Assembly (NCBI RefSeq): GCF_027023865.1
Contig: NZ_JALVUC010000007.1
Span: 1-40,827, forward strand
Length of the DNA stretch: 40,827 nt
Direction: 5' to 3'
Origin: Thermococcus sp.
GTDB lineage: Archaea > Methanobacteriota_B > Thermococci > Thermococcales > Thermococcaceae
The notes under the pieces: generated by a model
Seen by the model: the letters and a program-made list of their open reading frames with translations, nothing else
Databases searched by the model: none
What the model was told of the DNA's origin: nothing
In this document: positions 1-40,827 of the stretch, one piece after another
How the letters are laid out: the number at the start of each line of letters is the position of its first letter
How positions within the stretch are numbered: the first letter of the stretch is position 1
Translations under genes and position numbers: made by a program

Positions 1-232
1 TGTTCGGGGATTGTTTGAGTGTCCCGTAACGGGGCTTATCTTTAACGCGGACTTAGTTGGAGCGTTTAATATCTTAAAGAAGGTGGCAAAAACCATAACC
101 CCGAACTTGGGCGGTCTTTACGCTCAGAGGAGGGGTAACTGGCCTAAGACCGGGCCAGAGGGGTTAAAAACCCGTTTTAGTTTGGGTTTTAATGAAGCCC
201 CTCAAACCTTCCCGAGTTTGGCGAGGGGTTAA
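1..232 (+). CDS. tnpB: TnpB/OrfB transposon nuclease, C-terminal fragment (IS200/IS605 family)
   Basis: The frame is open from the window edge and ends with TAA at 230-232, so only the last ~75 residues are visible. They carry the end of the TnpB zinc finger followed directly by NADLVGAFNIL, the RuvC-III motif whose Asp is catalytic in TnpB and Cas12-type nucleases. The tail ending QTFPSLARG overlaps the transposon right end, as is usual for this family. Odd point: the second half of the zinc knuckle reads CPVTG where the family normally has CPxCG, so one zinc-binding cysteine is missing. The protein would be an RNA-guided nuclease encoded by an IS200/IS605-like element. The N-terminal part lies outside the window, so intactness cannot be judged. 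Confidence 0.85.
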   Translation, partial: VRGLFECPVTGLIFNADLVGAFNILKKVAKTITPNLGGLYAQRRGNWPKTGPEGLKTRFSLGFNEAPQTFPSLARG

Positions 233-273
233 ACCGTTGGAACCCTCACCTTTCAATGCAGGGAAGAGGTCAG
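100..273 (+). ncRNA. Candidate right-end RNA (reRNA/omegaRNA) and right end of the IS200/IS605 element
   Basis: This stretch covers the 3' end of tnpB and the ~40 bases after its stop. It contains several short GC-rich self-complementary stretches and finishes with a CCCT...AGGG hairpin followed by GAGGTCA. In the TnpB family the guide RNA scaffold is made from exactly this place, and the host DNA just past the element acts as guide. The boundaries are my estimate from layout. The last hairpin has an imperfect, long loop, so the element end may be partly decayed. Confidence 0.45.
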
Positions 274-320
274 TCCTAAATAATTTGCTCAGAAGTAAAC
301 TAAGCTCGGGAGGATCTTCC

Positions 321-1928
321 ATGATACTCGGAATCCACGACGGCCACGACGCAGGAGCGGTTCTCATAGACGGCGGCAAAATTTTCGCTGTGAACGAGGA
401 GCGCTTAAACAGGGTGAAGAAGTACCGCGGCTTCCCTGGGCTGAGTATGAAAAAGGTAATGGAAATGGCAAATGCCTCACCAGAGGATGTTGAAATCATC
501 GCCATCGCTGGCGTCTTTAGAAAGCTCTCCCGTCTTAAAGAGCTCGAGGCTAACCTGAGAGCAGTTTTTGGAGATGACTTCAAGAGGAAGGTTCTCTTTG
601 TCGAGCACCACCTAGCTCACTCCGCTTCCGCTTATTACACCTCGGGCTGGCGAAATGCCCTCGCGGTGAGCATAGACGCAGCAGGTGACGGGCTGAGTTC
701 ATCGATCTACGTGGCAAGAGACGGCGAAATGGTTAGAATAGCACAGAGCACTTACATCGACTCCCTTGGCGACTTCTACGCTTCTATAACAGAACTCCTC
801 GGATTCAAGCCGATGCACCACGAGGGCAAGGTGATGAGTTTAGCCGCATACGGGAGGCCAAGCTACGATTTGAGCGGTATACTCGAGTTGAACGGGTTGA
901 CCTTCGACAACCATCTCGGGGTTATTGGCGTTGAGGCCACGAGAAAGTTAGCGGAGTTCTTTGGATATCCTCTTCCTAGGACTAAAGAGATAGCAAACCA
1001 GATGAAAAGGGGAGGCTTCAACGGCGAACTTCAAAAGAAAGCCATCGAGATAGCCGCCAGTGCACAGGCCCACCTTGAAAAGCTCATTAAGGAGCTGGGC
1101 CTCGAACTGAAGGACCATGGTCTTCCAGTGGCATATGCCGGTGGAGTGGCCCAGAACGTCAAGGCCAACGCAACCCTAAGGCACCTCCTTGGGGACGAGA
1201 ACCTCTGGGTCTTTCCAGCCATGGATGACGGTGGACTGGCCTTCGGTGCGGCGGTTTTCGTTTGGGCACAGATGAAGAGGCTGGATGGAAAGTGGGAGCC
1301 ATTCAAGCTGGAGCACGTTTATCTAGGACCTGCCTATGGGAAGGATGAAGTGGAAGAGTTTCTGAGAAGAAAAGGGCTTGAGTATGAGGAGGTTGATGTT
1401 CCTTCCTTCATTGCGGACGCCCTCACAGAGGGAAAACTCGTCGGTTTCTTCCGGGGGGCGATGGAGTTCGGCCCAAGGGCACTGGGCAACCGTTCGATTC
1501 TGGCAGACCCGCGCGATAGCAACATAAGAGAGAGGCTCAATGTCGCGTTGAGGAGGGACGTTTTCCAGCCCTTCGCTCCCTCAATACTCTGGGAGAAAGC
1601 TGGGGAATACCTCAAAGACCTAAACGGCAATCCAAACGAGTTCATGACGATGGGCTACACCGCGAGCAGGAAGTTTAAACAGGAAGCACCGGCAGTCATC
1701 CACATCGATAATACAACAAGGCCCCAAGCGGTTAGGAGAAAAACAAACCCTATGTATTATTCAATAATTAAAGAATTCAATAAAAAAACTGGCCTCGGTG
1801 CGGTGTTAAACACCAGCTTCAACATACACGGTGAGCCGATAGTTTGCTCGCCGGAGGATGCGCTGAAAACTTTCATGAAAGCCGAGCTGGACGTTCTGGT
1901 GATTGAGGGATATGCCGTGTTCCAGTAG
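321..1928 (+). CDS. Carbamoyltransferase, NodU/CmcH/TobZ family
   Basis: A predicted 535-residue enzyme that transfers a carbamoyl group from carbamoyl phosphate, via a carbamoyl-adenylate, to a hydroxyl of a sugar or small molecule. The N-terminal kinase-like fold shows GIHDGHDAGAVL near residue 4, metal-site EHHLAHSASA near residue 97 and HHEGKVMSLAAYG. The C-terminal YrdC-like part shows AGGVAQN, GPRALGNRSILADPR and LNTSFNIHGEP. All are family signatures. I chose ATG 321 because GGAGGA lies just upstream at 310-315; the longer open frame from 192 overlaps the transposon end. The gene is convergent with a sugar nucleotidyltransferase, which fits but does not prove a role in cell-surface glycan or metabolite decoration. 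The substrate is unknown. A short AT-rich patch near 1740-1795 lies within conserved sequence. Confidence 0.85.
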   Translation: MILGIHDGHDAGAVLIDGGKIFAVNEERLNRVKKYRGFPGLSMKKVMEMANASPEDVEIIAIAGVFRKLSRLKELEANLRAVFGDDFKRKVLFVEHHLAHSASAYYTSGWRNALAVSIDAAGDGLSSSIYVARDGEMVRIAQSTYIDSLGDFYASITELLGFKPMHHEGKVMSLAAYGRPSYDLSGILELNGLTFDNHLGVIGVEATRKLAEFFGYPLPRTKEIANQMKRGGFNGELQKKAIEIAASAQAHLEKLIKELGLELKDHGLPVAYAGGVAQNVKANATLRHLLGDENLWVFPAMDDGGLAFGAAVFVWAQMKRLDGKWEPFKLEHVYLGPAYGKDEVEEFLRRKGLEYEEVDVPSFIADALTEGKLVGFFRGAMEFGPRALGNRSILADPRDSNIRERLNVALRRDVFQPFAPSILWEKAGEYLKDLNGNPNEFMTMGYTASRKFKQEAPAVIHIDNTTRPQAVRRKTNPMYYSIIKEFNKKTGLGAVLNTSFNIHGEPIVCSPEDALKTFMKAELDVLVIEGYAVFQ

Positions 1929-1983
1929 AACTCTAAGAGAATCAGGCAGATTTTGAGGGGGTGTGGGGGACGTTCCATCCCCC

Positions 1984-3225
1984 TCAGAAGAGCCACTGGT
2001 TCTCAATGCACTCGTCGCACGGTGGCTTCTCACCGGCTATAGCCTTGAACTTCTTGTAGATGCACTCCGGCAGGCCGAGGGGGCAACGGTCAGGGGTAAC
2101 ACCCGGCCTCACCTTGGTCGGGTCGAGCTTTATCTTGATGAAAGCTTCGTACTCCTCGACCTTCTTCCAGGGAAGAACTTTGGCGCCGTAAATTACTAGG
2201 TCGTCAAATATCTTCGCGTAGTCGCCGACAACCGCGTTTTCCTTGAGGATAACGTTCTCCCCTACTACCACGCCCTCTCCGAGGATAGTGTCCTTCAGCT
2301 CGGAGCGCTCTTTGATAATGTCATTCCCAATGAGTATTGAGTGCTTAAAGTATGCCCTATCCTCAACGATCGTATTGGGGCCGATGTAGGTGTAAGATTT
2401 GATCTTAACACCGTGGCCTATCTTGGCTCCTTCATCGATGTAAACCGGCCCCTGGATTTTCACGTCCTCTGGAACCTCTGCCGTTTCCTTTATTACCATG
2501 TAACCATTGTCCTTTGCTATCTCGTCCATCGCAATCTGGTGGGCGTAGAATAGGTCTGTTGGAGTGCCCAAATCGACCCAGTAGTACTCGCGCGGCATCT
2601 TGTAAGCATAAACCCGACCCGCACCAACGAGTTTCGGAAGGACGTCCCTCTCAAAGTAGACCTCCTTACCCTTCGGAATCTCCTCAAGGATTTTCTTGTT
2701 CACGACGTAGAGTCCTGCATCCACGAGGTTTGTCTTTGGTCTGTGTGGCTTCTCCTCGAAGTGGGTCACCTTTCCTTCATCATCAGTCTCAACTACACCG
2801 TAGCGCTCCGGATCATAGACTTTGGTAACGGCCACCGTCACAAGCCCGTCGTTCTTTTTGTGGGCGTCTATAAGCTCCTTGAAGTTGAAGCTGGTGAAGA
2901 CATCGCCGTAGATAACTAGGAAGTCATCACCCACGTAGTCCTCAACGTTCTTAAGCGCACCTCCAGTTTCGAGCGGCATTGGATCATTGACGAAGTGTAT
3001 ATCCTTTGGATAGTCTGCCATCTTCTCATCTATGAATTCCCTTATCTCACCGCGCATGTAATGAACCGAGAGTATGACTTCGTCTATCTCCTGAATCTTC
3101 TCGAGACTCTCGAGGAGGTACTGAAGGTTAGGCTTTCCGAGAACCGGGATCATCGGCTTTGGTCGTGTTGATGAGAGGGGCCTTAAGCGGGTGCCGAATC
3201 CACCTGCAAGAATAACTGCCTTCAT
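1984..3225 (-). CDS. Sugar-phosphate nucleotidyltransferase with left-handed beta-helix
   Basis: A 413-residue NDP-sugar pyrophosphorylase. It should join a sugar 1-phosphate and an NTP (glucose-1-P or mannose-1-P type) to feed glycan synthesis. The N-terminal Rossmann domain begins MKAVILAGGFGTRLRP (the nucleotide-binding loop), with KPMIPVLGKP and YGDVF (metal-binding Asp). After about residue 245 come hexapeptide-like repeats such as VKIQGPVYIDEGAKIG, a left-handed beta-helix. The last ~45 residues are unusual: a tail with four cysteines (DRCPLGLPEC, then PPCDEC). Exact sugar and nucleotide cannot be read from sequence; GDP-mannose or dTDP/UDP-glucose are both possible. The start is ATG after GGTGAT. 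The promoter region upstream has an AT-rich imperfect palindrome and a motif shared with the gap promoter. Confidence 0.8.
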   Translation of the reverse strand: MKAVILAGGFGTRLRPLSSTRPKPMIPVLGKPNLQYLLESLEKIQEIDEVILSVHYMRGEIREFIDEKMADYPKDIHFVNDPMPLETGGALKNVEDYVGDDFLVIYGDVFTSFNFKELIDAHKKNDGLVTVAVTKVYDPERYGVVETDDEGKVTHFEEKPHRPKTNLVDAGLYVVNKKILEEIPKGKEVYFERDVLPKLVGAGRVYAYKMPREYYWVDLGTPTDLFYAHQIAMDEIAKDNGYMVIKETAEVPEDVKIQGPVYIDEGAKIGHGVKIKSYTYIGPNTIVEDRAYFKHSILIGNDIIKERSELKDTILGEGVVVGENVILKENAVVGDYAKIFDDLVIYGAKVLPWKKVEEYEAFIKIKLDPTKVRPGVTPDRCPLGLPECIYKKFKAIAGEKPPCDECIENQWLF

Positions 3226-3262
3226 GATATCACCATCTCTATTTCGACCGGGGGTTTTATAT

Positions 3263-3316
3263 ATTTTACGGCTATAAAATATATAACCGGCCGGTTACAA
3301 ATCTAACCGGCGGTGA
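3263..3316 (-). promoter_or_regulatory. Upstream control region of the sugar nucleotidyltransferase
   Basis: Reading upstream from the gene: a TATA-like stretch (3252-3265), an imperfect 18-bp palindrome at 3263-3280 (ATTTTA/CGTAAAAT ends), a perfect 14-bp palindrome TAACCGGCCGGTTA at 3284-3297, and ACCGGCGGTGA at 3306-3316. The first and last of these recur in the same order upstream of gap. No known regulator is recognised. Confidence 0.5.
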
Positions 3317-3319
3317 AAT

Positions 3320-3583
3320 TTAATCCTTAACCTTGAATTCAATTATCTTTAAGTTCCCAGACTTCCGTGGGACAAAGCACTTGCCTCCGCAGATTTTCTT
3401 CATTGGGCAGGTTTCACAGGCGGGGGAGGAGCCCTTCTGAACCTCCTCAATGTAGCCAAGGCTCTTTAGTATCTCTATCGCGGCCTCAACATCCTCTTTT
3501 TTCATGTTCAGTTCACGTGCTATCTCATCCGGTGTCTTCTTGCCTTCCTTTATGAGATTCAGCACCTTTTCTAGTGTGTTCAA
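3320..3583 (-). CDS. feoC: FeoC-like small winged-helix protein with a four-cysteine cluster
   Basis: About 87 residues. The first half looks like a winged helix (TLEKVLNLIKEG, then TPDEIARELNM and a recognition-helix-like EAAIEILKSLGYI). The second half has cysteines spaced C-x2-C-x5-C-x3-C (CETCPMKKICGGKC), the kind of cluster that binds Fe-S or metal in FeoC proteins. In bacteria FeoC binds FeoB and/or regulates its stability or expression. The gene starts at the very end of feoB: a GTG at 3589 overlaps the feoB stop, but TTG 3583 sits at better distance from GGGGTGGT, so I prefer TTG 3583. Its place as last gene of feoA-feoB-feoC supports the call. A general wHTH regulator is the alternative. 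Confidence 0.7.
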   Translation of the reverse strand: MNTLEKVLNLIKEGKKTPDEIARELNMKKEDVEAAIEILKSLGYIEEVQKGSSPACETCPMKKICGGKCFVPRKSGNLKIIEFKVKD

Positions 3584-3585
3584 CT

Positions 3586-5562
3586 TCACCACCCCAGTGC
3601 AATTCCTATATGCCATAGCAGGATTCCCACCACCGAGGCCACGGTTATCATGTAGGCCGTTGCCAGTGTCGCCCACTTCCAGTTGCTCTCTCCCTTTATG
3701 GCACCGATGGTGGCTATGCACGGAATGTAGAGCGTCGTCACTGCTAGGAGCACGTAAGCCTGTAGGGGAGTCATCGCGTTCCTTATGGCCGATTCACTGC
3801 CGTAGAGTACTCCATAGGTTGATATGACGTTCTCCTTAGCTATGATTCCAAAGAGCAGGCTCACTGCGGCCTTCCAGTCGAGACCCATTAACCGCATAAA
3901 CGGCTCGAAGAAGTGCCCTATCTGCTCGGCGTAGCTCCTCCCGGTTCCAACGGGGGCTGGGTAGTTGCTGAGGTACCAGATGAATATTGCCCCGAGCAGG
4001 ATAACCGTTCCAGCTTTCCGGACGAACTCCTTGCTCCTCTCCCATGAGTGGATGAGCAGGCTCCTCCAGCTGGGTATAAGGTATTCAGGAAGCTCGATGA
4101 CGAAGGGACTGCTCTCCCCTGAGACGAAGCGGCTCACGAGCCATGCTGAAGCGAGGGCAACCGCGAAGGCCAACATGTAGATGCTCACCGCGACGAGGGC
4201 CTTTTCCTTACCAAAGAATATGGCGGATATGAAGCTTATAACGCTCAGCCTCGCGGAGCAGGGGACGAAGGGGTTAACGAACATGGTTACTAACCTGCTC
4301 CTCTCATCGTCCAAGTTCCTTGCTGACATTACCGCCGGAACGTTGCACCCGAGACCGAGTATGAGGGGGATTACCGCCTTCCCCGGGAGGCCGAATCTCC
4401 TGAGTATCCCTTCCATCAAAACGGCCACCCTCGCCATGTACCCAAGGTCCTCAAGGAAAGTAAGGACGAAGAAGAGGAGGAAGACGAGCGGGAAGAAGCT
4501 GAGCACCATTCCAACGCCGCCTATGACTCCGTCCACTATAAGACCCCTAAGGGCTCCGTTGGCTATATGCGGTGCCAGCCAGTTGCCAAAGAGGGTGAAC
4601 GCATTAGCCAGCCAGTTCTGGATTGGCAAACCGACGGCGAAGGTGAACTTGAAGACACCGTAGAACACCAGGGCTAGGGCTATGAAACCGTAAACGGGGT
4701 GGACGAGGAGCCTATCAAGACGGTCGGTAAAGTTATCCCTGGAGGCCTGGCCATAGCGCATGAACTCGTGGGTTAAGCCGTCGATGAACTCGTATTTCTG
4801 GCCGGCTATGATGAGGTCCATCGCCTTTCCGTAGCGCTCTTCCACCTCGTTTATGTGCGTCATGACGCTCTCAAGCCCTTCCTCCCCGAGGTAACGTTCG
4901 ACAAGCTTTATAACCTCATCATCGCGCTGGAGGAGCTTTATCGCCAGCCATCTAAGGGGGTACTTTGCGGCCAGCTTTGTCCCCTCCAGAACCCGGGAGA
5001 TGTGCTCTATCTCCCTCTCCACTTCAGGGTCGTAGTGAGGGATTATTGGAGTTTCCTTGATTTCACCATGGGCCACTTTCTGCGCTATTTTCTTGAGTTC
5101 ATCCAGTCCCATACCGTCTTTGGCATCTAGTGGAACGACCGGAACGCCCAGAATCTTGGACATCTTCTCGATGTCGATCACGATGCCCTTCTTCTCCGCC
5201 AGGTCGATCTTGTTGAGGGCGATGACCATGTTCCTGAGTCCCATCTCAAATAGTTCCATTGTGAAGTAGAGGTTCCTCAGGATGGAAGTAGAGTCCACGA
5301 CGTTCACAACGACGTCGGGGTTTCCATTGAGGAGGAAGTTTCTAGCGACGAGTTCGTCAACTGAGTGGGCGGTTAGGGAGTAGGTTCCGGGAAGGTCAAC
5401 GACGAGAAAGCGCTCACCCTTGTAGTCAAAGGCTCCCTCCTTCTTCTCAACGGTGACGCCAGGCCAGTTACCGACGTGCTGGTGCATCCCGGTTAGGGCA
5501 TTGAATATCGTTGTTTTGCCGACGTTGGGATTTCCCGCCAGGGCAATAACCTTCATGGCCAT
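3586..5562 (-). CDS. feoB: Ferrous iron transporter FeoB
   Basis: A 658-residue inner-membrane Fe(II) transporter. The N-terminal G domain has G1 GNPNVGKT (residues 10-17), a G2 region around VGNWPGVT (30-37), G3 DLPG (56-59) and G4 NKID near 118. A helical GDI-like linker follows. The membrane part has two Gate-like blocks: one with LGCNVPAVMSARNL and FVNPFVPCSARL, both containing conserved Cys thought to lie on the iron path, and a C-terminal one with TLYIPCIATIGA. Length is close to that of other archaeal FeoB proteins. The start ATG 5562 is preceded by GGTGGT. It lies 12 bp after feoA and overlaps the start region of feoC, so the three are surely one operon, probably iron-repressed through the box at 5814. 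Confidence 0.96.
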   Translation of the reverse strand: MAMKVIALAGNPNVGKTTIFNALTGMHQHVGNWPGVTVEKKEGAFDYKGERFLVVDLPGTYSLTAHSVDELVARNFLLNGNPDVVVNVVDSTSILRNLYFTMELFEMGLRNMVIALNKIDLAEKKGIVIDIEKMSKILGVPVVPLDAKDGMGLDELKKIAQKVAHGEIKETPIIPHYDPEVEREIEHISRVLEGTKLAAKYPLRWLAIKLLQRDDEVIKLVERYLGEEGLESVMTHINEVEERYGKAMDLIIAGQKYEFIDGLTHEFMRYGQASRDNFTDRLDRLLVHPVYGFIALALVFYGVFKFTFAVGLPIQNWLANAFTLFGNWLAPHIANGALRGLIVDGVIGGVGMVLSFFPLVFLLFFVLTFLEDLGYMARVAVLMEGILRRFGLPGKAVIPLILGLGCNVPAVMSARNLDDERSRLVTMFVNPFVPCSARLSVISFISAIFFGKEKALVAVSIYMLAFAVALASAWLVSRFVSGESSPFVIELPEYLIPSWRSLLIHSWERSKEFVRKAGTVILLGAIFIWYLSNYPAPVGTGRSYAEQIGHFFEPFMRLMGLDWKAAVSLLFGIIAKENVISTYGVLYGSESAIRNAMTPLQAYVLLAVTTLYIPCIATIGAIKGESNWKWATLATAYMITVASVVGILLWHIGIALGW

Positions 5563-5574
5563 GTTATCACCACC

Positions 5575-5802
5575 TTAAACTTTCCTAACGAGTATCTTGG
5601 CAGTCATTCCCTTGCCAACCGCCAGCCTTGTGTTACCTGCCTCCACAACGACAGGGCCAAACTGATGCTTCTCAAGGATCCTTATGATAACCCCTGGAGC
5701 AATACCCATGGCGTAGAGCCTGCTCCTCAGTCCTGAACCACCAGCTATGTTAACCACGACTCCTCTTTCCCCAGGTCTCAGTTCAATTAATGGCACAACC
5801 AT
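5575..5802 (-). CDS. feoA: FeoA, SH3-like ferrous iron transport accessory protein
   Basis: A ~75-residue cytosolic protein with the FeoA SH3-like fold: LIELRPGERGVVVNIAGG near the start, the typical LRSRLYAMGIAPG turn, then a strand-rich end with VVEAGNTRLAVGKGMA-like spacing. FeoA is needed for iron uptake through FeoB and is thought to act on its G domain. ATG 5802 is preferred because GGTGA stands about five bases upstream; ATG 5808 and GTG 5811 are in-frame alternatives. It is the first gene of the feo operon. Confidence 0.93.
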   Translation of the reverse strand: MVVPLIELRPGERGVVVNIAGGSGLRSRLYAMGIAPGVIIRILEKHQFGPVVVEAGNTRLAVGKGMTAKILVRKV

Positions 5803-5813
5803 GTTCATCACCG

Positions 5814-5833
5814 TTAGGCTTTCCTAATCCTAA
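5814..5833 (-). promoter_or_regulatory. Likely DtxR/IdeR-type iron box controlling feoABC
   Basis: On the plus strand the sequence reads TTAGG-CTTT-CCTAA-T-CCTAA. This closely matches the bacterial DtxR/IdeR consensus (TTAGG-N4-CCTAA followed by CCTAA). It lies between the TATA-like CTTTTTAAGG (5853-5863, minus) and the feoA start, where the transcription start would be expected, so bound repressor would block transcription. The regulator itself is not in the window. Confidence 0.75.
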
Positions 5834-5852
5834 TTCTGAGTTATTTAGAGGA

Positions 5853-5863
5853 CCTTAAAAAGC
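5853..5863 (-). promoter_or_regulatory. TATA-like element of the feo operon
   Basis: GCTTTTTAAGG on the minus strand, about 50-55 bases ahead of the feoA ATG. It would place the transcription start near 5833, at the edge of the iron box. Confidence 0.5.
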
Positions 5864-6007
5864 TTTGGTGAGCCTAAGGAATCTCTCCGGTTCGGAATTC
5901 AAAATCTAGAGGTTCTAAGGTATTCCAGTTGGTGCGCTTTGAAAGTTCTGAAAAAGTATTTAAGGATTTGGAGATTATCTAATAATCTAACTGGAGGTGT
6001 GTTGTTT

Positions 6008-6355
6008 ATGGTAGAGATCCCACCTAAAGAACCTAAGAAAACATCCTTAGGGATGGATGAGAACGTTGAGGGATTGCTGGCATATCTCCTTGGTGCCCTG
6101 ACTGGGGTAATCTTCCTAGTGCTTGAGAAGGACAGCGATTTCGTCCGTTTCCACGCAATGCAGTCAACGATATTGTTCATAGGGCTCTGGATTCTCCAGG
6201 TTATCCTTGGGGCAATATTCTGGCCGCTTGGAACCCTTGTGGTGTTCATCGAATTCGCCGTGTGGGCTTTTGGCATGGTAAAAGCCTACCAGGGTGAACG
6301 CTACAAGTTTCCATACATTGGAGACCTCGCTGAGGGGTGGATGGACAAAATCTGA
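6008..6355 (+). CDS. DUF4870-type small membrane protein
   Basis: A 115-residue membrane protein. After a short charged N-terminus (about 20 residues) come two to three hydrophobic stretches: GLLAYLLGALTGVIFLVLE, then STILFIGLWILQVILGAIFW, then LGTLVVFIEFAVWAFGMV. The FVRFHAMQS motif between the first and second helices is the hallmark of the DUF4870 (Tic20-like) family. The end YKFPYIGDLAEGW is also typical. Function is unknown. ATG 6008 lies 9 bases after GGAGGT; TTG 6002 is a less likely in-frame alternative. It is divergent from feo, with its own TATA-like GTATTTAAG near 5955. Confidence 0.75.
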   Translation: MVEIPPKEPKKTSLGMDENVEGLLAYLLGALTGVIFLVLEKDSDFVRFHAMQSTILFIGLWILQVILGAIFWPLGTLVVFIEFAVWAFGMVKAYQGERYKFPYIGDLAEGWMDKI

Positions 6356-6361
6356 GCCCAA

Positions 6362-6370
6362 CTTTTTAAA
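6362..6370 (+). promoter_or_regulatory. TATA box of a leaderless gene
   Basis: CTTTTTAAA centred about 25 bases before ATG 6392, so transcription should start at or next to the start codon. No ribosome binding site is visible, as expected for a leaderless archaeal mRNA. Confidence 0.6.
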
Positions 6371-6391
6371 GGCCTGTTTCCTTTTTTCTAC

Positions 6392-7180
6392 ATGCCTTCG
6401 GTTGAAGATGCTGTAAGAGAACTTCAGAGGTTCTCGCGTGAGTCAGGGATAGATAAAAGGCAAATCCTCATCATGTTCTCAGGCGGAAAGGACAGCTCAC
6501 TAGCACTCTACTTGCTCAAAGAGGCCGGTTTAAACGTCTCGGCATTGACCTTCTTCCACCGCTGGAGCTGGGGGGAACCACTGAACTGGGCAATGAGATT
6601 CACCAGAAAGCTCGGTGTCGAGCACTTTCTGGTCGACATAACGGAGGGCCTCCTTAGGGAGGCAATGGGAAGGAAGGGACCGGTCTGCATTAACTGTAAG
6701 AAAGCCATGCTCTGGAACGCCAAGTGGTTCGCGATAAACAACGGCTTCGACATCCTTGTCAAGGGCGACAACGCCAACGACAAAATCATAGGTGCCCTAC
6801 TGAACCAGTGCAAAGGAGATATAAGGCTCTGCAACATCCCAAAGATTGGAATGCCCATACTGAGGCCCCTGATAAAATACACAGCCGAGGAGGTAAAAGG
6901 CCTCACTGAAGAAGCTGGCATAAGACCATACCGCATGTACGAGCACGCAAGGAGACGGCAGTGGCGCGAGGGCTGCCCCCTTCAGTACATAGACCGTGAG
7001 GAGATTGTAACGGAGAAGTTGATGGATCTGGTTTATGGGGTGAACTACAAGGTAAGTAGGATAGCCAGAAGGAAAAAGGTTCGCGTCAGCGTCCGCGTTC
7101 CTAGCTTTGAGGTGATGTGCTGGGGCTGCGACGAGGAAACGCTCCATGAGGTTAAGTCTGTCATTGAAAGGTTTAAATGA
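6392..7180 (+). CDS. PP-loop ATP pyrophosphatase with CxxC motifs
   Basis: A 262-residue member of the PP-loop (adenine nucleotide alpha-hydrolase) superfamily. The ATP-pyrophosphatase loop FSGGKDSSLALYLL lies at about residues 29-42. Downstream are CINCKKAM near residue 95, CKGDIRLC, GCPLQY and a C-terminal CWGCDEE, so there are two CxxC pairs plus extra cysteines. Enzymes of this fold adenylate a substrate, often to thiolate or amidate tRNA bases or cofactors (TtuA, LarE, QueC, NadE types). The Cys pairs suggest Fe-S or zinc binding as in tRNA thiolases, but the order of motifs does not let me assign it to one. It appears leaderless. It is followed closely by the PP2C gene. Confidence 0.7.
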   Translation: MPSVEDAVRELQRFSRESGIDKRQILIMFSGGKDSSLALYLLKEAGLNVSALTFFHRWSWGEPLNWAMRFTRKLGVEHFLVDITEGLLREAMGRKGPVCINCKKAMLWNAKWFAINNGFDILVKGDNANDKIIGALLNQCKGDIRLCNIPKIGMPILRPLIKYTAEEVKGLTEEAGIRPYRMYEHARRRQWREGCPLQYIDREEIVTEKLMDLVYGVNYKVSRIARRKKVRVSVRVPSFEVMCWGCDEETLHEVKSVIERFK

Positions 7181-7208
7181 TGGTCTCAAATTTTTGAATG
7201 GTGATGAT

Positions 7209-7940
7209 ATGAAGGTTACGTGCACACCCAACCTGTGCTCATTAACACACATCGGGGCGAGGGAGAACAACGAGGATAACTATGCCGCTGTTAAGCTCAG
7301 TGATGCCTACTACATAGCGGTCGCAGACGGTATGGGCGGACACGCCGCGGGTGAGGTTGCCTCCCAAATGGCCGTTGAAACCGTCACAGGTTTTATCCGG
7401 GAGAACTACAGGACTGAAATGGACTGGCCCCACCTAAAGTTCCTTCTAAGGCTCTCCCACGAGCTTGCCCACTCCCGGATAATCGAGAATGCCGTTGGCG
7501 AAAGGATGGGAATGGGGACAACTCTGATCTCCACCATCATAAGGGGCAATGAGGTCTTCGTGACCAACACGGGAGACAGCAGGGCGGCCCTGATAAGAAG
7601 GGGCAAAACCGTCGCCAGAACAATCGATCATTCCTTCGTCCAGAGGCTCATTGAAGAGGGCCAGATAACCGAGGAGGAAGCCTTTGGACATCCCGCATCG
7701 AACTATATCACCAGCGCGATAGGCGGGGGAAAGCCGCTCCGAGTTGACCTCTACCACTGGCTGGCGAAGCCAGGGGACGTGCTCCTCATGAGCACCGATG
7801 GGCTGCACGACTACGTCCGCTGGAATGAGGTAGAAGCGCTCTCAAAGGGAGGAAGCGCCCGGCAGATAGCCTTTACCCTTCTCAAAAGGGCCCTCGGTGT
7901 GACTAGGGACAACGTCACAATAGCCGTCTGGAAGTGGTAG
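7209..7940 (+). CDS. PP2C-family serine/threonine protein phosphatase
   Basis: A 243-residue metal-dependent protein phosphatase (PPM). The motifs are in family order: RENNEDN (residues 18-24), DGMGGH (40-45, metal-binding Asp), a central GMGTTL, TNTGDSRAALIRRG, DHSFVQRLIEEG, STDGLHDYV (second metal-binding Asp) and RDNVTIAV at the C-terminus. It is soluble, with no membrane segment. It would remove phosphate from Ser/Thr proteins; the partner kinase is not in the window. ATG 7209 follows GGTGAT and removes a 21-residue extension overlapping the PP-loop gene. Its stop is one base before the start of the next gene, so the two are almost certainly co-transcribed. Confidence 0.88.
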   Translation: MKVTCTPNLCSLTHIGARENNEDNYAAVKLSDAYYIAVADGMGGHAAGEVASQMAVETVTGFIRENYRTEMDWPHLKFLLRLSHELAHSRIIENAVGERMGMGTTLISTIIRGNEVFVTNTGDSRAALIRRGKTVARTIDHSFVQRLIEEGQITEEEAFGHPASNYITSAIGGGKPLRVDLYHWLAKPGDVLLMSTDGLHDYVRWNEVEALSKGGSARQIAFTLLKRALGVTRDNVTIAVWKW

Positions 7941-7941
7941 G

Positions 7942-8937
7942 ATGAAACTCCCACCGGGAAAGCTAAGGAACGAGGTTTTAAAAGAGGTAATCTTCCCAAA
8001 CCTCGGCGTTGAGGATGCCAGAGTGGTCTACGGGCCAAGGGAGGGCTTTGATTCGGCCGTTTTAGAATACGATGAGGAACACTACCTTGTGATTGCCACC
8101 GACCCAACACTAGGCGTTCCAAGGGAGGCCTTCGGTTTCTTCATCTACCACTTTGCCGCGAGCGATGTGGCGGTTTTTGGAGCCAGACCGAGGTGGCTCG
8201 TCGTTGACCTTCTCTCTCCTCCCGGAACCTCCAAGAGGTTCTTAGAGGATGCGATGAAGGCCCTGAACGAAGAGTGCAGGTATTACGGAAGCACAATAAT
8301 CGGCGGCCATACCGGCGTTTACCCGAGAGTTTCAGAACCCACAGCTACCACCACGGTGATGGGCCTTGTTAAAAGGGATGGGCTTAAGCTCCCGCTCGCA
8401 AAACCTGGCGACAGGATAGTCGTGACGACCAAAGTTGGCCTTGAGTTCGCGGTCTCGGCGGCATATTTTAAGGAGGAGGAACTTTCGAGAGTCATATCCA
8501 AGAAGGAACTCATGCGCCTTAAGCGTTCCTTTTACTTTGAGACCGCCGTTTTAGATGCACTGGTTGCAACACCCCTCGTCAGGGGGATGCACGACGCAAC
8601 TGAAGGCGGCTTAACGGCCCTTCACGAGATAGCGGACAACTCGGGCGTTGGCTTTAGGGTTTATGCCGAGAATTTAGTCATTGACCCTCTCGTTAAGAAG
8701 GTTTTGGACTTCTACGGGCTGGAGCCTTGGAGCGTATCCTCGACTGGGACGCTGATAGCAATAACCCCTCCAGAAAAATCTAATGAGCTAATTACAGAGT
8801 TAAACAGAAATGGAATCTTAGCGTTTGAGATAGGAGAGTTCACGAAGGACAAGGAGAGGGTTTTAGTTAAAAATGGAGAGGAGAGACCGTTTCCGGAGTT
8901 CAAAGAGGATCCCTATATAGGGTTTTATGGGGTATAG
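7942..8937 (+). CDS. AIR synthase/HypE-like ATP-binding protein
   Basis: A 331-residue protein of the PurM/HypE/ThiL/SelD fold. Visible features are DPTLGVPREAFGFFIYHFAASDVAVFGARPRWLVV in sense (Asp and Ala-Ser-Asp-Val residues that hold Mg-ATP), GGHTGVYP and the C-terminal half motif VRGMHDATEGGLTALHEIA. These are close to HypE, which dehydrates a thiocarbamoyl group for hydrogenase maturation. It lacks a C-terminal PRIC-type cysteine tail (it ends YIGFYGV), so it is not a canonical HypE. Archaea often carry such AIR-synthase-related paralogues with unknown substrate. It starts one base after the PP2C stop. Confidence 0.75.
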   Translation: MKLPPGKLRNEVLKEVIFPNLGVEDARVVYGPREGFDSAVLEYDEEHYLVIATDPTLGVPREAFGFFIYHFAASDVAVFGARPRWLVVDLLSPPGTSKRFLEDAMKALNEECRYYGSTIIGGHTGVYPRVSEPTATTTVMGLVKRDGLKLPLAKPGDRIVVTTKVGLEFAVSAAYFKEEELSRVISKKELMRLKRSFYFETAVLDALVATPLVRGMHDATEGGLTALHEIADNSGVGFRVYAENLVIDPLVKKVLDFYGLEPWSVSSTGTLIAITPPEKSNELITELNRNGILAFEIGEFTKDKERVLVKNGEERPFPEFKEDPYIGFYGV

Positions 8938-8975
8938 GTACAACTCAGATATTTGACCCCAAGCAGTAGAAAATC

Positions 8976-10049
8976 TCACTTCACCCTGAATCTCAGCAGA
9001 GCCGCTAAACCGCCCAGAGCCTTGAGCTTCTCCCCTCCCTCGTGCTCCGAGCTGATAACCACAACCTCGCCGCGCGAGTAACGGACGGCATCCATTAGTC
9101 CTTCTATCTTACCCCTGTGCTCTCCTTTAAGGAGTTCATCAAGCACCAAAAGTGTCTCAACCGCCCCGTAGTTTGTCGCCTCCTCAACCTCTTTAAGGCC
9201 GTACGCTGACAGGCCATTGTTCCTCGCGATGTTCTCGAGAACCCTCTCGACGAGCTGTATCTCCCTCGCAACGCGGTTCTCGTGGTAGACCTTCTCAACA
9301 GTCCCGCGTTTTATGACCTCGTAGATGCCCGTTCTTCCGGTCACACTAGTGTCTTCGATGACGACCTTCTTTGCCAGCTCAGGGTAGCTCTCGCGCAGGA
9401 ACTTGTGGAAGTCCTCCTTGACAAAGCCGGGGCCGGCAACAATGGCCTTTTCGACGTTCTCGCGGTTCATTATCTCTCCCATAGTTTTTGCAACGTCGTG
9501 GAAGAACCTTTTCTCCTCGCTCTCACGGTCGGTGTTGTAGCGCTTCCCACCGAGGTTGTGGTGTATGCTGTTGAGGAGTTCAACCCCGTACTCTCTCACG
9601 ATCGCCATATCTGCCTCACCGTCGTCGATGACGACTATCATCACCCTCGCCCTTTTGGAAGCCTCAACGGCCTCATTTAACCTTTCTATGTGGTGCTCCT
9701 TCCAGTGGGGCTTCTCTATCGTTACGACCGTTCCCTCTTCAATCGCTATCGTGTGATACTTGCCGAGGGGAACATCCTCCCTGCTAGCGTAAATTATTGG
9801 CCCCGTAACCCTAACCTGGTTGGCAAACTTATGGAAGTTTATCTTCTCGGCTTTAACGCCGAGGAAGACCGGGATGACCTCGACCTTTTCAGCACGGAGT
9901 GAGTCGCTCCTCTGGCTCTGCTTGCGGAGAGTTTTGGCATAAACAACGTCACCGGGGTCAATTATATGATAAAGGTGCCAGAGATCATCCAAAGTCTCGG
10001 CCTTAACCTTCATCTTGCCCTCCCTGACGTCCTGGTGGATTATCTGCAC
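8976..10049 (-). CDS. pelA: Pelota (Dom34) mRNA surveillance and ribosome rescue factor
   Basis: A 357-residue eRF1-like protein that binds the empty A site of stalled ribosomes and, with ABCE1, splits them. The N-terminal Sm-like domain begins MQIIHQDVREGKMKVKAE and contains LDDLWHLYHII and GDVVYAKTLRK. The central domain has IEEGTVVTIEKPHW, VIDDGEADMAIVREYGVE and KIDIS-like replacement HNLGGKRY. The C-terminal L30e-like domain has NYGAVETLLVLDELL and VVVISSEHEGGEKLKALGGLAALLRF. No GGQ loop is present, as expected for pelota. The start is GTG after a strong AGGGGGG. A TATA-like CTTTTTAAACG at about 10078-10088 suggests its own promoter. Confidence 0.95.
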   Translation of the reverse strand: MQIIHQDVREGKMKVKAETLDDLWHLYHIIDPGDVVYAKTLRKQSQRSDSLRAEKVEVIPVFLGVKAEKINFHKFANQVRVTGPIIYASREDVPLGKYHTIAIEEGTVVTIEKPHWKEHHIERLNEAVEASKRARVMIVVIDDGEADMAIVREYGVELLNSIHHNLGGKRYNTDRESEEKRFFHDVAKTMGEIMNRENVEKAIVAGPGFVKEDFHKFLRESYPELAKKVVIEDTSVTGRTGIYEVIKRGTVEKVYHENRVAREIQLVERVLENIARNNGLSAYGLKEVEEATNYGAVETLLVLDELLKGEHRGKIEGLMDAVRYSRGEVVVISSEHEGGEKLKALGGLAALLRFRVK

Positions 10050-10098
10050 CCTCTTACCCCCCTAGAAAGAATGGAGAAGGCGTTTAAAAAGATGATAG

Positions 10099-10506
10099 TT
10101 ACATAAAGCCCTTCATCATTCTGAACGTGTTAAGCTTGTATTTGATCTCAATGTGCCTCATTCCAAGAGTGCGCATAAGAAGGGAGTTTGCCTTGGCTCC
10201 CATGCGCATTATTTCGTCTCCCCGGTACTTTATTATCACCGTCTTGCCCTGGGATGCAAGATCCTCAGCGTAGAGCTTCATACTGTTTATCATCTTCTTT
10301 TTCTCTTCCGTGTCATCCTCTTCCGATCCCATGAGGGGTGAAATCACGGCCATCAACTTCCTCATCTTTTCCGGGTCGTGGATGTCCATTATGACATCCT
10401 CTCTAGTTAACGTAAAAGAGTCCTCTCCAACTGATATCGTAACCGAACCGCTGTGGATAGCATTCTGGAAGTTTAGTAAGATTCTAAAAAGGGAATGAAT
10501 GTCCAT
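10099..10506 (-). CDS. Hypothetical protein (135 residues)
   Basis: Not recognised. It is a soluble, Met-rich protein of 135 residues. The N-terminal part is amphipathic helix plus strand (SLFRILLNFQNAI, then SVTISVGEDSFTL). A very acidic segment follows in the middle (GSEEDDTEEKKK), and the C-terminal part ends with a basic amphipathic stretch (RHIEIKYKLNTFRMMKGFM). No metal-binding cysteines and no membrane helix. It begins 12 bases after the stop of the small gene upstream, so the two form an operon that reads toward pelota. Confidence 0.65.
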   Translation of the reverse strand: MDIHSLFRILLNFQNAIHSGSVTISVGEDSFTLTREDVIMDIHDPEKMRKLMAVISPLMGSEEDDTEEKKKMINSMKLYAEDLASQGKTVIIKYRGDEIMRMGAKANSLLMRTLGMRHIEIKYKLNTFRMMKGFM

Positions 10507-10518
10507 GGAACCACCGCT

Positions 10519-10728
10519 TCATCCCTTTTTGAGAGGCTCGACCCTGAACCTTACTTCACCGTCCATTTTGAAATCTCTGAAGCTCATCCTTACCTCGTTT
10601 TCGCTCAGAACCTGCAATATAACTTCCACAAGCCCCAGCCCAGACTTTGAGATACTGGACATAGAAGAAAAATTGATTCCAGATTCGTTCATCTTTTCCA
10701 TTCCCTCTCCAATACCGCTAACCGACAC
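10519..10728 (-). CDS. Small hypothetical protein (69 residues)
   Basis: Not recognised. A 69-residue protein with a Ser/Gly-rich N-terminus (SGINFSSMSSISKSG) and a C-terminal strand-helix pattern (EVRMSFRDFKMDGEVRFRVEPL). The start is GTG 10728, preceded by GGGGGTGGT. A TATA-like TTTTAAAAA lies near 10781-10790 on the minus strand, about 55 bases upstream, so the pair of small genes has its own promoter. It is shorter than most genes here, but the ribosome site, promoter and tight spacing to the next gene support it as real. Confidence 0.6.
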   Translation of the reverse strand: MSVSGIGEGMEKMNESGINFSSMSSISKSGLGLVEVILQVLSENEVRMSFRDFKMDGEVRFRVEPLKKG

Positions 10729-10816
10729 GGTACCACCCCCTTTTTTCTAACGTTCTCTTAGGTAAACTTGCGACAGAGTGTTTTTAAAATTTATTGAGAA
10801 GAGGTTAGAAAAAGGG

Positions 10817-11863
10817 TCAGATAAGTTCCCTTTCCGTCTTGGTCAGCCTTCTCGCACCGTTCTCCGTGATGACTATAGTGTCCTCTATGCGAACTCCACC
10901 AAACTTCGGCAGGTAGATGCCCGGCTCGACGGTTACCACCATTCCGGGTTTGAGAAGCGTCTCGTCAAACTGGCTCACCCTCGGCCACTCGTGTATCTCC
11001 AGCCCAACGCCGTGCCCCGTTGAGTGAATAAAGTAATCGCCGTAGCCGTACTCCGCTATGACGTTCCTGGCGATGGTGTCAATCTCCTTTGCTGTTATTC
11101 CCGGTCTTGCCGCTTCGACGCCCTTTTTCTGGGCCTCGAGGACGATCTCATAGATTTCCCTCTGCTTTTCATTTGGCGAACCGACGACGATTGTGCGCGT
11201 CATATCCGAGTGGTAGTGCCTGTAAAGTGCCCCCTCATCGATAACGACGAGGTCGCCCTTATCTATCCTCTTGTCGCTTGCTATTCCGTGGGGTAAAGCG
11301 GAACGCCATCCGCTTGCGATTATTGTGTCAAAGGCCGGCTTCTCGGCACCGTTCATCTTCATGACGTACTCCATCTTTGCCGCTATCTCCCTCTCGCGCT
11401 TGCCCTCGCTTATCTCCTCCAGAGCGGCCATCATGGCCTGGTCTGCTATCCCACAGGCGGCCTCAATCATCTTTATTTCCTCGGGTGTCTTGATTATGCG
11501 AAGCTCCTTGATAACCTCGTCCACGGCTATGAAGTCCTCGACGCCAGCATTCTCTTTGAGGGTCTGAAGCGTTGAAAAGCTCGTTTTTCCCTCTATACCA
11601 AGTTTCCTGAGTTTAAATGAAGAAAGTCTCTCGTAAAGCTCTTTTCCAGTCTTAAACTTCTCAACTGGTACCTTCGATGTCCTCATAGCTTCCTCGTATT
11701 CAAGCTCCGGAACAATGAAGACCGCGTCGTCCAGAGTAACGACGAGGTAGCCCCCCAAGACGGGGGAGGAACCTGTAAAGTAGAAGAGGTTCTCATGGGA
11801 CATCATGAGAACACCGTTGAGTTCCTTTTCCGCTATAAAATCTCTGAGCTTTTCAATCCTCAT
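10817..11863 (-). CDS. pepQ: Xaa-Pro dipeptidase (prolidase), M24 family
   Basis: A 348-residue cytosolic dipeptidase that cleaves Xaa-Pro dipeptides with two metal ions. The N-terminal creatinase-like domain includes ENLFYFTGSSPVLGGYLVV. The C-terminal pita-bread domain includes AFDTIIASGWRSALPHG, the metal Asp pair in VVIDEGALYRHYHSDMTRT, the His in HSTGHGVGLEIHEWP, and Glu residues in VTVEPGIY and GGVRIEDT. ATG 11863 gives 348 residues, the length of the P. furiosus enzyme as I recall it; GTG 11872 would add three residues. The ribosome site is GGTGGTG. One small oddity is a Glu after the first metal Asp (VIDEG), where Pyrococcus has Leu. Confidence 0.95.
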   Translation of the reverse strand: MRIEKLRDFIAEKELNGVLMMSHENLFYFTGSSPVLGGYLVVTLDDAVFIVPELEYEEAMRTSKVPVEKFKTGKELYERLSSFKLRKLGIEGKTSFSTLQTLKENAGVEDFIAVDEVIKELRIIKTPEEIKMIEAACGIADQAMMAALEEISEGKREREIAAKMEYVMKMNGAEKPAFDTIIASGWRSALPHGIASDKRIDKGDLVVIDEGALYRHYHSDMTRTIVVGSPNEKQREIYEIVLEAQKKGVEAARPGITAKEIDTIARNVIAEYGYGDYFIHSTGHGVGLEIHEWPRVSQFDETLLKPGMVVTVEPGIYLPKFGGVRIEDTIVITENGARRLTKTERELI

Positions 11864-11917
11864 CCACACCACCGCTCATAGTTGGCAACTGGGGATAAAA
11901 CCCTTTCGGGCGGAAGC

Positions 11918-11927
11918 ATTATAACTT
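11918..11927 (+). promoter_or_regulatory. TATA box of a leaderless gene
   Basis: CATTATAACT centred about 25 bases before ATG 11949, with no ribosome site near the start codon, which indicates a leaderless transcript. Confidence 0.55.
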
Positions 11928-11948
11928 CGGACGGCCTTATCCTTAAAC

Positions 11949-12611
11949 ATGGCAGTTTATCTCTTCGACTTCGATGGAACACTTGTCGACAGCACCGGAG
12001 CGGTGGAAAAGGCCCTCAGACTGGCCATTGAGAAAACCATCCCTGCCGTGATTGAGAGCGACCTCTACGACGAGTACTACAAGGCTCTCTTCCTATTCAT
12101 CAAGGGCAAGCTGACCTATCAGTACCTAGGTGTCATACACGAGCTCGTAGCCCAAGGCACGATACACGAGTATTACAAGCTGATGCCTAGGTACATCAGG
12201 GATTTCCCGTTCGCGAGACAGCTTGTGAAGACGCTTAGAAAGCGCGGTCGCTACGTCATCAGCTTCTCGGGAGAACACACTTATCCCGGCGGCAAGGTCA
12301 TATTCATGAAGAAAACGAACTGGTACGACGAGTTCGACGAGGTTATAACCTTCAGGGGCACGAAGGACATGCTAACGAAGTTCCAGACCCTTAGGGAGCT
12401 TTATCCCGATGAACCCTTTGTCTGGGTGGATGACAGCCCGAGCAGGTTTACCTACATCCTCGACGAGAACACCCTCCTCATCCAGAAAGCCTCCCCCCAC
12501 AAGAGCGATGTCGCGCTCCTCTTCGACAGGCAGAACTTTATAAAAATCAAACCCCTCCGTGAGGTTCTTGAGATAGATGAGGGACTGATGGACTTCGAGA
12601 ACAAAACTTAA
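11949..12611 (+). CDS. HAD-superfamily hydrolase
   Basis: A 220-residue phosphatase-like protein of the haloacid dehalogenase fold. Motif I is DFDGTLVDS (residues 7-15; the first Asp is the nucleophile). A helical cap follows (about 20-85). Motif II is the Ser in VISFSGEH, and motif III is WVDDSPSR near residue 159. The substrate is unknown; small phosphorylated metabolites are usual. It is divergent from prolidase, and its transcript appears leaderless. It ends just ahead of the broken L35Ae gene. Confidence 0.8.
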   Translation: MAVYLFDFDGTLVDSTGAVEKALRLAIEKTIPAVIESDLYDEYYKALFLFIKGKLTYQYLGVIHELVAQGTIHEYYKLMPRYIRDFPFARQLVKTLRKRGRYVISFSGEHTYPGGKVIFMKKTNWYDEFDEVITFRGTKDMLTKFQTLRELYPDEPFVWVDDSPSRFTYILDENTLLIQKASPHKSDVALLFDRQNFIKIKPLREVLEIDEGLMDFENKT

Positions 12612-12627
12612 AAATTGAGAAGGAACC

Positions 12628-12875
12628 ATCAAAACGGCAGGACTCAGGAGAAAGGTGCTCATCCTTCCTACGCCAAGACAAAAGAGCATCAGGACAACAA
12701 TCACATGATTATGAAGCCTCTCAGGATAGACGACGGGAACGAGGCGTCGAGGCTGACCGGCAGGAAGATGTTCGGAAAGGTTCTCAAGCCCCACGGCAAT
12801 CGCGGCGAGGTCAAGGCCTACTTCAGGCCGGGCCTTCCTAGTCAGGCCCTTGGGGACTACGTTGAGATTCTCTAA
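12628..12875 (+). pseudogene. rpl35ae: Ribosomal protein L35Ae, decayed copy
   Basis: In one frame, positions 12666-12875 encode [40 protein letters not shown] and [14 protein letters not shown]. These line up with archaeal L35Ae as I recall the Pyrococcus protein. Three faults are visible. First, the expected start region (LRRKVLIL, 12646-12666) is in another frame, so one base is missing near 12664. Second, the codon where a start would be expected after GAGAAGGA is ATC (12628), not ATG. Third, about ten residues (the WKSPSG loop) are missing between GRK and FGK, an in-frame deletion. It lies directly before trm1, its usual place in Pyrococcus as far as I remember. A TTG start at 12615 could give an in-frame 86-residue product, but its N-terminus would not match the family. 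Confidence 0.75.
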
Positions 12876-12882
12876 TCCAAAA

Positions 12883-12890
12883 CCCTTTAA
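12883..12890 (+). promoter_or_regulatory. TATA-like element of trm1
   Basis: CCTTTAAA, about 35 bases before ATG 12922. It is placed so that a short leader would carry the AGGTGA ribosome site. Confidence 0.45.
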
Positions 12891-12921
12891 ACACCCCACC
12901 TTTTCTTTTCCAGGTGAGAGG

Positions 12922-14058
12922 ATGGAGTTCGTTGAGGTGAGAGAAGGTCTAGCGAGGATACTAGTTCCAAGGGCGGAGAGAATATACGACGCTCCCGTCT
13001 TCTATAACCCTGTGATGTCTCTCAACAGGGACATAAGCGTCTTAGCAGTCAAGCTCCTCCACTCTAGGAGGGTTCTCGACGCACTCTCAGCAACCGGAAT
13101 CCGGGGTATCCGCTACGCCCTTGAAACTCCTGTGGAGGAGGCCTGGCTCAACGACATCAGCGAGGATGCCTTCAAGCTCATACTGAAGAATGTAGAACTG
13201 AATCTCGGCGTTGATGGCAAACAGCTTGGCGAAAAACGAGTGGCCTTTAAAGGTGAGAAAGCCCTCGTGGTAAACCAAGGCGACGCCAACAGGCTGATGG
13301 CCGAGAACTTCCGCTACTTTGACTTCCTTGACTTAGACCCCTTCGGCTCGCCGATCGAGTTTCTTGACACAGCTTTGAGGAGCGTGAAGCGGAAGGGTGT
13401 TCTGGCCATTACCGCCACAGATACCGGTGTCCTCTGCGGAGCCTACAGACATGCTTGCCTGCGCAAATACCTAGCGGAGCCGATAAGGGGAGAACTATGC
13501 CACGAGGCAGGGCTTAGAATTCTAATCGGAACCGTTGTTAGGTACGCGGTCAAGTACGACCTCGGCATTGATGTTCTATTAGCTTACCACCGTGACCACT
13601 ACTTCCGGGCCTTCCTCAGACTGAAGAGCGGCGCGAGGAAAGCCGATAAAAGCCTTTCCCAGCTCGGCTATCTGTGGCAGGGGGAGAACGGAGAGTTTGA
13701 GTACTCAGAGGGGGTTTTACCGGAGAGACCAAAGGCACACGGTCCCCTCTGGCTTGGTTCACTGAAGGAGAAAGAATTCGTTGATAGGCTACACAAAGAA
13801 GCCAAAAACCATCCCCTAGCCCACAAAAAGACCCTCCAGTTCCTTGGACTCCTAACCGAAGAACTGGACGTCCCGTTCCTCTATGACACCCACGCCCTAG
13901 CGAGGAGAAATGGCCTGCAGGCAAGAAAGCTCGCGGCAATGATTGAAATCCTCTTGGAAGAGGGTTACAGGGCAACGAGGACGCACTTCTCACCGAAGGC
14001 GCTCAAGACGGACGCGCCCTTCGAGGAGGTTCTTGGTGCCTTAAGGAGGCTCCAGTAA
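12922..14058 (+). CDS. trm1: tRNA (guanine26-N2)-dimethyltransferase Trm1
   Basis: A 378-residue SAM-dependent methyltransferase that makes N2,N2-dimethylguanosine at position 26 of tRNAs. Seen in order: [34 protein letters not shown], the SAM-binding loop [16 protein letters not shown], the catalytic [16 protein letters not shown] motif, [11 protein letters not shown], and a C-terminal winged-helix-like domain ending in [17 protein letters not shown]. Length agrees with other archaeal Trm1 proteins. ATG 12922 follows AGGTGA by four bases; the longer open frame from 12850 runs back into the L35Ae remnant and is rejected. The codon use is like its neighbours. Confidence 0.95.
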
Positions 14059-14176
14059 AAGGGAGAGTCATTGGAGTCAGAGGCCAAGAAGTAAGTGCAA
14101 GGCTGTTTTCAGTGGCTATTTTAGGAGGGGGTACTTGGGGAACATCAATCACACGACAATACTAACCAAAAGAAGC

Positions 14177-15547
14177 TCACACCTTTACGTGCTTCCACTT
14201 CCCCCTTCTGAAGGCCCACCAGAAGAACCCTGCGGTGATAAAGGTCTCGAAGCTCATCGCTATCCATGCCGCTATGACGCCAAGCCCCTCAAAGTGAATC
14301 GGCCCCACTGTGAAGCCGAAACCAAGGAGGTAAGCCGGCACTATTCTAAAGAGGAGCTTGTTGATGGCTGTTATGTACATCGGCGTCTTCGTATCTCCAG
14401 CTCCCCTAAGGGCACCGCTGAGAACGAAGAGCCAGCCGAGCGGAACCTCACTTGTCCCGACGATTATGAGGTAAATACTGGCCAGGTGAAGAATCTCCGC
14501 ATAGTGCGGATCCGCTGGGTCAATGAAGGGCATCACAAGATAACGCGGGAAGAAGACGATGATGGCGGCCATCACACCCATGAACAGGCCAACCATCTTG
14601 AGGGCCTCGTAGACGAAGCGCTCCGCCTTCTCCGGCTTTCCTTCGCCGAGGCTCTGACCTACTAGAGCGGAGGCGGCAACGTTGAAGCCGAAGGCGGGCA
14701 TGTAGGCTATGCTCTCAACGCGCAGGCCGACCTGATGAGCGGCCAAGGCCACCGTTCCGAAGCGGGTGACGATGCTCATGTAGAGGAAGCTGTAAAAGCT
14801 GAAGAGACTCCTCTCAACCATCGTCGGGAGGCCTATGCGCAGGATTCTCTTCGCCATCTCAGGATGGAAGCTCCAGCTTGGTCTAAACGTGAGAACAAGC
14901 CTTCCGCGCCAGAGGAGGTAGAGGACTATCAACATTGATGTTGTTATCCCTATTCCAGATGCCCAAGCGGCTCCAACCGCCCCAAGCCGCGGGAAGCCCA
15001 GCTTTCCGTAGATCAGAAGGTAGTCAAAGACGGCGTTGATGATGTTCATGAGAATGCCGAGCTTCATCGGGGTTCTAGTATCCCCCGCCCCCCTTAGGGC
15101 GGAGTAGGCGGTGAAGCCGACAAATCTCACCGGATAGAAGGCAAAAACGACCTTGATGTAGGCGTAACCAAGTTCAACGACACCCTGTTTGGCACCCATT
15201 ATCCGCAGGATGTCAGCCCCGAAGAACCAACCGAAGAGCATGACCGGGATTCCAAGGAGGAAGGCCAGGTAAAGGCTCTGCTCCAAGGCGAGAATGGCAT
15301 TGGCATCGTCTTTTGAGCCGATGAAGCGGGCAACTAAGGCAAGCGTTCCGGTGGCAACTGCCGCCATTATCGGCATCATAAACCAGCTGACCTGGCCCCC
15401 GAGTCCGACCGCGGCGATGGCGAGGGCACCGAGGTGGCCGACCATTATCATGTCCACTAAATTGAGCAGCGTTTGGGATATGTTGCCAGTTATGGCGGGC
15501 CACGCTAAAGCCCAGAGCCTTCGCTGGTTCTCGTTGAGGTGAACCAT
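14177..15547 (-). CDS. MATE-family multidrug efflux transporter
   Basis: A 456-residue membrane protein with about 12 hydrophobic segments in two homologous halves. Each half carries the family's repeat signature: ALRGAGDTRTPMKLG in the first and LSGALRGAGDTKTPMYI in the second. NLVDMIMVGHLGALAIAAVGLGGQ in TM1-TM2 is typical. MATE proteins export organic cations or drugs using Na+ or H+ gradients. ATG 15547 is preceded by GAGGGGCG. The gene ends in a short basic cytosolic tail. The 118-base gap between it and trm1 contains nothing I can identify. Confidence 0.92.
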   Translation of the reverse strand: MVHLNENQRRLWALAWPAITGNISQTLLNLVDMIMVGHLGALAIAAVGLGGQVSWFMMPIMAAVATGTLALVARFIGSKDDANAILALEQSLYLAFLLGIPVMLFGWFFGADILRIMGAKQGVVELGYAYIKVVFAFYPVRFVGFTAYSALRGAGDTRTPMKLGILMNIINAVFDYLLIYGKLGFPRLGAVGAAWASGIGITTSMLIVLYLLWRGRLVLTFRPSWSFHPEMAKRILRIGLPTMVERSLFSFYSFLYMSIVTRFGTVALAAHQVGLRVESIAYMPAFGFNVAASALVGQSLGEGKPEKAERFVYEALKMVGLFMGVMAAIIVFFPRYLVMPFIDPADPHYAEILHLASIYLIIVGTSEVPLGWLFVLSGALRGAGDTKTPMYITAINKLLFRIVPAYLLGFGFTVGPIHFEGLGVIAAWIAMSFETFITAGFFWWAFRRGKWKHVKV

Positions 15548-15650
15548 TAAAACGCCCCTCTAAACGGTTAGAGAGGAGTCTATGTTAATAAGGGTTGTGG
15601 TACGGTCGGTTAGAAAAGACCCAGAGAACCAGCGAAGAAAAGGAAAGGGG

Positions 15651-15842
15651 TCAGTACTTGAGGTTCCTCTTCTTCTTCCACTTGTGGGACCAGCTGTACT
15701 TCCTCATGCGCTTGCTTCTACCGAAGCCGCAGGCGGCGCAGTAGCCCTTCTGGACGTTGAAGGCGCGCCTTCCGCAACGCCTGCACCTAATGTGAGTTGG
15801 AGTATGGTTCCTCTTGCCCTTCGGCTCCGTTCCGGCTCCCAT
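15651..15842 (-). CDS. rpl37e: 50S ribosomal protein L37e
   Basis: A 63-residue basic zinc-ribbon protein of the large ribosomal subunit. It has the family start [20 protein letters not shown], a zinc site made of CRRCGRR and CAACGFG, and a basic tail ([17 protein letters not shown]). It follows the LSm gene by 18 bases. The LSm-L37e pair is a widely conserved archaeal operon, which confirms both calls. ATG 15842 follows GGGGTGAT. Confidence 0.97.
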
Positions 15843-15860
15843 CGTATCACCCCGCTAATC

Positions 15861-16091
15861 TCACTCAAGCTCAACCGGGGAGATAGCCAAGACGTTGTCT
15901 CCCCTGATGACGATTTTACCGTACCTCTTAACCTCCTCACCGTCGCTTATGAGCGATGCATCGGCGAGGACGACGTTCAGGTGGATGTCGTAACCGATGA
16001 GCTTGCCCCTGAACTCGGAACCCCTCTTCAGGAGCACGAGGACATCCTTGTCAAGGGACTTGTGTATAACGTCAAGTGGTCTTTCCGCCAT
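15861..16091 (-). CDS. LSm/Sm-like archaeal RNA-binding protein (SmAP1)
   Basis: A 76-residue protein that should form a heptameric ring and bind U-rich RNA. Sm1 motif: KDVLVLLKRGSEFRGKLIGYDIHLNVVL. Sm2 motif: YGKIVIRGDNVLAIS. It is nearly identical in pattern to the Pyrococcus Sm protein. ATG 16091 is chosen because GGAGGTG is seven bases upstream; GTG 16097 would be too close to it. A TATA-like GTTATAAACC near 16140-16150 (minus) gives a short leader. Confidence 0.96.
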   Translation of the reverse strand: MAERPLDVIHKSLDKDVLVLLKRGSEFRGKLIGYDIHLNVVLADASLISDGEEVKRYGKIVIRGDNVLAISPVELE

Positions 16092-16229
16092 TTTCACGCA
16101 CCTCCAAACAATCAAAGCTCATAGCGATAACTGGGAAAACGGTTTATAACTCTTTCCGTCCGCGGGATTGAGGCATTCTCCAAAACCTTTTTATGAACCC
16201 CCCCTTACTCAAGTCTCAGGTGGTGAGCG

Positions 16230-17942
16230 ATGGAAAAAAAGCCCGATAAGTATGAAATCTTGCAGGATTTGATGAGGAGGCGGGGCTTTGCCTGGGGCAG
16301 CTTTGAAATCTACGGCGGTTCACGCGGATTCTATGATTACGGTCCGCTCGGGGCGGCTATAAAGCGTAAAATCGAGCGGAAGATAAGGAAAGCCTTCCAG
16401 AGGGAGGGCTTCTTCGAGCTTGAGACACCGGACATAACACCGGAAAAGGTCTTCATAGCGAGCGGCCACATCGAGAAGTTCGTCGATCCGATAGTCGAGT
16501 GCCGGAAATGCGGCGCCCGCTTTAGAGCAGATCATCTCGTTGAAGAAGCCCTCGGAATAGACACCGAGGGAATGAGCGCTGAGCACCTTACGGAACTCAT
16601 TAAGGAGCACAACATACGCTGTCCCGAGTGCGGCGGCGAGCTTGGTGAGGTCTGGTACTTCAACCTCATGTTCGAGACCAAGATAGGCCCCTATGGAGAT
16701 CAGAAGGGCTACCTAAGGCCCGAGACCGCCCAGGGTATCTTCGTCAACTTTAAGCGCCTTAACGCCTTCGCGAGAAACAGGCTCCCCTTCGGCGTCTTCC
16801 AGGTTGGAAAGGCCTACCGCAACGAGATTTCACCGAGGAAGGGGATGCTCCGCCTCAGGGAGTTCACACAGGCAGAAGCGGAGATATTTTTCAACCCAAA
16901 GGAGACCGCTCATCCCCACTTCGACGAGGTTAAGGATGAGGTTCTCCTCCTCTACCCGATTGAAAACCAGCTCAAGAACCTTGGAATGGTGAAGATGACG
17001 GCCGAAAAGGCCGTGAAGAATGGCTACGTCATGAACACCTTCTTCGCCTACTACATGGTCATGGTTAAGAGGACGCTCCTCGACATCGGCATCCCCGAGG
17101 ACAAGATACGCTTTAGACAACAGCTCCCGGAGGAGAGGGCACACTATTCGAGGGATACCTGGGACGCTGAAATCTACAGCGAGCGCTTCGGCTGGGTGGA
17201 GTGTGTTGGGATAGCCAATCGTGGCGACTACGACCTGAGCAGACACCTGCGTGAGAGCGGGACCGACCTTACCGTCCTCATCCACTACGATGAGCCGAAG
17301 ATAATCAAGCACCTTAAAGTGAACCTCAACATGAAGCGCGTCGGTCCGAAGCTCAAGAAAGATGCCAAGAGGATAAACGACCTCATCCAGGGCTGGGGTG
17401 AGGAGAAGAAGCGCGAGCTGGTTGAGCTACTCAAGAAGGATGGCAAGGTTGAGATAGAGGGCTACGATCTTGAAAAGGATGACTTCATAATCAAGGAGAT
17501 CAAAGAGAAGGTCACCGGCGAGAAGATAGTGCCCCACGTTCTTGAGCCGAGTTTTGGCATCGACAGGCCCTTCTACCTGCTCCTCGAGAACTCGCTGGTT
17601 ATTGAGGAGGATAGAACTTACCTCAGGCTCAAGAAGGACATGGCGCCGATAGAAGTGGCTGTTCTGCCCCTCGTTGCTAAGGAGCCGCTCAAGGGCATCG
17701 CCTACGAGCTCTCCAGAACCCTTCAGAAGGCGGGCTTCATAGCGGTTTACGACGAGAAGGACACCGTTGGGAGGCGCTACATGCGCTACGACGAGATAGG
17801 CACGCCGTATTGCGTAACTGTTGACAACCAGACGCCAGAAGATAACACGGTTACCATTCGCGACCGCGACACGAGGGAGCAGGTGAGGGTTAGCATAGCG
17901 GAGCTTCCTGAAAAGCTGAGGGAGCTGATTTTCAGGGGTTAA
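16230..17942 (+). CDS. glyS: Glycyl-tRNA synthetase, archaeal/eukaryal class II type
   Basis: A 570-residue enzyme charging tRNA-Gly. Seen in order: MRRRGFAWGSFEIYGG and YDYGPLGAAIKRKI (motif 1 region), an inserted zinc site made of CRKCGARF and CPECGGEL, GYLRPETAQGIFVNFKRL, the motif 2 region with RNEISPRKGMLRLREFTQAE, motif 3 around PSFGIDRPFYLLL, and the C-terminal anticodon domain (EVAVLPLVAKEPL to the end). The length matches archaeal GlyRS. ATG 16230 lies after AGGTGGTGA; a TATA-like CCTTTTTATG is near 16187-16196. It is divergent from the LSm-L37e operon. Confidence 0.97.
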   Translation: MEKKPDKYEILQDLMRRRGFAWGSFEIYGGSRGFYDYGPLGAAIKRKIERKIRKAFQREGFFELETPDITPEKVFIASGHIEKFVDPIVECRKCGARFRADHLVEEALGIDTEGMSAEHLTELIKEHNIRCPECGGELGEVWYFNLMFETKIGPYGDQKGYLRPETAQGIFVNFKRLNAFARNRLPFGVFQVGKAYRNEISPRKGMLRLREFTQAEAEIFFNPKETAHPHFDEVKDEVLLLYPIENQLKNLGMVKMTAEKAVKNGYVMNTFFAYYMVMVKRTLLDIGIPEDKIRFRQQLPEERAHYSRDTWDAEIYSERFGWVECVGIANRGDYDLSRHLRESGTDLTVLIHYDEPKIIKHLKVNLNMKRVGPKLKKDAKRINDLIQGWGEEKKRELVELLKKDGKVEIEGYDLEKDDFIIKEIKEKVTGEKIVPHVLEPSFGIDRPFYLLLENSLVIEEDRTYLRLKKDMAPIEVAVLPLVAKEPLKGIAYELSRTLQKAGFIAVYDEKDTVGRRYMRYDEIGTPYCVTVDNQTPEDNTVTIRDRDTREQVRVSIAELPEKLRELIFRG

Positions 17943-17994
17943 TCTACATTTACCCCTATTGATTATTCATGAATTCCCTAAGGATGAGAACCCA

Positions 17995-18573
17995 ATGCCA
18001 AATCCTCTCACAAAAAAAGAACTTCTAAATCTCATTAAACTTGTACGGGAAGCTTTTGGGTGTATATCTGAATTAAAAAGTAAGAATGATTTGGCTAGAT
18101 GGATACAGTATCCGAAGGTGCCCTCCATATTAAGTGAGTCATTGGTTTTCCATTTGGTGCGGGATCATATATTGCCGCTCCCGATAGAGGACGTGAGTAC
18201 ATTCAAATTTAGAACTAAAGAAGGGGATATCCTCTTTGAAAACGGGGACGATATGATACACGTCGAAGTTAAAGCTACTGGAAAAAGCAAATTTCAATAT
18301 TTGGGAGAGAAGGACATTAAAGCGGATTATTTAATATGGGTAAACTTTGAAGATTTCTTTGAGAGAAAGGGCGCCAATCAAGTTAAAATAATCACTTTTG
18401 AAAGAATAGGCAAATATATAACATCCCCTAGAAAAATTACACTGTCAAAACTTAAAGAAGAAACAAAGCAGTCAGGTATACTGTGCATCAAGATTGACAT
18501 AATCAAGTATTTGGAAAAAACCCAGAGTTATACTCAGAGATACCAGTCAAAAACAAGCAGAGGCCGCGTTTAG
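17995..18573 (+). CDS. Orphan PD-(D/E)XK-type restriction endonuclease-like protein
   Basis: About 192 residues and clearly AT-richer than its neighbours, with many AAA, ATA and AAT codons, which suggests transfer. The central motif is the nuclease core: GDILFENGDDMIHVEVKATGKS has the spacing of an Asp, a strand, then E-V-K (residues ~75-95). A helix region, YLGEKDIKADYLIWVNF, follows as in type II enzymes. The N-terminal part is helical (LLNLIKLVREAFGCISELKS). No DNA methyltransferase or specificity gene lies next to it. ATG 17995 has a purine-rich AAGGATGAGA upstream; the TTG at 17959 is in frame but has no ribosome site. Another DNA-repair or mobile-element nuclease of the same fold is the main alternative. 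Confidence 0.55.
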   Translation: MPNPLTKKELLNLIKLVREAFGCISELKSKNDLARWIQYPKVPSILSESLVFHLVRDHILPLPIEDVSTFKFRTKEGDILFENGDDMIHVEVKATGKSKFQYLGEKDIKADYLIWVNFEDFFERKGANQVKIITFERIGKYITSPRKITLSKLKEETKQSGILCIKIDIIKYLEKTQSYTQRYQSKTSRGRV

Positions 18574-18646
18574 ACCTAAGCCAAGTCCGCCCCCAAGTTG
18601 TTCTCACAATTCTTCCCCGCTCATCTTTTCTCAGTTGACTGCAAAA

Positions 18647-18653
18647 GTATAAA
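18647..18653 (+). promoter_or_regulatory. TATA box of the DUF402 gene
   Basis: TATAAAA. A start of transcription ~25 bases downstream would fall near 18675, after ATG 18669 and before ATG 18678, which decides the start codon of the next gene. Confidence 0.6.
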
Positions 18654-18677
18654 AGGTCTGGGCTGGAGATGGGATTC

Positions 18678-19175
18678 ATGTCGCGGAGAATCCACCTCAT
18701 CTACAAGCGCATTCCCAACCGCGTGCTGGAACGAGACGACGAAGTGGTTGCAGATTTGGACAACATAATCATTGCCAGATCCAGCTTCTCCGGTATGCTC
18801 ACCCCACTCAGGGTGAACGGTGTGAAAGTGATAGACAACGGCTATGGAATGGTGTATTTCGCCTTCGTCGGAAAGAACTATGACATCCTCAAGGTCTATG
18901 ATGAAGAAGAGAACTTTAAAGGTCTCTATGTCGATGTTCTAGCATACACCAGACGCGATGGGGACACTCTGGAGATGCTCGATCTATTCCTGGATATCTT
19001 CATCTTCCCAAATGGAGAAGCCTTCCTCCTCGACGAGGATGAGCTTGAAATGGCCCTGAACTACGGGCTGATTGACAGGGAAACCTTTAACTTCGCCTAT
19101 TCAGTGGCTGACGAACTGCTCGAAAAGCTCAAGCGCGGTGAGTTTCCGCCTCAAATCGTGTGGGAGTACGGGTGA
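18678..19175 (+). CDS. DUF402-domain protein
   Basis: A 165-residue protein. RRIHLIYKRIPNR at the start, strand-rich YGMVYFAFVGKNYDILKVYDE, then GLYVDVLAYTRRDGDTLEMLDLFLDIFIFPNGE, then DEDELEMALNYGLIDRETFNFAY are typical of DUF402 proteins. In Gram-positive bacteria relatives hydrolyse nucleoside tri- and diphosphates with acidic metal ligands such as the Asp and Glu in YVDVLAY and LLDEDEL; archaeal relatives have also been linked to RNA binding. The role here is unassigned. ATG 18678 is preferred over ATG 18669 on promoter spacing and because GGAGATGG lies before it. The next gene starts 10 bases after its stop. Confidence 0.7.
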   Translation: MSRRIHLIYKRIPNRVLERDDEVVADLDNIIIARSSFSGMLTPLRVNGVKVIDNGYGMVYFAFVGKNYDILKVYDEEENFKGLYVDVLAYTRRDGDTLEMLDLFLDIFIFPNGEAFLLDEDELEMALNYGLIDRETFNFAYSVADELLEKLKRGEFPPQIVWEYG

Positions 19176-19185
19176 GGGGGTTGAG

Positions 19186-19473
19186 ATGGAAGAGGTCCTT
19201 AAGGAGACGAAGGAGGGGACTCTTTTACTCGTCTATGTCCAGCCAAATGCGAAGAAGGACACGGTTGAAGGCGTCGATGAATGGCGCGGCCGCTTGAAGG
19301 TTAAAATCAAGGCCCCACCCGTTGAGGGGAAGGCGAACAAGGAAGTGGTGAAGTTCTTCTCGAAGCTGCTCGGAGTGGAGGTCGAGATAGTGAATGGGGA
19401 AACGAGCAGGGAGAAGGATTTATTGATTAAGGGGATGAGCCCGGAAGAGGTGAGGAAGAAGCTCGACCTCTGA
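19186..19473 (+). CDS. DUF167 (YggU) family protein
   Basis: A 95-residue small alpha/beta protein. It has the hallmarks of DUF167: LLVYVQPNAKKDTVEGV, RLKVKIKAPPVEGKANKEVVKFFSKLLGV and VEIVNGETSREKDLLIKG. The function is unknown despite wide conservation. ATG 19186 lies after GAGGGGGTT, and the gene is in an operon with the DUF402 gene. Confidence 0.88.
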   Translation: MEEVLKETKEGTLLLVYVQPNAKKDTVEGVDEWRGRLKVKIKAPPVEGKANKEVVKFFSKLLGVEVEIVNGETSREKDLLIKGMSPEEVRKKLDL

Positions 19474-19475
19474 GC

Positions 19476-19620
19476 TCAGCGGTACTTCATGAAGAGCATG
19501 TAGAAAACCGCCCCCCGCCAGGAGGGCCTCGAGACCAAAGCAGTAGAGGGAGATTTTTCTCTTTTGCCACACTGTCAGGGTGCAATTCCCCGTGAACAAG
19601 CAACATGCCCTCTGGAAAGA
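19476..19620 (-). pseudogene. Possible decayed C-terminal gene fragment
   Basis: Between the DUF167 gene and PhzF, on the minus strand, one frame reads KRKISLYCFGLEALLAG and, after a six-G run, another frame reads VFYMLFMKYR followed by a stop at 19478-19476. Removing one G would join them into a hydrophobic C-terminus. Upstream, in a third frame, it encodes LLVHGE and shares 16 of 19 bases with the decayed segment at 23497-23607. No start codon with a ribosome site is seen. Weak evidence; it may be plain intergenic sequence. Confidence 0.3.
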
Positions 19621-19630
19621 AAAAGGAGGG

Positions 19631-20452
19631 TTAAAGTTCTAGTCTCCCTTCAAAGGTTATCACGGCCTTCCCGCCGATCCACGGCTGGTCCCCTTCGAAT
19701 TCAACGTGAACCCTGCCCTCCCTCCTTAGAGCGTGCCCCTGCTCAAAGACGTACCTGTCTTTTACCAGCTTCCCCGTGAGCCTTAGATAGCCGGCGAGAA
19801 TCCCGCTGGCGGTTCCAGTTACCGGATCTTCCGGAACTCCAATGGCAGGAGCGAAGAATCTTCCTGCGGCATCAAACTGGGAGTCAAGGGTATAAACGTA
19901 GACCCCGATTATCCCGTTTTCCCTTGAGAACTCGGCGAGCCTCTCCATATCCGGCCGGAGATCCATCAGCTCCTTGAACGTCGGGATGCCAACGATGCCC
20001 TCGGGTGTCCCCGTCGTCATCGCAAACGCTGGCCCCGCAAGGTTATCTGATCCCAAGATTTCTTTCAGTGCTTCCAAGTTCAACTCGCCGAGGACTTCGG
20101 GCTTCAGCTGCTTGAGCCACACCTTCCCGTCTTTGATGAGGACGTCGATCTCACCAGCCCTGGAGAACATCCGGTTGACGCCCTCGGGCGCCATGCCGAG
20201 GCACCAGAGCAGGTAGAAGGTAGCAACCGTCGCGTGGCCGCAGAGGGGAATCTCGTCCCCTGGGGTGAAAAACCTTACCCTGAACCCGTGTTCCTCAAAC
20301 CATACAAAAGCAGTCTCCGAGAGGTTGAGCTCGCCCGCGATGGCCAGCATAGTCTCCCTGTCGAGCTCTGGACAGTCGAGAACAACGGCGGCTGGGTTCC
20401 CTTTGAACGGCCTGTCCGTGAAGGCGTCCACCTTAAAGGCCCCACATTCCAC
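19631..20452 (-). CDS. PhzF-family isomerase/epimerase-like protein
   Basis: A 273-residue protein of the PhzF (diaminopimelate-epimerase-like) fold, two similar halves. Visible: FKVDAFTDRPFKGNPAAVVL at the N-terminus, the catalytic Glu in LNLSETAFVW, PLCGHATVATFYLL, and in the second half DPVTGTASGILAGYL. PhzF enzymes isomerise a dihydro-anthranilate; the archaeal relatives have unknown substrates. GTG 20452 is chosen because GGTGA lies five bases upstream. The 20461 GTG would place the start on the ribosome site itself. It ends a short distance from the decayed segment. Confidence 0.85.
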   Translation of the reverse strand: MECGAFKVDAFTDRPFKGNPAAVVLDCPELDRETMLAIAGELNLSETAFVWFEEHGFRVRFFTPGDEIPLCGHATVATFYLLWCLGMAPEGVNRMFSRAGEIDVLIKDGKVWLKQLKPEVLGELNLEALKEILGSDNLAGPAFAMTTGTPEGIVGIPTFKELMDLRPDMERLAEFSRENGIIGVYVYTLDSQFDAAGRFFAPAIGVPEDPVTGTASGILAGYLRLTGKLVKDRYVFEQGHALRREGRVHVEFEGDQPWIGGKAVITFEGRLEL

Positions 20453-20500
20453 AGCGTTCACCAGGAAAAATTAGGACGGGAGCAAAAAAGGGTTGTGGTC

Positions 20501-21505
20501 TCACTTCAGAATCCCCAAACTCATGTTCGTCTTCCTTATACTCCCCCATTTATCCGCCAGCTCAAACATCGCCCTTATTGCGTCAACGTTCTCAGGAACC
20601 ACATCGCTCTCCTGGTGCACCGCCTGGATGTAAAAGAGCCTGTTTCCGCGAATGTTTATGCTCTCCTTCCAGACCGCTATCTCGTAGAGGTTGTTCCATT
20701 CACGGTGCAGGTCGCGGGCAAACTCTATAATCTGTGCCGTGCTGTCGAAGCCCTTCTCCTTCTCGAAGAGCAGAACGCGCGTAGTGTTTTCGAAGATATC
20801 AATGACGTCTTTCTCAGTCAGCGGCTTCTTCAGTTCAATCATTATGCTATGGACGTGCATTAATGTTGTCGGCACGATGAACGCGGAGGTCTCAATGTTT
20901 ATCGGAAGAACCGTCTGGACGTCCGGCCCGTGGTGCGATGGAACTATAACGCTTGGCGTTATGGCATTTATCGGGCCGCGCTTGGAATCGTTAGGGTCTG
21001 CGGCGCGGCGTATCATCACGGCGTAGGCGTAGTCTATGTACTCCTGCAGGGCTGAGAGCGTTCTGGTCAAACCGGTCGTGTTGCAGGAAACGACGCGGAC
21101 GTAGTCTTTCCCTATGGCCTTCTCGTAGTTGGCTTGGGCAACGAAGGAGACCTCCGCAGTTGAGGCCTTTTCGCCGCCCTCGAAAACCGCCTTCACACCG
21201 GCCTTCTCGTAGAGTACCTTGTTCTTCACCCCCATTCCACCGGGAGTTGCATCGACGATGACATCGACCTTGTTTAGGAGGTCTTCCAGCGTTCCAGAGG
21301 CCTCAAAGCCTACCTTCTCGAAGCGCGGGAGGAACTCCACGCTCGCGGCGTATATCGGGATGCCAAGCTCCCTCGAGCGGTAGGCCTCGAAGTCTGGCTT
21401 CGTCTTCGTGACGCCGATGAGCTTCATATCATCCTGCCTTGAAACTGCGTAGGCGACGCGCTTCCCTATCGTTCCGTAACCGTTGACACCAACCTTGACC
21501 TTCAT
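20501..21505 (-). CDS. gap: Archaeal phosphorylating glyceraldehyde-3-phosphate dehydrogenase
   Basis: A 334-residue NAD(P)-dependent enzyme interconverting glyceraldehyde 3-phosphate and 1,3-bisphosphoglycerate. In Thermococcales it works mainly in gluconeogenesis, since glycolysis uses GAPOR or GAPN. It has the Rossmann start [34 protein letters not shown], the catalytic Cys in [15 protein letters not shown], and [20 protein letters not shown]. The length fits the archaeal family. ATG 21505 follows GGTGGTTCC. The upstream region holds a perfect inverted repeat and a second palindrome. I looked for the Tgr/TrmB site TATCAC-N5-GTGATA and did not see it. Confidence 0.96.
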
Positions 21506-21518
21506 GGAACCACCGGGA

Positions 21519-21564
21519 ATTTTACGACGGTAAAATACTTAAGCCTTGTTTTCACCGGCGGTGA
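21519..21564 (-). promoter_or_regulatory. gap control region with two palindromes
   Basis: ATTTTAC-GACG-GTAAAAT at 21519-21536 is a perfect 7-bp inverted repeat between the start codon and a TATA-like TTAAGTATTTTA (about 21532-21543, minus). TCACCGGCGGTGA at 21552-21564 is a second palindrome with arms TCACCG/CGGTGA. Similar elements in the same order precede the sugar nucleotidyltransferase at 3225. Confidence 0.5.
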
Positions 21565-21613
21565 GAGGGAATGTTTTTACGGAGTTTGCCGTATAACTAA
21601 ATGGGTGATCCCC

Positions 21614-21766
21614 ATGAGAAAGGGGAAAAGACCCTTTGAAAGGCCCCTCCTGTTACTCGGTGAGGCCATCTCCCAGCCTGACACATTCAACAGACAGTTC
21701 TTCGAGTGGAACGGGCTTTTGAGGTTCTCGCGGAAGAAGCGCAAACTCTCTTCGCCCTCCGTCTGA
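21614..21766 (+). CDS. Small basic hypothetical protein (50 residues)
   Basis: Not recognised. It begins MRKGKRPFERPLLLLGEAIS, continues QPDTFNRQFFEWNGLLRF and ends with a basic SRKKRKLSSPSV. GGTGAT stands four bases before ATG 21614, and a T-rich TATA-like element (near 21573-21579) is at a suitable distance. The gene is divergent from gap and ends just before the CinA-domain gene. Its size is small enough that chance cannot be ruled out, but the signals and the clean stop favour a real gene. Confidence 0.5.
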   Translation: MRKGKRPFERPLLLLGEAISQPDTFNRQFFEWNGLLRFSRKKRKLSSPSV

Positions 21767-21812
21767 GGGGAAGGTTTAAAGCGTTCTCTCCGAAGGTTCT
21801 TCGGTGGTGGCC

Positions 21813-22571
21813 ATGCTAGCTGAGGTTCTGACGATTGGGGATGAGCTTTTGACAGGAAACACAACGGACAGCAACTCCACGTTTATAGCAAAGGGGCTCA
21901 CGGAGAGGGGGTATTGGGTGAGGAGAAAGACCACCGTTGGCGACGACGTTGATGAGATAAGTGCCGTTATACGCGAGATCCTCAACAGAAAACCGGAAGT
22001 CCTGGTCATAAGCGGCGGCCTCGGTCCGACCCACGACGACGTAACGATGCTGGCCGTTGCTAAGGCACTCGATAGAAAACTTACCCTCTGCGAAGAGTGT
22101 CTTGAGAAAATTAAAGGGTTCTACGAGCACCTGTACGGAGAGGGCTACATAGATGATCCCGAACTCAACGAAGCTCGCAAAAAGATGGCCTACCTACCGG
22201 AGGGAGCTGAAGCATTGGATAACAGTGAAGGAGCCGCTCCCGGGGCTTATATAGAGCAGGAGGGCGTTAGAATCTTTGTTCTACCTGGAATGCCCCGCGA
22301 GATGAAGACGATGTTTGAAAGGGGAGTTCTCCCGAGACTTGGCAGGAGAAAGTTCATCCAGAGAAAGCTTTTAGCGGAGGTAACTGACGAGAGCAAACTG
22401 GCACCGATTCTCAATGAAACCCTGAAACACTTCAACGTCAGAATTCACTCCTCACCAAAGGGATTCGGAAAGTACATCGGGATAATCCTCTTCGGCGAGA
22501 GCAAGGAAGAGATAGAACGCGCGAAGGCCTTCATGGAGGACAAAGGGATCCGCTTCGAAGAGGGCTGGTGA
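21813..22571 (+). CDS. CinA N-terminal/MoaB-like domain protein
   Basis: A 252-residue protein of the molybdopterin-binding-like fold found in the N-terminal half of CinA (COG1058 type). Family marks: AEVLTIGDELLTGNTTDSNS near the start, ISGGLGPTHDDVTMLAVAKAL near residues 70-90, LPGMPREMKTMFE, and a C-terminal strand-rich piece. The bacterial CinA C-terminal NMN deamidase domain is absent, as usual in archaea, and the ADP-ribose pyrophosphatase-like activity reported for relatives is only a possibility. ATG 21813 follows CGGTGGTGG; AGGTTTAAAG at 21771-21780 may be its TATA box. Confidence 0.85.
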   Translation: MLAEVLTIGDELLTGNTTDSNSTFIAKGLTERGYWVRRKTTVGDDVDEISAVIREILNRKPEVLVISGGLGPTHDDVTMLAVAKALDRKLTLCEECLEKIKGFYEHLYGEGYIDDPELNEARKKMAYLPEGAEALDNSEGAAPGAYIEQEGVRIFVLPGMPREMKTMFERGVLPRLGRRKFIQRKLLAEVTDESKLAPILNETLKHFNVRIHSSPKGFGKYIGIILFGESKEEIERAKAFMEDKGIRFEEGW

Positions 22572-22602
22572 AAGTTCAGGCCTTTACTAAACGGTGATTG
22601 TT

Positions 22603-23430
22603 ATGCTCCCACAGGAAGTTCGCTCTATACTTGAAGAGATGCGGTCCGAGAGGATAAAGGGTGCGAGCTGGCTGGCTATGAAGGGGGCGGAAGCTTACAT
22701 CGCCCTCGCAGACATCCTTGAGGGAGAAGAGCTGGAGAACGCGTTGAAGGAGATGAAAACCGAGGTCCCGGCGATTAACAGAACCATAGCCTCACTCTAC
22801 AACCTCTCCCGATTCATCCCCGTGACCGGAAATCCCGAAGTCGTGAGGGCCAAAGCGGAGGAATTTCTCCGCCTCGCAGAGGAGGCCAAGAGCGAGATTG
22901 GGAACATCGGAAGCGAACTTATCGATGAAAACGAGGTTGTTATCACGCACTCTTTCTCCTCGGCCGTTCTGGAGATTTTTAGGGTGGCAAAAAAGAAAGG
23001 AAAGCACTTTAAGGTAATCCTCACCGAGAGCGCGCCAGACTATGAGGGGATAGCTTTAGCTGGAAAGCTGGAGGAACTCGGGGTTCCCTTTGAAGTGATA
23101 ACCGACGCCCAGCTCGGCCTCTTCGCGGAAAAGGCGACGCTCGCTCTAGTTGGAGCGGACAACATCACAAGCGACGGTGCAGTGATCAACAAAGCGGGCA
23201 CGTATCCCCTTGCACTAGCGTGCCACGACAATGGCATTCCCTTCTACGCCGCGGCTGAGAGCTTCAAACTCCATCCAAAGCTTACCTCGGGGGATGTGGA
23301 GATCGTCGAGAGGCCCTACGCGAGGCAGGGCTATCGCGTCAGGAACTTCCTCTTTGACGTGACCCCGTGGCGTTACGTTCGGGGCGTGATAACGGAGCTT
23401 GGTATTCTGGTACCCCCAAAGGAGATATAA
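22603..23430 (+). CDS. eIF2B alpha/beta/delta-related protein (IF-2B superfamily)
   Basis: A 275-residue protein of the eIF2B/methylthioribose-1-phosphate isomerase/ribose-1,5-bisphosphate isomerase superfamily. Helical N-terminal domain, then VVITHSFSSAVLEIF, VILTESAPDYEG, ALVGADNITSDGAVINKAGTYPLAL and PFYAAAESFKLHP, all signature blocks. The true R15P isomerase of Thermococcales is longer (about 320 residues) and this one is shorter, so I do not assign that activity. Regulatory translation factor or sugar-phosphate isomerase are both possible. ATG 22603 follows GGTGAT. It starts 31 bases after the CinA-type gene, probably co-transcribed. Confidence 0.8.
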   Translation: MLPQEVRSILEEMRSERIKGASWLAMKGAEAYIALADILEGEELENALKEMKTEVPAINRTIASLYNLSRFIPVTGNPEVVRAKAEEFLRLAEEAKSEIGNIGSELIDENEVVITHSFSSAVLEIFRVAKKKGKHFKVILTESAPDYEGIALAGKLEELGVPFEVITDAQLGLFAEKATLALVGADNITSDGAVINKAGTYPLALACHDNGIPFYAAAESFKLHPKLTSGDVEIVERPYARQGYRVRNFLFDVTPWRYVRGVITELGILVPPKEI

Positions 23431-23496
23431 CGGCAAAAGCGATGTGCCGCATTCCAAAGCAGGAACAGGAAACAGAAATCAAAGAAGAGGGAAAGT

Positions 23497-23740
23497 TCAC
23501 TCCCCGTGGACAAGCCAGAGGAGCGCTCCCCTGATGGAGGGCCGGTTACTCTTAATGTACTTGTGGTGGTAGATGTCGTCCAATCCCCTGCTGGAGCAAA
23601 CGGCCATCCTTCCGCTCCCGGTCGCCGTAGTGATGGGCTTGCTCCCTGTTGTGCAGAAGGGCTTCCATCTGCATCAATGGGATAACCATCTCCAGGAGTG
23701 CTCTTCGGCATCCGCAAAGCCTAAAAGCTGCGGCCACTAA
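23497..23740 (-). pseudogene. Decayed small gene in the 328-base gap before the adenosyltransferase
   Basis: No intact gene is evident between 23431 and 23758. On the minus strand an open frame upstream reads ALLEMVIPLMQMEALLHNREQ and stays open to about 23552. A different frame, from ATG 23607 to a stop at 23497, reads MAVCSSRGLDDIYHHKYIKS and ends in GALLWLVHGE. Both look protein-like, and a frame change around 23610-23640 would join them. The tail LVHGE and surrounding bases resemble those in the segment at 19476-19620. I do not recognise the family. A real 36-residue gene is possible, but ATG 23607 has only a weak purine stretch upstream. Confidence 0.35.
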
Positions 23741-23758
23741 ACCCCAAAGGTGGTCAAA

Positions 23759-24274
23759 ATGTCCATTACAACCAAAACCGGAGATAAGGGTTTAACCGGC
23801 CTCTTTACCGGTGAGCGCATTGCCAAGTATTCCCCCGTAATGGAAGCCAACGGGACGATAGACGAGCTTGACAGCTTTCTCGGCGAGGCGAAGCACTACG
23901 TCCCCGAGGAGATGGCGGAGACACTGGAGAAGATCCAGGTTCAGCTCTACGGCATCATGGGTGAACTCGCCAGCAAGGGGAAGTACGTTAAAGTTGGTGA
24001 AGAAGAGGTTAAATGGATGGAGGGACTCATAACAAAGTACGAGGAAGAGTTCCAGATGAAGGCCTTTGTCCTGCCCGGTTCCACAATAGCGAGCGCCAAA
24101 CTGGACATCTGTAGAACGATTGCCAGAAGGGCAGAGAGGAAGGTTGCCAAGCTCGTCCTCGATTACGGTTTCGGCAAAAATGCATTAGTTTACCTCAACA
24201 GACTGAGCGATCTGCTCTTCATAATGGCCAGGATCATTGAGAAGAGGGAAGGAAAAATCAAGGAAGTTAAGTGA
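23759..24274 (+). CDS. Cob(I)alamin adenosyltransferase, PduO type
   Basis: A 171-residue ATP:corrinoid adenosyltransferase that makes adenosylcobalamin. The N-terminal ATP site TKTGDKGLTGLFTGERIAK is followed by ANGTIDELDSFLGEAK. The C-terminal helices contain CRTIARRAERKVAKL and LVYLNRLSDLLFIMAR, typical of PduO enzymes. ATG 23759 follows AAAGGTGGT. Its neighbours give no other cobalamin gene, so it probably serves salvage for a B12-dependent enzyme elsewhere. Confidence 0.93.
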   Translation: MSITTKTGDKGLTGLFTGERIAKYSPVMEANGTIDELDSFLGEAKHYVPEEMAETLEKIQVQLYGIMGELASKGKYVKVGEEEVKWMEGLITKYEEEFQMKAFVLPGSTIASAKLDICRTIARRAERKVAKLVLDYGFGKNALVYLNRLSDLLFIMARIIEKREGKIKEVK

Positions 24275-24287
24275 GTCTCGTTCCATC

Positions 24288-25529
24288 TTACCCCTTCTCT
24301 TTTGCCCCGATTTCCTCTTCTCCAGTGAGGATTTTCCGATATTTAACCCAGTAGTAGAGCACCACCGCCCCCATCCCTACCCACAGCACAACGGAGACCA
24401 ACCAGGCGGGATAGCGGTCGAGGAGCGGGCCGACGGCTAGGAGGCCTAGGGGGCCGGCAGCGTGCATCAAAACCATCATCGCCGACATGACACGCCCCCT
24501 GACTTCCGTTGGAATCGCGCGCTGTATCTTGGCGTTTATCGGCACACTTTCGAAGGCCTCAATCGCCCCCCAGAGGACGTTCACCCCGGCGAGGAGAAGG
24601 AACGCCGTGTCCGTGGTGAGGTTCGAGGAGGGACTTATGAGCCACGTGAAGATCAGTATCATGATGCCGTCGAAGAGCAGGGCGTGGAAGAGATACCTTC
24701 CGGCTTTTCTGCCGAACTTCGCCGCTATGAGCGCGTTCCCTATTAAAGCTCCAACCATGAAAGCGCTCTCCTGGAGGCCGAACTGGTAACTTGAGAACCT
24801 CAGTATCTCCCTCATCGCGTAGGGCATTAGAACGGCCCCAAATGGCTCGGCAAAGGTTATCATGAATATTGCAAAGCCCATGAGCGTCCAGAGGTAGCGG
24901 TTCGAGCGGAGGAATGCTATGCCCTCCTTTATGTCGGAAACGACTTGACCGAGGCTCTCAAGCTCTCTCGCCTTCCACTCGTACCTTATGAGGATCTCAA
25001 AGAGGCCGGAACCGAAGAAACTCACCGCGTTCACGAGGAGAGCAATGGGAATACCGCCTATCGCATAGATAAAGCCCCCCAAAGCTGGCCCCACAAGACG
25101 AGCGAAGATGTTAAAGGAACTTGTTATGGAATTGGCCCGCTCAAGCTCATTTGGCTCGACCAGATCCGGAAACATCGCACCCGTTGACGCACCGAAGAAG
25201 GCGCCCATCGTGGCCATTATAACCTGGACAATAAGAAGCTGGTAAATACCGATGAAGTTGAAGGCTAAAACGCCGAAGAGTAAAACCCCGCGCGCAAGGT
25301 CGAAGCTCACCATGAGATGTTTCCGGTTATAGCGATCGCCGATTACGCCCGCGAAAGGCATGACGAGCATAGCCGGTATCATCTCGGCAAGGATGAAGGC
25401 GGTCATCATTCCGCCACTATGTGTCCGGTCAAGAACGTAGAGTGGCAACGCGACGTCCTGAACCGCCCATCCCACTTGCGAAACGAACCTCCCTACGGCA
25501 AAGAGCCAGAAGTCCCTGCTGAGGCTCAA
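24288..25529 (-). CDS. MFS transporter (first of a tandem pair)
   Basis: A 413-residue major facilitator with about 12 predicted membrane segments. It begins LSRDFWLFAVGRFVSQVGWAVQDVALPLYVL; the A-like loop is GVIGDRYNRKHLMV. A large central loop (IRYEWKARELESLGQVVSDI) separates the halves. It belongs to the enterobactin/macrolide exporter-like group (DHA3 type); the substrate is unknown. The TTG start at 25529 overlaps the stop of the upstream paralogue (TTGA), and GGTGA lies upstream, so the two are translationally coupled. Confidence 0.88.
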   Translation of the reverse strand: MSLSRDFWLFAVGRFVSQVGWAVQDVALPLYVLDRTHSGGMMTAFILAEMIPAMLVMPFAGVIGDRYNRKHLMVSFDLARGVLLFGVLAFNFIGIYQLLIVQVIMATMGAFFGASTGAMFPDLVEPNELERANSITSSFNIFARLVGPALGGFIYAIGGIPIALLVNAVSFFGSGLFEILIRYEWKARELESLGQVVSDIKEGIAFLRSNRYLWTLMGFAIFMITFAEPFGAVLMPYAMREILRFSSYQFGLQESAFMVGALIGNALIAAKFGRKAGRYLFHALLFDGIMILIFTWLISPSSNLTTDTAFLLLAGVNVLWGAIEAFESVPINAKIQRAIPTEVRGRVMSAMMVLMHAAGPLGLLAVGPLLDRYPAWLVSVVLWVGMGAVVLYYWVKYRKILTGEEEIGAKEKG

Positions 25530-26773
25530 GTCATCACCTTCCCTATCTTCTCACCCACCCTCATAATGGTTTCGCCGAAGCCCAGGTAATAGAAGACCGC
25601 TATGACAAAGCTAACGGTCGAGAGAATCCCAACCAGCTCGTAAACAGGGATCACGTTGAGGAGTGGGCCAATAAGGGCCATTCCAACCGGAGTCGTCGCC
25701 ATAACGGCAGTCTCAAATGCTGAGAAGAACCTTGAACGCACCTCGTTCGGAACCGCCTTCTGGAGCTTCGTGAAGAGCGGGACGTTCACGAGAGTGTTGA
25801 AGAGACCGAAGAGAACGAACGTGACTATAAGAATTGGGTATGCTATGCTCCTGAAAGCTGGATACGCCGCCAGGACGAGGAGGAACATCACTGAGAACTG
25901 GAGAAAAGCCGCCTTGAAGAAAACCCCTTCGGAGCGTTTCTTCAACTTTCCTGCTATGAGAAGGTTCCCGGCCAGGGCTCCAAGGGTTGCAGCGGTCTCT
26001 ATACTCCCGAACTGGACGGCTGAGAGACCTAGAATGCTCCTTGTCAGATAGGGCAGGATGACGGCAAAGATTGGATTCAGTAAGGTGTTAAGAATTACCG
26101 CGAGGCTGACGAGGATTAGCAGCCCCTCGGAATTTCTTATGAACCTGAAGCCCTCAATCATGTCCTCCCAGACCTCTCTGGGGCTTGAAATTTTCCTCGT
26201 TTCCCAGCGGTACTCTATCAGCATCTCAAAGAGGCCAGAACCGAAGAAGCTCATCGCGTTTATGAGGATGGCGAGCTTTATCCCTCCAAGTGCATATATC
26301 AGCCCGCCGAGAACCGGGCCGACTATCCTGAGAACCTGCCCTCCAGATCTCAGGATGGAGTTTGCCTGTGCGAGCTGTTCTTTCCTCACGAGGTCGGGGA
26401 ACATGCCGCTTATCCCGGCCGAGAAGAAGGCTCCAAGGATGCTCATAAGAACCTGAACGGCGAGGAGTTCCCGGATTCCGAGCAGGCTGAAGGCCAGAAC
26501 GCCGAAGAGCAGAATCCCTCGAGCTATATCGAGGCCGTACATGAGCCTCTTCCTGTTGTAGCGGTCGCCTATGACACCGGCTATCGGATTGATTAGCAGC
26601 CTCGGGATTAGCTCGGCCATCACGAATGCGCTCATCACCGCTCCGCTGCCTGTTTTGTCGAGGACATAAAGAGGAACGGCCACATCCTGAATCACCCATC
26701 CAGCCTGTGATATCCACCTTCCCACAGTGTAGAGCCAGAAGTTCCGTCCGAGGGCCTTTAGACCGTTGAGCAT
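25526..26773 (-). CDS. MFS transporter (second of a tandem pair)
   Basis: A 415-residue major facilitator, clearly paralogous to its neighbour. It shares NFWLYTVGRWISQAGWVIQD, GVIGDRYNRKRLM, the loop IEYRWETRKISSPREVWEDM and the SFFGSGLFEMLI stretch before it. About 12 membrane segments. ATG 26773 is preceded by a G-rich GAGGGGGG. An AT-rich promoter-like region lies at 26785-26830. The tandem arrangement points to a duplication and could mean a heterodimer-like or two-substrate exporter; the substrate is unknown. Confidence 0.88.
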   Translation of the reverse strand: MLNGLKALGRNFWLYTVGRWISQAGWVIQDVAVPLYVLDKTGSGAVMSAFVMAELIPRLLINPIAGVIGDRYNRKRLMYGLDIARGILLFGVLAFSLLGIRELLAVQVLMSILGAFFSAGISGMFPDLVRKEQLAQANSILRSGGQVLRIVGPVLGGLIYALGGIKLAILINAMSFFGSGLFEMLIEYRWETRKISSPREVWEDMIEGFRFIRNSEGLLILVSLAVILNTLLNPIFAVILPYLTRSILGLSAVQFGSIETAATLGALAGNLLIAGKLKKRSEGVFFKAAFLQFSVMFLLVLAAYPAFRSIAYPILIVTFVLFGLFNTLVNVPLFTKLQKAVPNEVRSRFFSAFETAVMATTPVGMALIGPLLNVIPVYELVGILSTVSFVIAVFYYLGFGETIMRVGEKIGKVMT

Positions 26774-26839
26774 CCATACTAACCCCCCTCAGTTTTACCA
26801 TAATTAAGTATTTATGTGATTAATGGATTAAATAAAAAC

Positions 26840-27496
26840 TTAGAGCAGTTCCACCCTCACGTCTCCGTTGACCGTACTCACCCTCACCTCATAGTCACCG
26901 GTTCCTATAACGGGGTTCTCGGGGTCGATGTTAATGAACCTAACATCCCCGTTAACCCTCTTCGCAAGTATCCTTGCATCGCAGAAGTCCGTGAGGCGGA
27001 GAGTAATGCCACCGTTAACGCAGCTCAGCTCAACGTCGTCCTCAAGCTCATCGATGATAACCGTAAGACTCCCGTTCACTGTGGATGCCTTTAGGGGGCC
27101 CGCGATCGACAAGTGGGCCGTTATTCCTCCGTTCACTGATTTTAGGAATTCTGTCTCACAACTTTCCAGTGTTATTCCTCCATTTACCGTGACAACCTCT
27201 TTGAAGCGCACGTCCTTTCCCCTGACGGTTCCAGTAACGTTGTTGAGGTCAACTACTGCGTTCCTTGGTATCTTCAGCAATATCTCGGCCCAGCTGTCCT
27301 TTCCAAGGTGGTTGAAGAACTTCCTCCTCGGTTTTTCCACCACTGTAAGGGTTCCGTTCTTCAGATCCGTTTCCACCCTAACATCGTCCCCGTGGAGCCT
27401 GTACTCCAGCTCGACGTACTCCTTATCCCACCCTTCAATCTCGACCTTACCTGCCACGGCCTTTATCTTGACTTCCTTCACGTTTTCAAACTTCAT
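26840..27496 (-). CDS. DUF4097 (ToastRack-like) beta-repeat protein
   Basis: A 218-residue strand-rich protein with no membrane helix. From about residue 95 it repeats a short unit centred on VNG: TVNGGITL, SVNGGITA, TVNGSLTV, CVNGGITL, RVNGDVRF and TVNGDVRV. This is the pattern of DUF4097/adhesin-like beta-solenoids found in LiaG-type and PspC-associated proteins of bacterial envelope-stress systems. The start ATG 27496 is preceded by GAGGTGAGA and lies five bases after the stop of the membrane protein gene. It is the last gene of the ArsR operon, suggesting a membrane-surface partner role. Confidence 0.75.
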   Translation of the reverse strand: MKFENVKEVKIKAVAGKVEIEGWDKEYVELEYRLHGDDVRVETDLKNGTLTVVEKPRRKFFNHLGKDSWAEILLKIPRNAVVDLNNVTGTVRGKDVRFKEVVTVNGGITLESCETEFLKSVNGGITAHLSIAGPLKASTVNGSLTVIIDELEDDVELSCVNGGITLRLTDFCDARILAKRVNGDVRFINIDPENPVIGTGDYEVRVSTVNGDVRVELL

Positions 27497-27500
27497 TCTC

Positions 27501-28808
27501 TCACCTCACGTATTCCATCAGCTCGTCAAGAAGCTCCTTCACCCTCTTGTTTAGCAGGGTTCTGTCTATTCCGAGGCCTTCTATCAGCTCGGCGCTCTGC
27601 TCCTCGACTATCTCCTTCGCTTTTCTGACGACCAGTTTGTACGCCTCACTGCTCTCGATTGTGTGACTCTTACCCCCGACTCGTATCCTGACGGTGCCGT
27701 CCCTGGCAGAGATGACGACGTCCTCTATCTTTACCCTTGCGCGTCCTCTACCAACGGTCACCGAGACATCCCTAGAACGAAGGGACACAGCTTCCCCAAG
27801 GCTCAGAACCTCGTTCCCGCTCCTGTAGGTAACCCTCTCGCCCTCGACCTCGATGGTGTACTCGTCGGTCTGTATTCTCAGCCTGTTCCCGACCTTCGTA
27901 AGCTGGAAGCCGTTGGTGAGTTCTCTGATGGTGAGCATCTCACCGGGCGGTTTCTCGGGGTTCCCCTCGTGGATGTGTATCGGTCCTATCTTTACCTCCT
28001 CCCCTGTCGGGGTGCTTATGACTTCCACGAAGGGCACCTTCACGTACTCAAAATCTTCTCCTTCGTAGACCTTTACGAGGCCGAGGTCGACGACGCTGGC
28101 CTTGTTCTCATCCCGGTAGAGTCTGTCCGGGTTCAGCAGCGGCTCCACCGTCGAGACAAACGCCGGGTCTGGGGTGGTTTTTCCGCCCGCTATGTTTTCC
28201 CCGATCCAGACCGCGACCGGTGCGAGGAGTCTCTTCCGCACCCTCCCGAGGGGTGTCCCGGCATCGACCTCAAGCTCCCCATCGAGAACCCAGCCAACGT
28301 GCTTCCTCCCGAACCTAACGGGGTAGGCCTTCCCGCTTCCCTTCAGCTTCACGTCTCCAAAGTCGGCTCCGGCGAACTCATAGGCTTTCCTTTCAACCTT
28401 CCACTCGAGCCTCCTCTCGTCGAATTTCGACAGGAGTAGACCCGCTAGGGCAAGGACGACGGCGTAGGCGAAGGCCGTCCCATCGTAGGAGCTTAACCTA
28501 TCACTCATCCCCAGCCACTGGCCGAAGAATAGGAAAACGCTCGTCCACAGGAAGGCCTTGGCGAGGGCGAAGACAACCCCGCTGACCGTCACCCCGAGCC
28601 ATTTGCCGACGCTCAGCAGTTCAAAGGCGAAGATGAGCGCTATTATCGCGTAGACCATCTGATCGTTGTAGGCCTCGATCCTCAACGGGCCTTTGAATAG
28701 CCACAGCAGGAGCAGGAGTGCGGTGAGCGCCTCCAGATACTCCGCGAGCTTAAAGCGCGGCCCATCGTTCCGTATGGCCCCATATTTCCATTCCCATCGA
28801 AAACTCAT
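27501..28808 (-). CDS. Membrane protein with long beta-rich C-terminal domain, unknown
   Basis: A 435-residue protein I do not recognise. The first ~150 residues have four to five hydrophobic segments (ALTALLLLLWLF, VYAIIALIFAFELLSV, GVVFALAKAFLWTSVFLFF, FAYAVVLALAGLLL). The rest is hydrophilic and strand-rich, with clear short-strand patterns such as RIQTDEYTIEVEGERVTYRSG and DVSVTVGRGRARVKIEDVV, and a final helix (EQSAELIEGLGIDRTLLNK). A membrane anchor presenting a beta domain, possibly interacting with the DUF4097 protein, is likely. It begins with an ATGA overlap with the ArsR stop, so the genes are coupled. Confidence 0.65.
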   Translation of the reverse strand: MSFRWEWKYGAIRNDGPRFKLAEYLEALTALLLLLWLFKGPLRIEAYNDQMVYAIIALIFAFELLSVGKWLGVTVSGVVFALAKAFLWTSVFLFFGQWLGMSDRLSSYDGTAFAYAVVLALAGLLLSKFDERRLEWKVERKAYEFAGADFGDVKLKGSGKAYPVRFGRKHVGWVLDGELEVDAGTPLGRVRKRLLAPVAVWIGENIAGGKTTPDPAFVSTVEPLLNPDRLYRDENKASVVDLGLVKVYEGEDFEYVKVPFVEVISTPTGEEVKIGPIHIHEGNPEKPPGEMLTIRELTNGFQLTKVGNRLRIQTDEYTIEVEGERVTYRSGNEVLSLGEAVSLRSRDVSVTVGRGRARVKIEDVVISARDGTVRIRVGGKSHTIESSEAYKLVVRKAKEIVEEQSAELIEGLGIDRTLLNKRVKELLDELMEYVR

Positions 28809-29218
28809 TCTTCCACCTCCTCAAGGGCAGTGATTATCTCAAGCAAGCGCAGAAACAAACGTCCGTTGGGTGAAATCTTGTATCCGTCCCCTTTTCTCAC
28901 CATCCCCGTCTTCGTGAGGAGCTTCAAATGGTGCGAGACGGTAGGGCTCTCAACCCTAAGGGCCTCCTTTATCTCCTTGAAGCCCATCGGCCTCTCCGAG
29001 AGCATCTTGAGTATCCTTATCCTGTCCGGGTTTGCGAGGGCCTTGAGGGTCTTAGCCGCTTTCTCCTCGTCGAGTTCCGGAAGCTTTCCGCCCTCAAGCT
29101 TTCTCCTCAGACGGGCCTTTATGGAGAGCATGACCTCGTCCACGGGATTGATATTCTCCTCTAGCACCTCCAGCCTCTTCTTCAGCTCCTCGAGCTGGGC
29201 CTTCAGGTTGTTCTCCAT
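28805..29218 (-). CDS. ArsR-family winged-helix transcription regulator
   Basis: A 137-residue DNA-binding protein. The N-terminal ~55 residues form a helix/coiled coil (LKAQLEELKKRLEVLEENI), and the winged helix is typical of ArsR: KTLKALANPDRIRILKMLSERPMGFKEIKEAL, then the recognition helix ESPTVSHHLKLLTKTGMV. No metal-binding cysteines are seen, so it senses something other than arsenite or zinc at the usual sites. It is first in an operon with the membrane and DUF4097 genes. The region upstream contains a tandem 15-bp repeat, so autoregulation is likely. Confidence 0.88.
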   Translation of the reverse strand: MENNLKAQLEELKKRLEVLEENINPVDEVMLSIKARLRRKLEGGKLPELDEEKAAKTLKALANPDRIRILKMLSERPMGFKEIKEALRVESPTVSHHLKLLTKTGMVRKGDGYKISPNGRLFLRLLEIITALEEVEE

Positions 29219-29229
29219 GCTACCACCGG

Positions 29230-29259
29230 GTACATATTTCTGTAGTACATTTTTCTGTA
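29230..29259 (-). repeat. Tandem 15-bp operator repeats of the ArsR operon
   Basis: Two adjoining direct repeats on the plus strand, GTACATATTTCTGTA (29230-29244) and GTACATTTTTCTGTA (29245-29259), differ at one base. They sit between a TATA-like TTTTATATA (29277-29286, minus) and the ArsR start, overlapping the expected transcription start. Each has partly palindromic ends (GTACA.../...TGTA). This is a likely binding site for the ArsR regulator. Confidence 0.65.
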
Positions 29260-29319
29260 TTTAATTGGGATGATTGGTATATAAAAGTTTATCGGTTTAG
29301 ACTAAGGGTGCCCATTCCT

Positions 29320-29536
29320 CCCTATGCTCAGCATGTAGGGTACGTTAAGCCCGAACGATTATAGGATCGTGAAGTATGAGAATTGTGGTGCTGAAACCGA
29401 TAGGACGTTATCGGCTCTTGGAATGTTCGTTTGAGAGACTCAAAGATGTGGGGAGTTCCCTTTCTCTCAGAAAGCTAGCCAGTGAAGACGAGGCTGGAAG
29501 ATTATCCGCTACTTTTGAAATAATCGTAGCGGATAA
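29320..29536. other. Hairpin-rich intergenic region between padR and arsR
   Basis: The gap from 29219 to 29599 contains no gene I can support. It has several inverted repeats: ATGCT-C-AGCAT (29324-29334, flanked by CCCT/AGGG), ACGAT-6-ATCGT (29355-29370), CCGATA-6-TATCGG (29397-29414) and a perfect 11-bp repeat TTATCCGCTAC/GTAGCGGATAA with 13-base loop (29502-29536). It may be a small RNA, a set of operators or a decayed mobile element. A 66-codon open frame starting at 29376 has no convincing ribosome site. Confidence 0.4.
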
Positions 29537-29599
29537 CAGAAGGAGAGAATCCAATAACCACAGACTTAAAAATTGAGAAATCCAAAAGGGAGCAGGTTA

Positions 29600-30088
29600 T
29601 CATTCTTTCTTCAAAAGCTCCGTCTCGATTGCCCTTATCTCCCCATCGAGTATATCGCGTATCTTCTTCAGAAGCTCAAGGTACTCCCCAATGGTTTCCC
29701 TGTTCATCTTCCTTTCTTCCCCCATGGTTTCCAGCTTCTTCTTGAGGGCTTCGTGGTAGTTTGCCGCCATGTAGAGAACGCGGAGGGCCAAATCATTCGA
29801 GGTCTTGAGGTATTCTATGCCCTTTGGTGTCAGGCTGTACTTTACCCTTCGAACCCTGCCACGGTACTCTTCCCTTGGCTCTAGGAGACCATCCTCAACC
29901 ATCTTGTTTAGTATAGTATAAAGGTTGCTGTGGCTTGGCTTCCAGAGGCCAACTGCGAGCTTCTCAAGCTCCTTCAGTATCTCGTAGCCGTGTGTCTCAC
30001 CCTTCAGGCCAACTATAACGAGTATTATATCCTTTAGTGGAACTGTGAAGAGCCCTTTGATGATTCTCCTTTCAACATCTTCCTCCAT
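29600..30088 (-). CDS. PadR-family transcription regulator
   Basis: A 162-residue regulator. Winged helix with DIILVIVGLKGETHGYEILKEL, SHSNLYTILNKMVEDGLLEPRE and YSLTPKGIEYL are PadR hallmarks; the C-terminal half is helical (ALKKKLETMGEERK to the end), used for dimerisation. It is divergent from the big RND gene, whose expression it probably represses through the inverted repeat at 30146-30166. ATG 30088 is preferred because GTGAT lies just upstream; ATG 30094 and GTG 30097 also are in frame. Confidence 0.88.
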   Translation of the reverse strand: MEEDVERRIIKGLFTVPLKDIILVIVGLKGETHGYEILKELEKLAVGLWKPSHSNLYTILNKMVEDGLLEPREEYRGRVRRVKYSLTPKGIEYLKTSNDLALRVLYMAANYHEALKKKLETMGEERKMNRETIGEYLELLKKIRDILDGEIRAIETELLKKE

Positions 30089-30145
30089 GATCATCACTCA
30101 TGTCTAATAGTTACACCAAAACCCTTATAAATGCATCTGTTAACG

Positions 30146-30166
30146 ACATGTCGAACTTAGACATGT
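30146..30166. promoter_or_regulatory. Inverted repeat between padR and the RND gene, likely PadR operator
   Basis: ACATGTC-GAACTTA-GACATGT is a perfect 7-bp inverted repeat with a 7-base spacer. Its left half is also embedded in the palindrome CGACATGTCG. Known PadR sites are of the form ATGT-N8-ACAT, which this nearly is. A further ATGTC half-site lies at 30100-30104, over the expected padR transcription start. A TATA-like TTTATAAGG (minus, ~30123-30131) serves padR. Confidence 0.65.
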
Positions 30167-30205
30167 TTGAGATTGCAGTATTGAAGATTAACATAGGTGA
30201 TGACG

Positions 30206-33200
30206 ATGGCGTGGAATGACTGGATTGTAAAGCACTCGAAGCTCATCATCGCCCTCTGGGTTGTTACCATAATTCTCGCCACACCGCTGGCGATGAAGCT
30301 TAGCAACGTCACCAATTACAGTATGAGCCAGTTCCTTCCAAAGCACGTTGAGTCGGTCGAAGTTCAGGATAATATGACGAAGTACTTTCCCAGCTTTGCT
30401 CAGAACAATAATATGACTTACATAATCATTACCAACATCAATGTAAGCAGTCCTGAGGCAAAGGAAGCATACGAACGGTTTAAGGTCGAAGCGAGCCCCT
30501 ACGGGAGCAACTTCACCTCTTACTATGATGCCATTGATATGCTCCACAATGAGTCTTACGAGATTGCCCTCAACCTCACGAAAACCACGGCCAACCTGAC
30601 AGGGGTGCTTTACAACTCTGCGATAAACGCGAGCGATGCCTATGGGATAACGCTCACTCAGATCGAGAACCTCAGCAACCAGGTTAAAATCCTGAACGAG
30701 ACCGTCCCCGAACTTGCCAGGGTATACCTTTCGCTCGAGAATAACCTAACTGTGCTCTACAACCAAAGTCTTGCCCTTAAAATGGCCCTCAATCAGACCG
30801 ATACAGCATACGTGGAACTCCATCAGAACCTGACCAAGGCAAGCGAGCAGTTGAGGAGTTTGAACTCCACGATAGCGGGACTGAACGTCGGTCTCTACAA
30901 CCTGAGCGACAGCTATGCCAAAACGTACCTTGGCACGATTGGAACCTACGACGCACTCGTTCAATCCGGAGCCTATGAGATGGGACTCAACAACGCAACG
31001 GCTCAGGGAATTGCCATCCAGCTGGGCGTTCCGGTCGAGTTTGTCTATGTGGTTTACAATGCGACGTATCCTGCCTACTCGATCTATGGGGCAACTGCCA
31101 TAACCGACGGCTTCCTGGCCAACGTCACGAAGGGGATAATCCTCAGTCGCATAAACGAACCAATGCAGAAGAACCTGGCCGAAGCGTACTCAGTTGCCTT
31201 TTATCATGGTGTCACAACCTTTGATAAAGAGATGGGGGGCAACTACACCCTTACCCATCTCGGGAAGGACGCAGCTAAACCCGTCAGCGAGATAGCGAAT
31301 AAGTCCCTTGAGAACCTCCCGTTCGTCATTGAAGAAGCTGGAGGAAGCTTTGAGGTTCCAGGATTCGGGGAGGTTCCAGCACAAACTCTAGCATACATTA
31401 CCAACGTTTCCGTAGGTCTGGGAAGAAACCCATCGCCTCCTAATGTGGAGAACGCGACTATTGGAGTGGCCAAAGTCCTGATGAAGGGCAGTCCCCTCTT
31501 GGAGATGCCGAACGCCGGGAGGATACTCAGAACACTTCTCGTTTATGGCCCTACACGGGGGCTTGAAACCAACCTGCTCGCCAGTGCACTCAGGAAGAAG
31601 CTCTCAGGGGAGCTACCTGACCAGATAGCCAAAACCGTCGTTGGTTTTGATCCAAACGCCACGGGCGTTCTAACGAGAAAGCCAGAGACTCTGAAAGCGG
31701 CCACGGTTTCACTTCTCACCAAGATACTCAAAGAGAAGGGTGTTGAGCTTCCGGGGAGTGTTATAGGTGAGGTCTACGACTCCAACGGAAACGTCACAGC
31801 GATAGCGAAGGAACTCCTGATTCAGAAGACTTCCGAGAGAGTGGGAAGCGAGAAGGCGGCCGAGATCATAGTCAACGAGGTCCTCAAGAACCCATGGGAG
31901 CTGGTCAAGGGAACCGGAGTAAAGGAAGCCGTCAAAGAGATAATAACAAGCCTCGCCGGAAACGCACCGGTAGACATTGGGAAGGTTGTGGACGAGCTTT
32001 ATGCCGGTGAAAGCACCAAGGAAATAGCATACGGCCTGTTCGAGAAAGGTGTCAACGAGAAACTTGCCAACGTTACCGCCCCAGAAGACGTCAAGAAGAC
32101 CCTGAAGGGAATAATGCTGGCCGTCGCCGGGAACTATCCTATGAGCGACTCTCAGATTCAGGCTCTAGTTAAGGAGAGAACCGCGGGACTGGTTGGAAAA
32201 CTCGTTGGGAAGATCAACCTCGGCGTCCCGCTCCACGTGAACACAACCCAGCTCGTTGAGGTAGCCTTCAGGTTTAGGGATGACCCGGGGAAAATAACGA
32301 GGGAAGATGTTAAACCTGTAGAGGAGCAGGTTTACCCGTCCGTTTATGGCCTTGCGAAGGACTATATAAGCATGCTCAAGAGTCCCAACAACACCACAAT
32401 GCTGGTATCGATGGTTCCAAAGGACACCAGCGTAACAAACGCCAAGGAGCAGAGCAGGATTCCCTACGAAAACACACTCAAGGCTAAAGAGGTTCTATTG
32501 AAGGAGATGAGGAAGCACTTCCCGAAGGCCGAAGCATACATCAGTGGAACGCCGGTTCAGACCTATGAAATGATACACTACGGCAAGGAAGACGACAGCA
32601 GGACCACAAAGTTCAGCTTCATAGGGGCCTTGATAGTGCTCTTTATAATCCTTGGGGCAGCGCTTCTAGCGACGCTCCTACCCTTCACAGGTGTTGCTAC
32701 CGCAACGCTCACCGCTCTGGGGATCCTCTACATGCTCGCGAAGGGCGACGTGATAAACGTTGGAAGCTGGGCGCAGACGATCACCGTGACGACCGCACTC
32801 GGTCTCGGTATAGACTACTCAACTTATTACCTTCACCGCTTCAAGGAGTATCTTGCAGAGGGCTACGATCACAACAGGGCCGCGAGTGAGGCATTGAAAA
32901 GAACAAAGGACGCCATACTCGCAAGTGCCTCCGTTGATGCGGTGGCCTTTGCAAGCTTCATGCTCGCCTGGGAGTTCCCAATATTCAAAGAGATGGGTAT
33001 GATAGCACCCATAGCGGTGTTGGTCGTCTTCGCCGCCAGTCTGACCCTCATACCGGCTATAACCGCCCTCATCGGAGACAAATCAGCCTTCTGGTGGCCG
33101 AGACACATAGGGCACGTTAAAGAGAGCGACGTCCACAAGGAAAGCAGAATCGCTAGATGGTCGGTCAAACACGCCAAGGCAGTGTTACTCATATTCCTCC

Positions 33201-34246
33201 TCCTGCTTGCTCCGGCAGTTTACACTTTTACCAACTTCAACGGGACACACGACATCAAGCTGTTCCTGCCAAAGGACAGTGAAACCTACCACTTCCTTGA
33301 AATAAGTCAGAGCAAGCTCGGGGCCGACGTGATGGGTGCCACCTACGTCCTGATTAAGTTTAACCATAACGTCACCAATAGCGACCTTTCAACAATCAAC
33401 GGAGTAGTGAGGAACATCGAGAAGATAGACGGCGTTAAGCACGTCTACACCGTGACCCAGCCTTATGGAAAGCCCGTAAACACTAACCTGAGCCAGCTCA
33501 AGGCCATAGGTGGTGGTAGATACCTCTCGAGCACGGGCAATATGATCCTCATCGAGGTAGTCAGCAGGTACCAGTCAACGACCCCCCAAGCCCACAGGAT
33601 AGTTAGGAGCATTAGGACCCTATTGAAGAACTACGAAGCCAGCGGAAAGATAGCAAAGGGCATGGTGGGCGGCGGTGCAGCTTTAGACCTCGACCTCAGC
33701 AACTTGATCAACAATATATTCTGGCACAGAATCCTGCCAGTAGCGCTAGTGCTGATGTTCCTACTGCTTATACCAGCGCTCAAGGGCATTCCCGCTGTTA
33801 TTTCGACGATGGCAACAGTCGGCACTGGGGTGCTCCTCAGCATAGCAATATCAACATGGCTCTTCCAGAAGCTCTTTGGACAGGAGATCATGTGGTTCCT
33901 GCCGCTGATGGTGTTCATCGTGCTCATGGGAGTGGGCATAGATTACAACAGCTTCTACCTCGTCAAAGCGAGGGACGAGTTTGAGCGCCGCTCCCCCAAA
34001 GACGCCCTCGTAGTTGCGGCAGGAACGATAGATCTCGTTGTCATCGGCCTAGCAACGGTGTTAGGAACCACGTACGGTGCATTGATGACCAGTTCGACGT
34101 GGGGGACGAGGGAAATAGGCTTTGCACTTGCCGCAGGAGTGCTGATAACGGCAACCCTCGCCGTTTATTTCCTCGGCCCGGCGATGATGGGTCTCTTCGG
34201 CGAGAAGGCCTGGTGGCCATTGCACAGGACCAAGAAGAAGGAATGA
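30206..34246 (+). CDS. RND/MMPL-family membrane transporter, very large
   Basis: A 1346-residue protein with about 12 membrane segments. TM1 is LIIALWVVTIILATPLAMKL at residues ~12-31. An unusually large external region (about 770 residues) follows, rich in N-x-S/T sequons in its first part and helical later. TM2-6 begin near FSFIGALIVLFIILGAALL, with GLGIDYSTYYLHRF. A second half repeats the plan with a smaller external domain and GVGIDYNSFYL. The Asp in both GxGIDY motifs is the proton-relay residue of MMPL/RND proteins. Substrates are likely lipids or hydrophobic compounds. It is divergent from PadR. ATG 30206 follows AGGTGA by five bases; GTG 30197 is less likely. Confidence 0.9.
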   Translation: MAWNDWIVKHSKLIIALWVVTIILATPLAMKLSNVTNYSMSQFLPKHVESVEVQDNMTKYFPSFAQNNNMTYIIITNINVSSPEAKEAYERFKVEASPYGSNFTSYYDAIDMLHNESYEIALNLTKTTANLTGVLYNSAINASDAYGITLTQIENLSNQVKILNETVPELARVYLSLENNLTVLYNQSLALKMALNQTDTAYVELHQNLTKASEQLRSLNSTIAGLNVGLYNLSDSYAKTYLGTIGTYDALVQSGAYEMGLNNATAQGIAIQLGVPVEFVYVVYNATYPAYSIYGATAITDGFLANVTKGIILSRINEPMQKNLAEAYSVAFYHGVTTFDKEMGGNYTLTHLGKDAAKPVSEIANKSLENLPFVIEEAGGSFEVPGFGEVPAQTLAYITNVSVGLGRNPSPPNVENATIGVAKVLMKGSPLLEMPNAGRILRTLLVYGPTRGLETNLLASALRKKLSGELPDQIAKTVVGFDPNATGVLTRKPETLKAATVSLLTKILKEKGVELPGSVIGEVYDSNGNVTAIAKELLIQKTSERVGSEKAAEIIVNEVLKNPWELVKGTGVKEAVKEIITSLAGNAPVDIGKVVDELYAGESTKEIAYGLFEKGVNEKLANVTAPEDVKKTLKGIMLAVAGNYPMSDSQIQALVKERTAGLVGKLVGKINLGVPLHVNTTQLVEVAFRFRDDPGKITREDVKPVEEQVYPSVYGLAKDYISMLKSPNNTTMLVSMVPKDTSVTNAKEQSRIPYENTLKAKEVLLKEMRKHFPKAEAYISGTPVQTYEMIHYGKEDDSRTTKFSFIGALIVLFIILGAALLATLLPFTGVATATLTALGILYMLAKGDVINVGSWAQTITVTTALGLGIDYSTYYLHRFKEYLAEGYDHNRAASEALKRTKDAILASASVDAVAFASFMLAWEFPIFKEMGMIAPIAVLVVFAASLTLIPAITALIGDKSAFWWPRHIGHVKESDVHKESRIARWSVKHAKAVLLIFLLLLAPAVYTFTNFNGTHDIKLFLPKDSETYHFLEISQSKLGADVMGATYVLIKFNHNVTNSDLSTINGVVRNIEKIDGVKHVYTVTQPYGKPVNTNLSQLKAIGGGRYLSSTGNMILIEVVSRYQSTTPQAHRIVRSIRTLLKNYEASGKIAKGMVGGGAALDLDLSNLINNIFWHRILPVALVLMFLLLIPALKGIPAVISTMATVGTGVLLSIAISTWLFQKLFGQEIMWFLPLMVFIVLMGVGIDYNSFYLVKARDEFERRSPKDALVVAAGTIDLVVIGLATVLGTTYGALMTSSTWGTREIGFALAAGVLITATLAVYFLGPAMMGLFGEKAWWPLHRTKKKE

Positions 34247-34288
34247 TGTCCCGACTTCCTTTCTCTCTTTGTATTAATACTCGACATC

Positions 34289-34296
34289 CTTTTAAA
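34289..34296 (+). promoter_or_regulatory. TATA box of a leaderless gene
   Basis: CTTTTAAA-type element centred about 25 bases before ATG 34319, with no ribosome binding site at the start codon. Confidence 0.55.
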
Positions 34297-34318
34297 CGCT
34301 GAGACCCTCGGTTAAACC

Positions 34319-35206
34319 ATGAACATCATCGAGATGCTCGCACTAATCGGGTTTGGATACCTCCTGAAACTCATGGTTAGGAAGGAAAGACCCTTCGACT
34401 GGCTCCGCTTCATCACCAATGATATCCTGCTGGCCTTCTTTGTCTTCGGAAACGTTGCGAGCAAAGATTTGGCCTATCTCCTCAGCATAAAGACCGTTTT
34501 CCTTTACGTCTTCCTGATAATCGCCATAAGCTTCTCCACCTCTTATCTCTACGGTAGATTTGTACTCAAAAACAACCCCTGGGCCGGTGCTCTTATGGTG
34601 CTCTCGGTTTATCCTAACACCGCGGCTTTAGGCTTTCCAATAGCGAGCCTCTTTCTGAAGGATATAACGCCGGCTATCCTATACTCAACTACCAATTCGA
34701 TGATAGTGATTCCAATTGTTACATTTATAGCAGCCCATTACTCGAGCGGGGGAGCGAACGTTGGGGACAGTCTCATGAAAGCCCTCAAGTTCCCTCCAAC
34801 ATTGGCGAATCTTCTAGCCCTTGGCCTCGTCATCGCTGGGATCAGTCTCCCCAACTGGTTCATTGGGCCTTTAACGACAATCGGCTGGCTCAGTATCCCG
34901 CTCCTTCTCATCTACTTCGGCTCGAGGATAACGTTGAGGGCCTTTGAGATGAGAAAGCTCCTCGAGGTGGGGGCTTTTCGAATAGTGGTTCCTTTCATTT
35001 TTGTTTTCCTTACTCTTCACTGGGCGAGTAGAAGCGTCCTCTACTCCGTTTTGGTGGAGGCGAGCATGCCACCGGCCATAGCGGCCAACGCGATTCTGGC
35101 GCAGTACAGGCTCAAGGCCAATGAAGCGATAAGCGTTACCTTCGTACTAACCCTCTTGGTCATTGGACTCTTCGTTGCCCTAAGGTTCATGACTGGCTTA
35201 GGTTAA
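34319..35206 (+). CDS. AEC (auxin efflux carrier) family transporter
   Basis: A 295-residue membrane protein with about 10 hydrophobic segments. IIEMLALIGFGYLLKL, DWLRFITNDILLAFFVFGN, LMVLSVYPNTAALGFPIASLF and the closing VEASMPPAIAANAILAQY are characteristic of the AEC family, whose bacterial and yeast members move organic acids or other small anions. The substrate is not predictable. The transcript appears leaderless. The gene lies between the RND gene and the aminopeptidase, with no clear functional link. Confidence 0.88.
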   Translation: MNIIEMLALIGFGYLLKLMVRKERPFDWLRFITNDILLAFFVFGNVASKDLAYLLSIKTVFLYVFLIIAISFSTSYLYGRFVLKNNPWAGALMVLSVYPNTAALGFPIASLFLKDITPAILYSTTNSMIVIPIVTFIAAHYSSGGANVGDSLMKALKFPPTLANLLALGLVIAGISLPNWFIGPLTTIGWLSIPLLLIYFGSRITLRAFEMRKLLEVGAFRIVVPFIFVFLTLHWASRSVLYSVLVEASMPPAIAANAILAQYRLKANEAISVTFVLTLLVIGLFVALRFMTGLG

Positions 35207-35245
35207 TCTTTTAACTCCATCCATCGTTTTAACCTTGGTGATAAC

Positions 35246-36265
35246 ATGGAGAGGGTCGTCGAAATTCTGCGCGAAATACTTGAGATACCTTCGCCAACGG
35301 GCTACACGAAGGAGGTTCTGGAGCACATTGAGAAGAAGCTCAACGAAGCGGGGATAAAGACCTACTATACAAACAAGGGTGCCCTGATAGCGGGAAACCA
35401 CCCGGAGCCGGAGCTTGTGGTGGCGGGTCACGTTGACACGCTTGGAGCTATGGTCAAGGGGGTTCTCCCGGACGGAAACCTGAGCTTCACGCGCGTCGGA
35501 GGGCTTCTCCTCCCAACGTTTGAGGGCGAGTATTGCACAATAATAACCCGCTCCGGGAAGCGCTATAGAGGAACGCTCCTCCTTAAGAACCCGAGCGTCC
35601 ACGTGAACAAAGATGCGGGGAAGAAGGAGCGCACTGAGGAGAACATGTACATCCGCCTTGACGCCGAGGTTGAAAAGAAGGAGGACACCGAGAAGATCGG
35701 GATAAGGCCAGGTGACTTCATAGCCTTTGACCCGAAGTTTGAGTACGCCAACGGCTTCGTTAAGGCCCACTTCCTCGACGACAAGGCGAGCGTAGCGGTT
35801 ATGATCGACCTGATGCTTGAGCTTGGAGCGGAGAGACTGGAGAGGCTCCCGGTGGCTTTCTTCTTCTCGCCCTACGAAGAGGTGGGGCACGGAGGTTCTG
35901 CCGGCTATCCCCCGAGCACGAAGGAGCTCCTCGTGGTTGACATGGGCGTTGTCGGCGACGGAGTTTACGGTAAGGAGACTGCTGTTTCAATAGGCGCAAA
36001 GGACTCCAGCGGCCCCTACGACTACGAGATGACGAGCAGGCTCATCGAGCTGGCCGAGAAGAGGGACATCCCGCACGTCGTCGACGTCTTCCCCTACTAC
36101 GGCTCCGATGGTTCCGCCGCCCTCAGGGCCGGCTGGGACTTCCGCGTTGCCCTCATCGGCCAGGGAGTCCACGCGAGCCACGGCATGGAGAGGACTCACG
36201 TTAAAGGCCTCTTAGCGACCAAAGAGCTGATAAAAGCCTACATCGAGGAAAAGTTTGGGCTTTGA
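35246..36265 (+). CDS. M42-family metallo-aminopeptidase
   Basis: A 339-residue cytosolic enzyme of the M42 (tetrahedral, dodecameric) aminopeptidase family. Metal and catalytic residues appear in AGHVDTLGAMVKG, FLDDKASVAVMIDLM, FSPYEEVGHGGS (catalytic Glu pair), VDMGVVGDG and GVHASHGMERTH. It breaks down peptides produced by the proteasome. The deblocking versus glutamyl specificity cannot be decided from sequence. ATG 35246 is preceded by GGTGAT; a TTTTAAC TATA-like element is ~30 bases upstream. Confidence 0.92.
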   Translation: MERVVEILREILEIPSPTGYTKEVLEHIEKKLNEAGIKTYYTNKGALIAGNHPEPELVVAGHVDTLGAMVKGVLPDGNLSFTRVGGLLLPTFEGEYCTIITRSGKRYRGTLLLKNPSVHVNKDAGKKERTEENMYIRLDAEVEKKEDTEKIGIRPGDFIAFDPKFEYANGFVKAHFLDDKASVAVMIDLMLELGAERLERLPVAFFFSPYEEVGHGGSAGYPPSTKELLVVDMGVVGDGVYGKETAVSIGAKDSSGPYDYEMTSRLIELAEKRDIPHVVDVFPYYGSDGSAALRAGWDFRVALIGQGVHASHGMERTHVKGLLATKELIKAYIEEKFGL

Positions 36266-36371
36266 GTCTCTGTTTATCTTTCCTATCGAGGCCTTTAATA
36301 CATTCCCGTGCGGATTATTTCCACAAAAATAAAAGGCTAGAAAATTTGAAGCCCTCACTGCGGGGGACCCC

Positions 36372-36407
36372 CAAAGCCCACGGAGGCCTCAGGGGATTTG
36401 GGCTTTG
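36372..36407 (+). promoter_or_regulatory. Hairpin covering the ribosome site and TTG start
   Basis: CAAAGCCCA (36372-36380) and TGGGCTTTG (36399-36407) form a 9-bp perfect stem with an 18-base loop. The loop holds the purine-rich GGAGG and AGGGGA; the 3' arm contains part of the TTG start codon at 36398. Confidence 0.45.
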
Positions 36408-36931
36408 ATCATTTCGTTTTGGATGCTGTTAAACTGATTGAAAAGTACACTAAATACGTCATAGTCAGTGGGTACGTCACCATACTCCTTGGGCGCTCAA
36501 GGGGCACCGAGGACGTTGACTTTGTGATTGAACCCCTTCATAGGAAGGAGTTTGAACAGCTGTGCAGTGAAGCACTGAGAAGCGGATTTGAATTCCTGAA
36601 CCCGGAAGACTGCGGTGGACTCTATGAGATGCTCCAAGAAAAAATGGGCATTAGAATGGCTAGGAAGGGTGAGATAATCCCCAACGCAAAAATAAAGTTT
36701 CCCAAGGATACCTTCCATGAAGAGGCTTTAAAGAAACACATCCTCACTGTGCTCAACAATGATGAAATCTACGTCTCACCACTCGAGCTCCAGATAGCGT
36801 ACAAGCTCTACCTGGGGAGTGATAAAGACGTGGAGGATGCATTTTTCCTCTACGAGCTTTTCAAGGAAAATCTCGATCGGAGGCTCCTCAATGGGTACGC
36901 AAAAAGGCTCAAAGTTGAGGTTCCATTCTAA
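36398..36931 (+). CDS. Nucleotidyltransferase-fold protein (possible antitoxin/toxin-type NTase)
   Basis: A 177-residue protein with the DNA polymerase beta-like nucleotidyltransferase core: VIVSGYVTILLGRSRGTEDVDFVIE, where the DVD pair would bind metal. The rest is helical (EEALKKHILTVLNNDEI, SPLELQIAYKLYLGSDKDVEDAFFLYELF). Such stand-alone NTases often come with a small partner gene, and a broken small gene follows at 36939. TTG 36398 is the only start codon before the conserved core in this frame, and it is inside a hairpin; an upstream ACG GAG GCC may be a mutated start. The base composition is a little more AT-rich than average. Confidence 0.6.
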   Translation: MGFDHFVLDAVKLIEKYTKYVIVSGYVTILLGRSRGTEDVDFVIEPLHRKEFEQLCSEALRSGFEFLNPEDCGGLYEMLQEKMGIRMARKGEIIPNAKIKFPKDTFHEEALKKHILTVLNNDEIYVSPLELQIAYKLYLGSDKDVEDAFFLYELFKENLDRRLLNGYAKRLKVEVPF

Positions 36932-36938
36932 CCGGAAC

Positions 36939-37126
36939 ATGGAGGAGAGGCTGGCTGGCCTTCATAAGGCTCTACGTCAAGAGGCTGAAGGAGAAACCCG
37001 GACGAGGTACTCAAACAGCAGGTCAGGCTCGTTGACTCTTTTCTGAAAGCCGCGAGGAACTTCCCACTCACAAAGGGGGAGTACCTCAGGCTCAAGGGGG
37101 AGCTGAAAGTAAAGAAAAAAGCTTAG
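36939..37126 (+). pseudogene. Frameshifted small gene after the nucleotidyltransferase
   Basis: Three frames hold pieces of one plausible protein: ATG 36939 MEER, then WLAFIRLYVKRLKEKP in the next frame, then DEVLKQQVRLVDSFLKAARN, LTKGEYLRLKGELKVKKKA and a TAG at 37124-37126 in the third. One extra base near 36952 and one extra C in the CCC run near 36998 would explain the breaks. The product would be about 60 residues, helical and basic. It is not recognised as HEPN. It most probably was the partner of the preceding gene. Confidence 0.6.
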
Positions 37127-37129
37127 GCC

Positions 37130-38137
37130 TCACTCTATCTTGGCTCCACACACCGGGCAGAACTTCGCTCCTTCCGGGACTATGTGACCGTTGGGGCAGC
37201 GCTTTATCTCGTGACCGCAGTAGGGGCAGAAGCGGGCGCCCTTCGGAATCGGCTTCCCACAGTAGGGGCATATTTCCTGCCCCTGCGCCGCAGGCCCTGC
37301 CGGGGCGGCGGGCTGGGCTGATTGCGCCGGGGCCGCTGGAGGAACTCCGCCGCCGGCATATTGCTGTGCAGGCTGGGCCGGTTGAGCGGGCTGCATGAGC
37401 TGGGGTATCAGGACCATGCCTGTCCCGACGGCCGCGCTCCCGCTCTTCCCGAGCTCTGCCGCGACCTGCTTTGCAGTGTCCATCTGCATTACGCTCTGGG
37501 CGTTGCCCGTCTGCATTATCCAGAAGAGCCTCTGGCGCCACTCGTCGGTCGTATTTACTCCCTCGATTTTGACATCGATGAGTTCAAGGCCGAGCCTGCG
37601 GAAGTCCTCGATGAGCTTGACCTTGACCTGCGTGCTCACCATGTCGAGGTTCTGGAAGAGGTCAACGATTGAATAGCTTGAGAGGTGCTTCATCATGCCC
37701 TCGTTGAAGTACGCCCTGATGAACTTGGTGACGTCGGCGGTGTCGTAGAGACCCTGGCCGCCAACCACTTCCGTTATGAAGAGAACAGGGTCTGCCACTT
37801 TGAACCAGTAGACGCCGTAGTACTTGACCGGGGCAAGCTCCTTTGTCTGCGTCCCCCCACCGTATCTCCCCTGGAACTGCTTCATGCTGACAAAGATGAC
37901 CGTCGCCTTGAAGGGGCTGTTGCTCCCACCGACGAGCTTGTAGAGGAGCGGGAGGTTCTGGGTCGTCAGGGTATGTCTTCCCGGCCCAAGGACGTCGTAG
38001 ATTTTCCCGTCGCGCATGAAGACTGCCACTTCGTACTCGTGGACTATAAGCTGTGCGCCCCATTTTATGACCTCGTTTGGGTACCTCCAGATTATCTCGT
38101 CTTCTCCGGGGTTCACCCATTCGACTACCTGCACCAT
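37130..38137 (-). CDS. SPFH/YdjI-like protein with C-terminal zinc ribbons
   Basis: A 335-residue protein. The N-terminal ~240 residues are SPFH-like: MVQVVEWVNPGEDEIIWRYP, VFMRDGKIYDVLGPGRHTL and LDVKIEG-like LELIDVKIEGVNTTDEW are close to YdjI ('virion core protein-like') of Bacillus. No membrane segment. After a Pro/Ala/Gln-rich linker (residues ~245-285) come two zinc ribbons, CPYCGKPIPKGARFCPYCG and CPNGHIVPEGAKFCPVCG. ATG 38137 is preferred over GTG 38146 on ribosome-site spacing. It is the last gene in the four-gene operon and overlaps the end of the helical protein gene. In bacteria YdjI-like proteins work at membranes with PspA. Confidence 0.75.
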   Translation of the reverse strand: MVQVVEWVNPGEDEIIWRYPNEVIKWGAQLIVHEYEVAVFMRDGKIYDVLGPGRHTLTTQNLPLLYKLVGGSNSPFKATVIFVSMKQFQGRYGGGTQTKELAPVKYYGVYWFKVADPVLFITEVVGGQGLYDTADVTKFIRAYFNEGMMKHLSSYSIVDLFQNLDMVSTQVKVKLIEDFRRLGLELIDVKIEGVNTTDEWRQRLFWIMQTGNAQSVMQMDTAKQVAAELGKSGSAAVGTGMVLIPQLMQPAQPAQPAQQYAGGGVPPAAPAQSAQPAAPAGPAAQGQEICPYCGKPIPKGARFCPYCGHEIKRCPNGHIVPEGAKFCPVCGAKIE

Positions 38138-38138
38138 C

Positions 38139-38633
38139 TCACTCACCCGCCGCGAAACTCATCCTCTTGTCCAGGACCTCCTCGAAGGAGTTCAGCTTGT
38201 CGTCGAGGTCGAGGACGGCCATGCCAAGGGCCTGCGGGTTGGCAATCCCCCCGTTGATGGCCCCGACACCGTCCCGTATTCCCTCGGCCAGCTCTATCAT
38301 CTTCGCGTCGTACTCGATGAGCTTCTTTATCTCGTCTTCCCTGAACTTTATCCTGTCGAAGTAGCCCGCGTAGCCGGCCTCAGCGTGCCTGACCCTGCTC
38401 TCAAGGGGCATAAGCTTCTTTCTCATGGTGTCTATCGCCACCAGCTGGGGGCAGCTGACCATCGCACACCTCTGCAGAGAGCGCTCCATCTCACGCCGGG
38501 CCTGTGCGAGTACCTCGGCAACCTTGCCGCGGACGAGCCTGTCGTCCTCCCTCAAAAGCTCCTTCTTCTTGTAGCCGTGAAAGCCCGGAATAACGAGCTC
38601 AAGCTTTTCAACTATCGAGGTTTCCTTTCCCAT
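38139..38633 (-). CDS. Helical protein of the SPFH operon, unknown
   Basis: A 164-residue, almost all-helical protein. It begins SIVEKLELVIPGFHGYKKKE, followed by long amphipathic helices (LVRGKVAEVLAQARREMER, RIKFREDEIKKLIEYDAKMIEL, LDLDDKLNSFEEVLDKR). IPG.+GYK followed by a charged helix is, as I recall it, common in proteins next to SPFH genes in bacteria. It could stand in for PspA (ESCRT-III fold), but I see no direct similarity. The start ATG 38633 is preceded by GAGGTGGT; its stop overlaps the start region of the SPFH gene. One oddity is a CAMVSCPQ pair of Cys near residue 57. Confidence 0.6.
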   Translation of the reverse strand: MGKETSIVEKLELVIPGFHGYKKKELLREDDRLVRGKVAEVLAQARREMERSLQRCAMVSCPQLVAIDTMRKKLMPLESRVRHAEAGYAGYFDRIKFREDEIKKLIEYDAKMIELAEGIRDGVGAINGGIANPQALGMAVLDLDDKLNSFEEVLDKRMSFAAGE

Positions 38634-38649
38634 GATACCACCTCCCCCA

Positions 38650-39546
38650 TCACAGGACCCTGAAGTAGACGTTGCCCCTGTCCGTCTTCATTACCTGACT
38701 CACCGTCCTCCTGCCCACGGAGCCCCTCACGAATATCCCGGCCCCTCCAGCCGCGCCTGCGACGAGACCGCCGATGACTCCCCATGCGGTGCTCAGGGCG
38801 GCGGAGGCGATGAGCCCCAGCAGAACCCCGACTCCGATGACACCGCCGCCAAGGAGCGTGGCCTTCTTCCTTGCCCCAGACATCAGCGGGTACTCGCCCC
38901 GTATCACCCTCCCGTCGGTGCCGTCAACGAAGTTCACGAAGGTCTCCCCTCCGTACTCATAGTGGACTTCCCAGAGGGGGTAGTGGACGAGACCCTGGAA
39001 CTTGACGGTGAGGTCAAGCTCCCCCGCGCTGCTGCCCTCCTCGCTGGCCTCTTTCCTGAGGGCGCTTTCAAGCCGTGAGTGCGCTATCCCCTCCGCCTCT
39101 TCCCTCTTCATCTCCGGCTCGTGATACTTCCCCTTTTTGACGGTGGCCTCGTCGAAGAAGTGCTTCCCCCTAACCGGGAACGGGTAGTTCATCAGCAGGG
39201 TTTTGAACGGCGATCCTACCGGAATTCCGAGGAATTCCACTTCCTCAACGCTCTCCTTAACCCTGCTCTTCCCGTGAAGGTAGAAGAAGTAAACCGGAAC
39301 CCAGTAGAGCTCCTTCTTCAGAACCTTCGCGCCGGTTATGTCCGCGGGGGCGCCGTACTGCCTCGAGAGGAACTTGAGCAGCAGCCCGGCGGGATCCTTC
39401 TTTATGGGTGGGAAGAAGAAGTGCTCCTCCTGAACTTCCGAGCCCGTGTGGATGTGGAAAGTGGTTCCGCAGTAAGGGCAGGTCGCCACGCTCACCGTGT
39501 CGGGAACCTTAAACGTTGCCGAGCATGTGGGACACGTTACCTCCAT
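38650..39546 (-). CDS. Zinc-ribbon membrane protein (YdjG-like), paralogue 2
   Basis: A 298-residue protein: a zinc ribbon at the N-terminus (CPTCSATFKVPDTVSVATCPYCG), a soluble domain with a strand-rich YWVPVYFFYLHG block and HYPLWEVHYEYGGETFVNFVDG, then two Gly-rich membrane segments near the C-terminus (LGGGVIGVGVLLGLIASAAL, AWGVIGGLVAGAAGGAGIFV). It is a paralogue of the first gene of the operon with the same order of parts. ATG 39546 follows GGGGTGAGGG. The zinc ribbon probably faces the cytosol. Confidence 0.65.
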   Translation of the reverse strand: MEVTCPTCSATFKVPDTVSVATCPYCGTTFHIHTGSEVQEEHFFFPPIKKDPAGLLLKFLSRQYGAPADITGAKVLKKELYWVPVYFFYLHGKSRVKESVEEVEFLGIPVGSPFKTLLMNYPFPVRGKHFFDEATVKKGKYHEPEMKREEAEGIAHSRLESALRKEASEEGSSAGELDLTVKFQGLVHYPLWEVHYEYGGETFVNFVDGTDGRVIRGEYPLMSGARKKATLLGGGVIGVGVLLGLIASAALSTAWGVIGGLVAGAAGGAGIFVRGSVGRRTVSQVMKTDRGNVYFRVL

Positions 39547-39551
39547 CTCCC

Positions 39552-40541
39552 TCACCCCAGAACGCCCTTCCGCTCACGCTCAACGCGCTGGCCTTCGAGG
39601 GCCTTGCTTCCAGTGAACCAGCTGAGGGCCGCACCACCGCCCATGGCCAGAACCGCGAAGATGGAGGAGCTGGCAAAGGTCGCCGCTCCAAAGGCTGCGA
39701 CCAGTATGCCGATCCCGGCACCCGTGAGGTACTGGGCCCTCCTGAAAATGTTCATCGGCTCCGTTGCCGCAACGCCCTTTCCGTCCCAGCCCGCGAAGAC
39801 GACGTGGAATATCGAATCGCCGTAGCGGTAGTAGACCGTCCACATCGGCAGGAGGAGCAGCTTAACGTCCTGCGGCTCGTCGGCGTGGACATCGAAGCGC
39901 TCTATCCTGTCCGACTTTGCTAGGAAGCGGTTCCTTATTATGTCGATTGCATCCTCGCGCATCGTGAGGACGGCGTGCTTTTCATCCATCTCCGTGTTCA
40001 GGATTTCGAGCTTTATCCTGCCCCACTCACCCTCCTCCAGATCGAGGAGTCTCTTCCCCCCCGGCAGGGTCTTGGAGAAGTGGGTTACCAGGTCATCAAC
40101 CCCGAAGCTCTTCACCTGCCTCCTCGCCGAACCGAGGAGCCGCATATCCTCGTCCACCTTCTCCGTGTAGTGCCTTTCAACGGTGTGACAGTGGGTGTTC
40201 CCCTTTGAATCAGTATGACACTCCTCCTCCCGCTTCATGTAGCGAACCGTACCGTAAACGTGGACCTTTCCGTTCCAGTATGGAGCGTAGTGCCCCTCGA
40301 TGTCGACGACCTGGAGGTCTTCCTTTATCCTCTTTAGATCGAAGTCGTGCTCGACCCTGTCCCAAAAGGCTTTGGCTATGGCGTTTTTATCTAGGGATGG
40401 GACGATGAGAATGCCCTCTGTCTTCAGGTTCCCGCTGATGTGGTTCGGAAAACCGCAGTAGGGACATACCGCGACTATCGTTTCCGGCGAAACCTCAAGC
40501 GGTGCACCACACCGCTCACACTTAAAGCCACCTTCCTCCAT
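39552..40541 (-). CDS. Zinc-ribbon membrane protein (YdjG-like), paralogue 1
   Basis: A 329-residue protein and first gene of the operon. N-terminal zinc ribbon CERCGAPLEVSPETIVAVCPYCG; a soluble domain with YAPYWNGKVHVYGTVRYMKR and PMWTVYYRYGDSIFHVVFAG (the same block as in its paralogue); a His/Cys-rich loop ECHTDSKGNTHCHTVERHY near residues 110-128; and two C-terminal membrane segments (TGAGIGILVAAFGAATFA, IFAVLAMGGGAALSWFTG). ATG 40541 has GTGGT upstream. A TATA-like CTTAAATAGA at about 40572-40582 would start transcription near 40553. Confidence 0.65.
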   Translation of the reverse strand: MEEGGFKCERCGAPLEVSPETIVAVCPYCGFPNHISGNLKTEGILIVPSLDKNAIAKAFWDRVEHDFDLKRIKEDLQVVDIEGHYAPYWNGKVHVYGTVRYMKREEECHTDSKGNTHCHTVERHYTEKVDEDMRLLGSARRQVKSFGVDDLVTHFSKTLPGGKRLLDLEEGEWGRIKLEILNTEMDEKHAVLTMREDAIDIIRNRFLAKSDRIERFDVHADEPQDVKLLLLPMWTVYYRYGDSIFHVVFAGWDGKGVAATEPMNIFRRAQYLTGAGIGILVAAFGAATFASSSIFAVLAMGGGAALSWFTGSKALEGQRVERERKGVLG

Positions 40542-40571
40542 GGAGACCACTCTATGATATAAACGGTGTTT

Positions 40572-40582
40572 ATCTATTTAAG
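40572..40582 (-). promoter_or_regulatory. TATA-like element of the SPFH operon
   Basis: ACCTTAAATAG on the minus strand, about 30-40 bases before the first start of the four-gene operon. A second AT-rich GTTTATATC (~40556-40564) is too close to the start codon. Confidence 0.45.
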
Positions 40583-40642
40583 GTGTATTGTTAGAGGGGA
40601 ATTTGCGGGAAGAGAACTGCATCTAATCACTTCACCGCCATT

Positions 40643-40827
40643 TTAAATCTCTTCCCGCAGGTTCTTCACGAGCCTCAGAAGCTCCCAGAGGTCGCTTACA
40701 TAGTAGTCCGCCCCCTCTACCTTCCCAAAGCGAACCACGTTAACGGTCTTTAAGCCGGCTCTTTCTCCGGCGAGAACGTCGTGAATGCTGTCCCCAACCA
40801 TCCAGGCTTCATCTGGCTTCAGATTCA
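40643..40827 (-). CDS. HAD-family hydrolase, C-terminal part
   Basis: The gene enters from the right edge on the minus strand and ends with TAA at 40645-40643; only its last ~60 residues are in the window. They read WMVGDSIHDVLAGERAGLKTV, which is HAD motif IV, where the Asp residues bind Mg, and then VEGADYYVSDLWELLRL, a typical closing helix. This fits a phosphoglycolate phosphatase-like enzyme. The catalytic first Asp lies outside the window. Confidence 0.85.
   Translation of the reverse strand, partial: NLKPDEAWMVGDSIHDVLAGERAGLKTVNVVRFGKVEGADYYVSDLWELLRLVKNLREEI

Follow-up and report, generated by a model that had tools for sequence, protein, structure and literature searches.

A four-gene operon in a Thermococcus sp. 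contig encodes two paralogous zinc-ribbon membrane proteins (ZR4 and ZR3), a 164-residue helical protein (HEL) and a YdjI-type SPFH protein (Table 1; the window, meaning the whole stretch of DNA analysed, is 40,827 nucleotides long). In the reading that we prefer, while giving it about an even chance of being right, the operon encodes an SPFH membrane scaffold that works independently of PspA, in which HEL is the dedicated cytosolic partner and ZR4 and ZR3 are the membrane anchors. Somewhat more tentatively, HEL may found an unrecognised family of SPFH partners, and HEL–SPFH pairs with ribbon membrane proteins may represent an ancient mode of membrane maintenance, free of PspA and ESCRT-III, in archaea and some bacteria. 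A literature search found no description of the ZR4-ZR3-HEL-SPFH gene set.

Table 1. Features of the operon in the window
Feature	Position	Strand	Basis
TATA-box-like element TTAAATAG	40574..40581	-	5′ of ZR4; TTAAATA-type box at about the same distance in ten relatives
ZR4, zinc-ribbon membrane protein, gene 1	39552..40541	-	ORF
ZR4 N-terminal zinc ribbon, C11-C14...C29-C32	40455..40520	-	Cysteines invariant in 18 sequences
ZR3, paralogous zinc-ribbon membrane protein, gene 2	38650..39555	-	ORF; ZR4 paralogue
ZR3 N-terminal zinc ribbon, C8-C11...C26-C29	39469..39534	-	Cysteines invariant in 22 sequences
Hydrophobic helical hairpin at the ZR3 C terminus, residues 226-279, predicted membrane anchor	38719..38880	-	Two model helices and hydropathy
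HEL, 164-residue four-helix protein, gene 3	38139..38633	-	ORF; AlphaFold2 model pLDDT 86.5
HEL motif 1, PGFHGYKKKELLREDDRLVR, residues 16-35	38529..38588	-	Nearly invariant, 38 diverse relatives
HEL motif 2, HAEAGYAGYFD, residues 83-93	38355..38387	-	Conserved, 38 diverse relatives
SPFH, YdjI-type with C-terminal double zinc ribbon, gene 4	37130..38146	-	PF13421 2.3e-32, PF12773 8.6e-11, no TM
SPFH (Band_7_1) domain, residues 18-206	37529..38095	-	Pfam PF13421
SPFH C-terminal double zinc ribbon, 3′ of Ala/Pro/Gln linker	37139..37276	-	Pfam PF12773, PF13240

Operon organization and conservation

The open reading frames of the window place the four genes on the (-) strand in the order ZR4, ZR3, HEL, SPFH, an order kept in all 30 Thermococcaceae loci examined; together these observations confirm the four-gene operon that an earlier note on this DNA had described. 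The overlaps that it reported exist between ZR4 and ZR3 (4 bp) and between HEL and SPFH (8 bp), but ZR3 and HEL lie 16 bp apart. In favour of the single promoter that it suggested, a TTAAATA-type box ~33-40 nt 5′ of ZR4 is conserved across an alignment of ten loci, in which the aligner placed the box of the window sequence slightly out of register. The ATG start of ZR4 is conserved in ten relatives, and the reading frame could reach further, to a GTG at 40550.

The four genes form a conserved unit with the membrane proteins included, and they do co-occur in other genomes, the absence of which the earlier note had named as grounds for abandoning its reading. HEL and SPFH matches fall in an identical 51 of 94 Thermococcaceae genomes (lists matched by eye), and ZR4 orthologues are present in 49 of these 51 HEL-bearing genomes. 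The operon occupies a fixed chromosomal position, with the same upstream gene adjoining it in the loci read; it is absent from 43 of the 94 genomes and is therefore dispensable.

The SPFH protein and the zinc-ribbon pair

SPFH proteins are near universal, and the plasmids and phages searched yielded distant SPFH proteins only. That of the operon scores 112.8 bits for Band_7_1 (PF13421), whose curated cut-off is 24, has no transmembrane helix by hydropathy, and continues through a low-complexity Ala/Pro/Gln linker into ribbons of the Pfam double zinc ribbon/Zn_Ribbon_1 types. These features bear out its earlier description as YdjI-like with ribbons of its own, YdjI consisting of an SPFH domain without a transmembrane helix, a linker and a C-terminal ribbon (PMC8581546).

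ZR4 and ZR3 had been taken for paralogues, and profile–profile comparison agrees (99.5% probability, E 1.7e-22, 281 columns). They constitute two old orthologous families, with ZR4 orthologues outside Thermococcaceae in TACK archaea and Methanoperedenaceae; the pair recombines as one cassette-like unit, and the ZR4 and ZR3 trees are without supported conflict. Radical SAM and TIP49 genes flank a second ZR pair, and we take them to be unrelated neighbours. Some ZR4 relatives seemed to contain an internal TGA; these alignments extended past a terminal stop, and recoding was rejected.

In Pfam, ZR3 and ZR4 match generic zinc ribbons only, below threshold. The ribbons of the operon were previously called TFIIB-like, a label that the searches do not support: TF_Zn_Ribbon is absent among Pfam and NCBIfam matches to the operon proteins up to E 1, and the best ribbon matches are of Zn_ribbon_4, LysW, RpoP and double zinc ribbon types. 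A known fold for the soluble domain of ZR3 (model pLDDT 84.7) was likewise rejected, structure searches matching the ribbon alone, to IBR/RING2 domains. Membership of the soluble domains in unrelated known families would have spoken against the earlier reading; none was matched for HEL or ZR3.

HEL, a widespread neighbour of YdjI-type SPFH genes

AlphaFold2 predicts HEL, with confidence, to be a compact four-helix bundle, which sharpens its earlier description as merely helical. The family consensus motifs, PG[FY]xGYKxKE..RExD and HAxxGYxGxFD, cluster at one end of the predicted bundle. A PDB search with the model gave no significant structural match, and assignment to a family of solved structure was rejected, the search returning weak coiled-coil and helical-bundle matches and nothing more. 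Among sequence families, NCBIfam NF047596 (LIMLP_15305, from Leptospira) matches HEL of the window at E 0.0028 (17.5 bits) and one of its relatives, L036, at E 9.3e-14; this model is narrow, with a cut-off of 210 bits, and no archaeal member passes, the best reaching 51.7 bits. Judged from these sequence matches, HEL is homologous to NF047596 but outside that narrow family, and the HEL family is previously unnamed. NF047596 matched no control genome and was therefore useless for a bacterial survey; our own scan of the collection used an alignment of three HEL sequences, one of nine having proved too divergent.

The HEL family occurs in about half of the sampled Thermoproteota genomes, likewise in about half of the sampled Asgard genomes, in ~15% of the Chloroflexota genomes sampled, and in some Actinomycetota and Leptospira. 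The gene usually lies directly 5′ of a YdjI-type SPFH gene: in all 44 assessable loci of the collection, in 37 of 40 from Thermoproteota, in 19 of 29 from Chloroflexota and in 10 of 24 assessable loci from Asgard. HEL of Lokiarchaeota bears an SPFH-type ribbon of its own, and membrane proteins adjoin the bacterial HEL–SPFH loci (DUF2207 and TM-ribbon proteins). Other neighbours, which we take to be unrelated, are a FAD/2Fe-2S dehydrogenase gene in three Chloroflexota loci and a radical SAM gene in L031 and L094. A lokiarchaeal relative gave two weak PADLOC matches to long coiled-coil proteins, which we attribute to composition.

Comparison with PspA, ESCRT-III and other SPFH systems

The earlier note saw in the operon a counterpart of the Bacillus subtilis pspA-ydjGHI system, described by Scholz et al. 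2021 (PMC8581546) and Ravi et al. 2024 (PMC11237479). The YdjI-like SPFH protein and the conserved unit survive from this comparison; descent from PspA and a TPM-domain YdjH do not. Both systems are small operons that pair a YdjI-type SPFH protein, lacking a transmembrane helix and ending in a zinc ribbon, with a membrane partner whose ribbon is N-terminal (PMC8581546, PMC11237479), and ZR3 and ZR4 share with YdjG, by layout alone, one or more N-terminal ribbons, a soluble domain and transmembrane segments. In contrast to the Bacillus system, the archaeal operon has neither PspA nor a TPM-domain YdjH (Pfam finds no TPM match among its four proteins), contains two paralogous ribbon membrane proteins, and places the unrelated four-helix protein HEL beside SPFH.

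The proposal that HEL stands in for PspA was rejected, as far as common descent is concerned, by sequence, profile and fold. Neither HEL nor 37 diverse relatives match PspA/Snf7 in Pfam; hhalign gives HEL and PspA a probability of 0.4%, the same as or worse than shuffled columns, with a PspA alignment of 18 rows, one of which (L152) was perhaps read in the wrong frame. The predicted bundle is without the long hairpin expected of a PspA/ESCRT-III fold, no such protein is among the best 50 PDB matches of the HEL model, and a viral PspA/IM30 protein compares with it at TM 0.27 (probability 0.11). Across the phylum, a search of 115 genomes, that of the window included, found no PspA above the Pfam cut-off. 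No Snf7 exceeds it in the 94 Thermococcaceae genomes either, though in one control the Snf7 model gave no more than a weak signal.

Two other systems invite comparison. The Meth_adaptin ESCRT loci of Methanobacteriales also have an archaeal SPFH protein ending in a zinc ribbon (Makarova et al. 2024, PMC10936438), but encode Vps4, ESCRT-III and adaptin-like proteins, none of which is seen beside the Thermococcus operon; Pfam matches neither Vps4 nor ESCRT-III among its four proteins. Prokaryotic SPFH–NfeD operons likewise couple an SPFH gene with a small partner dedicated to it (Hinderhofer et al. 2009, PMC2636767), but that partner, the membrane/OB-fold protein NfeD, has no relation to HEL, and the SPFH proteins belong to other subfamilies.

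A scaffold model and its alternatives

Alongside the linkage, co-occurrence, family relations and predicted folds observed here, we infer a topology, interactions, oligomerisation and a stress role for the module. SPFH, as a soluble YdjI-type protein, would oligomerise at the cytoplasmic face of the membrane; having the anatomy of YdjI and no transmembrane helix, it presumably needs an anchor, as YdjI depends on YdjG/H (PMC8581546). The co-inherited ZR4 and ZR3, held by C-terminal transmembrane hairpins with cytoplasmic ribbons and soluble domains, would recruit SPFH or provide its seat, and HEL, as dedicated partner, would bind SPFH and either control its assembly or connect it to clients, so that membrane patches or membrane complexes stay intact. 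The pairing of HEL with SPFH, the SPFH-type ribbon on Lokiarchaeota HEL, the joint recombination of the ZR pair and the membrane proteins beside bacterial HEL–SPFH pairs favour this model. Against it count that HEL is not adjacent to SPFH in a third of the loci from Chloroflexota and in over half of those assessable in Asgard, that many HEL–SPFH pairs have no ZR pair nearby, and that the operon is dispensable, many healthy genomes (43 of 94) being without it. A constant SPFH partner in about half of the sampled Thermoproteota and Asgard genomes, lineages relevant to how eukaryotic membranes arose, would offer a handle on the control of SPFH scaffolds. The operon also permits a test of whether a YdjI-type scaffold does anything beyond recruiting PspA, and suits it because no PspA was found here (115 genomes).

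Functional replacement of PspA by HEL is possible, since no PspA passes the cut-off in the phylum. HEL would then be an analogue of PspA, not a homologue, forming a repair polymer at damaged membranes to which SPFH and the ZR pair recruit it; its partners are of the Bacillus kind (PMC8581546, PMC11237479) and it sits where PspA would. We nevertheless think this improbable: a compact four-helix bundle, unrelated to PspA/ESCRT-III, differs from the hairpin that PspA polymerises, and HEL and PspA occur together in at least two genomes of Chloroflexota (G132 and G150).

A role in membrane-protein quality control or complex assembly seems equally unlikely; SPFH would form a cap over a protease or client, in the way that HflK/C cap FtsH, HEL would be an adaptor, and the ribbons would contact clients or partners. 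The general role of SPFH domes, as in HflK/C–FtsH, agrees with this explanation, as do the constant pairing of HEL with SPFH and the DUF2207 and TM-ribbon neighbours in bacteria, but no recurrent protease or chaperone gene adjoins HEL–SPFH in the loci read. Patchy presence, loss scars and the cassette-like behaviour of the ZR pair could instead recall a defence or conflict module at the membrane, which we regard as very improbable: PADLOC models match none of the four operon proteins, the chromosomal site is fixed in the loci read, and the distribution is wide, old and single-copy.

Layout and conservation of the operon

The operon encodes two paralogous zinc-ribbon membrane proteins (ZR4 and ZR3), a four-helix protein of 164 residues (HEL) and a YdjI-type SPFH scaffold protein. 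The reading frames of ZR4 and ZR3 share 4 bp and those of HEL and SPFH 8 bp, while a 16-bp gap separates ZR3 from HEL. Ten relatives share the ZR4 start (ATG at 40541), which is preceded at ~33-40 nt by a TTAAATA-type box, so transcription from one promoter, as the earlier note proposed, appears well supported by the sequence; upstream of ZR4, on the minus strand from 40643 to past the window edge, lies what we take, from its translation, to be a HAD-type phosphatase gene.

Coordinates of the operon genes in the window
Gene	Position	Strand	Place in operon
ZR4	39552-40541	-	gene 1
ZR3	38650-39555	-	gene 2
HEL	38139-38633	-	gene 3
SPFH	37130-38146	-	gene 4

The proposal that the four genes form a unit is borne out across Thermococcaceae: their order is intact in 30/30 loci fetched, and HEL and SPFH occur in an identical set of 51 of 94 genomes, 49 of which, plus one incomplete genome, carry ZR4 (genome lists matched up by eye). 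The remaining two, G046 and G055, have a divergent HEL-SPFH pair in which a SHOCT domain replaces the ribbons (a layout complete in view for G046 only), followed by a TPR-like protein and then a 503-residue ribbon protein; this type of layout also occurs in two Thermoproteota loci (L188 and L192).

HEL and SPFH as a widespread pair

HEL matched no Pfam family, and no Pfam family is common to 38 diverse HEL members. A genome-collection scan placed its archaeal relatives in Thermococci, Thermofilaceae, Desulfurococcales, Brockarchaeota, Thaumarchaeota, Lokiarchaeota, Helarchaeota, Sigynarchaeota and Methanoperedenaceae, and its bacterial relatives in Actinomycetota and Chloroflexi. The family, whose signature motifs are PG[FY]xGYKxKExxRExDxxxR and HAxxGYxGxFD, is present in ~106 of 200 Thermoproteota genomes (E < 1e-12), just under half of 119 Lokiarchaeota-phylum genomes and 29 of 201 Chloroflexota genomes (E < 1e-16), and includes the Leptospira LIMLP_15305 NCBIfam model (9.3e-14 to a HEL relative).

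At 44/44 assessable collection-scan loci (a figure that overlaps the Thermococcus set and is not independent of it) HEL is followed immediately by a same-strand SPFH gene, and this also holds at 37/40 Thermoproteota, 19/29 Chloroflexota and 10/24 assessable Asgard loci. Some places are present twice across all these counts, and for roughly half of the loci from Chloroflexota and Asgard the flank is just 1.5 kb long. Four Lokiarchaeal/Sigynarchaeal HELs (L056:5854-6522, L058, L059 and L095) bear an N-terminal zinc ribbon of the same kind as SPFH's terminal ribbon; bacterial HEL-SPFH loci include extra DUF2207 membrane proteins and a small TM-ribbon protein, and in several TACK lineages a protein of ~110-130 residues, with at most four TM helices, is encoded between SPFH and the ZR pair.

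The likeness of the SPFH protein to YdjI holds: residues 18-206 are Band_7_1 (PF13421, 2.3e-32; Pfam), residues 292-333 form a double zinc ribbon, and no hydrophobic segment was found in the protein. Its anatomy thus resembles that of B. subtilis YdjI, which has an SPFH domain, a low-complexity region and a zinc finger near the C-terminus, and is without a membrane anchor (PMC8581546).

HEL and the PspA question

The AlphaFold2 model of HEL (mean pLDDT 86.5) has helices at 24-58, 64-82, 99-129 and 133-161. If these form an up-down bundle, both motifs and an invariant C-terminal arginine would lie at one end, which suggests a single putative binding site there. Against the PDB, Foldseek returned nothing at E<=0.001, with PspA and ESCRT-III absent among the 50 best matches; a viral PspA/IM30 protein from a second structure library gave TM 0.27 (probability 0.11), and profile-profile comparison with 18 PspA sequences scored 0.4%, equal to shuffled columns. 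Together these results rule out HEL as a PspA. The Pfam PspA model, which matched 9 of 14 control genomes, gave nothing above its cut-off when run on 115 genomes from the phylum.

Beyond the linkage, families and predicted folds that we observe, the best-supported model is one in which the ZR pair would seat the SPFH scaffold at the membrane and HEL would control it, the module serving membrane maintenance. Contacts, topology and stress role are here extrapolated from YdjI, which reaches the membrane only with YdjG/H (PMC8581546). That HEL instead does the job of PspA, as a functional analogue, is a possible but less well supported reading: its modelled fold does not suit an ESCRT-III-type polymer, and two Chloroflexota genomes (G132 and G150) encode both proteins. 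Membrane-protein quality control and a role in defence are further rivals to the scaffold model.

The operon was proposed as a counterpart of pspA-ydjGHI, but it has neither PspA nor TPM, two defining features of that system that were both tested; we therefore file it as a new variant among SPFH-based membrane modules, outside pspA-ydjGHI, although it may work in a similar way. Firmicutes operons with PspA, TPM, band-7 and ribbon proteins have been described by Ravi et al. (PMC11237479), and archaeal ESCRT loci containing an SPFH-ribbon protein by Makarova et al. (PMC10936438); no paper on the HEL-SPFH pair was found in the literature searched, most subscription journals lying outside its scope.

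The ZR pair, a probable cassette

Profile-profile comparison (99.5%) bears out the claim that ZR3 and ZR4 are paralogous. Each lineage has one protein clearly nearer ZR4 and a neighbour nearer ZR3, indicating from sequence that the split predates the archaeal lineages sampled. In the ZR3 model (pLDDT 84.7), a ribbon and an alpha/beta part are followed by a helical hairpin at the C-terminus. This hairpin has basic residues on either side, so that ribbon and soluble domain are probably cytoplasmic. The soluble part matched no solved structure.

Gene trees built for ZR3 and ZR4 from 30 loci are free of supported conflict with one another, whereas each conflicts with the HEL and SPFH trees; HEL+SPFH place the window with L002, and ZR3+ZR4 place it with L021-L023 and L028. 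Between Thermococcus genomes the ZR part of the operon (38650-40541 in the window) also diverges differently from the HEL-SPFH part (37130-38633): mean pairwise DNA identity is far lower for ZR3/ZR4 (0.72-0.73) than for SPFH (0.85). Both patterns point to exchange of the ZR pair, probably as a single cassette, which would be expected if the two proteins interact. HEL and SPFH also give trees that conflict with each other, so recombination is general across the operon.

Many Thermococcus genomes carry a second, divergent ZR4-ZR3 pair elsewhere (28-36% identity to ZR4; L129-L135, e.g. L130:6503-8493), with neither HEL nor SPFH adjoining and, except in the incomplete G053 and G061, seen only in main-operon genomes. 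One uncultured archaeon (L089:677-5763) has two tandem ZR4-ZR3 pairs and an extra ZR3 upstream of HEL-SPFH.

Loss and decay

Three Thermococcus genomes retain no more than a scar of the operon (L126 ~7147-7359 in G028, L127 ~4760-5017 in G052 and L128 ~7787-8022 in G027), in which the ZR4 N-terminal ribbon is fused straight to the SPFH C-terminal ribbon at repeated CPYCG codons (TGYCCCTACTGCGG). In G052 the junction falls at the first SPFH ribbon, whereas G027 and G028 have it at the second, so all four genes were taken out by two or more separate deletions between ribbon repeats. At L046 (G069; ~6618-11482) the operon is decaying, with a ~1.4 kb insertion splitting ZR4 and two TAG stops in the SPFH frame.
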